Source: an uncultured Salinisphaerales bacterium
GTDB taxonomy: Bacteria; Pseudomonadota; Gammaproteobacteria; Nevskiales; CAJXLF01
Length of the DNA stretch: 64,000 nucleotides
Reading direction: 5' to 3'
Assembly (NCBI GenBank): GCA_913055805.1
Contig: CAJXLF010000007.1
Coordinates: forward strand, 1-64,000
In this document: piece by piece, positions 1-64,000 of the stretch
Layout of the letters: the number at the start of each line of letters is the position of its first letter
How positions within the stretch are numbered: position 1 is the first letter of the stretch
Position numbers and translations under genes: made by a program
The notes under the pieces: model-generated
What the model was told of the DNA's origin: nothing
The model's database searches: none
Seen by the model: the letters and a program-made list of their open reading frames with translations, nothing else

Positions 1-17
1 CTTTGCCGCTTGACCAT
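1..17 (-). CDS. Start of a probable transposase gene, cut by the window edge
   Basis: An ATG at 15-17 on the minus strand is preceded by GGGAGGTG at a good distance. The visible codons read MVKRQ before the gene leaves the window. A basic start like this suits the OrfA protein of IS3-type elements, but five residues cannot prove it. Confidence 0.4.
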
Positions 18-72
18 CTGACACCTCCCGGGGCATTGTCCCCCTATTGAAGTGTCCGGAAAACTCAGTACA
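1..72 (-). mobile_element. Edge of a probable IS3-family insertion sequence
   Basis: The left edge looks like the start of an insertion sequence read on the minus strand. Its presumed terminus, at about 49-72, begins TG on the minus strand and contains the core TTCCGGACACTTC, which recalls IS3-type terminal repeats. About 30 bases further in there is a strong ribosome site and a start codon. Only this end is visible, so neither the partner repeat nor a target duplication can be checked. The family call is from memory. Confidence 0.45.
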
Positions 73-77
73 GCCCA

Positions 78-101
78 GAGTTAATTATTGCAAATTAACT
101 C
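78..101. repeat. Palindromic intergenic element
   Basis: Two perfect 9-base arms, GAGTTAATT at 78-86 and AATTAACTC at 93-101, flank a 6-base centre. A pyrimidine-rich run follows. Similar elements seem to recur in proteobacterial intergenic regions (from memory). It sits between the insertion sequence edge and the 3' end of pyrE. It lacks the GC-rich stem of a normal terminator. Confidence 0.5.
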
Positions 102-151
102 CGACCCCTTTTTCGGACCCCCTTTTTTCAGGCCCGTTTCCGGAATGGCAG

Positions 152-793
152 TCAGCTGCTTCCGTAGCGCTGCCGGTACTCCCGCATGCTCTGTATTACG
201 CCGATGTATTCCGGTTTGGTAGAGAGATAATCGATCAACCCGTTCAGGTTGGCCAGGCTGATCACCTGGATGCCTTCGGCACGCAGTGCGTCCACGGCTG
301 AGCCGCTGTCTTCGGTGACTTTTTCCTGCCGGTCCATGGCAATCAGCACGGCAGCCACATCGGCACCGGCTTGGCGAATCATGCCAATGACTTCGCGCAC
401 CGCCGTGCCGGCGGTAATCACGTCATCAATGATGACGACGCGGCCCCTGGGCGGGGCGCCGACCAGTTGGCCGCCTTCACCGTGATCCTTGGCTTCCTTG
501 CGGTTATAGGCGAAGGGTACGTCCTGTCCCTTGGCGGCCAGGGCGGCGGCGGTGACCGCCACCAGGGGTATGCCCTTGTAGGCCGGACCGAACAGCATGT
601 CGAACTTCAGGCCGCTGGCGAGCAGGGCAGAGGCGTAGAGATCACCCAGTTTGGCGAGTTGGGCGCCATGGTCGATAACACCCAGGTTGAAAAAGTAGGG
701 ACTCACACGGCCGGATTTGAGGGTGAATTCGCCCAGCTTGAGTACGTCGGCATCCAGAGCAAGTTGCAGAAAGTCGTGTTGCGGGTCAGCCAT
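152..793 (-). CDS. pyrE: Orotate phosphoribosyltransferase
   Basis: Converts orotate and PRPP to orotidine 5'-phosphate in cytosolic pyrimidine synthesis. The 213-residue length equals that of E. coli PyrE. The phosphate-binding motif SGRVSPYF lies at residues 28-35, the flexible catalytic loop RKEAKDHGEGG at 98-108, and the PRPP motif VVIIDDVITAGT at 119-130. An upstream in-frame start at 862 would add 23 residues with no family counterpart, so the ATG at 793 is chosen. It is divergent from the exonuclease III gene, the arrangement pseudomonads have for pyrE and crc. Confidence 0.96.
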   Translation of the reverse strand: MADPQHDFLQLALDADVLKLGEFTLKSGRVSPYFFNLGVIDHGAQLAKLGDLYASALLASGLKFDMLFGPAYKGIPLVAVTAAALAAKGQDVPFAYNRKEAKDHGEGGQLVGAPPRGRVVIIDDVITAGTAVREVIGMIRQAGADVAAVLIAMDRQEKVTEDSGSAVDALRAEGIQVISLANLNGLIDYLSTKPEYIGVIQSMREYRQRYGSS

Positions 794-837
794 AAGGTGT
801 CTCGGCAGTGGTCGTCCATGGGGTCTGTGCTTCGGGT

Positions 838-852
838 CCGGTATGATACCGG
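838..852. promoter_or_regulatory. Perfect palindrome between pyrE and xth
   Basis: CCGGTAT and ATACCGG form 7-base perfect arms around a single G. The site lies 45 bases upstream of both divergent start codons. It includes TATGAT, which could serve as a -10 element toward xth. It may be an operator, a promoter or chance. No matching regulator is visible. Confidence 0.3.
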
Positions 853-897
853 CGGTAGTCACAGGTTCCCAAGTCCCGCTTAAAACACTTTCAACAT

Positions 898-1677
898 ATG
901 CGCATAATCAGCTTCAATGCCAATGGCATCCGCGCCGCGGCCCGTAAGGGTTTTTTCGACTGGTTGCCGGCGCAGAACGCCGATGTGGTCTGTATTCAGG
1001 AAACCAAGGCCCAGGAAGACCAGCTACCCGATGGCAGCGAGTTTTATCCCGAGGGATATCACTGCTATTACGAAGACTCGACGGTCAAGAAGGGCTACGC
1101 TGGCACAGCGATCTATGCGCGCCGCAAGCCGGACGAGGTTATCCGGGGTATTGGTGTGGAGGAGTGCGACGGTGAGGGGCGTACTATCGAAGCCCGCTTC
1201 GGCGATCTTTCGGTGATATCGCTGTACCTGCCTTCTGGTTCTTCCGGCGATCATCGACAGGAATCCAAGGATCGTTTTCTCGACCTGTTCCTGCCCTTGC
1301 TGCGCCAGCGGCGTGAGGACGGGCGCAAGTACATCCTGTGCGGCGACTGGAACATTGCGCACAGGCAGATCGATATCAAGAACTGGAAATCCAACCAGAA
1401 GAACTCCGGGTTCCTGCCGCATGAGCGCGCCTGGATGGACGAGCTGCTGAGCGGTGTGGGTTACGTCGACGCCTTTCGCGTCGTTAACCAGGAGGCCGAG
1501 CAATATACCTGGTGGTCGAACCGCGGCAATGCCTGGGAGAACAACGTGGGGTGGAGAATCGATTACCACATCATCAGCCCCGATCTGGCGGACAAGGTGC
1601 AAGGTGCTTCGATCTATCGCGATGAAAAATTCTCCGATCATGCGCCCCTGATTCTCGATTACGATTTCCCCTTATGA
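898..1677 (+). CDS. xth: Exodeoxyribonuclease III (Crc-position homologue)
   Basis: A 259-residue endonuclease/exonuclease/phosphatase fold protein for abasic-site repair. Catalytic residues are intact: Glu35 in IQETKAQ, Asp150 and Asn152 in CGDWNIAH, and Asp247-His248 in SDHAPL. This matters because pseudomonads have the catalytically dead regulator Crc beside pyrE. Crc keeps much of the surrounding sequence, such as DIKNW and PERAWMDE, but has lost these catalytic residues. The protein here looks like the enzyme ancestor in the same place. It is followed 13 bases later by a co-directional AmpG-like transporter gene. Confidence 0.93.
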   Translation: MRIISFNANGIRAAARKGFFDWLPAQNADVVCIQETKAQEDQLPDGSEFYPEGYHCYYEDSTVKKGYAGTAIYARRKPDEVIRGIGVEECDGEGRTIEARFGDLSVISLYLPSGSSGDHRQESKDRFLDLFLPLLRQRREDGRKYILCGDWNIAHRQIDIKNWKSNQKNSGFLPHERAWMDELLSGVGYVDAFRVVNQEAEQYTWWSNRGNAWENNVGWRIDYHIISPDLADKVQGASIYRDEKFSDHAPLILDYDFPL

Positions 1678-1690
1678 GCACATATCCACG

Positions 1691-3043
1691 ATGATTCACT
1701 CGCTGCGCGAAGCCGCCCGCCTGCTCAGTCCGCCGGTGCTCCTGGCCATGCTGGTGCTCGGTTTCGCCTCGGGCCTGCCGCTGATGATGCTGTATTCAAA
1801 GCTGTCGTTTCGCCTTGCCGAGGCCGGCATCGATCGCAGCACCATCGGCTTTATGTACTGGATTACCCTGGCCTACTCGATCAAGTGGATGTGGGCACCT
1901 GTCGTAGATCGCGTGAAGCTGCCGCTGCTTGGCGGACTCGGCCGCCGCCGCTCGTGGATGATGATGGCGATCATCGGTACGGTGGGCGGACTGGCAATCA
2001 TTGCAGTCAGCGACCCGGCCACCCAGTTGCCCATGACCCTGTTCGGTGCGGCTGTACTGGCCTATTCGGGCGCTACGCTGGACATCTCCGTGGATGCCTG
2101 GCGCATCGAGTCGGCGCCTAACGATGTGCAATCGGCCATGGCCGCCCTCTATCAATGGGGCTATCGCTTCGCCATCATGTTCGCCGGTCTTGGCCTGGTG
2201 ATTGCCGATTACGCCGATTGGAGAATCTCCTATCTGGTGATGGCCGCGACCATGGCAATCATTGGTACGCTGGTGTTGTTCATGCGTGAGCCCCCCGGCG
2301 TGGCGATCGAACGCATCACCACGGGCAGTTTCCGCCGGGACGCGATCAACGCTGTGCGCGAACCCTTTCTGCAGTTCTGGGAGCGGCTGGGCCGCTGGTT
2401 GCTGCCGGTGCTGACGCTGGTCGCCATCTACCGCCTCAGCGATTTCACCATGGGCGTGATGACCAGTCCGTTCTACGAATCGATGGGCTATTCGAAGTCG
2501 ACGGTCGGTTTCGTCACCGGGGTGCTGGCGCCCTGGGTGACGCTGGCCGGCGTGGCCGTAGCCGCGGCGGTTGCCCTGTGGCTGGGTGTGATGCGCACAC
2601 TGGCGCTGGGTGCGGTACTGACCGTACTGACCAATGCCGCCTTCGCCTGGCTGGCGGCCATCGGTGAGCCGGACGTGACACTGCTTACCCTGGTGGTCTC
2701 GGCTGATAACTTCGCTGCCGGCTTTGTGGGTACCGTGTTTATTGCCTATCTGTCGACGTTGACCGATCCGCTCAATGCCGCTACCCAGTATGCGTTGCTC
2801 AGCAGTCTGTACTCATTGTTTTGCAAAACGCTGGCCGGATTCTCGGGGGTTATTTCCGAGGCCCTGGACTGGGAAAACTTTTTCCTGCTGACCGCCGGCT
2901 ATGGCCTGCCCGCACTGCTGTTGATTGGCCTGCTGGCCTGGCGTGGGCCGCCGGCAGCTTGTGGCGAAGCGACGGATCAGGGAATTAACACTGAACCGGA
3001 AGCAGGTAATGCAGAAGATCCTGAGGCTCAAGGATCTGCCTGA
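1691..3043 (+). CDS. AmpG-like major facilitator transporter
   Basis: A 450-residue inner membrane protein with about twelve hydrophobic segments. The early sequence GFASGLPLMMLYSKLSFRL and the loop KWMWAPVVDR resemble AmpG muropeptide permeases and their relatives. AmpG imports anhydromuropeptides for cell-wall recycling, but several related branches carry other or unknown substrates, so the specific role is inferred. The charged C-terminal tail after the last membrane segment is rich in Glu and Pro. The 3' end overlaps the Rieske gene by 35 bases, which suggests cotranscription with xth and the Rieske gene. Confidence 0.8.
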   Translation: MIHSLREAARLLSPPVLLAMLVLGFASGLPLMMLYSKLSFRLAEAGIDRSTIGFMYWITLAYSIKWMWAPVVDRVKLPLLGGLGRRRSWMMMAIIGTVGGLAIIAVSDPATQLPMTLFGAAVLAYSGATLDISVDAWRIESAPNDVQSAMAALYQWGYRFAIMFAGLGLVIADYADWRISYLVMAATMAIIGTLVLFMREPPGVAIERITTGSFRRDAINAVREPFLQFWERLGRWLLPVLTLVAIYRLSDFTMGVMTSPFYESMGYSKSTVGFVTGVLAPWVTLAGVAVAAAVALWLGVMRTLALGAVLTVLTNAAFAWLAAIGEPDVTLLTLVVSADNFAAGFVGTVFIAYLSTLTDPLNAATQYALLSSLYSLFCKTLAGFSGVISEALDWENFFLLTAGYGLPALLLIGLLAWRGPPAACGEATDQGINTEPEAGNAEDPEAQGSA

Positions 3044-3365
3044 TCCGGGCAGTGCCCGCCTGTCGTTTGCCGGCGATAACTACGGGCATGGCGCCTGCGT
3101 GGTGCGCCGTGGTGATGAGGTATTTGCTTATCTGAACCGCTGCCCGCATACGGGCGGTCCCATGGATTGGGTGGAGGGGCGGTTTTTGTCAGTGGACGGT
3201 GATTTGATTCAGTGCAGTTTGCACGGCGCGCTGTTCCGGATACAGGACGGGCGTTGCCTGTCCGGCCCATGTGCGGGTCAGTATTTGACGAAGATGGCCG
3301 TAGTGCTGGATGACGAAGTCATTACCCTGCCTGACTCCGATCCGGAGACAGGAAGTTTCTCCTAG
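3009..3365 (+). CDS. Rieske [2Fe-2S] ferredoxin-like protein
   Basis: A 118-residue soluble Rieske protein. The cluster ligands are CPH (motif CPHTGGPMDW) and CSLH (motif CSLHGALF), the usual CxH and CxxH pair spaced by about 17 residues. It is the size of stand-alone Rieske ferredoxins that pass electrons to oxygenases or reductases, but no oxygenase partner lies beside it. The ATG at 3009 is chosen because it begins the conserved region. A start at 2925 would lie inside the transporter gene. The 3' end overlaps the convergent gene by four bases. Confidence 0.85.
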   Translation: MQKILRLKDLPDPGSARLSFAGDNYGHGACVVRRGDEVFAYLNRCPHTGGPMDWVEGRFLSVDGDLIQCSLHGALFRIQDGRCLSGPCAGQYLTKMAVVLDDEVITLPDSDPETGSFS

Positions 3366-3670
3366 AGATAACTGTCGAAGCGGTCCAGTTGGTCCAGAGG
3401 GTTGGACCAGTCGTCTACATAGAGCGCGTCCGCTTCCATGCCGTAGTCCTCTCTCTCGATATCCAGAGCGCCTGAATAGTCTTCAGGCTCTACGGCCATT
3501 TCTACCGGAAGCTCGAGCCAGCTGTCGAAATCGACTTCTTCAACGGTGCCATCGAAATGTTGAAGCTCGATGGTTTCGTTGTCGGTATCGACAGCCACCA
3601 CCTCGAAGGGTGGGTCTTCACCTATCCGGTACCAGTCGCCAACGGCGACGTCCTGCATCAGCCTTGTCAT
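3362..3670 (-). CDS. Acidic DUF6763-like protein
   Basis: A 102-residue, very acidic protein of unknown function. Its opening, MTRLMQDVAVGDWYRI, and the central stretch FEVVAVDTDNETIELQHFDG predict a small beta-rich (SH3-like) fold. It resembles a family I recall as DUF6763 in gammaproteobacteria. The ATG at 3670 is preceded by GAGGAGGT, while an in-frame GTG at 3676 lies inside that ribosome site and is rejected. It converges on the Rieske gene. Confidence 0.7.
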   Translation of the reverse strand: MTRLMQDVAVGDWYRIGEDPPFEVVAVDTDNETIELQHFDGTVEEVDFDSWLELPVEMAVEPEDYSGALDIEREDYGMEADALYVDDWSNPLDQLDRFDSYL

Positions 3671-3802
3671 AGGCACCTCCTCGGGACGATATAGAGGTTT
3701 GTCTCAGGTACACCTATAGGCACTAAGTCAAGTTACTGCAAGTCAGAATATGCTTACTTCTTAAGTGATTGATTTTGAAGGAATGAAATTGCGGTGCTTG
3801 AG

Positions 3803-4222
3803 TCAGTGCCGAAATATGGACTGCGGATTGCGAAAAGCCTTAAATTCCAATCCGTTACCGCTGGGGTCATTGATAAACAGGGTCGCCTGCTCGCCGCTCT
3901 GACCGGCAAATCTGATATGGGGTTCGATCAGAAAATCAATGTCTTGTGCCAGCAATCTGTCACGAAGTCTATGCCATTCATCCCAGTCCAGAATCAGTCC
4001 GAAATGGCGCACAGGAACGCGCTTGCCATCCACTTCGTTGCTTGCATCGGCCGGCATCTGTTCCACCAGATGCGCCGAAATCTGATGGCCATAGAAATCG
4101 AAATCGATCCAGCGCTCGGCCGAGCGGCCTTGCTCGCAGCCAAGAGTCTCGCAATAAAAACGCCGGGTGGCCTCAAGGTCGGTAACCGGGAAGGCGTGAT
4201 GAAACGCCGGTCTTTGCGGCAT
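3803..4222 (-). CDS. VOC (glyoxalase/dioxygenase fold) family protein
   Basis: A 139-residue vicinal oxygen chelate protein. The start [21 protein letters not shown] is the typical first beta-alpha unit, and [15 protein letters not shown] is the typical end with the metal-ligand Glu. His residues near the N-terminus and in RHFGLIL could complete a metal site. Members include glyoxalase I, fosfomycin-resistance proteins and ring-cleavage dioxygenases, and the substrate here is unknown. The start lies nine bases from the stop of the next minus-strand gene, so these genes are probably cotranscribed. Confidence 0.82.
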
Positions 4223-4231
4223 GGAAGCGGG

Positions 4232-4825
4232 TTAGCGCCGCCGTTCCTTCAACAGGGCGCGGTCTTGCCAGATGACGTAGGCGCGGGTATTGAGTGACTT
4301 GCCTACCTTGGTAACCGCCAGGAATACATTGGACGATATTCGAAGATTGCCGTTCAGGACTTCGCTACGACCGTTCTGTCTGGGATCGGGCCGCAGCCCC
4401 ATGCGGTTGCGCAGCACCGGTGCATAGGCATTGGCATCATAGGGATAAAAGGCCGCTTCGTAGAGGGCGTCGTTGAGAAATTCGAGGATCAATTCGCCGG
4501 GGATATCGTGATGCAGATAACCCTCTACAGTCACGGTATGCAGGTTCTTGGCAGGGATGTTCTGGATTTTAGGGACGAAGTTTTCGCTGACCCGGAATGT
4601 CTTGCCCTGCTTTTCGATTACCTGGCGCACGCTGTCAACCGAAGCGTGACTCGAGAAGGGCGGTATCAGCGAGACGGGTGCCTGTACCGTTTGCGGACTA
4701 CCCTGGTCCAGAAAACGATCGATTAATGCCTTGCCGCTGTCTGTCCAGTTGTAGGCAATGAAGCCTGCCACGATCAGGGCGAGAATGATGCAGAGGAGCC
4801 AGGGAATTATGCTGCTTTTTTTCAT
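4232..4825 (-). CDS. Membrane-anchored protein of unknown function
   Basis: A 197-residue protein not assigned to a family. Residues about 7-26 form one hydrophobic helix after a KK start, so it is probably anchored in the inner membrane with the rest in the periplasm. The soluble part contains the sequence NLHTVTVEGYLHHDIPGE, then a segment rich in Tyr and Asn, and ends in a basic KERRR tail. It lies between the aldo/keto reductase and the VOC gene on the same strand. Confidence 0.6.
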   Translation of the reverse strand: MKKSSIIPWLLCIILALIVAGFIAYNWTDSGKALIDRFLDQGSPQTVQAPVSLIPPFSSHASVDSVRQVIEKQGKTFRVSENFVPKIQNIPAKNLHTVTVEGYLHHDIPGELILEFLNDALYEAAFYPYDANAYAPVLRNRMGLRPDPRQNGRSEVLNGNLRISSNVFLAVTKVGKSLNTRAYVIWQDRALLKERRR

Positions 4826-4848
4826 GAGGGACTCCCGTCTGTGCCGTT

Positions 4849-5892
4849 TCAGGGACAGGGGTTGGGGTGTGCGGTATGAATCTTTTCAATGGCCTTGAGT
4901 ACTTCTTCACTCAGGCTGACTTCGAAGCTGCCAATATCGGTTTGCAGCTGCTCCATGCTGGTGGCGCCGATGATATTGCTGGTGACAAATGACCGGCTGG
5001 TCACATAGGCCAGCGCCATCTGCGCCAGATTCAAGCCATGCTCGCTGGCAAGATCGGCATAAGCCCGGGTCGCGGCCTCGGCGTATTCGTTGGTGTATCG
5101 CGAGAAGCGGCTGAACAGTGTGATGCGCGCGCCTTCCGGCCGTGCGCCGCCCAGATACTTTCCGGAAAGTACGCCGAAAGCCAGGGGCGAATAGGCCAGC
5201 AGGCCGACGTTCTCACGGTGGGTGCATTCCGCCAGGCCGACCTCAAAGCTGCGGTTAAGCAGGTTGTAGGGGTTCTGGATGCTGACGATGCGTGGCCATC
5301 CGCGTTGCTCGGCAATGCGCACAAACTGCATCAGGCCCCAGGGCGTTTCATTGGACAGGCCGATATGCCTTACCTTGCCGGCGCGCACCATGTCGTCCAG
5401 CACTTGCAGCGTTTCTTCTATGGGCGTGGCGGTTTCTTCTGCGGCGTGTTCATAGCCGAGCTTGCCGAAATAGTTGGTATTGCGGTCTGGCCAGTGCAAT
5501 TGATAGAGATCGACATAGTCGGTCTGCAATCGCTGCAGGCTGCGCTCCAGCGCGCCTTCCAGATGGCGGCGGTGAAAACGGGGCACTTCGCCATTCTGTA
5601 TGTGCGCCGTCCATTCGGCCGGTCCCACCGCTTTGGTGGCCAGAATCACCTTGTCCCGGCAACCGCGTGCTGCTAGCCAGTTGCCTATGCAGGCTTCCGT
5701 GCGGCCCTGGGTCTCGGCCATGGGTGGCACCGGATACATTTCGGCGGTGTCGATGAAGTTGATGCCGGCGTCCAGCGCGTAATCCAGCTGCTCGAAGGCT
5801 TCGCTTTCGGTGTTCTGCTGTCCCCAGGTCATGGTGCCAAGGCAGATGGCGCTGACCTGGATGCCGCTATTGCCTAATTCTCGGTATTCCAA
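4849..5892 (-). CDS. Aldo/keto reductase, Tas-like
   Basis: A 347-residue NADPH-dependent oxidoreductase with a TIM-barrel fold. The catalytic tetrad is visible: Asp and Tyr in FIDTAEMYP, Lys in ILATKAVG and His in LYQLHWPDRN. Length and the start EYRELGNSGIQVSAICLGTMTWG match the Tas/YajO type. The TTG at 5892 is chosen because the conserved region starts there and GGGAAG lies upstream. An ATG at 5976 would add 28 atypical residues. The start overlaps the end of the phosphoribulokinase gene by 26 bases, suggesting translational coupling. The substrate is unknown. Confidence 0.85.
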   Translation of the reverse strand: MEYRELGNSGIQVSAICLGTMTWGQQNTESEAFEQLDYALDAGINFIDTAEMYPVPPMAETQGRTEACIGNWLAARGCRDKVILATKAVGPAEWTAHIQNGEVPRFHRRHLEGALERSLQRLQTDYVDLYQLHWPDRNTNYFGKLGYEHAAEETATPIEETLQVLDDMVRAGKVRHIGLSNETPWGLMQFVRIAEQRGWPRIVSIQNPYNLLNRSFEVGLAECTHRENVGLLAYSPLAFGVLSGKYLGGARPEGARITLFSRFSRYTNEYAEAATRAYADLASEHGLNLAQMALAYVTSRSFVTSNIIGATSMEQLQTDIGSFEVSLSEEVLKAIEKIHTAHPNPCP

Positions 5893-6799
5893 TGGTTTTC
5901 TTCTTCCCTGTGGATTTGACGTCCAGAAGGTCACGCCGGCGCGCGAGCATTTCCTCCAGAATCGGACGCAGCACAATCTCCATGGCCATGCGCATGCGGC
6001 TGCCCGGCACGCAGATGGTGTTCGGCCGTGTCATGAACGAATCCTTGATCATGGTCAGCACGTAGGGGAAATCGACCTTCAGTTTGCGCGGATGGCGGAA
6101 ACGAATCACGACCAGGCTCTCGTCGGCCGAGGGCACATCGCGGGCAATGAAGGGATTGGAAGTGTCCACCAGGGGTACGCGCTGGAAGTTGATGTCGGTA
6201 TGTGAAAACTGCGGCGTGATGTAGTGCACGTAATCGGGCATGCGGCGCAGGATCGTGTCGGTAATATCCTCGGGCTTGTAGCCGCGTTCGGCGGTGTCGC
6301 GGTGGATTTTCTGAATCCATTCCAGATTCAGCGTGGGCACCACGCCGATCAGCAAGTCCACGTACTTGGCCACGTCCACGCGTTCGGTGCGTATACCGCC
6401 ATGCAGACCTTCGTAGAGCATGATGTCGCTGTCAGCAGGCACCGGCTCCCAGGCAGTGAAGGTGCCTGCCGTCTGGCCCAGGGGTACGGCCTCGTCTTCG
6501 GTGTGCAGGTAGCGCCGGAACTCGCCAGTACCCTGTTCTGCGTAGCTGCGAAACAGGGACTCGAGTTTGTCGAAGTGGTTTGACGCCGGTCCGAAGTGGC
6601 TGAAGTTTTCGCCGCGGATACTGGCTTTCTGTAGCGCAGCCTGCATTTCTTCGCGGTCGAACTTGTGGAAGGCATCGCCCTCTACATATACCGCATCGGC
6701 GTTCAGCCGGTGGAACATATGTTCGAAAGCTGCGCGTACAGTACTGGTGCCAGCGCCAGAGGAGCCGGTAACAGCGACGATTGGATGCAGGTGTGACAT
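5867..6799 (-). CDS. prk: Phosphoribulokinase family protein
   Basis: A 310-residue P-loop kinase. The nucleotide-binding loop GSSGAGTST lies at about residues 12-20, followed by the Asp/His region YVEGDAFHKFDREEM. The sequence continues through FSHFGPASNHFDKLE and LYEGLHGG, hallmarks of proteobacterial class I phosphoribulokinase. The classic reaction makes ribulose 1,5-bisphosphate from ribulose 5-phosphate and ATP. No RuBisCO or other Calvin-cycle gene is in the window, so its physiological role is uncertain. Similar orphan genes occur in non-autotrophic gammaproteobacteria such as E. coli (prkB). Confidence 0.88.
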   Translation of the reverse strand: MSHLHPIVAVTGSSGAGTSTVRAAFEHMFHRLNADAVYVEGDAFHKFDREEMQAALQKASIRGENFSHFGPASNHFDKLESLFRSYAEQGTGEFRRYLHTEDEAVPLGQTAGTFTAWEPVPADSDIMLYEGLHGGIRTERVDVAKYVDLLIGVVPTLNLEWIQKIHRDTAERGYKPEDITDTILRRMPDYVHYITPQFSHTDINFQRVPLVDTSNPFIARDVPSADESLVVIRFRHPRKLKVDFPYVLTMIKDSFMTRPNTICVPGSRMRMAMEIVLRPILEEMLARRRDLLDVKSTGKKKTIGIPRIRQ

Positions 6800-6858
6800 A
6801 AGGGCTGGATTCTAGCAGGGTGGCGGCATTGTGTTTAGCAGATTGTGTTATCGAATAC

Positions 6859-6964
6859 TAACCACAGATGTTCACGGATATACACAGATAAGAATCGAGT
6901 GGGGAAGGTGATCAGCGGGCCTGTAAATTACTGATCTGTGCTCATCTGTGTATATCTGTGGTTT
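6859..6964. repeat. Inverted CACAGAT-rich intergenic repeat
   Basis: The left half carries CCACAGATG and TACACAGAT. The right half carries their reverse complements, ending ATATCTGTGGTTTT. Together they form a long imperfect inverted repeat with a 40-base centre between prk and trmB. Repeats of this type recur in many genomes. The T-rich right end could help terminate transcription, but no compact GC stem is present. Confidence 0.6.
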
Positions 6965-6967
6965 TAC

Positions 6968-7660
6968 TCATTTCTTCCTGTATGCCAGATCCCATACTCC
7001 GTGCCCACGTTGGATACCGCGCTCCTCGAACCGCGTCCGTGGACGTTCCTCGGGACGGGGCACATAGGTATTGTCGGCGGAGAGGTTTTCAAATGCCGGG
7101 TGGGTATTGAGCACGTCGAGCATGTGCTCTGCGTAGTTCTCCCAGTCAGTCGCCAGTAGCCAGCGGCCACCGGGCTTGAGGATGCGGGCGATCTTGTCGG
7201 CAAACTCCGGCTGCACAATACGGCGTTTGTGATGGCGCTTCTTGTGCCAGGGGTCGGGGAAGTAAAGTTGCACGGTATCCACGCTGGCATCTGGCAGACA
7301 TTGATTGATTACTTCAACAGCATCATCGCAATAGACGCGCAGGTTGCTCAGTCCCGCCTCATGGGCGGATCGAAGCAGCCGTGCAACGCCGGTTCGATAC
7401 ACCTCTACGCCAAGGTAGTCCTGCTCCGGATTCTTCGCGGCCTGACTGAACAGGCTGGCGCCGTTGCCAAAACCGATTTCCAGTGTCAGCGGAGCTTCGC
7501 GCCCGAAAGCGCCGGGCGGATCAAGGCGACCATCACGGATGTTAAGCCCGTAATGCGGCCAAAGCTGATCGAGCGCCTGCTTCTGGCCCTCGGTCATGCG
7601 TCCTTCGCGGCGCACAAAACTGCGAATTTTTCGTTGTGGGGAGGCTGGGTTTTCTGTCAT
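6968..7660 (-). CDS. trmB: tRNA (guanine-N7)-methyltransferase
   Basis: A 230-residue SAM-dependent enzyme that methylates G46 of tRNA. The SAM-binding motif LEIGFGNGASLF and the family signature FPDPWHKKRHHKRRIV are clear. The downstream YAEHMLDVL segment also fits TrmB. The N-terminal RKIRSFVRREGRMTEGQ is the usual start of the family. It is on the same strand as thiS and thiG but separated from them by an inverted repeat. Confidence 0.95.
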   Translation of the reverse strand: MTENPASPQRKIRSFVRREGRMTEGQKQALDQLWPHYGLNIRDGRLDPPGAFGREAPLTLEIGFGNGASLFSQAAKNPEQDYLGVEVYRTGVARLLRSAHEAGLSNLRVYCDDAVEVINQCLPDASVDTVQLYFPDPWHKKRHHKRRIVQPEFADKIARILKPGGRWLLATDWENYAEHMLDVLNTHPAFENLSADNTYVPRPEERPRTRFEERGIQRGHGVWDLAYRKK

Positions 7661-7676
7661 TACTGTCTGAGCAATG

Positions 7677-7750
7677 CCGTTCGCCCTGAGCCTGTCGAAG
7701 GGCGGGATGTAACAGAGTTACTCATACTTCGACAGGCTCAGCATGAACGG
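7677..7750. repeat. Inverted repeat with CCTGTCGAAG core
   Basis: Two 24-base arms at 7677-7700 and 7727-7750 match at 21 positions when one is reverse-complemented. Both contain TGAGCCTGTCGAAG. This core recurs in the intergenic regions of many bacterial genomes. Here it fills the gap between the thiG stop and the trmB start and may act as an attenuating or RNA-stabilising hairpin. Confidence 0.75.
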
Positions 7751-7756
7751 TATGTT

Positions 7757-8539
7757 TTAGATAACGCCCTCGATGGGTGAGGAAGCACTGGCATAGCGTC
7801 GCCGCGGCATGCGGCCGGCCAGGAAGGCTTCGCGGCCGGCCTCAATGGCCTTCTTCATGGCGCTGGCCATCAGCACCGGGTTTTTCGCCTCGGCGACGGC
7901 TGTATTCATCAGTACGCCGTCGCAGCCCAGTTCCATGGCAATGGCGGCATCCGAGGCGGTGCCCACGCCGGCATCCACCAGGATCGGCACATGGGCATTC
8001 TCGACAATGGTCAGGATGTTGTAACGGTTCTGGATGCCCAGGCCAGAGCCGATGGGGGCGGCCAGCGGCATCACCGCTACGCAGCCCATGTCTTCCAGGC
8101 GCTTGGCAATGATGGGGTCGTCGCTGGTGTAGACCATGACCTCGAAGCCGTCCTTGATCAGCGTTTCGGCGGCTTCCAGAGTCGCTGGCACATCCGGATA
8201 AAGGGTCTTGGGGTCACCCAGGACTTCCAGCTTCACCAGGCTGTGGCCGTCCAGCAGTTCCCGTGCCAGGCGGCAGGTGCGCACGGCATCGTCGGCGCTA
8301 TAACAGCCGGCCGTATTCGGCAGGATGGTGTAGCGGTCAGGCGGGATTACATCGAGCAGATTGGGTTCGTCCGGGTTCTGGCCAATGTTGGTACGGCGAA
8401 TGGCTACGGTAATGATCTGTGAACCGCTGGCTTCGATAGCCAGACGGGTTTCCTCCATATCCTTGTACTTGCCGGTGCCCAGCAGCAGACGCGAGGTATA
8501 TGTCTTGCCGGCGATTGTCAGGGTATAGGTTTTATTCAT
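7757..8539 (-). CDS. thiG: Thiazole synthase
   Basis: Builds the thiazole phosphate of thiamin from deoxyxylulose phosphate, dehydroglycine and ThiS thiocarboxylate. The 260-residue TIM barrel shows the Schiff-base Lys in [16 protein letters not shown], and the phosphate-binding sequences [18 protein letters not shown] and [14 protein letters not shown]. The ATG at 8539 begins the conserved [12 protein letters not shown] start at 8560 is inside thiS and less likely. It overlaps the end of thiS by eight bases, so the two are translated together. Confidence 0.95.
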
Positions 8540-8750
8540 GGTCTCGGTATTGGCCCCCACCTATGGCATGCACTATTTCCAGCTTGTCATCGGTATGCAA
8601 GGTGCGCCGGGCGTATTCACTGCGCGGCAGGATTTCCCCGTTGATTTCTATTGCCAGACGTCGATTGCCGAGTTGCATTTCCTCGATCAGGTCGGCAATG
8701 GTAATGCCGTCGGGTATCTGTTGTGTCTCGCCGTTAATGTGGACTAGCAT
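8532..8750 (-). CDS. thiS: Sulfur carrier protein ThiS with a C-terminal tail
   Basis: A 72-residue ubiquitin-like sulfur carrier for thiazole synthesis. It has the beta-grasp pattern and the terminal sequence EIVHAIGGG. Most family members end at this glycine pair, where ThiF adenylates the carboxylate. Here six further residues (QYRDHE) follow before the stop. That tail would have to be removed, or the protein would be inactive. The tail spans the overlap with thiG. The start could be ATG 8750 or TTG 8756, and no strong ribosome site decides between them. Confidence 0.85.
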
Positions 8751-8797
8751 TTTCAATGCGGGGGTGATCTAAACGACAATATTAACTTACCGGTGCT

Positions 8798-8819
8798 GCT
8801 ATCGCCTATGCACGATAGC
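8798..8819. promoter_or_regulatory. Palindrome between thiS and the DUF1631 gene
   Basis: GCTATCG at 8798-8804 and CGATAGC at 8813-8819 are perfect 7-base arms with an 8-base centre. They lie between the divergent start codons. A candidate operator or leader hairpin. No TPP riboswitch motif is recognisable here. Confidence 0.3.
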
Positions 8820-8845
8820 GCACACGCATCTGATCGAGGCTGCTG

Positions 8846-10561
8846 ATGACAGAAATACAGATGGAGGGGGTGGTCGGGAAACTGTACGGCGCGGCCTCCG
8901 GCTGGCTTGACCATAACCTGAACAATTTTCTCGAACATGTGAAGGATCATTTTGCCCAGCTTGCGCGCAGCAGCAGCAACCAGGTGCTTGCCCGCCAACT
9001 GAGGCAGTCCATTGAACTTCTCGATAAGCAACATCCCCTGGCGGAGGATACGCTGCGCGCGGATATGCGGCATCGGTTGATCCATCGGCGGGACAACATA
9101 GAGATACCGGCCTTCGAGAAGATGAGTCTTGTTGACGACCTGGAACTGGATCGTAATATCCGGCGGGCCCAGATGGTGGCGTATCTGCTCAACAATCACC
9201 GGTCCGAGATCAAGTCGATCGAGTACAGGCTGGAAGTTCTCGCCAAACAGGGTACGAAAATCAATCCCACGGTGTTTTCGCCGCCTGGGTTGTTCGAGGC
9301 CATGAAGAATGCGCTGGACGCCTACAGACTGCCCGAGCTGGCGAGAAAAGAATTCGTGGACTTCTTCGGCGTCCAGACGATGCCCCGTTTCAGAGAATTG
9401 TACGCCTTGCTGGCGAAGGTGCTGACCGAGCATGGAATTGAAGCGGGCGGTGTCCGCCATGAGCCGCAGCGGCAACCGTCCGGGTCGCTCACAGCCGGTA
9501 GTGCCGAGGCCCGGGAATACACGTCCGGGGAAGTGCTGGATGCGCTGGAGATGATGAGTGAAATGCTGCCGTCCCGCGAGACAGATGCCGAGCCTCTTAT
9601 TGCGAGGCTTGTGCGCCGTCTGCAAACGGATAATGCCGGGCGTACCGTGCGTGGTCCGGTCGAGCTTGCGGACAAGGTTGAAGGTCAGCTCCATTATGTA
9701 GAGAAGATGATGGACAGGCTGTGCCGGGATGAGCACATCGACCGGCGGGTGCGCGACCTCGTCAGCCTGTTGTCAGTCCCCATGGCCTTGATGGCTGTGC
9801 GGGACGCGGATGTCTTCCATGATCCCGAATATCCCGGGCGCATGCTGATCCGGGAGCTGACCATGTTCGGTCTGGCAAAACGGGAAGTTGTCAATGCCCG
9901 CATTGCTGAGGTCGCTGTACTTGTCGCCCAGGTGAGAGCCGAAGCTGCTGCCGACAGGGAAGCTGTTGCGAGGGCGGCAGAATCCATATGGAAAATATGC
10001 GAGCAGGAGATCGAGCACCCCTCCGATGCTTCCCGGCATGTCAGCCGCCAGGAGATGCGCGACAGGCGTCTCGGTGAAGCCAAGCGCAGAGTTATGCTGG
10101 AGCTGCGCGAACAACTCCTGGACAAGCAGTTGCCCGATGAGTTGCGGCCTTGCGTGATGCGTCTGTTGGGCCCCTGGATGGTGGTGCGTTACCTGCGTTA
10201 TGGACATAACAGCCGTCCTTGGCTGGAAGCGCTGGCCTACATGAAACTCAGTTTCGAGGCCATGCAGCCTGCCGGCGACCAGGCGCAGTTCAGCCGGCGT
10301 ATAAGCCTGCGCAATCATCTGATGCGCGTGCTGGCGCAGAAAGCCGCCAGGTCGACGCTGCCGCCGGAAGAAGTCAGGGAGATGGTCGGGCGTATGGAGA
10401 ATTATCTGGAGCGAATCAACCAGCAGGATTATGCGAACTTCCAGGCCGGGCAGCCCGGGGAGATGCAGTCGTCAATGCCTGGATCAGACGTTGATGCCGG
10501 TCTGGATGCTGATGAAATTGCGGATGTGCCCGCCATGCACGAAAACGATTCGCGGGATTGA
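8846..10561 (+). CDS. DUF1631 family protein
   Basis: A 571-residue, mostly helical, charged cytosolic protein. The region VRRLQTDNAGRTV through LIRELTMFGLAKREVVNARI, and the later RYLRYGHNSRPWLEALAYMKLSFEAM, resemble DUF1631 proteins common in gammaproteobacteria and of unknown function. There is no signal peptide or membrane segment. The C-terminus is acidic. The ATG is preceded by GAGG at a good distance. The shared upstream region with thiS holds a palindrome, but no functional link with thiamin synthesis is implied. Confidence 0.75.
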   Translation: MTEIQMEGVVGKLYGAASGWLDHNLNNFLEHVKDHFAQLARSSSNQVLARQLRQSIELLDKQHPLAEDTLRADMRHRLIHRRDNIEIPAFEKMSLVDDLELDRNIRRAQMVAYLLNNHRSEIKSIEYRLEVLAKQGTKINPTVFSPPGLFEAMKNALDAYRLPELARKEFVDFFGVQTMPRFRELYALLAKVLTEHGIEAGGVRHEPQRQPSGSLTAGSAEAREYTSGEVLDALEMMSEMLPSRETDAEPLIARLVRRLQTDNAGRTVRGPVELADKVEGQLHYVEKMMDRLCRDEHIDRRVRDLVSLLSVPMALMAVRDADVFHDPEYPGRMLIRELTMFGLAKREVVNARIAEVAVLVAQVRAEAAADREAVARAAESIWKICEQEIEHPSDASRHVSRQEMRDRRLGEAKRRVMLELREQLLDKQLPDELRPCVMRLLGPWMVVRYLRYGHNSRPWLEALAYMKLSFEAMQPAGDQAQFSRRISLRNHLMRVLAQKAARSTLPPEEVREMVGRMENYLERINQQDYANFQAGQPGEMQSSMPGSDVDAGLDADEIADVPAMHENDSRD

Positions 10562-10685
10562 GATATGTCGCTATCGTATAAGAAGCTGCGTGGTGCAAAC
10601 AGGGAAGCCGGTACAACTCACGATGGCTTTCAGGCTATTGCAGCGGGGTTGAGGCGGTAACCGCCGCTACGCTAGCTCCTGTACC

Positions 10686-10714
10686 GTGACGCTGATTTAA
10701 ATCTACTCTAGAAT
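10686..10714 (+). promoter_or_regulatory. Probable promoter of tRNA-Gly
   Basis: GTGACG at 10686-10691 and TAGAAT at 10709-10714 are separated by 17 bases, a sigma-70-like arrangement. The tRNA begins 39 bases after the -10 element, leaving a 5' leader of about 32 bases. Confidence 0.45.
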
Positions 10715-10753
10715 CCACGTCCGCAGTGCGGGTTGTTCCTGGAACACAGTCTT

Positions 10754-10827
10754 GCGGGTGTAGTTCAATGGTAGAACGGGAGCTTCCCAAGCTCTTAATG
10801 TGGGTTCGATTCCCATCACCCGCTCCA
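10754..10827 (+). tRNA. glyU: tRNA-Gly (anticodon CCC)
   Basis: A 74-base cloverleaf including the encoded CCA. The acceptor stem GCGGGTG pairs with CACCCGC. The anticodon stem GGAGC/GCTCT encloses the loop TTCCCAA, giving anticodon CCC. The T arm has GGTTCGATTCC. It closely resembles E. coli glyU. Its last 22 bases recur 140 bases downstream. Confidence 0.96.
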
Positions 10828-11138
10828 CTTCGCTCCGCGTCTGATAGTCATCTCACCCGATTGTCTGATGTGGGTTACTCGGGCCGTCCTGGCCCTCGCC
10901 CTGCGGGCTCCCTTCGGTCGTGCCGCTTCGGCTCCTGCCTCGCGGTCGATTCCCATCACCCGCTCCACTTCGCTCCGCGGCTGATACTCATCTCACCCGA
11001 TTGTTCGGTGTGGGTTGTTCGTCTCATCCCTGAGACTCACCCCTCACAGGTTCGGGGCTTCGCTCAAATGCGTTCCCTACTCTGTGTTCTCGGGCCGTCC
11101 TGGCCCTCGCCCTACGGACTCCCCTCGGTCGTGCCGCT
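10806..11138 (+). repeat. tRNA-tail repeat region downstream of tRNA-Gly
   Basis: The 309 bases after the tRNA hold no gene but are strongly repetitive. Bases 10806-10880, starting inside the tRNA T arm, recur at 10946-11020 with 7 mismatches in 75, exactly 140 bases on. The first 34 bases are identical and include the tRNA 3' end with CCA. A second unit, 10880-10927, recurs at 11091-11138 with three mismatches. It contains the hairpin GGGCC-GTCCT-GGCCC. The last copy ends at the stop codon of the convergent AraC gene. The arrangement recalls the rtT repeats of E. coli tyrT. Confidence 0.85.
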
Positions 11139-12165
11139 ACTGCGTTTCATCCAGATGGATTTGTGCGACCAGCCGTTGGCGTAGTTGTTTCGGGGTGCAG
11201 CCGTACCAGCGCCGGCAGGCTCGGTTGAAGGTGCTCTGGTCGGTATATCCGAGTAATCCGGACACCTGGCTGAATCGCATGGCTGTCATCGCGAGGTAGG
11301 CGCGGGATTTGTCTCGGCGAATTTCATCCAGCAGGTCTTCATAGCGTGTGCCGCTGGCGAGCAATGCGCGTTGCAGGGTGCGCGGGTGCATGGCCAGTTG
11401 TTCGGCCACTGTGGTGATCTTGCATTGTCCGGTGGGCAACAGTTGATGGATGAGTTCACGCACACGCTCGCTCAACTGACCGTCGGGCGGTTGCCGGGAT
11501 TCGAGATACTGCTGGGCCATTTGCAGGGTGTGGGCATCGGCGCCGGCCAGGGGGCGTTGCATGTCGGTAGCACGCAAGTCGAAACCGGCGTGCTCTGCGC
11601 CAAATTCTATCGGGCATCCGAAGGCACGGGTATAGGTCGCAGGTGATGACAGGGGCGCATGGGTAAAGTAGATGCGAGCGGGGCGTGCCTGTGTGCCGGC
11701 AAGCAGGCGCAGGATATGTGCACCATTGGCCATGCTGAGTTCATAGCTTTGCGCCAACTGGATCATGCCGGGCGCATCGATGCGGTAATCAAAGCAGTAA
11801 TCTCCTTCGGCGTTGCGTCCGATCAGGCTGAGTTTCAGGGCAGGGGCGTGGATATAAAGAAAACGGGCGATGCCTTCAAAGGCGTGGAGTACGTCGCTGG
11901 CGTTGCGGGCTATCACGGCCACGGGTCCGAGCATCTTCAGACCCTGCCATTGCACCAGCCTGAGGCCAAAGTCCGGACACTGGCACTCCACGGCGGCCCG
12001 TTCCAGCACCGTGGCCAGGCTTTGATAGGGTACATAGGCGTCCGGGTCACGGATCAGTGCCGGGTCGATGTGATACCGCTGCAGCAGGGCGGCAGCATCC
12101 TGGCCGAACTGGGCCATCAATTCTTCGATGCCGGTCAGATTGGCGGCACGGATAAGGCTGCTCAT
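11137..12165 (-). CDS. AraC family transcriptional regulator
   Basis: A 342-residue regulator. Residues about 1-210 resemble the AraC-type ligand-binding domain common in lipid and alkane regulons (arabinose-binding-domain PF12625 type). The C-terminal 100 residues form the two helix-turn-helix motifs, with the typical ending FSQVSGLLGYTDQSTFNRACRRWYGCTPKQLRQR. It is divergent from the AlmA-like gene, so it is the obvious candidate activator of almA and its hydrolase. The inducer is unknown. Its stop codon touches the tRNA-associated repeat. Confidence 0.9.
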   Translation of the reverse strand: MSSLIRAANLTGIEELMAQFGQDAAALLQRYHIDPALIRDPDAYVPYQSLATVLERAAVECQCPDFGLRLVQWQGLKMLGPVAVIARNASDVLHAFEGIARFLYIHAPALKLSLIGRNAEGDYCFDYRIDAPGMIQLAQSYELSMANGAHILRLLAGTQARPARIYFTHAPLSSPATYTRAFGCPIEFGAEHAGFDLRATDMQRPLAGADAHTLQMAQQYLESRQPPDGQLSERVRELIHQLLPTGQCKITTVAEQLAMHPRTLQRALLASGTRYEDLLDEIRRDKSRAYLAMTAMRFSQVSGLLGYTDQSTFNRACRRWYGCTPKQLRQRLVAQIHLDETQ

Positions 12166-12211
12166 GCCTTAATGTCGCACATAATCAAATAATTGTCGTC
12201 AAATACCGATT

Positions 12212-12241
12212 TTGCACTTTCCCGGCTGCGTAAGGTATGCG
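12212..12241 (+). promoter_or_regulatory. Possible activator-dependent promoter of almA
   Basis: TTGCAC at 12212-12217 and a weak TATGCG at 12236-12241 are 18 bases apart, 32 bases before the almA start. A poor -10 element would fit control by the divergent AraC regulator. This is a weak sequence match. Confidence 0.25.
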
Positions 12242-12273
12242 CTGTGAAAAGATCAGATCAAGAGGAGACAGCC

Positions 12274-13779
12274 ATGAGCACGCAACACTTCGATACGCTG
12301 ATTATTGGCGCCGGTCTGTCCGGTATTGGCACGGCCGTCCATCTGCATAAGGGGCATCCCGAGCGCAGTCTCGCCATTATTGAACGCCGTGAGCGCCTGG
12401 GTGGCACCTGGGATCTGTTCCGCTATCCCGGTATCCGTTCAGACTCGGACATGGCCAGTTTCGGTTATCGATTCAAGCCCTGGGATTCCAACAAGGTGCT
12501 TGCGGATGGTCCTTCGATTCGCCGGTACATTGCTGAAACGGCGCAGGAAAACGGTCTGCTGGAAAAAATCCAGTACGGGCTGAAGATTGTCGAATCCAAC
12601 TGGTGCAGTGACAGTCAACGCTGGCTGCTGACCGCGCAGAAGACCGATACAGGCGAGACCGAACACTTCACCTGCAAATTCCTGATCAACTGCAGCGGCT
12701 ACTACAACTACGATGCCGGCTACCGCCCTTCCTTTCCCGGTGAGGAAAACTTCAGGGGCCAGATCATTCACCCACAGGCGTGGCCGGAAGATCTGGATTA
12801 CGCCGGCAAGCGTGTACTGGTCATTGGCAGTGGCGCCACGGCTGTCACCGTGGTGCCCACCATGGCTAGGACAGCTGCGCATGTGACCATGCTGCAGCGC
12901 TCACCCAGCTACGTTTTCTCATTGCCTGACACGGACAAGATGGCGAAGTTGCTGCGCAGGTTCCTGCCGCAAAAGCTTGTGTACAGGCTGGTCCGGGGGC
13001 GCAACATAGCCTTCCAGCGGGGGCTGTATCTGGCCTGCCGTCGCTGGCCGAGGATGATGCGCAGGTTTCTGTTGTCCCATGTTGCCAGGCAGGTGGGTCC
13101 GGACTTCGATATGCGTCATTTCACGCCCAGGTACATGCCCTGGGATGAGCGCCTGTGCGCGGTGCCGGATGGTGACCTGTTTGTGGCCCTGCGCGAGAAA
13201 CGCGCCTCGATGGTGACGGATCACATCGATACCTTTACCGAGCAGGGCGTGCGCCTGAAGTCGGGCGATGAAATCCAGGCCGATATCATCGTGACCGCCA
13301 CCGGTCTGAATCTGCAGATGCTGGGGGGCATGGAGCTCAAGATCGACGGTGAGACCACGCCGCTGAACCGGCAGATGACCTACAAGGGCGCACTGGTCGA
13401 AAACATTCCGAACTTCATGTGGGTGTTTGGCTATACCAACGCACCATGGACGCTGAAATCGGATATCGCCGGGCGTTATCTGTGTCGATTATTCGATTAC
13501 ATGGACCAGCGTGGGCTGGCCGTAGTGACCCCGCGTGATGCCCAAGGCAATGCCACGGATGACGGCATCCTGGATACACTGCAATCCGGTTATGTGCAGC
13601 GTGGCAAGGCCTGTCTGCCGCGTCAGGGCCGCAAGGGACCGTGGCGCGTCTTGATGCATTACGGCAAGGACAAGAAGGCGTTGCTGGAACATCCGGTGGA
13701 TGACGGTTGTCTGGAATTTCAGGGTGTGTACAGTGCCGTGACGGAGGCTGAATCCGGGCCGCTGGCATCCGCGGCCTGA
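12274..13779 (+). CDS. almA: AlmA-like flavin monooxygenase for long-chain alkanes
   Basis: A 501-residue class B flavoprotein monooxygenase. FAD binding is shown by IIGAGLSGIG at about residues 10-19, NADPH binding by VIGSGATAV. The shared stretch GGTWDLFRYPGIRSDSDM and the later HFTPRYMPWDERLCAVPDGD agree closely with Acinetobacter AlmA as I recall it. AlmA starts oxidation of very long-chain n-alkanes, although related Baeyer-Villiger enzymes act on ketones. The ATG at 12274 follows AGAGGAG. It is divergent from an AraC regulator and is followed 14 bases later by a hydrolase gene. Confidence 0.85.
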   Translation: MSTQHFDTLIIGAGLSGIGTAVHLHKGHPERSLAIIERRERLGGTWDLFRYPGIRSDSDMASFGYRFKPWDSNKVLADGPSIRRYIAETAQENGLLEKIQYGLKIVESNWCSDSQRWLLTAQKTDTGETEHFTCKFLINCSGYYNYDAGYRPSFPGEENFRGQIIHPQAWPEDLDYAGKRVLVIGSGATAVTVVPTMARTAAHVTMLQRSPSYVFSLPDTDKMAKLLRRFLPQKLVYRLVRGRNIAFQRGLYLACRRWPRMMRRFLLSHVARQVGPDFDMRHFTPRYMPWDERLCAVPDGDLFVALREKRASMVTDHIDTFTEQGVRLKSGDEIQADIIVTATGLNLQMLGGMELKIDGETTPLNRQMTYKGALVENIPNFMWVFGYTNAPWTLKSDIAGRYLCRLFDYMDQRGLAVVTPRDAQGNATDDGILDTLQSGYVQRGKACLPRQGRKGPWRVLMHYGKDKKALLEHPVDDGCLEFQGVYSAVTEAESGPLASAA

Positions 13780-13793
13780 ATACGGAGACGTCG

Positions 13794-14687
13794 ATGAGCA
13801 AGTTCAAGCGTGTGGATAGAGAATTCCACAGTCAGGGCGTGACCTGCCGTGCCTGGCATTATCAGCCTGAAGATGCAGATGGCGCCGCCATTGTCATGGC
13901 CCACGGTCTGGGAGGTACCCGCGATGCGGGGCTGGAGCCCTTCGCCGAGCGCTTTGCCGAAAATGGCTATCACGTGATCCTGTTCGACTACCGGCATTTC
14001 GGCGCCAGCGACGGGCAGCCACGTCAGCTGCTGAGTATTGGTAAACAGCTGGAAGACTGGAAAGCAGCCGTGGCGCATGCGCGCAGCCTGTCCGGCATCG
14101 ATCCCCGGCGCATTGGTCTCTGGGGTACCTCTTTTTCGGGCGGACATGTCATTACCATTGCCGCCAACGACCCGAGCATTGCCGCCGCTTCGGCCCAGGG
14201 GCCGATGGTTGATGGCCTGGCTGCCGCGCTGAACGTGGTTGCCTATGCCGGCATTGGACGTTTGCTGAAAGTGACGGCCTACGCACTGGCAGACCAGACC
14301 CGCGCCTTGCTGGGCCTGTCGCCGGTGACCTTCCCGATCACGGCGGCAGAAGGCGAGTTCGCCGCCATGAGCAGTCACGACTCACTGCAGTACACCGACA
14401 TCACGCCGCCGAACTGGCGTAACGAAATGACGGCACGGATGATGCTTTATCTTGCCAGCTACCGGCCGATCGCCAAGGTCGGCAAACTCAAGGTGCCGGT
14501 GCTGGTTCAGGCCTGCATGAAGGATTCCGTTGCGCCTGCGCCAGCCGCCGTGAAGCTGGCGAGAAAAGCCGGCTCCAGGGTTGAGCTGAAGCAGTACGAC
14601 ATGGGTCACTTCGACATCTATGTCGGCGAGGACCGTGAAATCGCCTTGGCTGATCAGTTGGCCTTCTTCGGGCGAACACTGCGCTAA
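13794..14687 (+). CDS. Alpha/beta hydrolase next to almA
   Basis: A 297-residue cytosolic hydrolase. The nucleophile elbow is GTSFSGGH at about residues 105-112, the oxyanion region is MAHGLGGTRDAG, and the catalytic His is probably in QYDMGHFDIYVG. The fold resembles X-Pro peptidase-type and dienelactone-type hydrolases. It is 14 bases downstream of the monooxygenase, so cotranscription is very likely. It could hydrolyse an ester formed by a Baeyer-Villiger-type reaction or a fatty ester, but the substrate is not shown by the sequence. Confidence 0.85.
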   Translation: MSKFKRVDREFHSQGVTCRAWHYQPEDADGAAIVMAHGLGGTRDAGLEPFAERFAENGYHVILFDYRHFGASDGQPRQLLSIGKQLEDWKAAVAHARSLSGIDPRRIGLWGTSFSGGHVITIAANDPSIAAASAQGPMVDGLAAALNVVAYAGIGRLLKVTAYALADQTRALLGLSPVTFPITAAEGEFAAMSSHDSLQYTDITPPNWRNEMTARMMLYLASYRPIAKVGKLKVPVLVQACMKDSVAPAPAAVKLARKAGSRVELKQYDMGHFDIYVGEDREIALADQLAFFGRTLR

Positions 14688-14942
14688 AAACTGTTGAGGC
14701 CTTGCCTTTCAGACTCGTTACAGACACACCAGGAGCAGGGTCTGCCGCCCTGTTGATGCTGCATGAGTCTTGCAGTTGTTTCCTGCCGAAAGATCTTCGC
14801 GTGGTTCTCATCCAGGAGTTGCTCCGCCGTCCAGGTAGACCGTTACCCGAATAATTTGTCGTTTATTCAGGTCTGCTTCAATATGCCCTGTTCTGGCAGG
14901 TACGAGCCGGCGTCAGACTGGCCGCTGTGATCAATACGGGGT

Positions 14943-16562
14943 ATGGAGATGCAAAGATTTATTTTCGGAATGGCCTTCTGGGTAAGCATAGGCATACCTT
15001 TTTCAGTGCTGGCGGTACCTGAGGGGCCCGACCCCAATACGCCGGAGTGGTATCAGCGTGAGTTGACCAACTACGCCAAGGTCACCGAGGCGCCGGCCGA
15101 GCAGGCCACGAATCCTGAATTTCTGCAGCGGCTGACCGAGCAGGGACTGGCCAACGAACTCGAGTGGGCGAATCGGATCGCCGAAGATTCCAGCTGGGTT
15201 GATCCCCGTAGCGGCAATACCCAGGTGACACCTCTATGCACCAGCTGGAGCCTGCAGTGCGCGGGTGACCCCTTCCGTTACCCCGGTTTCGACCCATTCT
15301 ATGAGAATGAGGCGGACGTAGAGCCCGTGCTGTTCTACGACCGTGGCTGTGCCCGTATTTCCGGCCGGGTATGGAAACCCAGGGATGCCGCGGCCGGCGC
15401 CAATCTTCCCGCTGTGGTGATCGAGAATGGTTCTGTGCAGGCGCCGGAGACATTGTATTGGTGGGCGGCGCAGCTGCTGGTGCGGGCTGGCTATACTGTC
15501 ATGACCTTCGATCCGCGCGGCCAGGGGCGGTCTGACCAGCAAACCCCGGATTTCGAGCAGGGCAGTAATATCAACCCCACCGTTTTCTGGGACGGTCTGG
15601 TCGATGCCATCGACTTCTTCAGGTCATCCTCCGTGCAGCCGTATCCGCATAATGAAACCTGTGCGGGCACCTATCCTACCGAGATGACGACTTTTAACCC
15701 TTATGTGGAAGTGGCGGACCCGCAACGCCTGGGTATCGTGGGCCACTCCCTGGGGGCTCGGGGTGTTTCCATCGTGCAGGGTTATGGCGCTGAAGGGGCT
15801 GAACCCTGGCCCGGCCTGATAGATGACGAAAATCCGGTGGATGTGGCGGTGGCCTGGGACAGTCTCTCCTCCGAAGGCGGTGACCCGGTAGTGGTGCCGC
15901 GTGTGCCGGCCATGGGACATTCTTCGGAATATGGCCTGACGCCGGTGCCGTTTCTGCAGGCGCCCGAGCCGGAAGAGCACAAGGCCGCCTTTGCGGCCTG
16001 GCAGCAGGCAGGGGTGCCGGTCTACCAGCTGACAATTCAGGGCAGCTCGCATTACGAGTGGTCGCTGATTCCGACCTTTCCCACTTCGTCATGGTGCCCG
16101 GAAATCGTCGATGGACAGTGCAGTGGCGGTTGGGGATTGCCGATGGCAGAGCACTATACGCTGGCCTGGCTGGACCGCTGGTTAAAGGAGTGCGGAGAGC
16201 AGGGCTATGAAGACGCAGATGCCCGGCTGCTGGCCGATGACGACTGGCAGGAGCGTTACAGCTTTTATTTCCGCTCGGCCCGGGATTTCTCCGACCGTAA
16301 TGGGGGTCTACAGCAATGCGATGACATACGTGCGGGCTGTGAGGTGGAGTTGCAGGAAGTGAGTTGCAGCACCACACCGGAGGAACCCGGCGGGGGCAAT
16401 GAAGGTTCGCAAAGCGATGATGACGATGAAGATGATCCATTGTTCGCCAATGGCTGTGTCATGGGATCTTCATCTTTGTTCGATCCCCTATTACCTTTAT
16501 TGCTGCTATGGTCATTGGGTATGTTATGGCACCGGAGCAGCCGCTCGGGCGCCCGTAGTTAG
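14943..16562 (+). CDS. Secreted alpha/beta hydrolase with C-terminal anchor signal
   Basis: A 539-residue exported hydrolase. A signal peptide spans about residues 1-24, ending VLAVPEG. The nucleophile elbow GHSLGARG lies in the middle and the catalytic His is probably in GSSHYEW. Several Cys residues suggest disulfides. The C-terminus has an acidic linker (SQSDDDDEDD), a lone Cys in NGC, the hydrophobic run FDPLLPLLLLWSLGMLW, then basic residues. This resembles protein-sorting tails of the JDVT-CTERM or GlyGly-CTERM type, in which a protease removes the helix. It is probably an esterase or lipase displayed on the cell surface. Confidence 0.78.
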   Translation: MEMQRFIFGMAFWVSIGIPFSVLAVPEGPDPNTPEWYQRELTNYAKVTEAPAEQATNPEFLQRLTEQGLANELEWANRIAEDSSWVDPRSGNTQVTPLCTSWSLQCAGDPFRYPGFDPFYENEADVEPVLFYDRGCARISGRVWKPRDAAAGANLPAVVIENGSVQAPETLYWWAAQLLVRAGYTVMTFDPRGQGRSDQQTPDFEQGSNINPTVFWDGLVDAIDFFRSSSVQPYPHNETCAGTYPTEMTTFNPYVEVADPQRLGIVGHSLGARGVSIVQGYGAEGAEPWPGLIDDENPVDVAVAWDSLSSEGGDPVVVPRVPAMGHSSEYGLTPVPFLQAPEPEEHKAAFAAWQQAGVPVYQLTIQGSSHYEWSLIPTFPTSSWCPEIVDGQCSGGWGLPMAEHYTLAWLDRWLKECGEQGYEDADARLLADDDWQERYSFYFRSARDFSDRNGGLQQCDDIRAGCEVELQEVSCSTTPEEPGGGNEGSQSDDDDEDDPLFANGCVMGSSSLFDPLLPLLLLWSLGMLWHRSSRSGARS

Positions 16563-16615
16563 ATCACAATGCCGGCCCATGGAATGGGCGGCCAGCGCAA
16601 CGCTTGGAGTAAACA

Positions 16616-18838
16616 ATGGGAAAGCTGATCAAAATACTTTTAGTCATTCTCGGGGTGTTCGTGGGCGCCGTGGTGGCGCTGGCGATTTTCCTGCCCATGT
16701 ATTTCGATCCCAATGACTACAAGGACGAAATCGCGGCAGCCGTTAAAGAACAGACCGGGCGTGATCTGACTATTGCCGGAGATATCGGGCTGTCGGTTTT
16801 CCCTTGGTTGGGCGCGGAAATCGGTGAGACAAGGTTGAGTAACGCCCCGGGTTTTGGCGACAAGCCCATGGCCGAGATTGCCGATGTGGCGGTACGACTC
16901 AAGCTGATGCCGTTGCTGCAGGGCAATATCGAGGTCGGACGTATCAGCCTCAGTGGTCTGCGCCTGCGTCTGGCCAAGAATGCCCAGGGCCAGACCAACT
17001 GGGAGGATATGCAGCAGGCCGCCAGGAAAGAGGAAGCAAGCGGGCCCAGGGATGAGGCGGAACAGGGCGACGCCGGCAAGCAGGGCGGTTTCGAAGTGAA
17101 GACGCTACAGGTTGAAGGCGTGGATGTTAACGACGCTGCCATCTACTGGAACGACGCCTCTACCGGAGCCGTTTACAAGCTGGAAGAAGTGAATCTGGAA
17201 ACCGGCGTCATCAAACCCGGCGACCCATTCCCGTTGACGCTGGATTTCGTCATGAATCAGCAGGAACCGCCATTGACCACCCAGGTGGATTTGACCACCA
17301 CGGCCAGTGTGGACGTGGAAAAACAGATTTATGGGCTGAAAGAACTGGTATTGAACCTGACGGCTATCGGCGAAGGCATTCCGGGCGGCAAGCAGAGCAT
17401 CAATCTCACCGCCGATGCTGACGTGAACATGCAATCCGAAACGGCCAGCCTGCCTAACCTGGTGGTGGAAGCGGCCGGTGGTCGGCTCGATGGTTCGGTG
17501 CAGGCCTCGCAGTTGCTGGGCGACCCGGTACTCAAGGGTTCGCTCAAGGGCGACAAGCTCTCGCCGCGCGACATCATGAAAACCCTGGGCATGGAAGTGC
17601 CGAATACAGCCGACCCCAATGTGCTGAGCAAGGCTTCGGTCAACGTGCAGTTCAACGGCAAGCTCAGCAACCTGAGCATCAAGCCGCTGACCGTGGTGCT
17701 GGATGACACCAACATCAACGGTTCCGCCAGCTTGCGGCAACAAAGCCCGCTGGTGATCGGTTTCGATCTGAATGTGGATAGCATCGACCTGGACCGTTAT
17801 CTGCCGCCATCCGAGAAGCCGAAGCCCAAGGATGCCGGTGCGGTAGGTTCAGCGCTGCCAGCTGAAGGCAAGGCTGCATCCAAGAGCGGTAGCAGCGATA
17901 TCAACGACACCGAAATCCCGGTGGACGTGCTCAAATCCCTGAATCTCAACGGCGCGCTCAAGGTGAAGAGCTTCAAGATCAAGGGCATGCACATGGATAA
18001 CGTGGCGCTGAAAGTGGAAAGCAGTGGTGGCGTGCTGGACATCACGCCGCTGGATGCTTCGCTGTATAAGGGCAATGCCGACATTCGTGCGCGGGTCAAT
18101 GCTGCGGCCGCCACGCCGGCCTACATGCTGAAAACCAATATCCGCTCGGTGCAATCCGGCCCTTTACTGAAAGACCTGATGGGCGATGACCGCCTGTCAG
18201 GTCTGGCCAACATCGCGCTGGACCTCACCAGCACCGGCAAGACGGTCGGCGCGGTGCGCCAGGACCTGGACGGCACAATCAATGTTGAATTCCTGGAAGG
18301 CAAGATCAAGGGCTTCAATCTGGTGCAGATGATTCGTGCGGCCAAGGCCCGGCTGACCGGTGCGCCGCCGCCGCCTGAGCAGCCGCAGGAAACCGATTTT
18401 GCCGTGCTGGCCATGTCAGGCGTTATTAATAATGGTGTGATGACCAGCAACGACCTCAACTTCAAGAGCCCGTTTCTGCGTGTTGGCGGCGAGGGTCAGG
18501 TTAATCTGGCCAGCGAGGTGATCGACTACCTGGCCAAGGTGTCGATTGTGGGTTCGTCTACCGGCATGGGCGGCAAGGAACTGGAAGACCTGAAAGGGCT
18601 GACCATTCCTATTCGTCTGAAGGGCAGCCTGACTTCGCCCAGTTGGAAGATCGAGCTGGACGAGGCACTGAAGGAAAAGGCCAAGGCACGCCTGGAAGAG
18701 GAAAAGGCCAAGGCGCAGGCCGAACTGGACGCCAAGAAGGAAGAAGCCAGGCAGGAATACGAGCAGAAGAAAGAAGAGAAAAAAGATGAGCTCAAACGCA
18801 AGCTGTTCGACAAGCTGACGGGCGGTGACAAGGAGTAG
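16616..18838 (+). CDS. AsmA family protein
   Basis: A 740-residue protein with one N-terminal membrane helix (residues about 5-28) and a large periplasmic part. The opening FDPNDYKDEIAAAVKEQTGRDL and the later GLANIALDLTSTGKTVGAVRQDLDG segment are characteristic of AsmA. These proteins form beta-groove bridges thought to move phospholipids to the outer membrane. The last 60 residues are a highly charged Lys/Glu coiled coil. TTGGAGT precedes the start. It lies alone between the secreted hydrolase and an SRPBCC gene, with mutY following. Confidence 0.88.
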   Translation: MGKLIKILLVILGVFVGAVVALAIFLPMYFDPNDYKDEIAAAVKEQTGRDLTIAGDIGLSVFPWLGAEIGETRLSNAPGFGDKPMAEIADVAVRLKLMPLLQGNIEVGRISLSGLRLRLAKNAQGQTNWEDMQQAARKEEASGPRDEAEQGDAGKQGGFEVKTLQVEGVDVNDAAIYWNDASTGAVYKLEEVNLETGVIKPGDPFPLTLDFVMNQQEPPLTTQVDLTTTASVDVEKQIYGLKELVLNLTAIGEGIPGGKQSINLTADADVNMQSETASLPNLVVEAAGGRLDGSVQASQLLGDPVLKGSLKGDKLSPRDIMKTLGMEVPNTADPNVLSKASVNVQFNGKLSNLSIKPLTVVLDDTNINGSASLRQQSPLVIGFDLNVDSIDLDRYLPPSEKPKPKDAGAVGSALPAEGKAASKSGSSDINDTEIPVDVLKSLNLNGALKVKSFKIKGMHMDNVALKVESSGGVLDITPLDASLYKGNADIRARVNAAAATPAYMLKTNIRSVQSGPLLKDLMGDDRLSGLANIALDLTSTGKTVGAVRQDLDGTINVEFLEGKIKGFNLVQMIRAAKARLTGAPPPPEQPQETDFAVLAMSGVINNGVMTSNDLNFKSPFLRVGGEGQVNLASEVIDYLAKVSIVGSSTGMGGKELEDLKGLTIPIRLKGSLTSPSWKIELDEALKEKAKARLEEEKAKAQAELDAKKEEARQEYEQKKEEKKDELKRKLFDKLTGGDKE

Positions 18839-18870
18839 GCGCCGGTACGGTATCGAAGAAAAGGGGGACT

Positions 18871-19431
18871 ATGCGAATTTGCATGGCCATTTTTGGCCTG
18901 GGGGGCATGCTGTGCAGCGGAATGCTGCAGGCCGCCGATCTGCAGTCTGTTGAATTCGAGCGTAAGGATGAGCGCTACATTGCCAAGATAAGGGTGCGTC
19001 TGGCCGTGCCGCAGCGCGATGCCTTCGAGGTGATGAAGGACTTCAAGAACCTGACTGAGATGAATCCTGCTGTGCAGGAGGCTCAGGTGCTCCAGTTGTT
19101 GCCCGGAACCACCCGGCTGCATACGCGCGTAAAACTCTGCGTGGCTTTCATGTGTCGTGAAATCAAGCAGGTTCAGGACATGCGAACCTTTGGGGTGGGC
19201 GAGATGAACGCCCGGGTACTGCCCGAGCCCAGTGATCTCGAATACGGATACGCCTACTGGCGCTTCGATGACTGCGCCGGTGAAACCTGCCTGACCTTCC
19301 GTGCCGAAATCGACCCCAAGTTCTGGGTGCCGCCCCTGATTGGTAACTGGATGGTGCGCCATGTATTGCGCAAGGAAGCGATGATCACCTCCGAGGGTAT
19401 TGAGCGGATCGTACGTGGTCAGAGCCTCTGA
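18871..19431 (+). CDS. Exported SRPBCC (START-like) protein
   Basis: A 186-residue protein with a signal peptide ending MLQAAD. The mature part has a helix-grip pattern, with AFEVMKDFKNLTEMNP near the start, like polyketide cyclase/START lipid-binding domains. Its four Cys residues (VKLCVAFMC and DDCAGETC) could form disulfides in the periplasm. The ligand is unknown, but hydrophobic ligands are usual for this fold. It lies between asmA and mutY and overlaps the mutY start by 17 bases. Confidence 0.72.
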   Translation: MRICMAIFGLGGMLCSGMLQAADLQSVEFERKDERYIAKIRVRLAVPQRDAFEVMKDFKNLTEMNPAVQEAQVLQLLPGTTRLHTRVKLCVAFMCREIKQVQDMRTFGVGEMNARVLPEPSDLEYGYAYWRFDDCAGETCLTFRAEIDPKFWVPPLIGNWMVRHVLRKEAMITSEGIERIVRGQSL

Positions 19432-20494
19432 GTCGTCTGCCGCTGAGCGGCTGCTGGACTGGCATGCGCATGCCGGCCGGCATGATCTGCCGTGGCAAAA
19501 ACCGCGTAGCGCCTACCGCGTGTGGGTGTCAGAAATCATGCTGCAGCAAACCCAGGTGGCCACGGTCATTCCCTATTTCGAACGTTTCATGCAGCTGTTT
19601 CCGGACGTGCAGGCGCTGGCCGATGCCGACGCTGATGAAGTGATGAGCGCCTGGGCCGGGCTGGGTTACTACAGCCGCGCCCGCAACCTTCATCGAGCCG
19701 CCCGGCAGATACGGGATGAGCATGGGGGCAGTTTTCCCAGCGACTTCGAGTCTGTGCTGGCATTACCAGGTATTGGCCGATCCACCGCCGGCGCCATACT
19801 GGCGCAGTCGTTCGGTGAGCGGCATGCGATTCTGGATGGCAACGTCAAGCGCGTGCTGACCCGGCATGAAGCGATTGCCGGGTGGCCCGGAAAACCCGCG
19901 GTAGAAAAAACGCTCTGGAAAATAGCGGAGGCCTGGACGCCGCGGACGCAACTTGCCGATTACAGTCAGGCCATCATGGATCTTGGCGCAACCCTGTGCA
20001 GGCGCAGCAAGCCTCAATGCGGTTTGTGCCCATTGAGCGGCGATTGCAAGTCGTTGGCAGCTGGACGGGTGGCGGACTTCCCCGAACCCAGGCCCAGGAA
20101 AACCCGCCCGCTTCGCCGCGTGCGCATGCTCATGCTGGAACGGGCGCCCAACGAGGTGTTGTTGATCCGTCGCCCGCCGTCCGGCATCTGGGGTGGTTTA
20201 TGGTGTCTGCCTGAAGTTCCTGAAGATGTTGCCGTACGTGAATATTGCCGCCAGTCCCTGGGAATAGATGCTGGCGGTTTTGAGGAGGTGGGTGGATTAA
20301 GGCATGGCTTTACCCACTTCGAGCTGGACATCCATCCCATGCGAGGCCGGGCGGCAGCTGTTTCACAGATATCGGATGACGGGGATCGCCGTTGGTATAC
20401 ACTTGCGGCCGAAAACAGTCTCGATCAGATGCCGGGCATGCCTGCTCCGGTGGTGCGCCTGCTGGCGCAGGAGTTCGGCATCGGCAATGAATAA
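19415..20494 (+). CDS. mutY: A/G-specific adenine glycosylase
   Basis: Removes adenine mispaired with 8-oxoguanine. The catalytic Glu is in WVSEIMLQQTQVATVIPY, the helix-hairpin-helix is LPGIGRSTAGAI, the catalytic Asp is in LDGNVKRVLTR, and the 4Fe-4S ligands have the family spacing C-x6-C-x2-C-x5-C (CRRSKPQCGLCPLSGDC). A C-terminal NUDIX-like domain for 8-oxoG recognition follows. The GTG at 19415 gives an N-terminus like E. coli MutY. A TTG at 19400 is also possible. It overlaps the previous gene and precedes yggX, a classic pair. Confidence 0.95.
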   Translation: MVRASESSAAERLLDWHAHAGRHDLPWQKPRSAYRVWVSEIMLQQTQVATVIPYFERFMQLFPDVQALADADADEVMSAWAGLGYYSRARNLHRAARQIRDEHGGSFPSDFESVLALPGIGRSTAGAILAQSFGERHAILDGNVKRVLTRHEAIAGWPGKPAVEKTLWKIAEAWTPRTQLADYSQAIMDLGATLCRRSKPQCGLCPLSGDCKSLAAGRVADFPEPRPRKTRPLRRVRMLMLERAPNEVLLIRRPPSGIWGGLWCLPEVPEDVAVREYCRQSLGIDAGGFEEVGGLRHGFTHFELDIHPMRGRAAAVSQISDDGDRRWYTLAAENSLDQMPGMPAPVVRLLAQEFGIGNE

Positions 20495-20503
20495 GGTTTA
20501 GCT

Positions 20504-20779
20504 ATGACTCGTATGGTGAATTGCATCAAGCTCGGTAAGCCCGCCGAAGGTCTCGACCGCCAGCCCTATCCGGGCGATCTTGGCGAGCGTATTTTTGACA
20601 GCGTTTCCAAAGAAGCCTGGCAGGAATGGTTGGCGCATCAGACACGCCTCATCAATGAGTATCGCCTGCAGCTCGCGGACCCGAAGGCGCGTGCCTTCCT
20701 GGCCGAGGAGATGGAGAAATATTTCTTCGGCGGCGGCGAGCTGGCCCAGACCAGTTACGTACCGCCCGAAGACAACTGA
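20504..20779 (+). CDS. yggX: Oxidative damage protection protein YggX
   Basis: A 91-residue Fe(II)-trafficking protein that protects iron-sulfur clusters from oxidation. The start [18 protein letters not shown] with its conserved Cys, and the end [17 protein letters not shown], match the family. It follows mutY by nine bases, as in enterobacteria, and mutY itself has an iron-sulfur cluster. Confidence 0.95.
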
Positions 20780-20780
20780 C

Positions 20781-20809
20781 TTGACCCTTGCGGGCCGTCA
20801 CTGTTTAAT
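20781..20809 (+). promoter_or_regulatory. Strong promoter of tRNA-Phe
   Basis: TTGACC at 20781-20786 and TTTAAT at 20804-20809 are 17 bases apart. They are followed by the GC-rich discriminator ACGCGCTC, typical of stringently controlled stable-RNA promoters. The tRNA starts 17 bases after the -10 element. Confidence 0.7.
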
Positions 20810-20825
20810 ACGCGCTCTTTTTCGG

Positions 20826-20901
20826 GGCCAGGTAGCTCAGTTGGTAGAGCAGGGGATTGAAAATCCCCGTGTCGGCGGTTCGATTCCGTCCCTGGCCACC
20901 A
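20826..20901 (+). tRNA. pheV: tRNA-Phe (anticodon GAA)
   Basis: A 76-base cloverleaf with encoded CCA. The acceptor stem GGCCAGG pairs with CCTGGCC. The anticodon stem GGGGA/TCCCC encloses TTGAAAA, giving GAA. D arm AGCTCAGTTGGTAGAGC and T arm GGTTCGATTCC are standard. The last part is copied imperfectly 190 bases downstream. Confidence 0.97.
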
Positions 20902-20990
20902 TTTTCCAGATCCGTTGTCATGACGTTCGCCACAGGTGTTTTTTGCCGGGTTTCAGGCACTGGGGCCGGAATTTCACCGTTGACACCTAG

Positions 20991-21090
20991 TGTCGGGGTT
21001 ACTCGGCCCGTCCTGGGCCTCGCCTTTCAGGCTCGCTACGCTCGTTCAAATCTGCTCCCTGCAGATTTGTCGATTCCGTCCCCGGCACCC
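20991..21090 (+). repeat. tRNA-tail repeat downstream of tRNA-Phe
   Basis: This segment resembles the repeat after tRNA-Gly: the shared core is GGTTACTCGG then CGTCCTGG then CCTCGCC. It has two hairpins, GGCCC-GTCCT-GGGCC at 21005-21019 and a 9-base perfect stem at 21047-21055/21061-21069 with loop TCCCT. Immediately after the second hairpin, 21070-21087 copies the tRNA-Phe 3' tail with small changes (TCGATTCCGTCCCCGGC). A possible small RNA is inferred, not shown. Confidence 0.75.
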
Positions 21091-21116
21091 TCTCTTTTAC
21101 GCACGCCTGTTGCCGC

Positions 21117-21275
21117 TTAAAGCGGGATATCAAGCACCAGCACCATCGTTTCCGTGTCGATGTGCGAGGTGTTCACCCCCAGTGATGATTGGTTGAAGAG
21201 GGCATTCTGTCGGGCGAACGGCAGTGAGCAGGCGCTCAGCCACAGGCAGATTATCAGCAGTAGTGCAGTACGCAT
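21117..21275 (-). CDS. Small lipoprotein, 52 residues
   Basis: A short gene of unknown function. The ATG at 21275 is preceded by GGGAGAA. The product starts MRTALLLIICLWLSACSLPF, a signal peptide with the lipobox LSAC and the lipidation Cys at residue 16. The mature part is only 37 residues, lacks further Cys and ends MVLVLDIPL. It lies between the tRNA-Phe repeat and the acyl-CoA dehydrogenase gene. It may be a small envelope lipoprotein. Confidence 0.6.
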   Translation of the reverse strand: MRTALLLIICLWLSACSLPFARQNALFNQSSLGVNTSHIDTETMVLVLDIPL

Positions 21276-21405
21276 CGTTTCTCCCGGTCAGCAACGACTG
21301 ACTCAGAGGCTTTTTCCCACTTGTACGATATGCAGAATGCAATCCGCGGTCTGTCCGCCTGGCCCGTTTGTGGCTGTAGGTATCGGGAGATTTGTGGCCG
21401 TCGAC

Positions 21406-21434
21406 AAAAAAAGGCCCGCACCTGGCGGGCCTTT
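21406..21434 (-). terminator. Rho-independent terminator of the acyl-CoA dehydrogenase gene
   Basis: GGCCCGC and GCGGGCC form a 7-base GC stem with a five-base loop. On the minus strand the stem is followed by seven T residues, so it ends transcription from the acyl-CoA dehydrogenase gene, whose stop lies about 20 bases upstream. Confidence 0.9.
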
Positions 21435-21451
21435 GGCTTCTGTGTTGATGC

Positions 21452-23272
21452 CTATTCGAAAATGAAGCTGTCGTTAGACAGGCGGGTCAGTGTGCCGCTG
21501 GGCTTGAGCATGGACGCGGCGTGGCCTCTTGCCCGTGGCAGCATGTGGTCGAAGTAGAAGCGGCACATGGCGATCTTGGCCTTGTAGAATTCGCGCGTTT
21601 CGGCGCCCTTGCCACTGGCCAGTTTTTCGTAGGCCACTTCGGCCTGCAGGGCCCAGAAGTAGGCCATGCTGACGTAACCCGAGTACATCAGGAAGTGATG
21701 ACTGGCGCTGGATACCATGTCGCGGTCCTTACGGGCCTTGAGCATCAGGCGCGTGGTCAGTACATTCCATTCGGTCGCGCAGCGTGCCAGGCGGGTGGCG
21801 TAACCGCTCATCTTCGGATGGGTCATTTTCTTCAGCGCGAAGCGGGCCATGATGGCAGTGAAGTCGCGTACCGCTTTGCCGCGCGTCATGAGCAATACCT
21901 TGCGGCCCAGCAGATCCAGCGCCTGAATGCCGGTAGTACCTTCGTAAAGGGTAGAAATACGGGCATCGCGCACGATTTGTTCCATGCCATGCTCGCTGAT
22001 GTAACCGTGGCCGCCGAACACCTGCACGCCCTGGTTGGCTGCTTCCAGGCCCATTTCGGTGAGGAAACCCTTCAGAATCGGCGTGAAGAAACCCAGGGTG
22101 TCATCCCAGTATTCGTATTTTTCCTGATCGTTTTCCAGAATGCCGTTGACCATGTGGTCTGCATACTGGGCGGCGAAGTAGATCATGGCGCGGCCGCCCT
22201 CGGCGATGGCTTTCTGCGTCATCAGCATGCGGCGCACGTCGGGGTGGTAGATGATGGCGTCCGCGACTTTATCCGGTTCTTTTTTGCCGGACAGTGAGCG
22301 CATGGAACGGCGTTCCTTGGCATAGGCCAGGGCGCCCTGATAGGAAAGTTCGGCATGCGCCACGCCCTGTACGGCGGTGCCTACGCGGGCGGTGTTCATG
22401 AAGGTGAACATGGCTTCCAGGCCCTTGTTTTCCTCGGCAATCATGTAGCCGGTGGAGCCATCGAAGTTCAGCACTGCCGTGGCCGAAGCCTTGATGCCCA
22501 TCTTGTGCTCGATAGAGCTGCACACGACGTTGTTGAATTCACCCACCGAGCCGTCGGCGGCGGGCAGGAACTTGGGCACCACGAACAGGGAGATGCCGCG
22601 AGTGCCTTCGGGGGCGTCCGGTTTGCGCGCCAGCACCACGTGCACGATGTTCTCGGTCAGGTCATGTTCGCCGGCGGAGATGAATATTTTGGTGCCGGTA
22701 ATCTTGTAGCTGCCGTCAGGTTGCGGCTCGGCCTTGGTTTTCACCTGGCCCAGATCGGTGCCGCACTGCGGCTCGGTCAGACACATGGTGCCGCCCCAGC
22801 GGCCCTCGGTCAGTGGCGGCATATAGGTGTTCTTAACCTCTTCACTGCCGTGCTGCATGATGGTGTTCATGGCGCCCAGTGACAGGCCCGGATACATGGT
22901 GAAGGCCCAGTTGGCGGTACCCATCATTTCCGACTTGAACAGGCCCAGCGACATGGGCAGGCCCTGGCCGCCATATTCGGTGGGGTGTGACAATCCTTGC
23001 CAGCCACCTTCCACAAATTGGTTGTAGGCTTCCTTGAAGCCTTTCGGTGTGGTGACCTTGCTATCTTCGAAGTGGCAGCCTTCCTGATCGCCGGAGAGGT
23101 TGAGCGGGCTCAGCACTTCTTCACAGAAGCGGGCGCATTCTTCCAGGATGGCATCAACGGTTTCCGGGTCCGCATCACCGCCGTTTGAAAGCTTTTTGTA
23201 ATGACCGGGGTAGTCAAATACCTCGTTCAGCAGGAAGCGCATGTCGCGCAGCGGTGCCTTGTAGTTTGGCAT
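21452..23272 (-). CDS. Acyl-CoA dehydrogenase
   Basis: A 606-residue FAD enzyme of fatty acid beta-oxidation. It has the N-terminal and middle domains (MCLTEPQCGTDLGQV for FAD and substrate binding), the catalytic Glu in LYEGTTGIQALDLLGR, and the extra C-terminal domain of long acyl-CoA dehydrogenases of this class. The length suits the group that oxidises long or branched acyl-CoA. It is a single-gene unit with its own terminator, divergent from the PhaC-like gene. Chain-length preference cannot be read from the sequence. Confidence 0.92.
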   Translation of the reverse strand: MPNYKAPLRDMRFLLNEVFDYPGHYKKLSNGGDADPETVDAILEECARFCEEVLSPLNLSGDQEGCHFEDSKVTTPKGFKEAYNQFVEGGWQGLSHPTEYGGQGLPMSLGLFKSEMMGTANWAFTMYPGLSLGAMNTIMQHGSEEVKNTYMPPLTEGRWGGTMCLTEPQCGTDLGQVKTKAEPQPDGSYKITGTKIFISAGEHDLTENIVHVVLARKPDAPEGTRGISLFVVPKFLPAADGSVGEFNNVVCSSIEHKMGIKASATAVLNFDGSTGYMIAEENKGLEAMFTFMNTARVGTAVQGVAHAELSYQGALAYAKERRSMRSLSGKKEPDKVADAIIYHPDVRRMLMTQKAIAEGGRAMIYFAAQYADHMVNGILENDQEKYEYWDDTLGFFTPILKGFLTEMGLEAANQGVQVFGGHGYISEHGMEQIVRDARISTLYEGTTGIQALDLLGRKVLLMTRGKAVRDFTAIMARFALKKMTHPKMSGYATRLARCATEWNVLTTRLMLKARKDRDMVSSASHHFLMYSGYVSMAYFWALQAEVAYEKLASGKGAETREFYKAKIAMCRFYFDHMLPRARGHAASMLKPSGTLTRLSNDSFIFE

Positions 23273-23501
23273 GGCGAAACTCCTAAGAAACTGAAATTTA
23301 AAAGATAATCGTCAGCGTTCTGATGAAGGCGCACGCTGACTGGAAGATTCAGAAAAGATATCTTTTCTCATTTTATGCTAATTCCCCCCCGGCTGTGAAT
23401 ACCCTGCGGGGATTGCCCGCTATAGTGGTTGCCGAATACCCAGTAGAATAGTCCACTTGATAATCAGTCCATAACATAAAGTTTTCAGCTGGAGTAAGGC
23501 C

Positions 23502-24734
23502 ATGAACGCGTTAATGCGTAACATCATGGATCAGGCGTTGGCGCTGAATGACCGGGCCGCCTCGACGGTCAGTAATGCCTTTGACTGGCTTTTTCTGCGG
23601 GAGATTCTGGTCAAGTCCGGAATGACGCCGTACGAGACGGTTTATACCGGCGATCCCATGACGCTGCGTTTTTATCCCTTGCCGCATGACTCGACCATAG
23701 ATGCGGGGGACGGCAGTCAGATTCCCGTGATCAGGGAGCGTTGCCCGGTACCGCTGGTGCTGGTGCCGCCGCTGGGCGTGACGACCGAAACTTTTGATCT
23801 GATGCCGCAACGCAGCCTGGCGCGTTATATGGCGGCCAGCGGATTTCACACCTACCTGGTGGACTGGGGTAAACCCGAGAAGCGGCATGCGCACCTGGGC
23901 ATGAAGGATTATGCGGATGACATGTTGGGCAAGGCGCTGGAAACCGTGCGTGATCATTCGGGTAGCCAGGAAGTCTCGCTTATGGGTTGGTGTATGGGCG
24001 GCCTGTTGATCCTGATGCACGCCGGCCTGAAGAAGGATCCGAACATACGCAACATCATTACGGTCGCCAGTCCCATTGATATGCGTGGCGGCGGCATCGT
24101 GGCGCGGTCCGCGGCGGCCATGAATGCCCCGGCCAGGCTTATCCGCAAATTCAGTAACTTCCGGCTGCACAATCTCAATCCCTCCTGGCTGCATGCGCCA
24201 GGCTGGATGACTACGCTGAGTTTCAAGATGACTGACCCGGTGGGCAGCATCACCACCTACTGGGATCTGGTCACACGCCTGTGGGACCGGGAGTTTGTGG
24301 AAAGCCATACGACCACTTCCGATTACCTGAATAACATGCTGCTCTACCCGGGCGGCGTGATTCAGGACATGGTGGTCAAGATGGCGGTGGATAACAAACT
24401 TGCCGAGGGACGCATTGAAATCGGTGACGAGGTGGCCGAGATGAGCGCCATCACCTCCAACTTCCTCGTTTTTGCCGGCGAGAGAGACACGCTGGTGCCG
24501 CCGGATATCGCCCACAGGAGTGTGGAGCTGGTGTCCAGCCGGGACAAGGAATTCGTGATTGCGCCCGGCGGTCACATGGGCGTTATTCTGGGCAGCAAGG
24601 CGCAAAAGGCGGTGTGGTCGATCACGGCAGACTGGCTGCGCAAGCGTTCCCAGGGTGAGAGTATAGACAGCGAAGCCAACCGTGCCGTTGCACGGGCGTT
24701 GCTGCGGCAGGCCGCGGACGACCCCACCATCTAG
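23502..24734 (+). CDS. PhaC-like alpha/beta hydrolase fold protein
   Basis: A 410-residue protein resembling class III polyhydroxyalkanoate synthase. The lipase-like box has Cys in place of Ser, GWCMGG, as in PhaC. Catalytic Asp lies in GERDTLVPPD and His in GGHMGVILG. The opening region LVLVPPLGVTTETFDLMPQRS also fits PhaC relatives. No phaE, phaA or phaB gene lies beside it, so it may be an orphan synthase or a related acyltransferase. It is divergent from the acyl-CoA dehydrogenase, which could supply or compete for hydroxyacyl-CoA. Confidence 0.75.
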   Translation: MNALMRNIMDQALALNDRAASTVSNAFDWLFLREILVKSGMTPYETVYTGDPMTLRFYPLPHDSTIDAGDGSQIPVIRERCPVPLVLVPPLGVTTETFDLMPQRSLARYMAASGFHTYLVDWGKPEKRHAHLGMKDYADDMLGKALETVRDHSGSQEVSLMGWCMGGLLILMHAGLKKDPNIRNIITVASPIDMRGGGIVARSAAAMNAPARLIRKFSNFRLHNLNPSWLHAPGWMTTLSFKMTDPVGSITTYWDLVTRLWDREFVESHTTTSDYLNNMLLYPGGVIQDMVVKMAVDNKLAEGRIEIGDEVAEMSAITSNFLVFAGERDTLVPPDIAHRSVELVSSRDKEFVIAPGGHMGVILGSKAQKAVWSITADWLRKRSQGESIDSEANRAVARALLRQAADDPTI

Positions 24735-24859
24735 GATTTGATTGTCGGACAGCCCGTATGACGCAGGTAATTGGATGACAGCCTGAATAGCAACAGGCTC
24801 ACGGCAGTATGACAGGCGCCGTGCTAATTTAAGCTAGTGGCCCTATATGGGAGGCCCAG

Positions 24860-26770
24860 ATGCCGGTAGAAATTGCCAACGAACGGGCGAAAACAGGAAA
24901 AACGCTAGGCGCAACGGCCTTCCAGAGTCTGGTGGAGGCGGCCCCGGATGCCATGGTGGTGATAGATTCGGGCGGCACCATCATCCTCATTAACCGCCAG
25001 TTCGAACTGCTGTTCGGTTACAGTCGTGATGAACTGATCGGACAGACCATGGAAATCCTGGTGCCGGATTCGGTCAGGGAACGCCACCATATTCACCGCG
25101 ATGGTTATTTTGCCGAGCCCAAGTTCCGCGAAATGGGCTCCGGTATCGAGCTGCGTGCGCGTCGCAAGGACGGCACCGAGTTTCCGGTGGAAATCAGCCT
25201 CAGCCCGCTGCAGACCGAACAGGAAATGCTGGCCACTGCTTCCATCCGCGATATTACCGAACGCAAGAACATTGGTGAGCGTTTCCGTGCCCTGCTGGAT
25301 GCGGCGCCTGACGCCATGGTGATCGTGGACAGTGACGCCCGCATTGCCCTGGTCAATGACCAGACCGAGAAACTGTTCGGCTACAAGCGCGATGCCTTGA
25401 TTGGCAAGAACGTCACGGTGTTGATGCCGGAAAGGTTCCGCGGCACACATGGCGAGCATACTGAACGCTTTTTCAGACACCCCAATGTACGTCCCATGGG
25501 GCAGGGGCTGGAGCTGTTCGGGCGTCGCAAGGACGGCAGGGAATTCCCTATCGAGATCAGTCTGAGTCCGATCGATACAGGACAGGGCCTGCAGGCGATT
25601 GCCGCTATCCGTGATACCTCCGAACGCAAGAAGGCCAGCGAGCGCTTCCGTGCGCTGCTGGAAACGGCGCCGGATGCCATGGTGATTGTGGATCAAAAGG
25701 GCATCATCAATCTGGTGAACCAGCAGGCCGAGAAACTGTTCGGGTACACCCGCGACGAATTTATCGGCAAGGATGTCAAGGAGCTGATGCCGGAACGCTT
25801 CCGGCAAGGTCATGGCCAGCACACACAGAGTTATTTCCAGAAACCCAATGTGCGGCCCATGGGCCGGGGACTGGAATTGTTCGGGGTGCGCAAGGATGGC
25901 ACGGAGTTTCCGATTGAAATCAGTTTGAGTCCGATCGAAACCGAGAGGGGGCTCAACGCGACTGCCGCAATCCGTGACATCACGGACCGCAAGCTGGCTG
26001 AGCGCAAGATGCAGCGCTATCTGGAAAAGATCGAGCAGAGCAATCGTGACCTGGAGCAGTTCGCCAACGTTGCATCGCATGACATGCGCGAGCCTTTGCG
26101 CAAGATCCGTACATTTTGTGACCGATTACAGGCCAAGTGCGGGGATCAGCTCAATGATGATGGCCAGGACTATCTGCGCCGCATGATGGACTCGGCGGAC
26201 CGCATGTCGGTTCTGATGGAGAACCTGCTTGAATATTCGCGCCTGAATTCCCGAAGCCAGGAGTTCGAGCCGGTGGATATTGGCGAAGTGGTGCATGGAG
26301 TGCTCTCCGATCTTGAAACCATGATCGAGGAGCGCAAGGCCAGTATTGAGGTGGGCGAGTTGCCGGTCATCGATGCCGACCGGCATATGATGCGCCGCAT
26401 GTTCCAGAACCTGATTGTCAATGCACTCAAGTTTCAGCCGCCGGGCAAATCGCCGAATATCTCCATCGGCTCAATGCCGTCTGATCGCAGTGAAAACGTT
26501 GATCTGGTGGTGAATGAGACATTCGTGGAGCTATACGTCAAGGATGACGGCATTGGTATTGCGCCCGAGCACCGGCAGCGAATTTTCGACATGTTCCAGC
26601 GTTTGCATAGTCATTCGGAATATTCGGGCACGGGTATCGGTCTGGCCATCTGCGAGAGAATTATCGGTCATCACAATGGCCGTATCCGGGTTGAAAGCCA
26701 GCCGGGCGAAGGTGCAACATTTATTCTGACGTTGCCCGTCAAGCAGGTGCATCAGGGGGAGGTGCGATGA
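24860..26770 (+). CDS. Soluble histidine kinase with three PAS domains
   Basis: A 636-residue sensor kinase without membrane segments. Three PAS domains with PAC tails occupy about residues 20-135, 145-258 and 268-382. Domains 2 and 3 share ELFGRRKDG- or GVRKDG-type blocks, NVRPMG and EFPIEISLSPI, so they look like recent duplicates. The phospho-acceptor His is in ASHDMREPLRKI, the N-box in FQNLIVNALKFQ, and the G boxes in VKDDGIGI and GTGIGLAI. It overlaps the response regulator by four bases (ATGA). The signal may be redox, light or ligand. Confidence 0.92.
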   Translation: MPVEIANERAKTGKTLGATAFQSLVEAAPDAMVVIDSGGTIILINRQFELLFGYSRDELIGQTMEILVPDSVRERHHIHRDGYFAEPKFREMGSGIELRARRKDGTEFPVEISLSPLQTEQEMLATASIRDITERKNIGERFRALLDAAPDAMVIVDSDARIALVNDQTEKLFGYKRDALIGKNVTVLMPERFRGTHGEHTERFFRHPNVRPMGQGLELFGRRKDGREFPIEISLSPIDTGQGLQAIAAIRDTSERKKASERFRALLETAPDAMVIVDQKGIINLVNQQAEKLFGYTRDEFIGKDVKELMPERFRQGHGQHTQSYFQKPNVRPMGRGLELFGVRKDGTEFPIEISLSPIETERGLNATAAIRDITDRKLAERKMQRYLEKIEQSNRDLEQFANVASHDMREPLRKIRTFCDRLQAKCGDQLNDDGQDYLRRMMDSADRMSVLMENLLEYSRLNSRSQEFEPVDIGEVVHGVLSDLETMIEERKASIEVGELPVIDADRHMMRRMFQNLIVNALKFQPPGKSPNISIGSMPSDRSENVDLVVNETFVELYVKDDGIGIAPEHRQRIFDMFQRLHSHSEYSGTGIGLAICERIIGHHNGRIRVESQPGEGATFILTLPVKQVHQGEVR

Positions 26771-27216
26771 TAAGGGAAGAAGATGCCGTTGTACTAATGG
26801 TGGACGACGATCCCGATGATCGTCTTATTGCCGAGGAAGCGTTCGCAGAAGTCGGATTAAAGGCGCAGCTGTTTTTCCTTAGCGATGGCGAACAGTTGCT
26901 GGACTATCTCAACCGTCGTGGCAAGTACGCCGACCCGGCAACCTCTCCTTCTCCGAACCTGGTGTTGCTCGACATCAACATGCCGCGCCTGAGTGGTATG
27001 GAAGTGCTGGCGAAACTGAAAAGCGACCCGGCAACCCGTGCTATTCCCGTGGCCATGCTCACCAACAGTGGCGAATCCAGGACGGTGAAGGCATGCTATG
27101 AACTGGGCGCCAGTTCCTATATCCGCAAGCCGTTACAGTTTCAGGATCTGGTGCATTCGCTTTCCAATATCCGGCATTACTGGCTGGAAACGGTCAGCTA
27201 CCCCGACAGGGAATAG
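26767..27216 (+). CDS. Single-domain response regulator (Rcp1 type)
   Basis: A 149-residue receiver with no output domain. It has the acidic pair in LMVDDDPDDR, the phospho-acceptor Asp in LVLLDINMP, the conserved Thr in AMLTNSG and Lys in IRKPL. This length and the stretch LDYLNRRGKY resemble the Rcp1 regulators that pair with phytochrome-like or PAS kinases. It overlaps the triple-PAS kinase by four bases, so the two are coupled partners. Output must go through another protein. Confidence 0.92.
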   Translation: MIREEDAVVLMVDDDPDDRLIAEEAFAEVGLKAQLFFLSDGEQLLDYLNRRGKYADPATSPSPNLVLLDINMPRLSGMEVLAKLKSDPATRAIPVAMLTNSGESRTVKACYELGASSYIRKPLQFQDLVHSLSNIRHYWLETVSYPDRE

Positions 27217-27220
27217 TTTT

Positions 27221-28114
27221 TCAGCTGCTGCTCAGAAAATCTGCAAATCCGGCAAGCGAGTCATTGGCCATGGGCACCAGGCCTGCCTGCAACTGGAAAT
27301 CATGCCAGTAACCTTCAAACACCCGCAGGGTGACCTGGGCGCCGGCCGCTTGCAGGGCTGCTGTCAGCCGCTTTGCGTCATCCAGCAGAACTTCTTCGCT
27401 GCCAACGTGAATCAGGGTGGGCGGAAAACCCTTGAGGTCGGCGAACAGGGGGGAGCAGTCCGGGTGGTCTGCCGGCGTCTCTCCCCGGTAGAAATCACCG
27501 CTGCTGCGTAACCAGTCCTGGCGCAGCATGGGGTCGGCATCCGCATGGGACTGCATGCTCTCGCCACTGAGCGTCATATCCACGAAAGGCGAAATCAGCA
27601 ACAGTTTGCCCGGCATGGGCAGGCCCTGGTCGCGGATGTTGCAGACAATGGCTGTTGCCAGGCCGCCGCCGGCTGAATCTCCGGCAATGCTGATTTGGTC
27701 AGCGCTGAAACCTTCGCCCAGGAGCCAGCGGTAGGCGGTCAGGGCGTCTTCAAGCGCGGCAGGATAGGGATGTTCAGGCGCCAGGCGGTAATCCACGGTA
27801 TACACCCGGGCGTCGCTGAACCGGGCCAGGTGAGAGCAGAGTCCGCGGTGGCTCTTGGGATCACCCAGAACATAGGCGCCGCCATGCAGATAGAGCACTG
27901 CGCGGTCCGAGGCGGTGGTGGTTCTGATCAGCCGGGCGGGTACGCCATTCATATTGATCAGATCGAAGCTGGTACCCCCCGCATTCTGATTGAGCAGCAT
28001 CAACATGCTGGCCCAGCGTCGCTGGAAAGCTACGGAGAAGCGCGGGGCCAGAAACGGCTTCGCCAGCAGGCGCAGGTTCAATTGCATGATTTTAGTCAGC
28101 ATCTTGTGTCTCAT
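27221..28114 (-). CDS. Hormone-sensitive-lipase family esterase
   Basis: A 297-residue alpha/beta hydrolase of the HSL family. The oxyanion motif HGG lies in LYLHGGAYVLGDPKSHRG, the nucleophile elbow is GDSAGGGLA, the catalytic Asp is in GSEEVLLDDA and the His in EGYWHDFQLQ. No signal peptide is clear, though the N-terminus is amphipathic. Such enzymes cleave short to medium acyl esters. It is convergent with the response regulator gene (four-base gap) and divergent from the acyltransferase. Confidence 0.88.
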   Translation of the reverse strand: MRHKMLTKIMQLNLRLLAKPFLAPRFSVAFQRRWASMLMLLNQNAGGTSFDLINMNGVPARLIRTTTASDRAVLYLHGGAYVLGDPKSHRGLCSHLARFSDARVYTVDYRLAPEHPYPAALEDALTAYRWLLGEGFSADQISIAGDSAGGGLATAIVCNIRDQGLPMPGKLLLISPFVDMTLSGESMQSHADADPMLRQDWLRSSGDFYRGETPADHPDCSPLFADLKGFPPTLIHVGSEEVLLDDAKRLTAALQAAGAQVTLRVFEGYWHDFQLQAGLVPMANDSLAGFADFLSSS

Positions 28115-28228
28115 CCGTCAGGCAGCAGGCAACAGGGTAATGTGGATATGCCGGCTTGTCTTCACTGCGGCCATCTGTACGTATAATCTTCATTACTGAT
28201 TCAAAAAGAAGCGACTGCTCAATCGGCC

Positions 28229-29125
28229 ATGAAATCCGTCCTGCCGGCACCGCTACTCGGTAGCCTGACTTTCTTTTTAATGTTGATCAATCTGCTTTTC
28301 TGGGCAGTGCCGGTCTATGCGCTGATTCTGGTGAAGCTGATGACCTGGGGCCGGGCACGTATTCAGGTTTCGCACTGGATTGCCGCCAATGCCCAGACCT
28401 GGGCGAGCGTTAACGTCAAGATCTGGGACTGGCTGCTGGGTATCGAATGGGATATGCGTGGCATCGAGGCGCTGGATCGCAAGGGTCAGTATCTGGTGAT
28501 CAGCAATCACCAGACATGGAACGACATCCCGGTGGTCATGAAGGCGTTCGACCGGCGCGCGCCGTTTTTCAAGTTCTTCATGAAGCAGGAGCTGATCTGG
28601 GTGCCGATTCTCGGACTGGCCTGGTGGGGGCTCGATTTCCCGTTCATGAAGCGTTACACACCTGAGCAAATAGCCAGGAACCCCGCGCTCAAGGGCAAGG
28701 ATCTGGAAACTACCCGCCGCGCATGTGAGAAGTACCGGCATCAACCCGTGACCATTCTCAATTACCTGGAAGGGACACGTTTCACGCGAGAGAAGCACGA
28801 CCGCCAGCAATCGCCTTATCGCAATCTGCTGTTACCCAAAAGCGGGGGCTTTGCGTTCGCGCTTTCCGTCATGGGGGAGAGGCTGCACAGACTGCTGGAT
28901 ATCACGGTGGTGTATCCCGACGGCGCCATGAAGTTCTGGGACTTTGTTTCAGGCCGTGTGCGGCGGGTGGTCGTGGAAGTCAGGCAGCTGGAGATACCGC
29001 CCGAGTTTTTTCGTGGCAATTACGGTGATGATCCCGAATTCCGCAAACAGGTGCAGGCCTGGGTGGCCAATATCTGGCGGCAGAAGGACCAGCGCATCGA
29101 TGAACTGCTGACCGAATCCAGCTGA
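28229..29125 (+). CDS. Membrane acyltransferase (YihG/PlsC family)
   Basis: A 298-residue inner-membrane lysophospholipid-type acyltransferase. Motif I is NHQTWND (the NHx4D signature), motif III is EGTRF, and an N-terminal hydrophobic segment covers about residues 10-36. The length and the block KRYTPEQIARNPALKGKDLE resemble YihG and related long PlsC homologues rather than PlsC itself. It probably esterifies an acyl group onto lysophosphatidic acid or another polar lipid. It is convergent with the SDR gene through a palindromic repeat. Confidence 0.85.
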   Translation: MKSVLPAPLLGSLTFFLMLINLLFWAVPVYALILVKLMTWGRARIQVSHWIAANAQTWASVNVKIWDWLLGIEWDMRGIEALDRKGQYLVISNHQTWNDIPVVMKAFDRRAPFFKFFMKQELIWVPILGLAWWGLDFPFMKRYTPEQIARNPALKGKDLETTRRACEKYRHQPVTILNYLEGTRFTREKHDRQQSPYRNLLLPKSGGFAFALSVMGERLHRLLDITVVYPDGAMKFWDFVSGRVRRVVVEVRQLEIPPEFFRGNYGDDPEFRKQVQAWVANIWRQKDQRIDELLTESS

Positions 29126-29134
29126 TTTCGTCAC

Positions 29135-29150
29135 TCCCGCGTACGCGGGA
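29135..29150. repeat. Perfect 16-base palindrome (REP-like)
   Basis: TCCCGCGTACGCGGGA reads the same on both strands, in the context TCACTCCCGC and GCGGGAATCCA typical of dispersed REP-type palindromes. It is placed between two convergent genes, where it could limit read-through. Confidence 0.75.
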
Positions 29151-29203
29151 ATCCATGAAGACAAGGCTTCCGGGTTGCGCCGCCACAGGCGCCGGGTCTG
29201 ACT

Positions 29204-29986
29204 TTACAGACTGAGTTTGCGCAAAATGGCACGCGCCACACCGGTCGGCAGCAGGCGCATGGCGAACATCAACTGATGCGTCTGCGCGCCCACCGGCCAG
29301 TGTACCTTGCTGAATCCCTTTCTGTTGGCGGCCTTCCATACCGTGGCTGCGATGTCCTCCGGACTGAGGTTAATACCCATTTTGTCCGAACTCTTGGTGT
29401 GCATGTCTGCGGTCATGTGCGTTTTGACGAAGATCGGCATGATGTCCGAAACGCGAATGTCATGATCCTGCCATTCCAGATTCAGCGCTTCGGTAAGGCC
29501 GCGCACGGCAAATTTGGTGGACGAGTAGCTGGCGAAAACCGGTGTGCCGTAAATGGCCGATGCCGAGGCGATGTTGATGATGCGGGCGCCCGGTGTGGCC
29601 TTGAGGAAAGGGAAGGCTTCATGGCAACCATTGAGTACCCCGTTTAAATTGATGTCGACTATCTTGTGGTGCGTGGCCAGCGGAATATCCTGGAAATTTC
29701 CGGTTGCCAGAATGCCGGCATTGTTGACCAGTACATCAAGACGTCCGTGACAGGCCTGCGTAAATTCCTTGAGGGCCAGGTGCCAGGCATCGCTGTCGCT
29801 GACATCCAGCCTGCCGGCCACGGCCTTGTCTGCGCCCAGTGTTGCCTGCAGCGCCTCAACACCTTCGAGGTTGACGTCGTAGAGGCCGACGAACCAGCCT
29901 CTGGCGGCGAACAGTTCCGCGGTGGCGCGTCCAATGCCGCTGGCGGCGCCAGTAATGAATATGCCGGGTTTGGGGGTCTCGGTCAT
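29204..29986 (-). CDS. Short-chain dehydrogenase/reductase
   Basis: A 260-residue classical SDR. The NAD(P) motif GAASGIG lies at about residues 13-19, NNAG follows mid-chain, and the catalytic Ser with YSSTK is near residues 141-158. The oxidoreductase acts on alcohol or aldehyde groups. Given the divergent wax ester synthase, it could be a fatty aldehyde reductase supplying fatty alcohol, but the sequence does not prove this substrate. Confidence 0.88.
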   Translation of the reverse strand: MTETPKPGIFITGAASGIGRATAELFAARGWFVGLYDVNLEGVEALQATLGADKAVAGRLDVSDSDAWHLALKEFTQACHGRLDVLVNNAGILATGNFQDIPLATHHKIVDINLNGVLNGCHEAFPFLKATPGARIINIASASAIYGTPVFASYSSTKFAVRGLTEALNLEWQDHDIRVSDIMPIFVKTHMTADMHTKSSDKMGINLSPEDIAATVWKAANRKGFSKVHWPVGAQTHQLMFAMRLLPTGVARAILRKLSL

Positions 29987-30075
29987 GATGCAGGTCCTTG
30001 CCGTAAGCTGCCGGCATTAAAGCATCCACAGGCCTGTTGTGCCATTATCTCGATGCGGGAATACAAGGGGGCGAG

Positions 30076-31440
30076 ATGAAAGCATTGTCATTACAGGACT
30101 CGGCTTTCCTGTGGATTGAAGGCCGGCGCCAGCCCATGCATGTGGGTGGTTTGCATCTATATACCCTGCCTGAAGGCGCCGGCCCCGATTTTGTGACGGA
30201 CCTGGTAGAGCGGGCGCGTACATTTACAACTGCGGTCGAACCTTACAACCTGCGTCCCGTATTTCGTCTGGGCCGCTGGCAATGGGCCGAAGACGACCAG
30301 TTCGATCTGGATCACCACTTCCGTCATTCCGCCTTGCCGCGCCCCGGCCGCATTCGCGAGCTGCTTGCGCTGGTGTCCCGGCTGCATGGAACCGCCATGG
30401 ATCGAAGTCACCCGATGTGGGAGTTCCACGTGATCGAAGGTCTGGCGGATGGCCGCCTGGCCGTCTACGGCAAGCTGCACCACGCGCTGTTCGACGGCGT
30501 GGCGGCGATGCGCGCCACCATGAGTGCCCTGAGTACGGATCCGGATTTGCGTGATGACCCCCCGTTCTGGGCCAAGGAAAAACCGAAGCGCGCCAGGCAC
30601 GCTGATAAAGATAATCCCAATCCCCTGAGCATGATGGTCAGTTCCCTGCGTGAAAGCAGTGGTGTGGTGCCCGGTGTGGCCCGCGGCGTGTGGGATATCG
30701 TGCGCAACAGCAAGGCCGATCCCGCGGATGTGACACCGTTCCAGGCGCCGCCGACCATGTTCAACGTAAAGATCTCCAGCCCGCGGCGATTCGCTGCGGA
30801 ATCCTATGACCTGGCGCGTATCAAGGCGGTGGGCAAGGCCTCGGGCGCCACGCTTAATGATGTGGTGCTGGCTATGTGTGCCGGTGCGCTGCGGGAATAC
30901 CTGCTGTCGCAGAACGCCTTGCCGGATGATCCGCTGATTGCCATGGTGCCGGTATCGGTGCGCTCCGCCGACAATCCGGACGCAGGCAACCAGGTATCGA
31001 TAATTCTGGCGAATCTGGCCACGCATATTGCGGATGCCGGTCAACGTCTGCAGACCATTGTCGATTCCACCCGGCACGCCAAGGACAAGCTGGCGCAGAT
31101 GTCGCGTGTGGAGCAGATTGCCTATGCCTCGGCCATCTCCACGCCCATGCCGGTCGCCAGTTTCCTGGGGCTGGACCGCAAGCGGCCGATTTTCAATCTG
31201 GTGATATCCAATGTGCCGGGCCCGACCGAGCCGCTGTACTGGAACGGAGCACGCATGGATGAGATGTATCCGGTCTCGATTCCTATTGATGGCCAGGCTC
31301 TGAACATTACACTGACCAGCTACTGCGACCGTATCTGTTTCGGCTATACGGCCTGTCGCCGTTCCGTACCGAGCATGCAGCGCCTGCTGGAGCATACCGA
31401 ACAGGCGTTGGCCGACCTGGAGCAGGCGGCCGGGCTTTGA
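30076..31440 (+). CDS. Wax ester synthase/diacylglycerol acyltransferase
   Basis: A 454-residue bifunctional WS/DGAT, which makes wax esters and triacylglycerol from acyl-CoA with a fatty alcohol or diacylglycerol. The catalytic motif HHALFDGV matches HHxxxDG, and the second conserved block LNDVVLAMCAGALREYL is typical of the family. The ATG at 30076 is chosen because it follows AGGGGGCGAG and starts the conserved KALSLQDSAFLW. A start at 30037 would add 13 residues. It is divergent from the SDR and followed by a lipase gene 26 bases on. Confidence 0.92.
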   Translation: MKALSLQDSAFLWIEGRRQPMHVGGLHLYTLPEGAGPDFVTDLVERARTFTTAVEPYNLRPVFRLGRWQWAEDDQFDLDHHFRHSALPRPGRIRELLALVSRLHGTAMDRSHPMWEFHVIEGLADGRLAVYGKLHHALFDGVAAMRATMSALSTDPDLRDDPPFWAKEKPKRARHADKDNPNPLSMMVSSLRESSGVVPGVARGVWDIVRNSKADPADVTPFQAPPTMFNVKISSPRRFAAESYDLARIKAVGKASGATLNDVVLAMCAGALREYLLSQNALPDDPLIAMVPVSVRSADNPDAGNQVSIILANLATHIADAGQRLQTIVDSTRHAKDKLAQMSRVEQIAYASAISTPMPVASFLGLDRKRPIFNLVISNVPGPTEPLYWNGARMDEMYPVSIPIDGQALNITLTSYCDRICFGYTACRRSVPSMQRLLEHTEQALADLEQAAGL

Positions 31441-31466
31441 ATGATTGATTTGCAAGTGAGCGAGCT

Positions 31467-32393
31467 ATGAAGAAGCTATTCCTGGGTGTATTGCTGCTGG
31501 CAGGCGTGCTGGCCGGACTGTTGGCGCTGTTCCCCGAGGAAGCGACCCGTCTGGGCATGCAGGCCGAGCGCAAGGCCAGTGGGCTGAGTCACAAGACCAT
31601 CATTATTGGTGATGAAACCTGGCATTACCTGGAAGGTGGGCCGGAGGATGCCGAGGTGGTGCTGTTGTTGCATGGTTTCGGTGGCGACAAGGATAACTGG
31701 ACCCGTTTTTCCAAATATCTTACTGATGATTATCGTGTCATTGCCCCCGATCTGCCGGGCTTTGGCGAGTCTGCCCGTCATGCCGATTGGGATTACGCCC
31801 TGCCGCCACAGCGTGAGCGGGTACATGGTTTTGTGCAGGCTCTGGGTCTGGAGGGATTTCATCTGGCGGGCAATTCCATGGGTGGGCACCTGACTGCGCT
31901 ATACGCCCATAAGTATCCTGGTCAGGTGCTGTCCATGGGGCTGTTCAACAATGCCGGCGTCAACGCGCCGGAAGAAAGTGACATGGCCAAGGCTGTCGCC
32001 AGGGGCGAGAACCCGCTGGTGGTGAACCGGCCCGAGGATTTCGATGGCTTGCTGGAATTTGTTTCCTACGAAAAGCCGTTCATCCCCTGGCCGGTGAAGG
32101 GTGTGCTGGCGCAAAAGGCGGTGGAGCACGCTGAATTCAATCAGTTCATATTTGCAGCTTACAAGAGCGACCGCAGCTCCGGTCTTGAGCCGATACTCGC
32201 TGAAATCCAGGCGCCGTCGCTCATCCTCTGGGGCGAATACGACCGCGTGCTGGATGTGAGTTCAGTCAATGTCATGCGACCGCTGTTGCCGCAGGCAGAA
32301 GTGGTGATCATGAAAAACACCGGCCATGTGCCCATGCTGGAACGCCCGCAGGAAACGGCGGGTCATTATCTGGGGTTCGTCGACAAGCACTGA
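31467..32393 (+). CDS. Membrane-anchored lipase-like alpha/beta hydrolase
   Basis: A 308-residue hydrolase with an N-terminal hydrophobic segment (residues about 4-24) acting as a signal anchor or signal peptide. The nucleophile elbow is GNSMGGHL, the oxyanion loop is LLHGFGGDKDNW, and Asp and His are in WGEYDRVLDV and NTGHVPMLE. It resembles Moraxella/Psychrobacter-type periplasmic lipases. It is directly downstream of the wax ester synthase and could turn over stored or exogenous esters. Confidence 0.85.
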   Translation: MKKLFLGVLLLAGVLAGLLALFPEEATRLGMQAERKASGLSHKTIIIGDETWHYLEGGPEDAEVVLLLHGFGGDKDNWTRFSKYLTDDYRVIAPDLPGFGESARHADWDYALPPQRERVHGFVQALGLEGFHLAGNSMGGHLTALYAHKYPGQVLSMGLFNNAGVNAPEESDMAKAVARGENPLVVNRPEDFDGLLEFVSYEKPFIPWPVKGVLAQKAVEHAEFNQFIFAAYKSDRSSGLEPILAEIQAPSLILWGEYDRVLDVSSVNVMRPLLPQAEVVIMKNTGHVPMLERPQETAGHYLGFVDKH

Positions 32394-32402
32394 ACGGCAG
32401 CG

Positions 32403-33149
32403 CTATTTGCCCTTGCGGTTTTTCCTGTCTTTTTCGCTGTCGCTGGCAGCAGGGCGGTCGGCGTTCCAGTGAGCGGCACCGAGTAACAGCATGAGGGCCT
32501 GCTTGGTCATGTCCGAGGCCAGCGCCTGCTCGGTTTCGGGCTGGTCTTCCGGCAGGTCAAGCACATCAGGCACGGCGTTGACGGCCATCTGGATGATCAT
32601 GCTGGCGAGCCGGTAGTGATCGTCCCGCGTCATGCGGGGAAAGGCGCCCATTAGCTGGATGTCCGAGGCCAGTTCAGTAGAGAAATAAGACATCTGGTTG
32701 CGGATCGCGGCGCGCATGCGGGCAGAGCCACCGGCCCGTTCCCGGCTCAGGACCAGAAACTTTTCGCGATTTTCCTTCACGAAGCTGAAGAAGGTTTGCA
32801 GCGAGCTTTGCACCATCTGCTGCGGGTCGCCGACTTTGCGTACCTCGCGCAGCATGCGCCGCAGCATATCGCCAATCTCGTCCAGCATGGCCATGCCCAG
32901 TTCTTCCATATCGCTGAAGTGGCGGTAGAAGGCCGTGGGGCTGACGCCTGCTTCCTTGGCAACGGCGCGCAGGCTCAGGCCGGCCAGGCCACTCTGGTCA
33001 GCGGCCATGACAGCCATGGCGGCATCCAGCAGGTTCTGGCGCGTATCGCCACGCTTGCGTGGTGCATTGTCTGCGCCTGTGTTTTCTCCCCGGCGGGTCC
33101 GGCTGCTGGAGCGGAACTGGCGGGTTTCGCGTGATTTGCTGCGTGACAT
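32403..33149 (-). CDS. TetR repressor of unsaturated fatty acid genes (DesT/FabR-like)
   Basis: A 248-residue TetR regulator with helix-turn-helix SLRAVAKEAGVSPTAFYRHF, very close to the FabR/DesT pattern. In pseudomonads DesT senses the saturated/unsaturated acyl-CoA ratio and represses the divergent desCB operon. The same layout occurs here. Two palindromes lie in the intergenic region. The ATG at 33149 follows AGGAG, while an upstream in-frame ATG at 33281 lies in the promoter region and is unlikely. Confidence 0.88.
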   Translation of the reverse strand: MSRSKSRETRQFRSSSRTRRGENTGADNAPRKRGDTRQNLLDAAMAVMAADQSGLAGLSLRAVAKEAGVSPTAFYRHFSDMEELGMAMLDEIGDMLRRMLREVRKVGDPQQMVQSSLQTFFSFVKENREKFLVLSRERAGGSARMRAAIRNQMSYFSTELASDIQLMGAFPRMTRDDHYRLASMIIQMAVNAVPDVLDLPEDQPETEQALASDMTKQALMLLLGAAHWNADRPAASDSEKDRKNRKGK

Positions 33150-33328
33150 GTTTTCTCCTGTTAACGATTGTATACGCACAAGGGGTTTCATGTCTCTGAA
33201 CGCCGCCTTTTGATTTGCTTGGAGCGGAATATTTGTATTGAAAATCATATAGAAGTAACCGTTTGTAAATTTATAAAGCAATTAAAAACAATTAGTTATA
33301 AATTAATTGGATGAAAGTTAGTAAATTA

Positions 33329-33346
33329 TGTTTACAAGCGTAAACA
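33329..33346. promoter_or_regulatory. Candidate DesT/FabR operator 1
   Basis: TGTTTAC and GTAAACA form a perfect 7-base inverted repeat with a four-base centre. It is the upstream one of two alike sites whose centres are 21 bases apart, two turns of DNA, before desC. Confidence 0.6.
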
Positions 33347-33349
33347 TAA

Positions 33350-33367
33350 TGTGTACAGTTGTAAACA
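33350..33367. promoter_or_regulatory. Candidate DesT/FabR operator 2
   Basis: TGTGTAC and GTAAACA match the first site with one mismatch and the same four-base centre. It ends 34 bases before the desC start and would overlap the promoter or leader, as expected for a repressor. Confidence 0.55.
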
Positions 33368-33401
33368 TATTGCGATATAGGCGATCTTGAGGAGGCCTGA
33401 A

Positions 33402-34514
33402 ATGCAACAAGCAACTGCACACAACACATCACGTTTTGCACAACCTCTGCGTGAATTCTTTCAGCCGCTAGTCAGTCACGAGGGGTTGAGCTATTACCTG
33501 GAAGACTTGAACCCGCTCTGGTCGCTGACCGACTTTCGCGCCCGTGTGGTGCAGGTCATCAACGAGACGCATGACACCAAAACCTTTGTGCTGAAGGCGA
33601 ACCACCACTGGCGCGGTTTCAGCGCCGGCCAGAATGTGGGCGTGAATATCGAAATCGATGGCGTGACCCATAAGCGCCGTTACTCGATGTCCTGTATTCA
33701 GGATAGCCGCCGTCAGTTCCAGATCACCGTCAAGCGCGTGCCACAGGGCCGGGTTTCCAACTGGCTGCATGACCATATTCAGGTCGGTGATGTGCTGAAC
33801 ATGACGGCCGTGGCCGGCGACTTTGTGTTGCCGCCAGTGTTGCCGCAGAAGCTGCTGATGCTGGCCGCCGGCAGTGGTATCACGCCGTTGATGTCACAGT
33901 TGCAGACCCTGCTGGCCAATGGCTATGACGGGGACATCGAATTCCTGCATTACGTTCGCAGCCCGGTGGATCACATCTTCGGTGCGCGTCTCAAGGCGTT
34001 GGCGATCAAGCATTCCAATCTGCGCGTGCATTGGTGTGAAGAAGACGATGGCAAAGGCTCAGCGCCCGAGCGCTTCAGCCCTGAGCAGATTGCCCGCCGT
34101 GTGCCGGATTACCACGAGCGTCACGGCATGCTCTGCGGGCCGACCGGATTCATGGCAGCCGTACGCGAGCACTGGGAAGACGAGCAATTGACCGGTCAGT
34201 TGCAGTTCGAATATTTCGGCACACCGCCGATCATGCGTAACGCGGCCAACGGTGATATCGCCGTGGAAGTGTCGCTGGGCCGCAAGGCTCGCACGATCGA
34301 GTCCGCCGGCAACCAGTCGCTGCTGGAAGCGATGGAATCAGCCGGCGAAAGCCCGACCTATGGCTGTCGCATGGGCATCTGCCATGAGTGCAAATGTCGC
34401 AAAACGGCAGGCGTGGTGCGCAACGTGCTGACCGGCGAGCTTTCCACCGATGGCGATGAAAACATTCAACTCTGTATCTCCGTTGCCGAGAGCAACGTGA
34501 GCCTCGACTACTGA
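33402..34514 (+). CDS. desC: Desaturase electron-transfer reductase
   Basis: A 370-residue ferredoxin-NADP reductase fold protein. The FAD motif RRYSMSC, the NADP-binding LAAGSGITPLMSQL, and a C-terminal plant-type [2Fe-2S] domain (CRMGICHECKC and LCIS) are visible. The protein passes electrons from NADPH to the desaturase that follows. GAGGAGG precedes the ATG at 33402. The divergent TetR gene and the two palindromes match the desT-desCB arrangement known in Pseudomonas. The next gene starts about 20 bases after its stop. Confidence 0.9.
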   Translation: MQQATAHNTSRFAQPLREFFQPLVSHEGLSYYLEDLNPLWSLTDFRARVVQVINETHDTKTFVLKANHHWRGFSAGQNVGVNIEIDGVTHKRRYSMSCIQDSRRQFQITVKRVPQGRVSNWLHDHIQVGDVLNMTAVAGDFVLPPVLPQKLLMLAAGSGITPLMSQLQTLLANGYDGDIEFLHYVRSPVDHIFGARLKALAIKHSNLRVHWCEEDDGKGSAPERFSPEQIARRVPDYHERHGMLCGPTGFMAAVREHWEDEQLTGQLQFEYFGTPPIMRNAANGDIAVEVSLGRKARTIESAGNQSLLEAMESAGESPTYGCRMGICHECKCRKTAGVVRNVLTGELSTDGDENIQLCISVAESNVSLDY

Positions 34515-34534
34515 TGAACACTGGAGATCGCAAC

Positions 34535-35629
34535 ATGAAAAACACGACGCTTTCACCTGCCGATCTGGAGCAGTTCGGCAAGGAACTCGACGCCATCCGC
34601 GAAGCGGAAGTGGCTGATCTGGGCGAAAAGGATGCCCGTTATATCCGCCGTGTCATCAAGGCCCAGCGCTATCTGGCCCTGAGCGGCCGCACGCTGCTGT
34701 GGTTCGGTTTCATGCCGCCGGTGGCGATCGTGACCTGGCCGCTGGGCGCGCTGGCGCTGGGTGTGGCCAAAATCCTGGAAAACATGGAAATCGGCCATAA
34801 TGTCATGCATGGCCAGTACGACTGGATGGGCGATGCCCGCCTGCATTCGCAGACCTATGAATGGGACACCGTGTGCGACGGCGACCAGTGGCGGCATTCG
34901 CATAACTATATGCACCACACCTACACCAATGTGCTGGAGAAGGACCGTGATCTGGGCTATGCGATTCTGCGCATGGATGATCGTCAGGAATGGCGCCCCA
35001 TGTTTTTCTTCCAGCCAGTGTGGAATGCCTTGCTGGCGAGCAACTTCGACGCCGGCGTGGGGCTGCATGATGTCGAGTTCGAGAAGTACTGGAAAAAGGA
35101 GATTGACACCCAGGAGCTGTTGCAGCGCCTGAAGCCGTTCGCAAAGAAGGCCTCGCGGGTCTGGTTCAAGGACTACATCCTGTTTCCGCTGCTGTCGGGT
35201 CCGAACTTCCTGGGCGTAATGGCCGGCAACTTCGTCGCCAACCTGATCCGCAACTTCTGGGCCTACGCCATCATTTTCTGCGGCCATTTCCCCGAGGGCA
35301 CCGAGGTCTTCAGCTATACCGAGGATCAGCTCAAGGGTGAGACCAGGGGACAGTGGTATCTGCGCCAGATCCGCGGCTCGGCCAACATCACTGGCGGCAA
35401 GCTGTTCCATATTCTCAGCGGTAACCTGAGCCACCAGGTCGAACATCATCTGTATCCGGATGTGCCTGCGCATCGCTACGCCAACATGGCGCCCAAGGTG
35501 CAGGCGGTCTGCGAGAAGTACGGTGTGGCCTATAACACCGGCGGGTTCTTCAAGCAGCTGTTCAGCGTGCAGAAGAAGGTGTTCCGCTACGCCCTGCCGT
35601 CGCGTCGTCTGCAGGCCGCCGCCGCCTGA
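34535..35629 (+). CDS. desB: Acyl-CoA delta-9 desaturase
   Basis: A 364-residue membrane di-iron desaturase. The histidine boxes are all present: GHNVMH, HSHNYMHH and HQVEHH, followed by LYPDVPAHRY. Hydrophobic segments near residues 50-85 and 200-260 place it in the inner membrane. It introduces a cis double bond into long saturated acyl-CoA. The ATG at 34535 follows CTGGAGA. An in-frame ATG at 34514 overlaps the desC stop and is also possible. Confidence 0.92.
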   Translation: MKNTTLSPADLEQFGKELDAIREAEVADLGEKDARYIRRVIKAQRYLALSGRTLLWFGFMPPVAIVTWPLGALALGVAKILENMEIGHNVMHGQYDWMGDARLHSQTYEWDTVCDGDQWRHSHNYMHHTYTNVLEKDRDLGYAILRMDDRQEWRPMFFFQPVWNALLASNFDAGVGLHDVEFEKYWKKEIDTQELLQRLKPFAKKASRVWFKDYILFPLLSGPNFLGVMAGNFVANLIRNFWAYAIIFCGHFPEGTEVFSYTEDQLKGETRGQWYLRQIRGSANITGGKLFHILSGNLSHQVEHHLYPDVPAHRYANMAPKVQAVCEKYGVAYNTGGFFKQLFSVQKKVFRYALPSRRLQAAAA

Positions 35630-35639
35630 GGTCAGGACT

Positions 35640-36845
35640 GTGAATCCGGATATCAACCGCACTGTTGAAATGCGTCAGCGCCTGGCTGCGGCCGGGCGCC
35701 TGGCCAGCAGGGGTGCGGGACTGGCCTATCTGGGTACCGCCCTGGCGGCCGAAGTGCTGGATGTGGTCGAGCGTATGCACGGCACCATCGAACAACGCCC
35801 TATGCCGTTCGGCAAGCAGGGGCAGGATCGAACCCGGGGTATCACCGGTATTGTTTACCGGGGTATTCGCAACTGCTTCGAGGTCATCAATCATGCCCTG
35901 GGCGGGACCGCGCGGCAGTTGCAGGGTATGGCGAGGGAAGATGATGCGCCGGGTTGGACAGCTGTGCGCGCGGCCATCAACGGCGTCTGCGGAGACATTC
36001 TGGAGGCGCGCGAAAATCCCCTGGCTCAGCCGATGCAGCTGCTGAATCATCAGGGCAGGTCCGACGCATCAACGGTTGTTGTTTTCATTCATGGCCTGTG
36101 TATGAGTGAATTTGGCTGGCAGCGCGGCGCGTTTTCGGAATTCGAAACCTGGTGTCATGAGGTACTGGGCGCGCGCACGGCGCACCTGCGTTACAACAGT
36201 GGCCGGCGCATTTCTCACAACGGCCGTGAACTGGCGGCGCGGTTGGAAGAGTTTGTGGTTGAAGAAGGTGTTGAGCGCCTGATCCTGATCGGTCACAGCA
36301 TGGGCGGATTGCTCATTCGCAGTGCCTGTCATTATGCCCAGGACCTGCAATGGCCCGACAGGCTGACGCATGTGGCCATGCTTGGCACTCCGCATCACGG
36401 TGCGCCGCTTGAGCGTATTGGAAATCTCGCCAACGGCATTCTCAAGGTTTCACCCTATAGTCGGCCACTGTCCCGACTGGGCGATTTGCGTTCAGCGGGC
36501 ATCAAGGATTTACGCTTTGCCAACCTGATTGATGAAGACTGGTTTGGCGTGCCGCAGGATGTACACAGCAGCGGACGGCAGTCACAGCTACCGCTGGCGC
36601 CGCAGGCCGGTTATCTGTTGATTGCAGCCACCCGCTCAGAGGTCGCTGCACAACCGCCATGGCGGAGCAAGGATGACTTGCTGGTGCCGGTTGTCAGTGC
36701 ATGGGGCCTGGATGCGACTGGTGAGGAAAGTCTGGTTCATGCCCGAATACAGCGGGAGCTTCTGCTGAATACCGGGCATCTGGCCCTGCTTGGTAGCCCC
36801 GACGCCATGCAGCTGTTGAGGGGCTGGCTTGCTCCGTCGGCCTGA
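35640..36845 (+). CDS. Alpha/beta hydrolase (PGAP1/esterase-like)
   Basis: A 401-residue hydrolase with a helical N-terminal part and a catalytic domain starting about residue 140. The oxyanion region is VFIHGLCMSEFGW, the nucleophile elbow GHSMGGLL, and His is near TGHLALL. It has no clear signal peptide. The GTG at 35640, ten bases after the desB stop, is chosen for AGGTCAGG upstream, and ATG 35670 is an alternative. It may be cotranscribed with desCB. The substrate is unknown, probably a lipid ester. Confidence 0.82.
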   Translation: MNPDINRTVEMRQRLAAAGRLASRGAGLAYLGTALAAEVLDVVERMHGTIEQRPMPFGKQGQDRTRGITGIVYRGIRNCFEVINHALGGTARQLQGMAREDDAPGWTAVRAAINGVCGDILEARENPLAQPMQLLNHQGRSDASTVVVFIHGLCMSEFGWQRGAFSEFETWCHEVLGARTAHLRYNSGRRISHNGRELAARLEEFVVEEGVERLILIGHSMGGLLIRSACHYAQDLQWPDRLTHVAMLGTPHHGAPLERIGNLANGILKVSPYSRPLSRLGDLRSAGIKDLRFANLIDEDWFGVPQDVHSSGRQSQLPLAPQAGYLLIAATRSEVAAQPPWRSKDDLLVPVVSAWGLDATGEESLVHARIQRELLLNTGHLALLGSPDAMQLLRGWLAPSA

Positions 36846-36985
36846 AGCCTTTATTGACTGCATAATTGTTCTGGGGCAGATAGAATCTTCCCATGGATAA
36901 GCACCGCAAGTGAATGCGGTACCTTCAACAATAACAAACTGGTCCGCAAGCAAATTTCGGACTGGCTTGGGAAGCAGTCGAAGCT

Positions 36986-38044
36986 ATGCAACAAGGGCTA
37001 TTTTTTTTCGGCAGTCTGATGCTCACTGCAGTGATGATCCCGGCGTTACGGCAACTGGCTGAGCGCATTGGCCTGGTTGACCAGCCCGGCGAACGTAAAA
37101 CTCACGAAGGCATCATTCCCATTCACGGTGGTGTATGTTTGGCGCTCGTCGTTTTGATCGCCGGTGTGGTGTTGCACCAGCTACAGTCATTGAGTAACGC
37201 CGAATGGGTGTTCTTGCTCGGACTGATGCTGTTTGCCGTGATCGGCGTGCTGGACGATCTGCGAGATCTGTCTGCGCGTCTGCGTCTGGTCGCGGAAGTC
37301 ATTCTGCTGTTCTGGCTGATGAGCTCATATGATTTTCATATTGACCAACTGGGTGATCTTTGGGGTTATGGTGATGTCAGCCTGGGCTGGCTGACCTGGC
37401 CGTTCACGCTGTTTGCGATTTTCTGTCTGATCAACGGCATGAATATGCTGGATGGCATGGATGGTCTGGCTGGTGGCATTGCAGCCATCAGCCTTGGCTG
37501 GTTCATGATTTCTGCTCTGCATGCAGAAGTGCCGCTGACACCCGTGCTATGGGCATTATCGGGCGCTTTGTTGGCTTTCCTGTTTTATAACGTCCGCAGC
37601 CCCTGGCGCTCGCGGGCCGCGGTATTCATGGGTGATGCCGGTAGTCTGGTGCTTGGATTCACGCTCTGCTGGTGTTGTATTGCATTTACCCAGCACGGTA
37701 TTGATGGCGCCGGTTTTGCTCTGAGTCCTATGACGGCCGTATGGATTATGGCTCTGCCAGTGATTGATACCGTTTACGTGGTGCTCAAGCGTGCCCGTAG
37801 CGGAGTGGGTATTTTTACCCCTGGCCGCGACCACATTCATCACCGTGTTCAGCAACTCGGTTTCTCGGATACGGCGGTGGTGTACCTGCTGTGGCTTGTA
37901 TCCGCTGTGCTGGGTGGTATCGGCGTGCTGGCGGATATGTTGCAGGTACCCGAGCCTGTGATGTGCTACGGCTTTATTGTCATGGCGGTGCTTTACTACT
38001 TCGCGGCATCGAAAATGCAACACTCTTCCGATCAGGAAGCCTAG
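36986..38044 (+). CDS. WecA-type undecaprenyl-phosphate sugar-phosphate transferase
   Basis: A 352-residue polyprenyl-phosphate N-acetylhexosamine-1-phosphate transferase with about ten membrane helices. Landmarks are GVLDDLRDL, NMLDGMDGLAGG, MGDAGSLVLGF and the terminal GRDHIHHR. These agree with WecA/Rfe, which starts O-antigen and other glycan lipids using UDP-GlcNAc, as distinct from MraY. No other glycan genes are adjacent. The nearest is the glycosyltransferase at 45.8 kb. Confidence 0.9.
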   Translation: MQQGLFFFGSLMLTAVMIPALRQLAERIGLVDQPGERKTHEGIIPIHGGVCLALVVLIAGVVLHQLQSLSNAEWVFLLGLMLFAVIGVLDDLRDLSARLRLVAEVILLFWLMSSYDFHIDQLGDLWGYGDVSLGWLTWPFTLFAIFCLINGMNMLDGMDGLAGGIAAISLGWFMISALHAEVPLTPVLWALSGALLAFLFYNVRSPWRSRAAVFMGDAGSLVLGFTLCWCCIAFTQHGIDGAGFALSPMTAVWIMALPVIDTVYVVLKRARSGVGIFTPGRDHIHHRVQQLGFSDTAVVYLLWLVSAVLGGIGVLADMLQVPEPVMCYGFIVMAVLYYFAASKMQHSSDQEA

Positions 38045-38047
38045 ACA

Positions 38048-38962
38048 ATGGTTGCGGTAGCAGACGCAGTGGAACGGCGTCAGGGTCACGTGAAGAGTAA
38101 CGGTATTGAACTTTGCTACGAGGACTGGGGCGCGGTAACCGATCCGCCCGTGGTTCTTATCATGGGGATGGGGGCTCAGTTGGTCGGGTGGCCGCCGGGA
38201 CTTTGTGATGCACTGGTGGCAGGCGGGCGGCGTGTCATACGTTTTGATAATCGTGATATCGGTCTCTCGGCCAAACTGGATCATGCCGGCCCGGTAACCT
38301 CAACGCAGTTAGCGTACCTGCGCGCCAAGCTGGGTATGTCTGTGAAAGCGCCTTATACCCTGTTCGATATGGCACATGATGTTGTCGGATTGCTGGACGG
38401 TCTCGAGATTAGCCGCGCACATGTCGTGGGAGCGTCAATGGGCGGCATGATCGCCCAGATACTGGCGGCCAGGCATGAGGCAAGAGTGGCCAGCCTCACG
38501 TCCATCATGTCCACGTCCGGCGCACGCTGGTTGCCGGAAGGTAAATTCAGGGCGCTGAAGCGGTTGGCGACAGCGCCGCCTTCTCGCGAGCGCGAGGATA
38601 TGATTCACCACTTTTCCACGACGCTGAAAATCATTGGCAGTCCCGGTTATCCCATGACCGGGGAAGAATTGCGGAATCGGGTAACCACGGGCATTGATCG
38701 CGCCTATTACCCGGCTGGCTCTGCCCGGCAAATGCTGGCGGTACTCGCCAGCGGCTCGCGCGTCCGTCTGTTGCGGAATATTTCCGTTCCCAGTCTGGTG
38801 ATACATGGCTCGCATGATCCTTTGGTGCCTGTTTCACATGGAAAACATACGGCGTCCTGCATTCCTGGCGCCCGCCTGGAAGTGATTCGCGGCATGGGGC
38901 ACGATTTGCCACCGCGTCTTTTGCCGCGCATTGCCGATCTGATTCTGGAGCATACTGCTTGA
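38048..38962 (+). CDS. Alpha/beta hydrolase
   Basis: A 304-residue hydrolase. Nucleophile elbow GASMGGMIAQ, oxyanion region LIMGMGAQLVGWP, Asp in GSHDPLVPV and His in GMGHDLP. The opening GIELCYEDWG resembles the TAP/epoxide-hydrolase-like branch. It begins three bases after the wecA-type gene and overlaps no signal peptide, so it is cytosolic. Substrate unknown. Downstream is the signalling locus. Confidence 0.85.
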   Translation: MVAVADAVERRQGHVKSNGIELCYEDWGAVTDPPVVLIMGMGAQLVGWPPGLCDALVAGGRRVIRFDNRDIGLSAKLDHAGPVTSTQLAYLRAKLGMSVKAPYTLFDMAHDVVGLLDGLEISRAHVVGASMGGMIAQILAARHEARVASLTSIMSTSGARWLPEGKFRALKRLATAPPSREREDMIHHFSTTLKIIGSPGYPMTGEELRNRVTTGIDRAYYPAGSARQMLAVLASGSRVRLLRNISVPSLVIHGSHDPLVPVSHGKHTASCIPGARLEVIRGMGHDLPPRLLPRIADLILEHTA

Positions 38963-39078
38963 TGTCATGCCGTTACCCGGCGGCAGAGTGTCAGCGGAAT
39001 TTCTTTCGCAAACAGACGCCTAGACAAGCATTTGGGCGCATTCCACGTTATCCTGAAGATAAGCTTGGAATCGTGGAA

Positions 39079-39519
39079 ATGTGGCAGAAGCGAATTGCGA
39101 AAGTCCTGCTTTGGCTTGGAGGTGTCGTCTGTCTGGCGGTGATGCCGACGCTATGGGCTGCGGAGCCCGTGATGGCGGAGGCGCGCGCCCGACAGGAGTC
39201 TCTGGATCTGACCACATTGCGGGCCATTTTTACATTGCGTAAACGGCGTTGGTCGGATGGCCAGCCCATCCGGGTGTTTGTGCTCGATGAAGACAGCGAT
39301 GTGCATCAGGCTTTCGTCAAGAACAGGCTGCGCATGTTTCCCTACCAGTTGCGTCAGCACTGGAACCGGGTGGTGTTCTCGGGTACCGGCCCTGCGCCAC
39401 AGAGTTTCGAGGACGAGGCGGCCATGCTTGAGGCTCTGGTTAGTACCCCGAACGCGATCGGCTACAGCACCGGAGAGAATTTGCCGGAAGGTGTGGTCGC
39501 CATCGAGGTAAGACGATGA
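39079..39519 (+). CDS. PstS-like periplasmic protein
   Basis: A 146-residue exported protein with a signal peptide ending TLWAAEP. The mature part has FVKNRLRMFPYQLRQHWNRVVF and TPNAIGYSTGENLP, like the C-terminal half of phosphate-binding PstS-type proteins. The first lobe appears absent, so it may not bind phosphate itself. The ATG at 39079 starts the signal peptide. A start at 38959 would add 40 residues with no hydrophobic lead. It overlaps the hybrid kinase by four bases and probably acts as its sensory partner. Confidence 0.7.
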   Translation: MWQKRIAKVLLWLGGVVCLAVMPTLWAAEPVMAEARARQESLDLTTLRAIFTLRKRRWSDGQPIRVFVLDEDSDVHQAFVKNRLRMFPYQLRQHWNRVVFSGTGPAPQSFEDEAAMLEALVSTPNAIGYSTGENLPEGVVAIEVRR

Positions 39520-41870
39520 CTGCGCGTGCCGCCACCGGGCGTACCCACGGGCTGAGCCTGCGCTGGCGCCTGTTATGGCAGGCCGGCGTGGTGCTGGTGG
39601 GGCTGCTGGCCAGTCTGCTATGGCTGGGCCGCGGCCAGATGCTTGCGCAATATGCGGACATGCGTGCAGACATCAGGCAACAGCAGGAGCGGTTGCTCGA
39701 CACGCTGTTGCGGACCACGGCGGACGGGTTGGTGGCTCTGAGCGATCCGGTGAGTGCTCTGGTGGGTCTCAAGGAAGGGCGGATCAGCCGCGCCAATGTG
39801 GCGGCCAGTCTGGAGGCCAACGAAGGCACTTTGGCACTGGAATTCGGATTGGCGGGACTGTGGATCTACGAAAAATCGGGATTGCTGGCCAAGAGTCAGT
39901 TTTTCCAGGAAACCGAGATCGACATTGCCTGGATGCAGGCCAAGGCCAGCACCAGTCTCGCGCAGGAAACGCCGGTCGCGGATTTGCGTTGTGCGCCGGA
40001 TTGCTGGCTGACAGTGTTTGCACCGGTAGTCAGCGGAGACGGTCAGGGCAGGGTGCTGGTCATGGCGCGGCCGGTCGGGCAGATGGTGCTGGATCTGGCG
40101 CGTGTCAGTGGCGCCGATGTCATGTTTCTGGCGCCGGCCGAAACCTATGCAGAAGCCTGGGGCTACCGTATCGCTGCCGCGACCGAACTGGGTCAGTCAC
40201 AGGACTGGCTGCTGAGTGCGCAGACGCAGGTTTCCGCGCTGCGGCCGGATCAGGTCTATGTTATCCAGGTCAACAAGCGCGCCTATGAAATACGCCTGAT
40301 CTCCGAAGGCTGGCAGGAAGAGGGGCATTACTGGCTGCTGGTGTCGGATGTGACACAGGCGCGGGCAAGTATCGAGAGCGATGTGCGTCTGTTGTCCCTG
40401 TTGATGGCGCTGGTGGTGCTGGCCCTGGCCGCGGCCATCTATCTGGTGCTGCAGCGACCGACGCGTGATGCGCTCAAGGTGGCTTCCGCGTTACCGGTGC
40501 TGGCGGAGCGTGATTATCCGGCTGTACGCAGGATTCTGGGTAAGTCGGGCGTCATGCCGCGGGATGAAATCGACTGGCTGCGTTCGCTGACTTTGCGATT
40601 GACCGATGATCTGGAGGCGATTGAAAAACGTCTTGGCCAGCAATCGCAGGAACTGGTGGAGCGGAACAACGAATTATCGGAACTGACCGGGCAACTGGAA
40701 AAGCGCGTCCGCGAGCGCACGGCGGAACTGGCCAAGGCCAAGGATCAGGCGCTGGCGGCGTCCGCGACCAAGTCCCAGTTCCTGGCCAACATGAGTCACG
40801 AAATCCGCACCCCCATGAATGGTGTGCTGGGTATGGCGCAGTTGCTGATGGAAGCCGAGCTGCCGCATGAGCAAAAGGAAGACGTGCGGGTTCTCAAGGA
40901 AAGCGCCGAGGCATTGTTGGCGCTGCTCAATGACATCCTGGACCTGTCCAAGATCGAAGCCGGGCGCATGAGCCTGCACGAGGAAGACTTCGACCTCAAG
41001 AACATACTGGAACAGGCCGTGTTGCTACTCAGGACCAATGCGGAACGGGCCGGTATCAAGCTCGGCTGGCGCATGTCGCCGGAAGTACCGGGCCGGCTTT
41101 ACGGTGATCCTGTGCGGGTGCGCCAGGTGGTGCTGAATCTGCTCGGTAATGCCGTGAAGTTCACCTCCGAGGGTGAGGTGGAGATAAGCGTGGAGCCGGA
41201 CCCGGAGTCCGCACGCAGTCTGCGTTTCTGTGTGCGTGATACCGGTATCGGGATTGAGCAGGACAAGCTGGAGCAGATTTTCGAACAGTTTGCCCAGGCG
41301 GATGATTCCAATGCCCGCAGGGCGCAGGGCACGGGTCTGGGACTGGCGATCAGCCGTCAGTTGGTCGATATGATGGGTGGTCGCATGTGGGCAGAAAGCG
41401 AGCTCGGTAAAGGTTCGCGTTTCTATTTCGTGTTGCCGGTACGCTCCGGCGGCGGCCAGTCCGGGGTTGTCGAGAAAAAGACCGAGGCGCAGGGTTTGCC
41501 GCCCCTGAAGGTGCTGGTCGTGGAAGACAACGCCGTAAACAGAATACTGGCCGAGAAGATGCTGGCCCGCATGGGGCATGATGTGACGATGGCCGAGAAC
41601 GGCAAGGTGGCGGTGGAGCGTTGTAATCAGGACAGCTACGACATTGTCCTGATGGATCTGCAAATGCCCGAAATGGATGGCATCGAGGCGACCCGGAAAA
41701 TCATGGCCGAGCATCCCGAGGCGGTGATCCTCGGCTTGACGGCCAGCGCCACGACCGAAACCGTGAGGGAGTGCAAAGACGCGGGTATGCGGGATGTGGT
41801 GACCAAGCCTATCGTGATGGAAGCGCTGGAAAAAACCCTCAAGGGCGTGCGCAAGGAAATGGCCAGCTGA
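39516..41870 (+). CDS. Hybrid sensor histidine kinase
   Basis: A 784-residue kinase with membrane helices at about residues 17-38 and 288-308, enclosing a periplasmic sensor of about 250 residues, then a coiled coil. The phospho-acceptor His lies in MSHEIRTPMNGVLG, the ATP-binding domain has LLGNAVKFTSEG, DTGIGI and GTGLGLAI, and the C-terminal receiver has VEDNAVN and IVLMDLQMPEMDG. It therefore needs an HPt protein for onward transfer, and an HPt gene lies 1.2 kb downstream. It is coupled by a four-base overlap to the PstS-like gene. Confidence 0.93.
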   Translation: MTARAATGRTHGLSLRWRLLWQAGVVLVGLLASLLWLGRGQMLAQYADMRADIRQQQERLLDTLLRTTADGLVALSDPVSALVGLKEGRISRANVAASLEANEGTLALEFGLAGLWIYEKSGLLAKSQFFQETEIDIAWMQAKASTSLAQETPVADLRCAPDCWLTVFAPVVSGDGQGRVLVMARPVGQMVLDLARVSGADVMFLAPAETYAEAWGYRIAAATELGQSQDWLLSAQTQVSALRPDQVYVIQVNKRAYEIRLISEGWQEEGHYWLLVSDVTQARASIESDVRLLSLLMALVVLALAAAIYLVLQRPTRDALKVASALPVLAERDYPAVRRILGKSGVMPRDEIDWLRSLTLRLTDDLEAIEKRLGQQSQELVERNNELSELTGQLEKRVRERTAELAKAKDQALAASATKSQFLANMSHEIRTPMNGVLGMAQLLMEAELPHEQKEDVRVLKESAEALLALLNDILDLSKIEAGRMSLHEEDFDLKNILEQAVLLLRTNAERAGIKLGWRMSPEVPGRLYGDPVRVRQVVLNLLGNAVKFTSEGEVEISVEPDPESARSLRFCVRDTGIGIEQDKLEQIFEQFAQADDSNARRAQGTGLGLAISRQLVDMMGGRMWAESELGKGSRFYFVLPVRSGGGQSGVVEKKTEAQGLPPLKVLVVEDNAVNRILAEKMLARMGHDVTMAENGKVAVERCNQDSYDIVLMDLQMPEMDGIEATRKIMAEHPEAVILGLTASATTETVRECKDAGMRDVVTKPIVMEALEKTLKGVRKEMAS

Positions 41871-41878
41871 TACGCGGC

Positions 41879-43012
41879 TTAGTCCCAGCTATAGGCCACA
41901 GACAGTCCCAGCGCATCTACATTGTCCAGACCCTGGGTGGCGCCCGGCAGATCGCCATCTACCCGCCGCCAGGCCAGGCGGGTGGAAATGTCACCATCTC
42001 CCCAGTAATAAACACCACCCACAACCAGTTCCTCAGTATCGCCCTGGCCGATGTCGATATGCACGCCGGTTGCAAAAACCTGCCACTTCTCGAAGGAATA
42101 AAGCATGTTCAGCGTCAGACCCTCGATGGTGGACTCCACGTTCTCGATGTCCAGTTCGAAGGCTTCCAGTGATGGCTGGAAATTGCCGATGCTGGTTTGC
42201 AGGCCGATGTTATAAGCATCCACACGCACATCGCCGAGTTCCTGGGCAATCCAGCCGGCGTCTACCTGATATTCCACATTACGGAAGTCAAAGCCCAGAT
42301 AGGTAGCCCTGTTGTTCTGATCTTCCACAACAGTCATGACCTGTGGTGGCGTGCCGCCCAGTCCGGTGACGCTGTCCAGTCCGAGTAGTCCGGCGAACAG
42401 AAAATCAAGCGGGCCGGCGGTGCCGGGAATGACCACGACTCTTTCAACGGCTTCTTTCTCTGGCTCGTATATGGCCGCCTTAAGCCCCCAGCGGTCACCA
42501 CGCAGATCGAGCCCTACTCCCTCCTCGGAGAGCGTAACCAGGTCGTAATAGGCATTGAGCAGAAAAGACTGGGGAAAGACGAGGCCTGGTTGAGTGGTAG
42601 GCGTGATGCGTTGGCTACCATAAAGACCCAGTGGCACGATAATCTTGCCGGCGCGCAGATTCATGTCCAGCCCGAGTAGCTGGTTGCGCCAGGTGCCCTG
42701 GGCAAGGGTGATATCGGGCTCCTCTTCCTCGTCCTGGCTGACAATGACCTGGCCGCCGAAATGCTCTCCCTGCAGGCTGGCAGAGAGGCCATAAAAGAGG
42801 CTGTCTTCGAGCGTACCCTGGCAGGCGCGGTTGTTGCATTCAATATCTTCGCTGGCATCAACGCCCGCATATCCGACGTAACCCCGCAAGTCATAATCCC
42901 AGGCCAGCAGGGTCGGACTGATCAGCAAGCCGGCAAGCAGGCCGACCCTGCGCAGGCCTGGCAGTAAGCTCGGTGCGCATGAGTGCCTGCTCGTTTCTGA
43001 AGTCCAGATCAT
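41879..43012 (-). CDS. Outer membrane beta-barrel protein
   Basis: A 377-residue protein with a signal peptide ending LLAWDYD and an alternating polar/aromatic pattern typical of outer membrane barrels, such as NLRAGKIIVPLGLYGS and ATYLGFDFRNVEYQVDAGWI. It ends SVAYSWD rather than the usual terminal Phe. Two Cys (CNNRAC) lie near the N-terminus and could form a disulfide. It faces the hybrid kinase gene convergently. Proteins like this often pair with PstS-like and kinase genes, but the substrate is unknown. Confidence 0.7.
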   Translation of the reverse strand: MIWTSETSRHSCAPSLLPGLRRVGLLAGLLISPTLLAWDYDLRGYVGYAGVDASEDIECNNRACQGTLEDSLFYGLSASLQGEHFGGQVIVSQDEEEEPDITLAQGTWRNQLLGLDMNLRAGKIIVPLGLYGSQRITPTTQPGLVFPQSFLLNAYYDLVTLSEEGVGLDLRGDRWGLKAAIYEPEKEAVERVVVIPGTAGPLDFLFAGLLGLDSVTGLGGTPPQVMTVVEDQNNRATYLGFDFRNVEYQVDAGWIAQELGDVRVDAYNIGLQTSIGNFQPSLEAFELDIENVESTIEGLTLNMLYSFEKWQVFATGVHIDIGQGDTEELVVGGVYYWGDGDISTRLAWRRVDGDLPGATQGLDNVDALGLSVAYSWD

Positions 43013-43096
43013 TGATTGTCAGATGCCCGGTGTTCTCGTCGTCTCCACCGCGTCTAAGTTACTCGTAGACAAGCTTTTTGTCGATTCCGGCGGTGT

Positions 43097-43465
43097 CTAG
43101 ATCTGGTTTCGGTAGGCCTGTAGAGACCGCATGAAGGCATCGATCGCGTTCTGTAATGTTCGGCATTGACCGGCGAGGTCGTCACTATTTCCGGTTTTGG
43201 CTGCCTGTTCCACAGCGGCGGCAAGCGCCTGGGTCTGGCTTCCGCCCAGTGCCCCGCTGCTCGACTTGAGTTGATGCGCCAGGCCGGCAACCGTATCACT
43301 GTCTCCATTTTCCAGTGCGCTACCCAGCTGATCCAGCAGCCTGGGGGTGTCAGTCAGGTACTCGTCGATAACATCGGCGGCTGCTTCTTCCAGAGCGGCG
43401 CACAGTCTGTCCAGCGTGCTGCGGTCGAGCACGGGCAGGTCATTCGGGGGGGCGGTATCTTGCAT
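43097..43465 (-). CDS. Histidine phosphotransfer (HPt) protein
   Basis: A 122-residue HPt domain protein. The phospho-accepting His is in AHQLKSSSGALG at about residue 65. The remainder is a four-helix bundle pattern. It probably takes phosphate from the receiver of the hybrid kinase and passes it to a regulator elsewhere. GAGGAG precedes the ATG at 43465 by eight bases, while a TTG at 43471 lies too close to that site. Confidence 0.9.
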   Translation of the reverse strand: MQDTAPPNDLPVLDRSTLDRLCAALEEAAADVIDEYLTDTPRLLDQLGSALENGDSDTVAGLAHQLKSSSGALGGSQTQALAAAVEQAAKTGNSDDLAGQCRTLQNAIDAFMRSLQAYRNQI

Positions 43466-43506
43466 CGGCAAGCTCCTCGATCATGTTTTTAGCGCATCAG
43501 TCAGTG

Positions 43507-44835
43507 TCAGGGATTATGCCGCAGGCCGGCCGGTCCTGCCCCGGTTTTACCCAGCAGGAAACTGGTGCGAGTCGGACCTATTCCCTTGATATTGATATCG
43601 CCGCGGTCTTCAAAGGAAAATTCATCGCCCAGCAATTCAGCCAGTGGTTGAGACACGTGGATGCGGCCCGGCTGGCCATGAGACTCCAGGCGGCTGGCGA
43701 GATTGACGGTTTCTCCCCAGATGTCGTAAGCGAATTTGTGACGGCCGATTACACCCGCCACCACGGGTCCGCTGTGAATGCCAATACGCAGCTGCAGCAC
43801 ATTGTCCGCGGGCAGCCTCAGTTGCGGCATCAGGGCCTGCATTTCTAATGCCGCCCGCGCCACAGCCTGCGCATGGTCCCCGCGCGCCTCAGGCAGCCCG
43901 CCTACTAGCATGTAGGCATCGCCGATGGTCTTGATTTTTTCCAGCCCATGCATCAGCACGATGTCATCGAAGCGGCAGAAAATTTCGTTCAGCAACTGGA
44001 CCAGGGCGGCCGGCGGCAGACGTGATGACAGCGGCGTGAATCCGACCAGATCGGCGAACAGCACGGTGGCCTCAACATGACCGTCGGCAATCGGGGCGGG
44101 ACGATCCTCTGTCTGGGAGCGGTTGGCAGGGAGAGGTCCGGTGTCACTCTGGTTCTTCAGCCGTTCGGCAATAGAGGCGGGCAGGATGTTGCGCAGCAGG
44201 TTTTCGGAATGTTCGAACTCTTCCTGCAGGCGACGCTCCGCCCGGTGAATTTCCGTGAAAAACAGACCCACCACCAGCGCCACGGCCAGGAAGGTGCCCG
44301 TAACGCTAAGAGCATGTATCTGTTCAATCAGACCGGCAGGAAAATCGTAGTCCAGAGCCGGCGTGACAAACCAGAATTCGATGGTGAGAAAGCCGAGCCA
44401 GTAGACTATGGAAAAAAACAGCAACGCAATCCATTCGCGCCGCGTATAAATCAGAAACAGCAATGTCCAGATGACAATCAGGTAAAGCTGCAGGCCAGCG
44501 CCGCCGCTGATGAAGTAAGCGGAAATAAAAAGCGTGGTCACCGGAATGCTGGACAATATCCAGCGGGCCAGGCGCTGATGCCGCGTGCCGTTGAGCAGCA
44601 TGACGCCGACAAAGGCGAGGCAGGCGATCAGCACCAGCCACAGGAAAACCGACAGCGCCGCGGCATCGAGTATGATCACCTGCCCTGCGTACACTATGTT
44701 CAGGGCAATGGCGATGGCGCAGAACTGGTTGACCAGCATGACTCTGCGGGCCGAGACATAGTCCAGTCCCTGTGTGCCGTGACGGCTGAGTGTCTGCCAG
44801 TGATCGCGCAGTCTGTGATGGATGGGGTAATGCAT
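43507..44835 (-). CDS. Membrane adenylate cyclase, class III
   Basis: A 442-residue protein with about six membrane helices in residues 30-190, a short linker, then a class III catalytic domain. All catalytic residues are present: metal Asp in VLFADLVGF and IGDAY, adenine-specifying Lys in EKIKTIGD and Asp in YDIWGETVN, transition-state Asn and Arg in TVNLASRL. It should therefore make cAMP. The ATG at 44835 is chosen. An earlier ATG at 44931 would overlap the maf start. The HPt gene lies 41 bases downstream. Confidence 0.88.
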   Translation of the reverse strand: MHYPIHHRLRDHWQTLSRHGTQGLDYVSARRVMLVNQFCAIAIALNIVYAGQVIILDAAALSVFLWLVLIACLAFVGVMLLNGTRHQRLARWILSSIPVTTLFISAYFISGGAGLQLYLIVIWTLLFLIYTRREWIALLFFSIVYWLGFLTIEFWFVTPALDYDFPAGLIEQIHALSVTGTFLAVALVVGLFFTEIHRAERRLQEEFEHSENLLRNILPASIAERLKNQSDTGPLPANRSQTEDRPAPIADGHVEATVLFADLVGFTPLSSRLPPAALVQLLNEIFCRFDDIVLMHGLEKIKTIGDAYMLVGGLPEARGDHAQAVARAALEMQALMPQLRLPADNVLQLRIGIHSGPVVAGVIGRHKFAYDIWGETVNLASRLESHGQPGRIHVSQPLAELLGDEFSFEDRGDINIKGIGPTRTSFLLGKTGAGPAGLRHNP

Positions 44836-44925
44836 GCTGCGAGCCCTCGCCCTGTCCTGTACCGGAGTATGACGCAGCGTTGTCGGCAACTGTAGTTTTG
44901 TTGAGTATGAAAACGGATCGGAAAT

Positions 44926-45504
44926 ATGCATGAGCCTCCCCAGCTGATATTGGCCTCTGCTTCACCACGCCGCGCCGAATTGCTCCGGAATCTCGGGTTG
45001 CGCTTCAGTGTTCAGCCGCAGCATCTGGATGAGTCGCAACTTGACGGAGAAGCCGTAAAAGACTTTGTTTGCCGTCTGGCCGGGGAGAAGGCTTTTGCAG
45101 TGCAGGCAGCCGCTGTGCCGGTGCTGGGCGCCGACACGGTCGTGGTGGCTCGGGAGCGGGTGCTTGGAAAGCCGCGTGATCAAGCCGATGCTGTGGATAT
45201 GCTGCTCAGCCTCGCTGGTCGTAAACACCAGGTGATGACTGCCGTGGCCGTGGCGCAGGGTAGCCGAATCGAATCTGCATTAAGCATCAGCGAAGTTACC
45301 TTCCGGACAGTCACCCGCTCCGAAGCGCAAGCATACTGGGACAGCGGCGAGCCCCGGGACAAGGCGGGCGGATACGCCATCCAGGGGTTGGGCGGGATAT
45401 TCGTCCAGCGGCTTGAGGGCAGTTATTCGGGTGTTGTGGGCCTGCCGGTCTTGGAAACTTCCATTTTGCTGAGGCGCTTCGGTATCACGGTATTAAGTGA
45501 CTGA
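44926..45504 (+). CDS. maf: Maf nucleotide pyrophosphatase (YhdE type)
   Basis: A 192-residue Maf protein that hydrolyses dTTP and UTP, including modified forms, to monophosphates. The motif ASASPRRAELL begins the protein and the catalytic Asp is in LGADTVV. The sequences SGEPRDKAGGYAIQG and YSGVVGLP are typical. The start lies divergent from the cyclase gene with ATGCAT shared by alternative starts. An Asp/Tyr pattern suggests the YhdE rather than the YceF group. Confidence 0.93.
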   Translation: MHEPPQLILASASPRRAELLRNLGLRFSVQPQHLDESQLDGEAVKDFVCRLAGEKAFAVQAAAVPVLGADTVVVARERVLGKPRDQADAVDMLLSLAGRKHQVMTAVAVAQGSRIESALSISEVTFRTVTRSEAQAYWDSGEPRDKAGGYAIQGLGGIFVQRLEGSYSGVVGLPVLETSILLRRFGITVLSD

Positions 45505-45804
45505 CCATGAGCCCTCTGCCGTGCCCTTACTTTAGGTTTTCACGGCTGCAGGGACATGAAGCTTTCTGGATGACACGCATATCCGATGGTTTGTACGGCA
45601 ATTTTATCCAGTGTCGCAAGATTGCGATCTTGAAATCGAAAGCTTGCAAAGAACTATTTGCAAACCTTTTCGGACTAATTTGAAGAGGGTTGCGGAAAGG
45701 GCGCCATTACTGATGCATTGGTGGATCAGATTGCAGCCCGAGGCCTCTGCCTTTCAGTTCGTTGTGAAGGCGTGACAAAAAAGTCCTGTGCGGCGACCGG
45801 GTTC
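45505..45804. other. 300-base intergenic stretch without a gene
   Basis: It lies between maf and the convergent glycosyltransferase. A short hairpin, CAAGAT-TGCG-ATCTTG at 45617-45632, is the only clear structure. Direct TTGCAAA repeats lie near 45646 and 45659. A + strand reading frame that runs from 45718 into the glycosyltransferase gene is not credible as a gene. No terminator with a T-run is seen. Confidence 0.5.
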
Positions 45805-46827
45805 TCAGGGGGTTGTTTTCTCGAAACGAAGCTCAGAACCATTACATTCGGTTATCGGAGGATATTTCCGGGGGGAGAGCCGGCTCCGCAACTTGTAGCC
45901 GAAAAAATACTGTATCGACTTTCTTATTTTTTTTACGCTCTTTTCACGCCGGAATATCTGATTTCGATTCACGAAAAAAAACAGAAATGCGTGAATACTG
46001 ATCCAGCTTGTAAACCAGTCTTTCATGGCGTGTTGAAGCTGCTCCAGCTGATGTTTTTCAGGAGATTGATCCAGGGCATTTATGAGGCTGGAGGCGGCCG
46101 CCCAATGTGACTGCAGTGTTCTGATTTTTCCGCCAGCCTTGTTGGATCGATCTTTTACTATGACGGCTTCCTGGTGACGCCGATATCGCACAAGCGGTGA
46201 ATCTACATATCGAATGGGATAGCGGTTGGCCCTGGCCCAAAGTGAAATCCAATGATCGTAATAGGACATTGGCGGGATGGCGGGCATGTTCTCGAGTATA
46301 TCCGTCGGAAACATAAAGGCATGTCCGGAGATACAGGAACGAAATAGCAGGCCGAGCAATGGTGGATTCGCACAAGGCATGAAGTTTTCACTCATCAACC
46401 TGTCACCGTTGTGCGTGCAGGGGGTGCCTTGCTGGTCGATAAAACTGGAATCACAGAATGCCAGTTCCCCCGGCTTCACACTGTTCAGTAATAGCCGGAT
46501 TTTGTCTGTATCCCATATATCGTCTTGGTCACAAGGCAAAATCCATTGTCCACGACAGGCTCGAAAACAATGCATGAAATTTTCATTGAAGCCGCGCCGT
46601 CCCGAACGGGGGAGTACCCGAATGCGTATGTCGGAAGCTGCATATTCAAGCAGGCGTTCATATGTGCCGTCGTTCGATTCGTCATCACTGATGACAATTT
46701 CTATATGCGGATAACTTTGGCTGAGTATCGAGGCGATTTGATCTTGCAGATATTCGCCTGCGTTATAAGTCGCCATGGCAACAGACACCAGGGGCGTCTG
46801 TGAAATGGGCGAGGTCTCGTTAGGCAT
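45805..46827 (-). CDS. Family 2 glycosyltransferase
   Basis: A 340-residue GT-A enzyme. The nucleotide-binding acidic motifs are SDDESNDGT at about residues 48-56 and CDQDDIWD at about 98-105. The C-terminal part is basic and hydrophobic (HAFLFFFVNRN), which may associate with the membrane. The acceptor and sugar are unknown, but rhamnosyl and capsule transferases share this N-terminus. The gene is visibly AT-richer than its neighbours, a possible sign of transfer. Confidence 0.87.
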   Translation of the reverse strand: MPNETSPISQTPLVSVAMATYNAGEYLQDQIASILSQSYPHIEIVISDDESNDGTYERLLEYAASDIRIRVLPRSGRRGFNENFMHCFRACRGQWILPCDQDDIWDTDKIRLLLNSVKPGELAFCDSSFIDQQGTPCTHNGDRLMSENFMPCANPPLLGLLFRSCISGHAFMFPTDILENMPAIPPMSYYDHWISLWARANRYPIRYVDSPLVRYRRHQEAVIVKDRSNKAGGKIRTLQSHWAAASSLINALDQSPEKHQLEQLQHAMKDWFTSWISIHAFLFFFVNRNQIFRREKSVKKIRKSIQYFFGYKLRSRLSPRKYPPITECNGSELRFEKTTP

Positions 46828-46914
46828 GATTGGCGCGTGCTCGAAGTGTTGCGAAGTTGTTGATAAATTATTTTTTGTTATTGTCGGGCGGCGCCATTAT
46901 GCCATGCAAGCGCG

Positions 46915-47277
46915 CTAACTACTGACCAGCAGGGCCGCCCAGACGACTTTACAGCCTATATGCAGGAACTGGTCGGTGTGAAAGCCGAATTTGCCTTCAC
47001 CCTTGAGAAAGTCAATCGTCCAGTGAGCGCAGAATTCAGCGACGCCGTACCAGATGTTCTGGGTGACCAGGGCGACTGCGCCGGCGTGTACGGCGGCATG
47101 GCAGGAGAGGACGTGAATCCAGATGAGATCGGGGCGGGTGCTGCTGGAATGAGGATGTTTGGATCCACGAATCTTGGACATCACCATCCATTCTGACTGC
47201 AACGGAAAGTCGGCCAGAGCATGTACAACCAGGAGCCAGAACATCAGCTCCCAGAAATTCATTTCAAATCCGAACAT
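46915..47277 (-). CDS. DUF3307-like membrane protein
   Basis: A 120-residue integral membrane protein with three to four hydrophobic segments. The phrase LLVVHALADFPLQSEWM and a later HWTIDFLKGEGKF resemble DUF3307. Function unknown. Its His residues in HILSCHAAVHAG-type segments are regularly spaced in helices. The ATG at 47277 is chosen for GGAGG upstream. An earlier in-frame start at 47349 lacks support. It is divergent from the cyclase module. Confidence 0.68.
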   Translation of the reverse strand: MFGFEMNFWELMFWLLVVHALADFPLQSEWMVMSKIRGSKHPHSSSTRPDLIWIHVLSCHAAVHAGAVALVTQNIWYGVAEFCAHWTIDFLKGEGKFGFHTDQFLHIGCKVVWAALLVSS

Positions 47278-47446
47278 TGAATGCCTCCATCCCCCCGCAA
47301 AACGCGTCATGACGGCAATATCCGTTATCAGAATGGCAGTTTCGTCCACCGCTTACAAGCATTGCCAAAGCCGTGGGCCGGAGTGGCCAGTATGCTAGTC
47401 TGAAGCGGATAAACTGATTGGCGTGAGCATCAGGGAGAACGGATCC

Positions 47447-50400
47447 GTGCAATGTCCCCATTGTCAGCATGACAATCCCGCACAGGCCCAATTCTGCAAT
47501 CACTGCGGCGGGGCGCTGGCCGGTGAATGTGGTCAGTGTGGTCACAGCAATCCGGCTGGCGCGCGTTTCTGTAATCAGTGTGGCCATTCGCTGCAGGATA
47601 TGACCGCGCCGCGAACGCCAGCCGCCGGTCGTGACAGCTATACACCGCGGCATCTGGCCGAACGCATTCTGACCAGCCGCAGCGCGCTTGAGGGTGAGCG
47701 CAAGCGGGTAACGGTGTTATTTATCGATATCAAGGGCTCCACCGATCTGGCCCAGCAGGCCGGTGACGAGGCCTGGCACCAGATTCTCGACCGTTTCTTC
47801 GCCATTCTCACGCACGGCGTACATCGTTACGAAGGCACCATCAATCAGTACACGGGCGACGGCATCATGGCCCTGTTCGGTGCGCCGGTGGCGCATGAGG
47901 ACCATGCCCGCCGTGCCTGTATGGCGGCGTTGGAGTTGCAGACAGAACTGCGCCGCTTTGCAGACGAACTGCGTTTCGACAAGGGTCTGAACCTTTCGGT
48001 GCGTTTCGGCCTGAATTCGGGCGAAGTGGTAGTGGGTTCGATCGGGGATGACCTGCGCATGGATTACACCGCCAAAGGGCAGACTGTAAACCTGGCGGCC
48101 CGCATGGAACAGATTGCCGAACCGGGGCGTATTTATCTGACGCGTTACACGGCCGCCCAGGTCGAAGGTTACTTCCGGCTGCGCGACCTGGGCAGCATGA
48201 ACGTCAAGGGGATTGCAGAGCCGGTTTCTGTGTATGAGCTGGAGGGGGTTGGCAAACTCAAGACGCGGCTGGATATGTCCCGTTCGCGGGGGCTGTCCAG
48301 TTTTGTAGGGCGCGGTAATGAACTGCAGTTGCTGCAAGACGCGCTGCTGGATGTGACTGGTGGCCACGGGCAGGTGGCCGCCGTGGTCGGCAATGCCGGT
48401 ATAGGCAAGAGCCGGCTATGTTTCGAATTTGTCGAACGCGCCCGCAGCCAGGGCGTGGAAGTTTTCCAGGGCACCTGCGTCCCCTACGCCAGTACGGTGC
48501 CCCTGCATCCGGTGCTGGATCTCGTGCGCGGCTTTTTTGGCATCGAGGAGGCGGATTCCGCGGCCGAGCAGCGCCGCAAAATTGCCGGCACCCTGACGCT
48601 GATGAATCTGGACTGCCGCGACAGTATGCAGTTGCTGTTCGAATATCTTGGGGTCGCGGCACCCGGTGAGGCTGCTTCAACCATTGCGCCGGAAATGCGT
48701 CAGCAAGAGCTGTTTTCCATGCTCGGGAAATTGCTGCCGGGTACCGCGGCACAACCGCGCGTCATTCTTCTGGAAGATCTGCACTGGCTGGACGAAATCA
48801 GTGAACAGTTCGTGGCCGGGCTCGCTGCCGAGCTGGAGGGCACCGCGACCCTGCTGCTGCTGAATTACCGGCCGGATTATGTCGCCGACTGGCTCATGAC
48901 CGGTCTGGATCTGGATATCGCCGTGACTGCCCTGTCGGCTGAGGAAGTAGCCAGTCTGGTTGCAGAGCTGCTGGGCAGGGATGGCAGCCTGGCTGCGCTG
49001 ACCGAGCAGATCCGTCAGCTGGCCGGCGGCAATCCCTTCTTTGTCGAGGAAGCTGTGCGGAATCTGGCGGAGCTGGGTTACCTGGAGGGTCTGCAAGGTC
49101 AGTATCGTTTGGTCAAAGCTGTCGACAAGACAGTGATTCCCGATAGCGTGCAGGGCATTCTGGCGGCCCGCATTGACCGGCTGGCGGATGACGATAAACG
49201 TCTGCTCGAATACGCCGCGGTCATCGGCAAGGAGTTCGGGCGCGCGCAACTGGCGGCAATAACCGAAATGCCGGAGTCACATCTTCCGGAATTGCTGGTC
49301 AACCTGGAGGAAGGCGGATTTGTGCATCAGCGCGAGCAGCTCGGGGAATACGCCTTCTGTCATCCGCTTATCCAGGAAGTGACCTACCATGCGCAGCTGG
49401 CCGAGCGGCGTGCCCAGGTGCATGCCGCACTGGCCGCGTATCTGGAAGCCGAACTGGGTGGCAATACCTTCGATGAACGCGCACTGATGCTGGCGCATCA
49501 CTGGTCGCGCGCGGGTCATGCTCTCAAGGCTGCAGAGTGGCAGATTCATGCGGCCGTATGGGAAGGGGTGATGCGTGAATCCAACGGTGCGCTGGCTCGC
49601 TATCGAAGGGCGATTGAATTTCTGGACAGGCTGCCCGAAAGCGCACAGCGGGACAAATTGGCCATCACCGCCCGTTCCGGTGTGTTGCGTACCTCGGCCA
49701 TAGTGCGGGCGCCGGTCGAGGAGATCAGCCGTGTTTATGAAGAAGGTCTGGCGCTGGCCAAGAAGACAGGAGATCAACTGGCGCTTGCCGAACTGCAGAT
49801 CGCGCATGCGTCGGTCGAGCTGCAGCATGGCGATGCCGATCTGGCGGTAGAGCAGGCGCACGAGGCCTTGCAGCTGGCGCGGAATCTGGGGCAGTCGGAA
49901 CTCATTGCCCGTTTCCGGGTGCCGATTCTATTGACCTACTTTGCATCGGGACGTCTGGTGGAGGGGATGGGAGCCTTGACCGAGCCGGGCAGAGAAGCCT
50001 GGTTTGCCGGCCCGATGACCGAAGACAATTTCCTTTCCCGCGGTCTGCGCGCCCTCATGCTGACCTATATGGGCAAGCTCAACGAGGCGCGGCGGGAAAC
50101 CAGGCGGGCGATTGAAATCGAGGGCGAATCCGGGCGCACAGTCAGCTGGATGCATGCCAACCTGGTGGATGTAGCGCGGGTCTCCGGTCACAAGGAGGAT
50201 GCCATGCGCGAGGCGCTGGCCGCGGTGTCCCGAACCGAACACTTTACCAGTCCGTTTTTCAAGGCACTGGCCTATCGCAGCTTGGCAGTGGCCCATGGTT
50301 TGAACGACAATTGGCGTCAATCGGCGGAGATTCTTGAAGAGCATCTCGAATTGGTGCGTCCCGGTGCGCCGGCGCATCAGTTCGAAGCCGTGCATCTCAG

Positions 50401-50797
50401 TCATCTTGCCGAGGCCAGGTTTCATCTGGGTGAAATCGAAACAGCGCAGGCTATTGTCCAGGAAGCCCTGGATTCGGCACGGAATTCGCACTCACGTATC
50501 TGGGAATGCCAGGCCTTGCTGGTGAAGTCACTGATTCTGTGTTCCACCGGTGAACATCAGGCCGCTGCGGCACAACTGGACCGGCTGGAAGCGTTGATTG
50601 CAGAAACCGGCGCTGTCAGCTTCAGGCCTTTTCTTTTTCTGCTGCGTTCCCAGTTACAGACGGACGCGGCAGGGCGGGATGCCTGGCTGGTGCCGGCGCT
50701 GCAGCATTTCACCGAAATTGGCGCCGATGGCTGGGTAGAGCAGGTACGCGCCAAACACGGGCTGGAAACGGATTTCCAGGCAGCCACCAACGCATAA
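47447..50797 (+). CDS. Zinc ribbon, class III cyclase and AAA ATPase protein 1
   Basis: A 1116-residue soluble signalling protein. Two zinc ribbons (Cys 3/6/17/20 and 28/31/42/45) are followed by a class III cyclase domain (about 85-265) and an AAA/STAND ATPase. The Walker A loop is GNAGIGKS at 315-322. A helical repeat region fills the C-terminal half. Metal Asp94 and Asp138, transition-state Asn215 and Arg219 are present. The Lys that selects adenine is Gln134 and the partner Asp is Thr208, so base choice is uncertain. GTG 47447 is chosen for CAGGGAGA upstream and agreement with protein 2. It is 16 bases from protein 2. Confidence 0.88.
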   Translation: MQCPHCQHDNPAQAQFCNHCGGALAGECGQCGHSNPAGARFCNQCGHSLQDMTAPRTPAAGRDSYTPRHLAERILTSRSALEGERKRVTVLFIDIKGSTDLAQQAGDEAWHQILDRFFAILTHGVHRYEGTINQYTGDGIMALFGAPVAHEDHARRACMAALELQTELRRFADELRFDKGLNLSVRFGLNSGEVVVGSIGDDLRMDYTAKGQTVNLAARMEQIAEPGRIYLTRYTAAQVEGYFRLRDLGSMNVKGIAEPVSVYELEGVGKLKTRLDMSRSRGLSSFVGRGNELQLLQDALLDVTGGHGQVAAVVGNAGIGKSRLCFEFVERARSQGVEVFQGTCVPYASTVPLHPVLDLVRGFFGIEEADSAAEQRRKIAGTLTLMNLDCRDSMQLLFEYLGVAAPGEAASTIAPEMRQQELFSMLGKLLPGTAAQPRVILLEDLHWLDEISEQFVAGLAAELEGTATLLLLNYRPDYVADWLMTGLDLDIAVTALSAEEVASLVAELLGRDGSLAALTEQIRQLAGGNPFFVEEAVRNLAELGYLEGLQGQYRLVKAVDKTVIPDSVQGILAARIDRLADDDKRLLEYAAVIGKEFGRAQLAAITEMPESHLPELLVNLEEGGFVHQREQLGEYAFCHPLIQEVTYHAQLAERRAQVHAALAAYLEAELGGNTFDERALMLAHHWSRAGHALKAAEWQIHAAVWEGVMRESNGALARYRRAIEFLDRLPESAQRDKLAITARSGVLRTSAIVRAPVEEISRVYEEGLALAKKTGDQLALAELQIAHASVELQHGDADLAVEQAHEALQLARNLGQSELIARFRVPILLTYFASGRLVEGMGALTEPGREAWFAGPMTEDNFLSRGLRALMLTYMGKLNEARRETRRAIEIEGESGRTVSWMHANLVDVARVSGHKEDAMREALAAVSRTEHFTSPFFKALAYRSLAVAHGLNDNWRQSAEILEEHLELVRPGAPAHQFEAVHLSHLAEARFHLGEIETAQAIVQEALDSARNSHSRIWECQALLVKSLILCSTGEHQAAAAQLDRLEALIAETGAVSFRPFLFLLRSQLQTDAAGRDAWLVPALQHFTEIGADGWVEQVRAKHGLETDFQAATNA

Positions 50798-50813
50798 CAC
50801 GGAAGACTTGGAT

Positions 50814-53800
50814 ATGCAGTGTCCCCAGTGCGGACATACGCCCCCTGCGGAATCAAAATTCTGCAATCAGTGTGGTCACAAACTCCCGCCCCAGGAAGAG
50901 GGGCGGGGATATACGCCGCCGCATCTGGTGGAAAAAGTGCTGCGTATGCGTTCCGCCCTGGAAGGCGAACGCAAGCAGGTCACGGTGCTGTTTGCCGATG
51001 TCAAAGGATCCGTAGCGCTTTCCGAGACGCTTGATCCCGAAGTCTGGCATCAGGTGATGGATCGTTTCTTCGCCATTGTTACCGCAGGCATCCACGATTT
51101 TGAAGGCACCATCAACCAGTACACCGGTGATGGCATCATGGCCCTGTTTGGCGCCCCCATAGCGCATGAGGATCATGCCCGGCGTGCCTGTCTTGCGGCC
51201 TTGCGCATCCAGCGCGAATTGCATGCCCTGGCTGATGAGCTGCAACAGGAATACGGCGTGGAGTTCCTGGTGCGTATTGGTATGAACTCCGGCGAGGTAG
51301 TGGTCGGGCGAATCGGGGATGATCTGCGCATGGATTACACCGCGCAGGGACATACCGTTGGGCTGGCAGCGCGTATGGAGAGCATGGCGCGGCCGGGTCG
51401 TATTTATCTGAGCCATTTTACCCGCGCCCTGGTTGAGGGCATGTTCGAACTGCGCGAGCGGGGAGATGTGCGCATTCGCGGGGTGGCGCGTCGGGTCAAG
51501 GTGTACGAGTTGCGGCGCAGCGCCAAATACCGTTCCCGCTTCGAGGTAGCGAGAGAACAGGGGTTGCCACCCCTGATCGGGCGTCAGACCGAATTGCAGG
51601 TTCTGGATGAAGCACTGGAACAGGCGCGCAACGGCAAGGGCCAGATTGTGGCCATTACCGGCGATCCGGGTATTGGCAAGAGCCGGCTGTTGTATGAATT
51701 CGCCCAGCGTTGCAATGAACGGGATCTGGTCGTGGCGGAGACACGTGGCGTGTCGTATCACAAGGCCGTGCCGGCCGCCCCGGTGGCACAGTTCCTGAAG
51801 AGTTATTTCCACATAGACGATAACGACACTCCGGAACAGACTCGCGACAAGGTGGCTGGGGTATTGCGCAATCTGGATCCGAAGCTCGAAGAGCAGGCAG
51901 ACCAGATTATGGAGTTCCTGGGTCTGGCGGGTAGCGCGGGCAGCACGCGGGGCGTTGAGACTCAGCTGGATAATATGCAGGACACTTTCCTGAGTATTGT
52001 TGCCGCCGCCAGCCGCGTGGACTCCGGCGTCATTCTGCTCGACAACCTGCATTGGCTCGACAGTGATGTCATGCATGGTCTGCTGGATTACATGATGCAG
52101 AGCATCGGCCGCAGCCATGTCATGGCCATTGTGACCTACCGCCCGGAATACGCCTGCCGCTGGCATGACCTGCCGCACTTCCGTGAATTACGGCTGGCGC
52201 CTTTCGACGAAAGCGAGGGGCGGGCCTACCTGGATGCCCTGCTGGGCGAGGATGAAAACCTGCTTGCGTTCAAGCTGCAGATCATTGAGCGCACCGGCGG
52301 CAATCCTCTGTTCATGGAACAGGTCGTACGCTCGCTGGTGGATACGGGGCAGCTGGTGCACGGTCGCTCGGGCTACCGTCTGAGCAAGCCGCTGGATCAA
52401 CTCGAGGTGCCGGCAGAAATTCAGGCTCTGGTAGCGGCACGCATTGATCGCTTGCCTGATGCAGACAAGCGTCTCCTGCAAGTGGCTTCGGTCATCGGCA
52501 AACAGTTCCCGGTGCAGTTGCTGCAGGCGGTGAGCGGACTGTCTGTCGATGACATCAGTCATGGGCTTGAACGGTTGACGAGCGGCGGCTGGATTTACCG
52601 CTGTAGTATCGAATCGGGCGAAGGCCAGGTGGAGTATGCCTTTCACCAGTCGCTGCTGCGTGAAGTGGCCTATCTGGGGCAACTGGCGGAAAACAGGGCC
52701 ACCATACACCGCGCGGTTGCGGAGAATCTTGTCAGAACCGCAGGTCGTCGTTCCGATGGTTATGAAGCACTGGTGGCGCACCATTATGCGCAGGCCGGTG
52801 AACTGGAAACTGCGGTCATGTGGTATGCCCGGGCGGCCACCTGGGCTGCGCATCGCGATCTCGGCATGGCGCTTCAGCACTGGCGGGCCGTGTCAACGTT
52901 GGTGGACGAGTTGCCCGACTCGCCCAAAAGCGCGGAAGTTGCTCTGCAGGCCTGCTCGCGCCTGATTTCGCTGGGTTCGCGATACGGTATGTCCATGAAG
53001 GAGTTGCAACCGCTGATCGAGCGTGGACAGCAGCTATCCGCTGCTGTCGAGGACCAGGCGCAGCGTTGCTATTTCCTGATCGCCTGTGGAACGACCTATT
53101 TGATTTGCGGAGACGGCAAGAGCAGCGCCGAGTGTTATGTGCAGGCGGTGGAACTGGTAAAGAACAGTCAGGACACTGGCATGAAGGCTGCCGTTTACAT
53201 GGGCCAGGGACATATGTTCCTCATCCTCGGCGAATTGTGGCAGGCAGAATCGGTCATCGCGACGGGCTTGAGTCTGCTTGATGGTGACGTGGAAGCCGGT
53301 AATGCGTTCCTGGGCCGCAGTCCCTACGTCAGCCTGCTGTGTCTGAAGGCCTGGCTGCGTCTCTACCAGGGGCGTTTGCGGGAGGCCGAAAAGTTGCTGG
53401 ATGCTGCGCGTGAACTGGCCGTTCGCAGGGACGAGTCGGAGCCCATCGTGCTGTGCGATATCGTGGGCAGCCTGCTTATGGCAGACAGCGGCTATCCCCG
53501 CAAGGCCATTGATATGGCGCGTTCGGCTCTGCAAAGAGCCGAACACCAGCACCACACCATATTGCGGGTCACGGCACTCTGGGCGCTGGGCAATGCCCAT
53601 GTATGGGCAAACCAGGGCAGACGTGCGCTAGAAGCTCTGCAAACAGCGCAGCAACTGGTAACGGAAAAACAGGTTGCCCTGCATATGGAGCCGCGCTTGC
53701 TGGTGACGCTGGGGCGCGCTCAGGCGATGGCCGGTGATGCCGACAAGGCGCGGGGCACTCTGCGTGAAGCAGTGCGGATATCGCGCCGACGCGGTCAGAA

Positions 53801-54104
53801 ACACCTGCAGGCGGTTGCCGACCTGACCCTGGCGGAATTCCTGCTCAATACCCAGAGCGGGCGGCGGGTGGAAACCGAAGTGCTCGGGTTGATCAAGCAG
53901 GCTGAAAGCATGATTGACGAAATCGGTGTGGAATCGTTGCGTCCGCGCTGGCATATGGTGGCGCATCAACTGGCTCAGGCGCGTGGCGACGCGGATCGTG
54001 CGGATGTTGAATGGCAGTCGGCGGCCGATCTGTTCAAACAGCTGGGTGCAACTGCCCAGTTACGCCGTTTGCGCGCACGCCTGCGAAAGCGCGCCAAGGA
54101 ATGA
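50814..54104 (+). CDS. Zinc ribbon, class III cyclase and AAA ATPase protein 2
   Basis: A 1096-residue paralogue of the preceding protein in the same order of domains, but with a single zinc ribbon (Cys 3/6/17/20). Metal Asp62 and Asp106 and Arg187 are kept, and the P-loop is GDPGIGKS at about 283-290. The transition-state Asn is Gly183 (TVGLAARM instead of TVNLAARM). That should lower or change catalysis, although TVG is common in relatives. It may instead be a nucleotide sensor or a partner in a heterodimer with protein 1. C-terminal TPR-like helices suggest protein binding. The start is ATG 50814. Confidence 0.87.
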   Translation: MQCPQCGHTPPAESKFCNQCGHKLPPQEEGRGYTPPHLVEKVLRMRSALEGERKQVTVLFADVKGSVALSETLDPEVWHQVMDRFFAIVTAGIHDFEGTINQYTGDGIMALFGAPIAHEDHARRACLAALRIQRELHALADELQQEYGVEFLVRIGMNSGEVVVGRIGDDLRMDYTAQGHTVGLAARMESMARPGRIYLSHFTRALVEGMFELRERGDVRIRGVARRVKVYELRRSAKYRSRFEVAREQGLPPLIGRQTELQVLDEALEQARNGKGQIVAITGDPGIGKSRLLYEFAQRCNERDLVVAETRGVSYHKAVPAAPVAQFLKSYFHIDDNDTPEQTRDKVAGVLRNLDPKLEEQADQIMEFLGLAGSAGSTRGVETQLDNMQDTFLSIVAAASRVDSGVILLDNLHWLDSDVMHGLLDYMMQSIGRSHVMAIVTYRPEYACRWHDLPHFRELRLAPFDESEGRAYLDALLGEDENLLAFKLQIIERTGGNPLFMEQVVRSLVDTGQLVHGRSGYRLSKPLDQLEVPAEIQALVAARIDRLPDADKRLLQVASVIGKQFPVQLLQAVSGLSVDDISHGLERLTSGGWIYRCSIESGEGQVEYAFHQSLLREVAYLGQLAENRATIHRAVAENLVRTAGRRSDGYEALVAHHYAQAGELETAVMWYARAATWAAHRDLGMALQHWRAVSTLVDELPDSPKSAEVALQACSRLISLGSRYGMSMKELQPLIERGQQLSAAVEDQAQRCYFLIACGTTYLICGDGKSSAECYVQAVELVKNSQDTGMKAAVYMGQGHMFLILGELWQAESVIATGLSLLDGDVEAGNAFLGRSPYVSLLCLKAWLRLYQGRLREAEKLLDAARELAVRRDESEPIVLCDIVGSLLMADSGYPRKAIDMARSALQRAEHQHHTILRVTALWALGNAHVWANQGRRALEALQTAQQLVTEKQVALHMEPRLLVTLGRAQAMAGDADKARGTLREAVRISRRRGQKHLQAVADLTLAEFLLNTQSGRRVETEVLGLIKQAESMIDEIGVESLRPRWHMVAHQLAQARGDADRADVEWQSAADLFKQLGATAQLRRLRARLRKRAKE

Positions 54105-54135
54105 GAAGTTCGCTAAGCTAGGCATATAAATAGCG

Positions 54136-54149
54136 ACATGGCTCCATGT
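54136..54149. promoter_or_regulatory. Palindrome before the LolA-like gene
   Basis: ACATGG and CCATGT are perfect 6-base arms with a two-base centre. It lies in the only sizeable gap (85 bases) of the module, so it may be an operator or an internal control site. Confidence 0.3.
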
Positions 54150-54189
54150 ACATGAAGCTATCAGGCATACAGGCGAAAGGGATCTGGAT

Positions 54190-55020
54190 ATGACATTAAA
54201 GCGCCTCATGCAGCCGGCTGCGGTTCTGGCTGCCTTGTTGTCACCGGGTTTGTCCGTGGCTGCCGGAGAATCGATGCCAGCTGCCCCGGCGGCGGATGCG
54301 CCTCAAACCGCCCAGCAAATCCGTGAATGTGCCCGTAATAATTTTCCGCGGCAGACATCCGTGCAGGATCTGGCCATGATCGCGCATGACCGCAGCGGTG
54401 GTCAGCGCACCCTGCAGGCCAAGATGTACTGGCGTCTGGATGACGGGGGTTACAACAATGTCATGATCCGTGTTTCCACCCCGAATGATCTGTCCGGCTC
54501 CAGCTACCTGGTGCTGGAGCGTTCTGACCGTGATGACATGTTCATGTATCTGCCTGCCCTGGATCGCGTGCGGCGCATTGTCGGCGGCATGCGCGACAAG
54601 CCGTTGTGGGGCACTGATCTCAGTTACGAAGACATCAAGCATCTGCAGGGCGTGGCCGTTGCAGGCACGCTCAAGCGTCTGGATGACGGAAAGGTTGCCG
54701 AGCGCGAGGTTTATGTCATCGAATCCGTGTATGCACCGGACGATGAAAGTCCCTACGGGCGGGTGATCAGTCATGTGGATAAAAAGACCTGTGTGCCACT
54801 ACAGGCCGATTTCTTCGACAAGACCGATGAGGCGGTCAAGCGCCTGACTGTGCAGCACGATACGCTGGTGGAAAAAGACGGCCGCTGGCGCATGCGGGAT
54901 CTCAAGATGCAGGACCTGCACAACCAGACCTACACTGATCTCAAGCTGCAGGAAATCGAAAGCGACGAGGAAATCAGCGGACGGGTATTCAGTACACACG
55001 GTTTCCATCTCGGCGGTTAA
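54190..55020 (+). CDS. LolA-like outer membrane lipoprotein-sorting protein
   Basis: A 276-residue exported protein with a signal peptide ending SVAAGE. The mature part has the pattern of the LolA-like family that accompanies RND/MMPL exporters: MYWRLDDGGYNNVMIRV, then LVLERSDRDDMFMYLPALDRVRRI and WGTDLSYEDI. These soluble proteins carry lipid or lipoprotein through the periplasm to the outer membrane. The gene is 14 bases before the RND gene, so they form one unit. The cargo is not revealed. Confidence 0.82.
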   Translation: MTLKRLMQPAAVLAALLSPGLSVAAGESMPAAPAADAPQTAQQIRECARNNFPRQTSVQDLAMIAHDRSGGQRTLQAKMYWRLDDGGYNNVMIRVSTPNDLSGSSYLVLERSDRDDMFMYLPALDRVRRIVGGMRDKPLWGTDLSYEDIKHLQGVAVAGTLKRLDDGKVAEREVYVIESVYAPDDESPYGRVISHVDKKTCVPLQADFFDKTDEAVKRLTVQHDTLVEKDGRWRMRDLKMQDLHNQTYTDLKLQEIESDEEISGRVFSTHGFHLGG

Positions 55021-55034
55021 TTCCGCTGTAAGCC

Positions 55035-57782
55035 ATGCTGGAAGACCATCAGGGCTGGCTGACACGCTGGTACCATTTCTCGGCACGCCGATCCGATCTC
55101 GTTCTGGCTGCAGTGGCGGCCATCAGTCTGCTTGCCATCCTGATTCTGTATAACCCGCTGAACGGCCAGTTCCGGCTACAGATAGACCCCTCGATTGATC
55201 GTCTGGTACCCACCGACAGTCCGGCACGCAGGTTCTACGATCAGCAGAAACAGCGTTTTGGCAGTGACGAAACCCTGATCATTGCTATTGAGGGCGTTGA
55301 TGTTTTTACCGCATCTTCCATGCAGCGTTTACAGGCCTTGCGCCTGGCCTTGCGCAAGGTGCCCGGCGTGCATGAGGTGCAGTCCCTGGCGACCGCCACC
55401 AATGTGCGGGAAGTGGATGGCGCGATCGGTCTGGGCACTTTCGCCAATGCAGATTTCGACGACCCACAGGTGCCTGAGCGACTGAAGGCGGATCTGAACG
55501 CCAATCCGCTGTATGCAGGCCGGCTGGCGTCGGATGACGGCCGCACGGCGGCCGTGATAGTGACCTTCCAGGGACTGAGCGACCGCGAGTTCCTGGAACA
55601 GTCGGTGGTGGCGCAGGTGCGTCAGGTCACTGAGGATGTCATGCAGGGCAGCGATGCCAGGGTAAGGGTCACCGGTGCACAGGCAGTTAAAGCGGCCACC
55701 AGTGAGGCGCTGGTCAAACAGTTTGTGTACCTGTTGCCGGCTCTGGTGGTGTTGCTGGATCTGTTCCTGTTTCTGGCGTTTCGCAGTTTGCGGGGCGTAT
55801 TGCTGCCGGTGCTGGGTATCGGCCTGGCGTTGTTGTGGACACTGGCGCTGATGGCGTTATTCGGGCGCCAGATCAACCTGGTGAGCAGTCTTGTGCCGCC
55901 GGTGATCATTACCATCGGGCTGGCCTACGCCATGCATGTGATCAACGAATATTTCGTCACGGCCAGTCCGGACTGTGATGAGGTGACGCATACCCGCAAC
56001 CTGCTCGAGGCCGTGGGTTTGCCGCTGCTGGTGACCGGCCTGACCACGGCAGCGGGTTTTCTGGCATTGGCGTTGAGTCCGTTGCCGGCGATTCGTGAAT
56101 TTGCCCTGTTTTCCGCGGCTGGCGTGATGTTCACGGTAGCCATCTCGCTGACGTTTCTGCCCTCGGCGCTGCGTTTCATGCGTTGCGGCGATGTGCAGAA
56201 ACTGCCCGGCCAGGCCTTTTTCGAAGGCCTGGCGAGTATGTTGGCAGCATTTGATACCCATCGCCGGCGGCCGATTCTGATTGTGGCGGTTCTGGCGATT
56301 CTCATCGCGGGCTACTACGCCACCCAAATCCGGGTAGGCACCAATTACATCAATGATTTTCCTGAAGAATCCGAGGTGCGGCGGGATTATCAGGCAATCA
56401 ACGACAACCTGGGCGGGGCCAACGTATTCAGTATCGTGTTGGAAGGTGTCGTCAGGGATGCTCTGGCCGAGCCTTCGGTGCTCAGGGAAATTCGCAATCT
56501 GCAGGAATGGCTGGAGGATCAGCCGGAAATCGGTGTCACGACCTCAATGGTGGATCACCTGATGCTGATCAGCCGGACACTCAATGGCGACGAGGCTTAC
56601 TTCGCCATCCCCGACTCAGTCAGTGACGTCAAGCAATATCTGCTCTTCGGCGGTGGTGAGGAACTGGATGCCTACGTGGATCGCGCCTTCAGCCATGCAC
56701 GTATAGAAGTGCAGGCTCTGGTGCAGGATACGGCCATGATCCGCGAGCTGGACGAGCGCATCAATCAGCGCCTGCGTGATCTGCCGTCCATTGTTCGCGG
56801 GCGTACCACCGGCAACAGCATCCTCATGACCCAGGCAGTGGATGAAGTGGCCTCCGGTCAGGGGCTGAGCATCGGCGTTGCCCTGCTGGTGGTCTACATA
56901 ATGCTGGGGTTTTTGTTCACCTCGTGGCGGGTGGGCATGCTGGCGTTGCTGCCGAATATTCTGCCGGTCATCGTTTATTTCGGCGCTCTGGGTTTCAGTG
57001 GCATAACACTGAACCCGACCACCAGTCTGATCGCCTGTATCGTGCTGGGCATTGCTGTGGACGATACCGTGCATTACCTGGCGCGATTCAATGCACAGGC
57101 CCGCGACTCGGCCAGTGAGCTGAAAGCCACCTACAGCACCTTGCATCAGCTGATTCGTCCTGTGACGCTGACATCGGCCGTGCTGTGCATGGGTTTTCTG
57201 GTTCTGGCCGGCAGCGACCTGCAGAATCAGGTGCAGTTCGGGGTGTTGGCGGCTTTCACCCTGCTGGTAGCCTGGGTGACCGATGTAACGGTGACGCCGG
57301 CGCTGGCTTCCGGGGTCAAGATTGTCACTCTGTGGGATGTGTTGCGACTCGACCTGGGACGCTCTCCCCAGCATTCGATTCCGCTGTTTGACGGCCTCAG
57401 TTTGCGCCAGGCGCGTATTTTTGCCTTGATGTCAGACATACAGACCGTGCCCGCAGGCACGCGGGTGATTACCGAGGGTGAGGTCGGCGGAGATATCTAC
57501 GTCATCATCGAGGGTGAGCTGGACGTTTGGGTGGAGCGTGACGCGCAGCGGGTGGAACTGGACGTCATGCGCCGCGGCATGACCATCGGTGAGGTAGGTC
57601 ACTTCGGACACCGGCGCACGGCAAATATCGACGCCATCAGTGACGTGCGACTGCTGCGATTCAATGACGGCGATCTTGAGCGCATGGTGAAACGCTATCC
57701 ACGCATAGCTGCAGTGGTGTTCCGGAATCTCAATCGCATCCAGGCGCAGCGAATCACCCGCGATATGCAACGTATGCGCTAG
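55035..57782 (+). CDS. RND/MMPL exporter with C-terminal cyclic-nucleotide-binding domain
   Basis: A 915-residue inner membrane transporter. Two halves each have a large periplasmic loop (about 45-230 and 430-620) and a bundle of helices (about 232-385 and 625-770), with proton-relay Asp in AVDDTVHY. It belongs to the MMPL/HpnN lipid-exporter group. From about residue 795 a cyclic-nucleotide-binding domain follows, with EGEVGGDIYVIIEGELDVW and a phosphate-binding cassette GEVGHFGHRRTAN that keeps the Gly-Glu and Arg. The upstream cyclases could therefore gate it. It is the last gene of the module. Confidence 0.88.
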   Translation: MLEDHQGWLTRWYHFSARRSDLVLAAVAAISLLAILILYNPLNGQFRLQIDPSIDRLVPTDSPARRFYDQQKQRFGSDETLIIAIEGVDVFTASSMQRLQALRLALRKVPGVHEVQSLATATNVREVDGAIGLGTFANADFDDPQVPERLKADLNANPLYAGRLASDDGRTAAVIVTFQGLSDREFLEQSVVAQVRQVTEDVMQGSDARVRVTGAQAVKAATSEALVKQFVYLLPALVVLLDLFLFLAFRSLRGVLLPVLGIGLALLWTLALMALFGRQINLVSSLVPPVIITIGLAYAMHVINEYFVTASPDCDEVTHTRNLLEAVGLPLLVTGLTTAAGFLALALSPLPAIREFALFSAAGVMFTVAISLTFLPSALRFMRCGDVQKLPGQAFFEGLASMLAAFDTHRRRPILIVAVLAILIAGYYATQIRVGTNYINDFPEESEVRRDYQAINDNLGGANVFSIVLEGVVRDALAEPSVLREIRNLQEWLEDQPEIGVTTSMVDHLMLISRTLNGDEAYFAIPDSVSDVKQYLLFGGGEELDAYVDRAFSHARIEVQALVQDTAMIRELDERINQRLRDLPSIVRGRTTGNSILMTQAVDEVASGQGLSIGVALLVVYIMLGFLFTSWRVGMLALLPNILPVIVYFGALGFSGITLNPTTSLIACIVLGIAVDDTVHYLARFNAQARDSASELKATYSTLHQLIRPVTLTSAVLCMGFLVLAGSDLQNQVQFGVLAAFTLLVAWVTDVTVTPALASGVKIVTLWDVLRLDLGRSPQHSIPLFDGLSLRQARIFALMSDIQTVPAGTRVITEGEVGGDIYVIIEGELDVWVERDAQRVELDVMRRGMTIGEVGHFGHRRTANIDAISDVRLLRFNDGDLERMVKRYPRIAAVVFRNLNRIQAQRITRDMQRMR

Positions 57783-57818
57783 CTGCCTTTACCGGCCCTT
57801 CAGCCGGGCTGACGACAT

Positions 57819-57837
57819 CCCCTGTTCGGGGGCTTTT
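57819..57837 (+). terminator. Possible terminator of the RND module
   Basis: CCCC-TGTTC-GGGG is a short GC hairpin followed by GCTTTT, 37 bases after the RND stop. The U-run is short, so this is a weak call. Confidence 0.4.
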
Positions 57838-57847
57838 CCCTTGCCGC

Positions 57848-57875
57848 AAAAAAGATGACGCAGGTCATGTTTTTT
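57848..57875. promoter_or_regulatory. Long inverted repeat upstream of mtnB
   Basis: Arms AAAAAAGATGAC at 57848-57859 and GTCATGTTTTTT at 57864-57875 match with one mismatch around GCAG. It may be a bidirectional terminator hairpin or an operator before the methionine salvage genes. Confidence 0.45.
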
Positions 57876-57956
57876 CGTTTGCGTTGTCCCGGTTGATCAC
57901 GTAGAGTACCGCGCCCAAACGGGGTGACCCCTGAGTTCTCTCTTGACGGAGGGGCG

Positions 57957-58562
57957 GTGGAGACAAGCAGTTTTAACGCAGCGGCCGAGGCATTGGTAGA
58001 AACCGGGCGCCGGTTTGACGCCCGCGGCTGGGTGCCCGCCAGTAGTGGCAATTTTTCCATTCGTCTGTCTGATGAACGCCTGGCCATTACCGCTTCAGGG
58101 CGGCACAAGGGCGAACTCACAGCGGCGGATATTCTGACCGTGGACATGCATGGCAAGGTTCAGGAGGGTGATTTGCGCCCTTCTTATGAAACCGGGCTGC
58201 ATACCCGGTTGTACCGCCGTATACCGCAGTTGGGGGCGGTGCTGCATACCCATTCTGTAGCCTGCACAGTGATATCCCGGCAGGCAGGTCACAACATTGA
58301 ACTGCGGGACTATGAGTTGTCGAAGATATTCGAGGGCATCGACTCTCATGAGGTTACGCTGCGGATTCCGGTCTACGAGAACGATCAGGACATCGAAGCG
58401 TTGGCGGCCATGATTGATGCCCGGATGGAGCGTGATGGTCCGGGCCAGGCGTATTTGATCAGAGGGCATGGGCTTTATACCTGGGCAGGCGATATCAGGA
58501 CTGCCCGCTACAGGGTGGAAGCCCTTGAGTTCATGCTGGAATGTGAACTGCATACAAAATAG
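57957..58562 (+). CDS. mtnB: Methylthioribulose-1-phosphate dehydratase
   Basis: A 201-residue class II aldolase-type zinc enzyme of the methionine salvage pathway. Zinc ligands are in HTHS (VLHTHSVACT) and in RGHGLYTWG-like RGHGLYTWAG. The N-terminal ARGWVPASSGNFSIRL is the family start of the fold. The GTG at 57957 is preceded by GGAGGGG and is preferred over GTG 57924, which would add 11 residues. It leads mtnD and mtnC on the same strand with small gaps. Confidence 0.92.
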   Translation: METSSFNAAAEALVETGRRFDARGWVPASSGNFSIRLSDERLAITASGRHKGELTAADILTVDMHGKVQEGDLRPSYETGLHTRLYRRIPQLGAVLHTHSVACTVISRQAGHNIELRDYELSKIFEGIDSHEVTLRIPVYENDQDIEALAAMIDARMERDGPGQAYLIRGHGLYTWAGDIRTARYRVEALEFMLECELHTK

Positions 58563-58581
58563 AGCAGGCGAGGAGATTGAA

Positions 58582-59160
58582 GTGAGCGAATTGCGGATTT
58601 ATTCGGTAGAACACGATCAGCCCAGAGTTCTTGCCGTGTATGAGCACGGTAAGGATATTGCTGCCGAGCTGGCGCATATCGAAGTGCTTTTCGAGCGTTG
58701 GGAAGCCAACGCCGACCTGGATGAGGAAGCCAGTCAGGACGAGGTGATTGAAGCCTATCATGAGTCCATCGACCGTCTCATGCAGAAGTATGGTTTTCAG
58801 TCAGTTGATGTGGTGGCCATGCACCCCGAGCATCCCGGCAAGGAAGAGCTGCGCAAGAAGTTCCTGAATGAGCATGTGCACAGTGAGTTCGAGGTGCGTT
58901 TCTTCGTCGATGGCAGCGGGATTTTCTATATTCATCGTGATGACAAGGTGTATGTGGTGCACTGTAAGCGGGGTGACCTGATCAGCGTGCCGGCCGGTTA
59001 CAAGCACTGGTTTGATATGGGCAGCGAGCCGTCATTCAAGGCGATCAGGTTGTTTACCTCGGCCGAGGGCTGGGTGGCTAATTTCACGGATGACCCCATT
59101 GCTTCGCGTTTTCCCAACATGGACGAATTCAAGCGCGAGCGCCTGGCACGGGCTGGCTGA
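58582..59160 (+). CDS. mtnD: Acireductone dioxygenase
   Basis: A 192-residue cupin that converts acireductone to the keto acid of methionine plus formate (Fe form). Metal ligands are the HVH and Glu of [15 protein letters not shown] and the later His in YKHWFDMG. The GTG at 58582 follows AGGAGATTGA. It starts 19 bases after the mtnB stop and is followed by mtnC eight bases on, so the three are an operon. Confidence 0.95.
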
Positions 59161-59168
59161 GCAGCGCC

Positions 59169-59849
59169 TTGATCAAGGCCATACTCACGGACATCGAGGG
59201 CACTACCAGCGCCATCGCCTTTGTCCATGAAACCCTGTTTCCCTTCGCGCGGCAGCGTATGGACGCTTTTGTGCGGACCCATGCCAATGAGCCGCGGGTG
59301 CAGGCGCAACTGGATGCGGTGAGCGAGGAAGTCGGCACGCCTCTGTGCCTGGACATGGCTATCGAAACCCTGTGCCAGTGGATCGACGAAGACCGCAAGG
59401 TCACGCCGCTGAAGACCCTGCAGGGCATGGTCTGGCAGGAAGGCTACCGCAGCGGCGAGCTCAAGGGGCATGTCTACGCCGATGCCGTGGAGGCCCTGCG
59501 GGCCTGGCACGCGCAGGGTCTGAAGCTATACGTCTATTCCTCCGGTTCGGTGCAGGCGCAGAAACTGATTTTTGGCCACACCGAGTACGGTGACCTCACC
59601 CCGCTGTTCAGCGGTTATTACGACACCAATGTGGGCCACAAGCGTGAAGCCGCTTCCTACCGCGCCATTGCCGGGGATATCGGCCTGGCGCCGGAACAGG
59701 TGCTGTTTCTGTCCGATGTGGAAGAGGAGCTGGATGCCGCCGCCGAAGCAGGCATGGCCGCCACGCAACTGGTGCGGCCGGGCGAGGGCGTGCCGGGTAG
59801 CCGGCATGACAAGGCCGTCGATTTCTCGGAGATTTCTTTAGGTAGTTGA
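59169..59849 (+). CDS. mtnC: Enolase-phosphatase E1
   Basis: A 226-residue HAD enzyme that both enolises and dephosphorylates diketomethylthiopentyl phosphate to acireductone. The nucleophile motif is [11 protein letters not shown], the HAD Ser is in YSSGSV and acidic residues in [12 protein letters not shown]. Here the bacterial E1 merges both steps that Bacillus does with two proteins. The start is TTG at 59169, as the conserved region begins immediately. No mtnA (isomerase) or mtnN lies in the window. Confidence 0.95.
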
Positions 59850-59868
59850 GCGGCACTGCCTTTATGAA

Positions 59869-60693
59869 TTAGCCGCGAGAAAGCTTTAGTTCATCCCAGG
59901 TGGCGGCCCACGACTCGGTGCCGCTGCTGTCCACCAGGTTCGCCACCACAGCATCAAAAGCGCCCAGATCGGCGGTTGTCACCAGTTGATGACTAACCGG
60001 GCTGCCGGCAATGGCCAGGGCATCTTTCTCCCGCAATACATGCAGCAGGTAACGCGCAATCGCCGGCGCGGGGTCGATGACATTGGCTTCGTCCCCGGCC
60101 AGGCGTCGGATCAGCGGCAGTACAAACGGGTAATGCGTACAGGCCAGCACAATGGTGTCGGCATTGGCGTCGAGCATGGGCTGGATAAAGCGCCGCAGCA
60201 TGGCCTCGGTCAGCTGGTCGTCCAGGTGCCCGGCCTCGATGCGTTCGGCCAGGCCGTGGCAGACCTGGTTGATGAGTTGCAGGTGCTGGGCGTAGCGTCC
60301 GGCGGTGGCGGCAAACAGCCGGCCCTGGAAGGTGGCCTGGGTGGCCATGATGCCGACCACGCCGCTGCGCGTGCTGGCGGCGGCCGGTTTCACGGCCGGC
60401 TCCATGCCGATGACGGGCAGGCCGGGAAACTGCTCGCGCAGATGTTTCAGCGCCGCCGCCGAGGCGGTGTTGCAGGCCACCACAATGGCCTTGCACTGCT
60501 GGTCCAGCAGGAAACGGGTGATGGCCTCGCAGAAGCCGCGGATTTCATCCATGTGCCGCGGGCCGTACGGCACATGGGCCTGATCGGCCAGGTAGAGGGT
60601 GGATTCATGCGGCAGTTGCCGGCGGATTTCCCGCCATACACTGAGGCCGCCCACGCCGGAATCGAAGACGCCGATCGGGCCGTTGCTTTGCAT
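59869..60693 (-). CDS. murI: Glutamate racemase
   Basis: Supplies D-glutamate for peptidoglycan. The 274-residue protein has the two catalytic Cys in VACNTASAAA and LACTHYPFVLP, and the opening IGVFDSGVGGLSVWREI. Both Cys motifs are intact. It is convergent with mtnC and downstream of cysQ on the same strand, with a 15-base gap, so it may share the cysQ transcript. Confidence 0.95.
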   Translation of the reverse strand: MQSNGPIGVFDSGVGGLSVWREIRRQLPHESTLYLADQAHVPYGPRHMDEIRGFCEAITRFLLDQQCKAIVVACNTASAAALKHLREQFPGLPVIGMEPAVKPAAASTRSGVVGIMATQATFQGRLFAATAGRYAQHLQLINQVCHGLAERIEAGHLDDQLTEAMLRRFIQPMLDANADTIVLACTHYPFVLPLIRRLAGDEANVIDPAPAIARYLLHVLREKDALAIAGSPVSHQLVTTADLGAFDAVVANLVDSSGTESWAATWDELKLSRG

Positions 60694-60708
60694 TGCAGGT
60701 TGTCGGCC

Positions 60709-61506
60709 CTATTCGGGAAAATACTGCTGCCAGTGGTGGGTCGGGTCGCCGAATACCAGGAAGAAGGGATTCAGCAGCGACTCCTTGCTGTTATAGGCCA
60801 GTGGCTTGAAGTCCAGGGTTGTCACCAGGCCGCCGGCCTGTTCCACCACGCACTGGCCTGCGGCGGTATCCCATTCCGAGGTCAGGCCCAGGCGCGGATA
60901 GAAATCGGCGCGCCCTTCGGCGACCTGGCAGAACTTCAGCGAGCTGCCGACACTCACCTCGCTATGCTCGGGCATGCCGTCGAGCAGGGCTTCCAGTTCC
61001 TCGCTGCGGTGCGAGCGGCTGGCGACAATGCTCAGTTTGCCCTCCACCCGGCGCGTGGTGATGGCGTCGTAGGGACCACTGTCTTCCTGCTTCCAGGCGC
61101 CGGAGCCCTGCGCCGCGAAATAGCTCACGTCCAGGGCAGGGGCGTAGACCACGCCCAGCACCGGATGGCCGTTGTGGATCAGCGCTACATTGACCGTGAA
61201 TTCGCCGTTGCGCTTGATGAACTCGCGCGTGCCGTCGAGCGGGTCGATCAGCCAGTACCAGTGCCAGCCGGCGCGGGTTTCGTAATCCGGCATTTCGCCC
61301 TCCTCGGAGAGGATGGGAATGTCCGGCGTGAGTTTCTTCAGGCCTTCCACCAGGCAGTGGTGCGAGGCCAGGTCCGCCTGGGTCAGCGGCGAGTCGTCGT
61401 CCTTGTGGGTGACTTCGATATCCGCCGCATAGATTTTCAGGATTTCACGACCCGCCTGCAGGGCGATTTCGTGGACGGGGTGCAATAGTTCTACTGGTTC
61501 TGCCAT
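60709..61506 (-). CDS. cysQ: 3'(2'),5'-bisphosphate nucleotidase
   Basis: A 265-residue Li+-sensitive phosphatase that removes PAP from sulfate assimilation. Metal motifs LSEEGE and WLIDPLDGTREF, and the later GLTSEWDTAAGQCVVEQAGG, are the inositol monophosphatase/CysQ signature. It is divergent from yrfG by 42 bases. PAP, a by-product of sulfur metabolism, links this to the adjacent methionine salvage genes only indirectly. Confidence 0.95.
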   Translation of the reverse strand: MAEPVELLHPVHEIALQAGREILKIYAADIEVTHKDDDSPLTQADLASHHCLVEGLKKLTPDIPILSEEGEMPDYETRAGWHWYWLIDPLDGTREFIKRNGEFTVNVALIHNGHPVLGVVYAPALDVSYFAAQGSGAWKQEDSGPYDAITTRRVEGKLSIVASRSHRSEELEALLDGMPEHSEVSVGSSLKFCQVAEGRADFYPRLGLTSEWDTAAGQCVVEQAGGLVTTLDFKPLAYNSKESLLNPFFLVFGDPTHHWQQYFPE

Positions 61507-61548
61507 GAGCCTGGAGTCTGTGAATCAAGCAGTTATCATAGCACCGGC

Positions 61549-62241
61549 ATGAGCGACGAAATTACCCAATCCGCATTACCTCTGGACTGGCGCCGGATAG
61601 ACACCGTGCTGCTGGACATGGACGGCACGATTCTGGATCTGGCCTACGACACGCATTTCTGGACCGAGCACCTGCCGCGGCGCTATGCCGAGCGGCGGGC
61701 GATGAGTTTTGCGCAGGCACAGGCCGAATTGGCGCCCATCTTCGACAGCACGCAGGGTACGCTGGACTGGTACTGCATTGACTACTGGAGTGACGCGCTG
61801 GGTATGGATGTGGCGGCGCTCAAGCATGAGATTGCCGAACACATTGCCTGGCTGGAAGGCGCGCGGGATTTTCTGCAGGCGGTGCGTGCCGCCGGCAAGC
61901 AGCTGTGGCTGGTGACCAACGCCCATCCCAAGAGCCTGGCGCTGAAACTGGAGCGCACCGACCTGGGCGCGCACTTCGACCATCTGTTCAGCACCCATGA
62001 CCTGGGCTATCCCAAGGAAGATGCGCGTTTCTGGCCGCTGTTTGCCAAGCGGCAGGCGCTGCAGCCCGGTCGCGCGCTACTGGTGGACGACAACCTGCAT
62101 GTGCTGCACACCGCACGCGAGTTCGGCATCAGTCATTGTGTGGTGGTGAGCCGTCCCGACAGCCGGCATCCGGCGCGGGACGTGGGTGAGGGCTGGCCAG
62201 TCGTGGAGCGGCTGGCGGAGTTGGGCGCAGGTTTGATCTAG
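61549..62241 (+). CDS. yrfG: GMP/IMP nucleotidase YrfG
   Basis: A 230-residue HAD phosphatase. Asp nucleophile in [12 protein letters not shown], phosphate-binding [11 protein letters not shown], and acidic motif [13 protein letters not shown]. The length and the block [15 protein letters not shown] fit YrfG, which dephosphorylates purine nucleotides. Its stop overlaps the convergent rhlB stop by four bases in CTAG. Confidence 0.9.
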
Positions 62242-63560
62242 CCGTTGCCCCGGCCCTGTCGCGAGCGACCGCCGCCACCACCACCGCGGCGCCGGCCGCC
62301 ACCACCGTCCTTGCGCGGCTTGCCATGATGCACACGTTCCTCACGCGGATCGTAATACGGCGGTTTGAGATCACGGACCATGAGACTTTCGTCGGGCGCT
62401 TCCGTGGGCAGACGGTGACCGATGTATTCCTCGATTTCGGGCAGGGAATAAACATAGGTTTCACAGCACAGCGACACGGCATCGCCCTCGGCGCCGGCAC
62501 GTGCTGTGCGGCCGATGCGGTGAACATAGTCTTCCGGATCCTGCGGCAGGTCGAAGTTGAACACGTAGCTCACATCCGGGATATGCAGGCCGCGTGCCGC
62601 CACGTCGGTGGCCACCAGCAGGGGCAGGGTGCCTTCCTGGAATTCGCGCAGCAGGCGCAGGCGCTTCTTCTGCGGCACATCGCCGGACAGGATGGCGGTC
62701 TGCCAGTCATTGCCGCGCAGCATGGCGGCCAGTTTGTCGCCCATGCGCTTGGTGTTGACGAAGATCAGGCCGCGCGCGGGCTTGTGCTTGCCCAGCAGTC
62801 CGATCAGCAGCGGAATCTTGTCGTCGTTGGCTACGTGATAAAGCGTCTGGCGCACGCGGTCGGCGGTGACCTTGTCCGGCTCGATCTCCACCAGCTGCGG
62901 GTCGTTCATGTGCTCGTAGGCCAGCTCCATCACGCGGAAGGAGAGGGTGGCCGAGAACAGCATGTTCATGCGCTTGTCCGGGTGCGGCATACGCCGCAGC
63001 AGGAAGCGGATGTCCTTGATGAAGCCCAGGTCGAACATGCGGTCGGCTTCGTCCAGCACGGCCACTTCAATGGCGCGCAGATCGAACACCTTCTGCTTGA
63101 AGTAGTCGATGATGCGCCCGGGCGTGCCGATGAGAATGTCGACGCCGTCTTCCAGAGTCTTGCGCTGTTTTTCGTAATCGGTGCCGCCGAAGGCCAGGCC
63201 CAGCTTCAGGCCGGTGCTGGCGCCCAGCGCCTCGGCGTCCTTGTGAATCTGCACCGCCAGTTCACGCGTCGGCGCCAGAATCAGCGCGCGCGGCTGGGTG
63301 GGTTTGCGCTGTTCATCAGGGGCGCGGGTCAGCAGGTGATTAAACGTCGCGAGCAGAAAGGCGGCGGTTTTCCCGGTGCCGGTCTGGGCCTGTCCGGCCA
63401 CATCTTTGCCCTTGAGCGCAATGGGCAGGGTTTGCGCCTGAATCGGCGTGCAACGGTCGTAACCAAGACCGTTCAGGGCTTGCATGAGACTGTCGTGCAG
63501 GCCCAGGCTGTCCATCCGCGTGGCGGATAAATGCTGACTGTTGTCGCTTTCGGAATTCAT
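62238..63560 (-). CDS. rhlB: ATP-dependent RNA helicase RhlB
   Basis: A 440-residue DEAD-box helicase, part of the RNA degradosome in enterobacteria. The Walker A is AQTGTGKT, the DEAD motif [13 protein letters not shown], motif III FSATLS and motif [12 protein letters not shown]. The unusual [10 protein letters not shown]-type sequence after DEAD is RhlB-specific (here [17 protein letters not shown]). The tail is a Gly/Arg-rich RNA-binding stretch. The ATG at 63560 is chosen, as an earlier start at 63611 is not conserved. It is divergent from trxA, as in E. coli. Confidence 0.95.
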
Positions 63561-63919
63561 ATAGATGTTATGTGATATAGGGTCTGGCTCCCATGGCCAG
63601 ATGGCGTTCAACCGCCTTTTGATTCAAGCGGTTAAACGTGGTGAATATAAATGCTTGCAAATCTTGCCGAGTTGTACTCAAATAGACTTTGTATCGGGTG
63701 CAGGCATTGTACCTACAAAGGGTCGGGAGTCGAGTTTCCGGCTCGTTGCACCGAACAAATGATCCTACGCGCAAGCTCCGCGCCCCGAATAATACCGTAT
63801 CTTCCGGTTATCCGGTGGCAGCCGCATAACTAACGCGCATGGCCAGACGTTCCCGCCAACGGACCAGCTGACTTCATCACCCGATCCAGTCCGATTCATT
63901 TCACAAGTAGCATAGAGCG
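63561..63919. other. 359-base intergenic region between rhlB and trxA
   Basis: This divergent promoter region contains no credible gene. The short open frames in it have no family-like features. It should hold the promoters of both rhlB and trxA and any trxA-rho leader. No regular palindrome or riboswitch was recognised. Confidence 0.5.
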
Positions 63920-64000
63920 ATGAGTGACCATATAACCTTGACCGACGATAGCTTCGATAGCGAAATTGCTGGCAGCGACCTGCCGATCCTGGTGGATTAC
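63920..64000 (+). CDS. trxA: Thioredoxin, N-terminal part, cut by the window edge
   Basis: The 27 visible residues (MSDHITLTDDSFDSEIAGSD, then LPILVDY) match the first beta-alpha-beta part of thioredoxin 1 up to just before the WCGPC active site. The gene runs past the window end. The rhlB-trxA divergence and the usual downstream rho gene support the call. Confidence 0.93.
   Translation, partial: MSDHITLTDDSFDSEIAGSDLPILVDY

Follow-up and report, generated by a model that had tools for sequence, protein, structure and literature searches.

A candidate operon for cyclic-nucleotide-controlled export of hydrophobic compounds in an uncultured Salinisphaerales bacterium

Results

The window, that is, the whole 64,000-nucleotide stretch of DNA analysed here, holds a row of two cyclase-ATPase genes (CYA1 and CYA2), a gene for a LolA-like carrier and a gene for an RND exporter that ends in a cyclic-nucleotide-binding domain (CNBD). 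We read this row as an export operon that is complete in itself and controlled by a second messenger, in which a cyclic nucleotide (cNMP) would gate the export of a hydrophobic compound, and we put the probability of this reading at about 0.5. The initial annotation had described four co-directional genes with gaps of 16, 85 and 14 nt, and the coordinates of the four + strand ORFs, from 47447 to 57782, agree with it exactly; its domain calls are upheld by Pfam matches above the curated cut-offs, with the exception of the zinc ribbon and TPR of CYA2, whose matches are weak, and of the helical repeats of CYA1, which are seen in its AF2 model.

Since a terminator-like hairpin with a T run follows the exporter gene and mtnB comes next, the operon probably stops 3' of the exporter gene (Table 1). 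On the opposite strand, 2.5 kb upstream and outside the operon, lies the gene of another class III cyclase, which has the canonical Lys/Asp pair and a MASE7 membrane sensor.

Table 1. Coordinates of the operon, of its parts and neighbours, and of related genes at other loci
Feature	Locus	Position	Strand	Remarks
MASE7 class III cyclase	window	43507-44931	-	
CYA1: double zinc ribbon, class III cyclase, AAA_16/STAND-like ATPase, TPR	window	47447-50797	+	GTG start, 1116 aa
CYA2: architecture of CYA1 type	window	50814-54104	+	ATG start, 1096 aa
LolA-like periplasmic carrier, PF17131	window	54190-55020	+	276 aa, apparent Sec signal peptide
RND-CNBD exporter, whole ORF	window	55035-57782	+	915 aa
MMPL/HAE3-type RND exporter part, residues 1-765	window	55035-57329	+	TM10 GIAVDDT; fold like MmpL4/5/3, Patched, NPC1 and HpnN
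C-terminal CNBD, residues about 776-915	window	57360-57779	+	phosphate-binding cassette GEVGHFGHRRTA with E853 and R861
Terminator-like hairpin and T run, 3' of exporter gene	window	57818-57832	+	consensus match only
mtnB (methionine salvage), next gene downstream	window	57924-58562		
CHASE2-cyclase	L227	6091-8361	-	divergent from the rhodanese gene below
Two-CNBD rhodanese protein	L227	8457-9998	+	
CNBD-rhodanese gene	L203	11495-12634		
Barrel-like gene after RND-CNBD	L114	12730-14178		
Barrel-like gene after RND-CNBD	L143	12639-13955		
Barrel-like gene after RND-CNBD	L234	8508-9902		
Barrel-like gene after RND-CNBD	L111, L113, L115, L124, L141, L159			

The exporter and its cyclic-nucleotide-binding domain

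The exporter carries an MMPL domain (PF03176, 110 bits against a cut-off of 20.5) and, by Pfam, AF2 and Foldseek, the duplicated 12-TM fold of an MMPL exporter. Its AF2 model (mean pLDDT 88.8, pTM 0.81) has MmpL5, MmpL4, MmpL3, NPC1-like proteins and HpnN as top Foldseek matches, and VIA-align gives Z values of 42-45 for residues 1-767 against Patched, NPC1-like, MmpL and AcrB-type chains alike; these alignments span residues 1-767 of the model, and the CNBD is assigned from Pfam and phmmer. In the proton-relay motif of TM10, GIAVDDT, D677 is invariant and D676 nearly so. The best-scoring NCBIfam model, TIGR00921 (HAE3), reaches 228 bits against a cut-off of 352, so we name the protein HAE3-type and not HAE3. 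At the other end of the protein, cNMP_binding (PF00027) matches residues 803-888 with 54 bits (cut-off 27.5), so the exporter had been correctly recognised as an MMPL/RND protein with a terminal cNMP-binding domain.

The C-terminus of RND proteins is cytosolic, and the CNBD is thus expected to face the cytosol. Its closest relatives in the PDB are true cNMP binders (PKG, PKA-R, SthK and MlotiK1), and Glu853 and Arg861, the expected contacts to the cyclic phosphate and ribose, are conserved in 53 of 53 homologs. Compared with PKA or MlotiK1, the loop of this Glu-Arg cassette lacks one residue; in two distant relatives described below (L114 and L143) the loop has the canonical length. Binding of a cyclic nucleotide by the CNBD is likely from these features. 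That the domain is a mere leftover is disfavoured, because Glu and Arg are intact in all of these homologs, with or without a linked cyclase.

The cyclase-ATPases

In CYA1 and CYA2 an N-terminal zinc ribbon is followed by a class III cyclase domain, an AAA_16 ATPase and a TPR-like C-terminus. Pfam matches above the curated cut-offs cover DZR, Guanylate_cyc and AAA_16 in CYA1, and Guanylate_cyc and AAA_16 in CYA2. The AF2 model of CYA1, made from 4 sequences, has a pLDDT of 66 and is confident in the C-terminal helical repeats/TPR only.

We compared the cyclase residues with those of the reference enzymes CyaB (3r5g) and Cya2 (2w01). Both window proteins retain the metal-binding Asp pair and the transition-state Arg, and the transition-state Asn is kept in CYA1 and replaced by Gly in CYA2. 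Neither has the canonical Lys/Asp or Lys/Thr substrate pair: the base-selecting positions are Gln/Thr in both, as in every cyclase-ATPase compared. Among 20 cyclases linked to the exporter, 11 have the Asn and 9, CYA2 included, have His, Gly or Ser in its place; no tabulated cyclase has lost the Arg or the second metal Asp, and every linked one that was aligned has the first metal Asp. On balance, CYA1 is rather probably active as a cyclase.

The reading of both proteins as cyclase-ATPases survives in part. The class III domains are there, but they are unequal, and a second active homodimer is doubtful because of the Gly in CYA2. Class III cyclases are dimers in which each site is built from residues of both chains, so a CYA1-CYA2 heterodimer would have one complete site; we infer that the metal Asp of this site would come from CYA2 and the Asn and Arg from CYA1.

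By sequence clustering, CYA1 and CYA2 are of separate descent and do not come from a recent duplication. CYA1 clusters with unlinked cyclases of the genomes G008, G016 and G064, and the nearest of these (the G008 and G016 copies, 60% identical) are located away from the exporter. The clustering of CYA2 with the G008 cyclase that is linked is weak; CYA2 occupies the LolA-adjacent slot, which is conserved in relatives. A tandem pair of cyclase-ATPases is also found in G012 (L206), not at the exporter; one protein of the pair is only 811 aa long and its motifs are degenerate, and one of the matches contains an in-frame TGA.

Synteny within the order

The window belongs to the order of Solimonas and Nevskia, and the hosts of the operon are soil and water bacteria. 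About 60 of the 84 genomes of this order have an ortholog of the RND-CNBD protein, with identities that mostly lie at 37-52%, and at these loci the LolA-like gene is nearly always immediately 5' of the exporter gene. A cyclase-ATPase gene precedes LolA in 17 of 49 loci, spread over five families, and in three loci from three families (L038, L040 and L049) the cyclase and LolA genes overlap by 4 bp at stop and start; the other 32 loci have no linked cyclase. Most deep branches of the RND tree (f5, f1, f6 and f4) show the linkage, and the linkage label requires 11 changes on this tree against 17 in shuffles, with 1 of 500 shuffles as low. This clustering fits an old linkage of the cyclase that was lost repeatedly.

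Seen from the cyclase side, and over 85 genomes, about half of all homologs of the cyclase-ATPases adjoin an RND-CNBD gene. The remainder have mixed neighbours: none adjoins another LolA/RND pair, bar a weak RND match in L208, and a search among their neighbours revealed no partner common to all. In eight genomes with 68 LolA-family matches, the only LolA gene that a cyclase-ATPase adjoins is the one linked to RND-CNBD. In one genus (g2), unlinked cyclase-ATPases and two amidohydrolase genes form an operon-like row (L198, L200, L201, L202 and L196); in L196, near a contig end, just one amidohydrolase gene is visible.

The initial annotation had named a lack of synteny in relatives as grounds for rejecting its reading; synteny is present, with a cyclase in the 17 loci above and a widespread LolA/RND-CNBD pair. 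Its closed circuit stands as a recurrent linkage of cyclase and RND-CNBD but not as an obligatory one, given that about two thirds of the order's loci lack an adjacent cyclase and about every second cyclase-ATPase is encoded at another place.

Recurrence in distant lineages

A genome scan placed the RND-CNBD family also in Myxococcota, Desulfobacterota, Alphaproteobacteria, Omnitrophota and Rokubacteria, and the pair of LolA-like and RND-CNBD genes is conserved in the first three of these as well. Directly 5' of this pair, Desulfospira joergensenii (L114) has a PAS-cyclase and a Rhodospirillales MAG (L143) a CHASE2-cyclase. The substrate pair of the PAS-cyclase is Glu...Gly, as in Cya2 (2w01), which is a guanylyl cyclase, and that of the CHASE2-cyclase is Lys...Thr. 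Two cyclase-linked loci among 35 such loci are unexpected (rough chance P about 0.0001-0.002), because the genomes concerned hold only 4 (L114) and 5 (L143) class III cyclases. Neither of these linked cyclases has an ATPase part, which leaves the cyclase domain as the feature common to all.

An upstream cyclase is present in 19 of 111 RND loci with a CNBD and in 0 of 48 without one (Fisher P 0.0009, relatedness ignored, although the loci are not independent of one another); when the comparison is limited to LolA-adjacent loci, of which 7 have no CNBD, the difference is not significant (P 0.34).

The carrier and the likely substrate

The third protein matches LolA_like (PF17131) with 137 bits (cut-off 30), and the solved structures closest to it are 4z48, 3bk5 and 9tp6. 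Its gene adjoins RND-CNBD in most loci. The LolA-like fold is common to many carriers, and the window's genome alone has 27 LolA-like/DUF1329 matches, which suggests that the order may hold a large set of hydrophobe exporters. Numerous such genes per genome are found in G003, G004, G006, G008, G018, G021, G048 and G050 too.

A lipid-like substrate is probable. The initial annotation had proposed lipid or lipoprotein; the lipoprotein half loses ground, since PF17131 describes a broad fold with many matches in this genome and the nearest characterised system, AmeABCD, exports apolar monoterpenes. Genes flanking the operon vary between loci, and when we looked among those of the order for a clue to the substrate we met unrelated housekeeping functions (SDR, GreA/B, SelO, PanE, ExbB/DUF3450).

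Relatives of the exporter have a CNBD-patatin lipase as neighbour at several loci of Myxococcota, Desulfobacterota and Planctomycetes (L089/L090, L092, L131, L139 and L150), and in L131, L139 and L150 the RND protein beside the lipase itself has no CNBD. Outside the window's order an outer-membrane barrel-like gene, whose product ends in Phe, may stand directly 3' of RND-CNBD (Table 1); it is often added there, e.g. in Thalassospira marina, and a Pfam search with the L114 protein gave no match. Patatin-lipase neighbours and barrel-like genes would fit a route for a lipid or hydrophobe to the outer membrane.

Cyclic nucleotides in the genome

The genome of the window, 95.7% complete, encodes six class III cyclases, four of them besides CYA1 and CYA2. 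We found no class I cyclase and no CRP in it, and the sole Crp-type HTH protein above the cut-off is FNR-like. Its CNBDs sit on RND, patatin/NTE lipase, EAL, glutaminase-STAS, rhodanese and FNR-like proteins. With no CRP found and CNBDs on other proteins, cNMP would act through enzymes and transporters and not through the usual transcription factor, so that cNMP signalling in this genome seems largely non-transcriptional. At L227 of the same genome, a CHASE2-cyclase gene is divergent from that of a rhodanese protein with two CNBDs. A CNBD-rhodanese gene of similar type is found close to an unlinked cyclase-ATPase at another locus, L203 (Table 1).

Discussion

From the arrangement, domains, conserved residues and recurrence found here we infer catalysis, ligand, gating (which may open or close the pump) and substrate in the following scheme. 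CYA1, alone or with CYA2, would read a cytoplasmic cue via its ATPase/TPR part and make a 3',5'-cyclic nucleotide, probably cAMP. This nucleotide would dock on the C-terminal CNBD of the RND exporter, on the cytosolic side, and the nucleotide-bound domain would alter the proton-driven export of a hydrophobic, lipid-like substrate from the inner membrane; the LolA-like protein would accept the substrate and ferry it across the periplasm. The sensor-cyclase may be an exchangeable front end to a constant core of exporter-CNBD and carrier. That nucleotide binding gates export is the step towards which we lean, with less confidence than we have in binding as such.

It is conceivable, though unlikely, that a CNBD-gated exporter responds to the general cNMP pool of the cell, into which a merely co-expressed cyclase-ATPase feeds, with no closed local circuit. 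The four other class III cyclases of the genome would suit this, as would a CNBD motif that stays intact though most of the order's loci have no linked cyclase; the repeated linkage of different cyclases, with overlapping genes, points instead to a dedicated supply, as do the 48 CNBD-less RND loci, none of which is cyclase-linked. Somewhat less credible still is a role of the cyclase-ATPases as STAND-type sensors or scaffolds with a largely degenerate cyclase, acting by protein contact on the exporter or on its expression, the CNBD serving structure or oligomerisation. Their big ATPase/TPR part, the loss of Asn in CYA2 and 8 other linked cyclases and the change from Lys to Gln in all cyclase-ATPases compared speak for such a role. 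It is at odds with the metal Asp and Arg residues retained as described above, with the L114 and L143 cyclases, linked without any ATPase part, and with the invariant Glu and Arg of the cassette.

The shorter cassette loop and the Gln/Thr selectivity pair leave a slim chance that the CNBD takes a ligand (e.g. c-di-GMP or a noncanonical cyclic nucleotide) other than the cyclase product, against which stand the Glu/Arg pattern and nearest structures that are cAMP/cGMP proteins. If the signalling pair had come to lie beside the transport pair by chance, the patchy linkage and the variable flanking genes would be accounted for, but the linkage recurs in five families and two distant lineages and its label is clustered on the RND tree, and by this recurrence we reject the explanation as very improbable.

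Control of RND exporters is usually ascribed to transcription and substrate supply. If the scheme of a cNMP-gated exporter is true, export of lipid across the envelope would come under direct, fast and reversible control. The exporter would also offer a concrete role for cyclic nucleotides where, as in this genome, there are six cyclases and no CRP was found, and the ATPase/TPR, PAS and CHASE2 front ends are natural comparisons of the cue that is read. Our wider proposal is tentative, and we hold it a little less firmly than the reading of this one operon: that there is a family of RND lipid/hydrophobe exporters gated directly by cNMP with a dedicated, exchangeable cyclase sensor, a complete post-translational circuit for envelope export without CRP.

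All parts of the operon can be assigned to known families, and CNBDs on transport proteins are not new. In ADCY10, the mammalian soluble adenylyl cyclase, and in mycobacterial Rv0386 a class III cyclase is likewise followed by an NTPase and a TPR-like part, and in Rv0386 the Lys position is taken by a noncanonical Gln; the window proteins differ in having one cyclase domain, an N-terminal zinc ribbon and linkage to an exporter. The TOMM kinase/cyclase model TIGR03903 is alike in the cyclase-ATPase region (297 and 276 bits against a cut-off of 706), but no kinase domain was matched in the window proteins. TIGR03896, for cyclic-nucleotide-binding bacteriocin-export proteins, is a precedent for a CNBD in export (35 bits, cut-off 161). 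We know of no dedicated cyclase operon for the MlotiK1 and SthK channels or for MFS-CNBD fusions. They share with our protein the joining of a membrane transport protein to a CNBD, but they are ion channels or MFS proteins and the window protein is an RND exporter; the MFS-CNBD fusions have been mentioned (PMC10710835). A search of the literature, with subscription journals mostly outside it, found no RND/MMPL exporter with a CNBD or a cyclase operon. The lipid/siderophore exporters HpnN and MmpL3/4/5 have no CNBD and about 16% sequence identity to the window exporter, with which they share the fold (TMt about 0.6-0.8) and the TM10 proton-relay motif. AmeABCD of Castellaniella defragrans comprises an HAE3 RND protein, a LolA-superfamily DUF1329 protein, a DUF1302 outer-membrane protein and a COG4447 protein, and protects against and exports apolar monoterpenes (PMC6394551). 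No CNBD is described for AmeD (787 aa) and no cyclase is reported (PMC6394551), and the DUF1302 and COG4447 genes have no counterpart in the window operon, after which mtnB comes next; what the two systems have in common is an HAE3-type RND protein co-encoded with a periplasmic protein of LolA fold, and hydrophobe export, reported for AmeABCD and proposed here.
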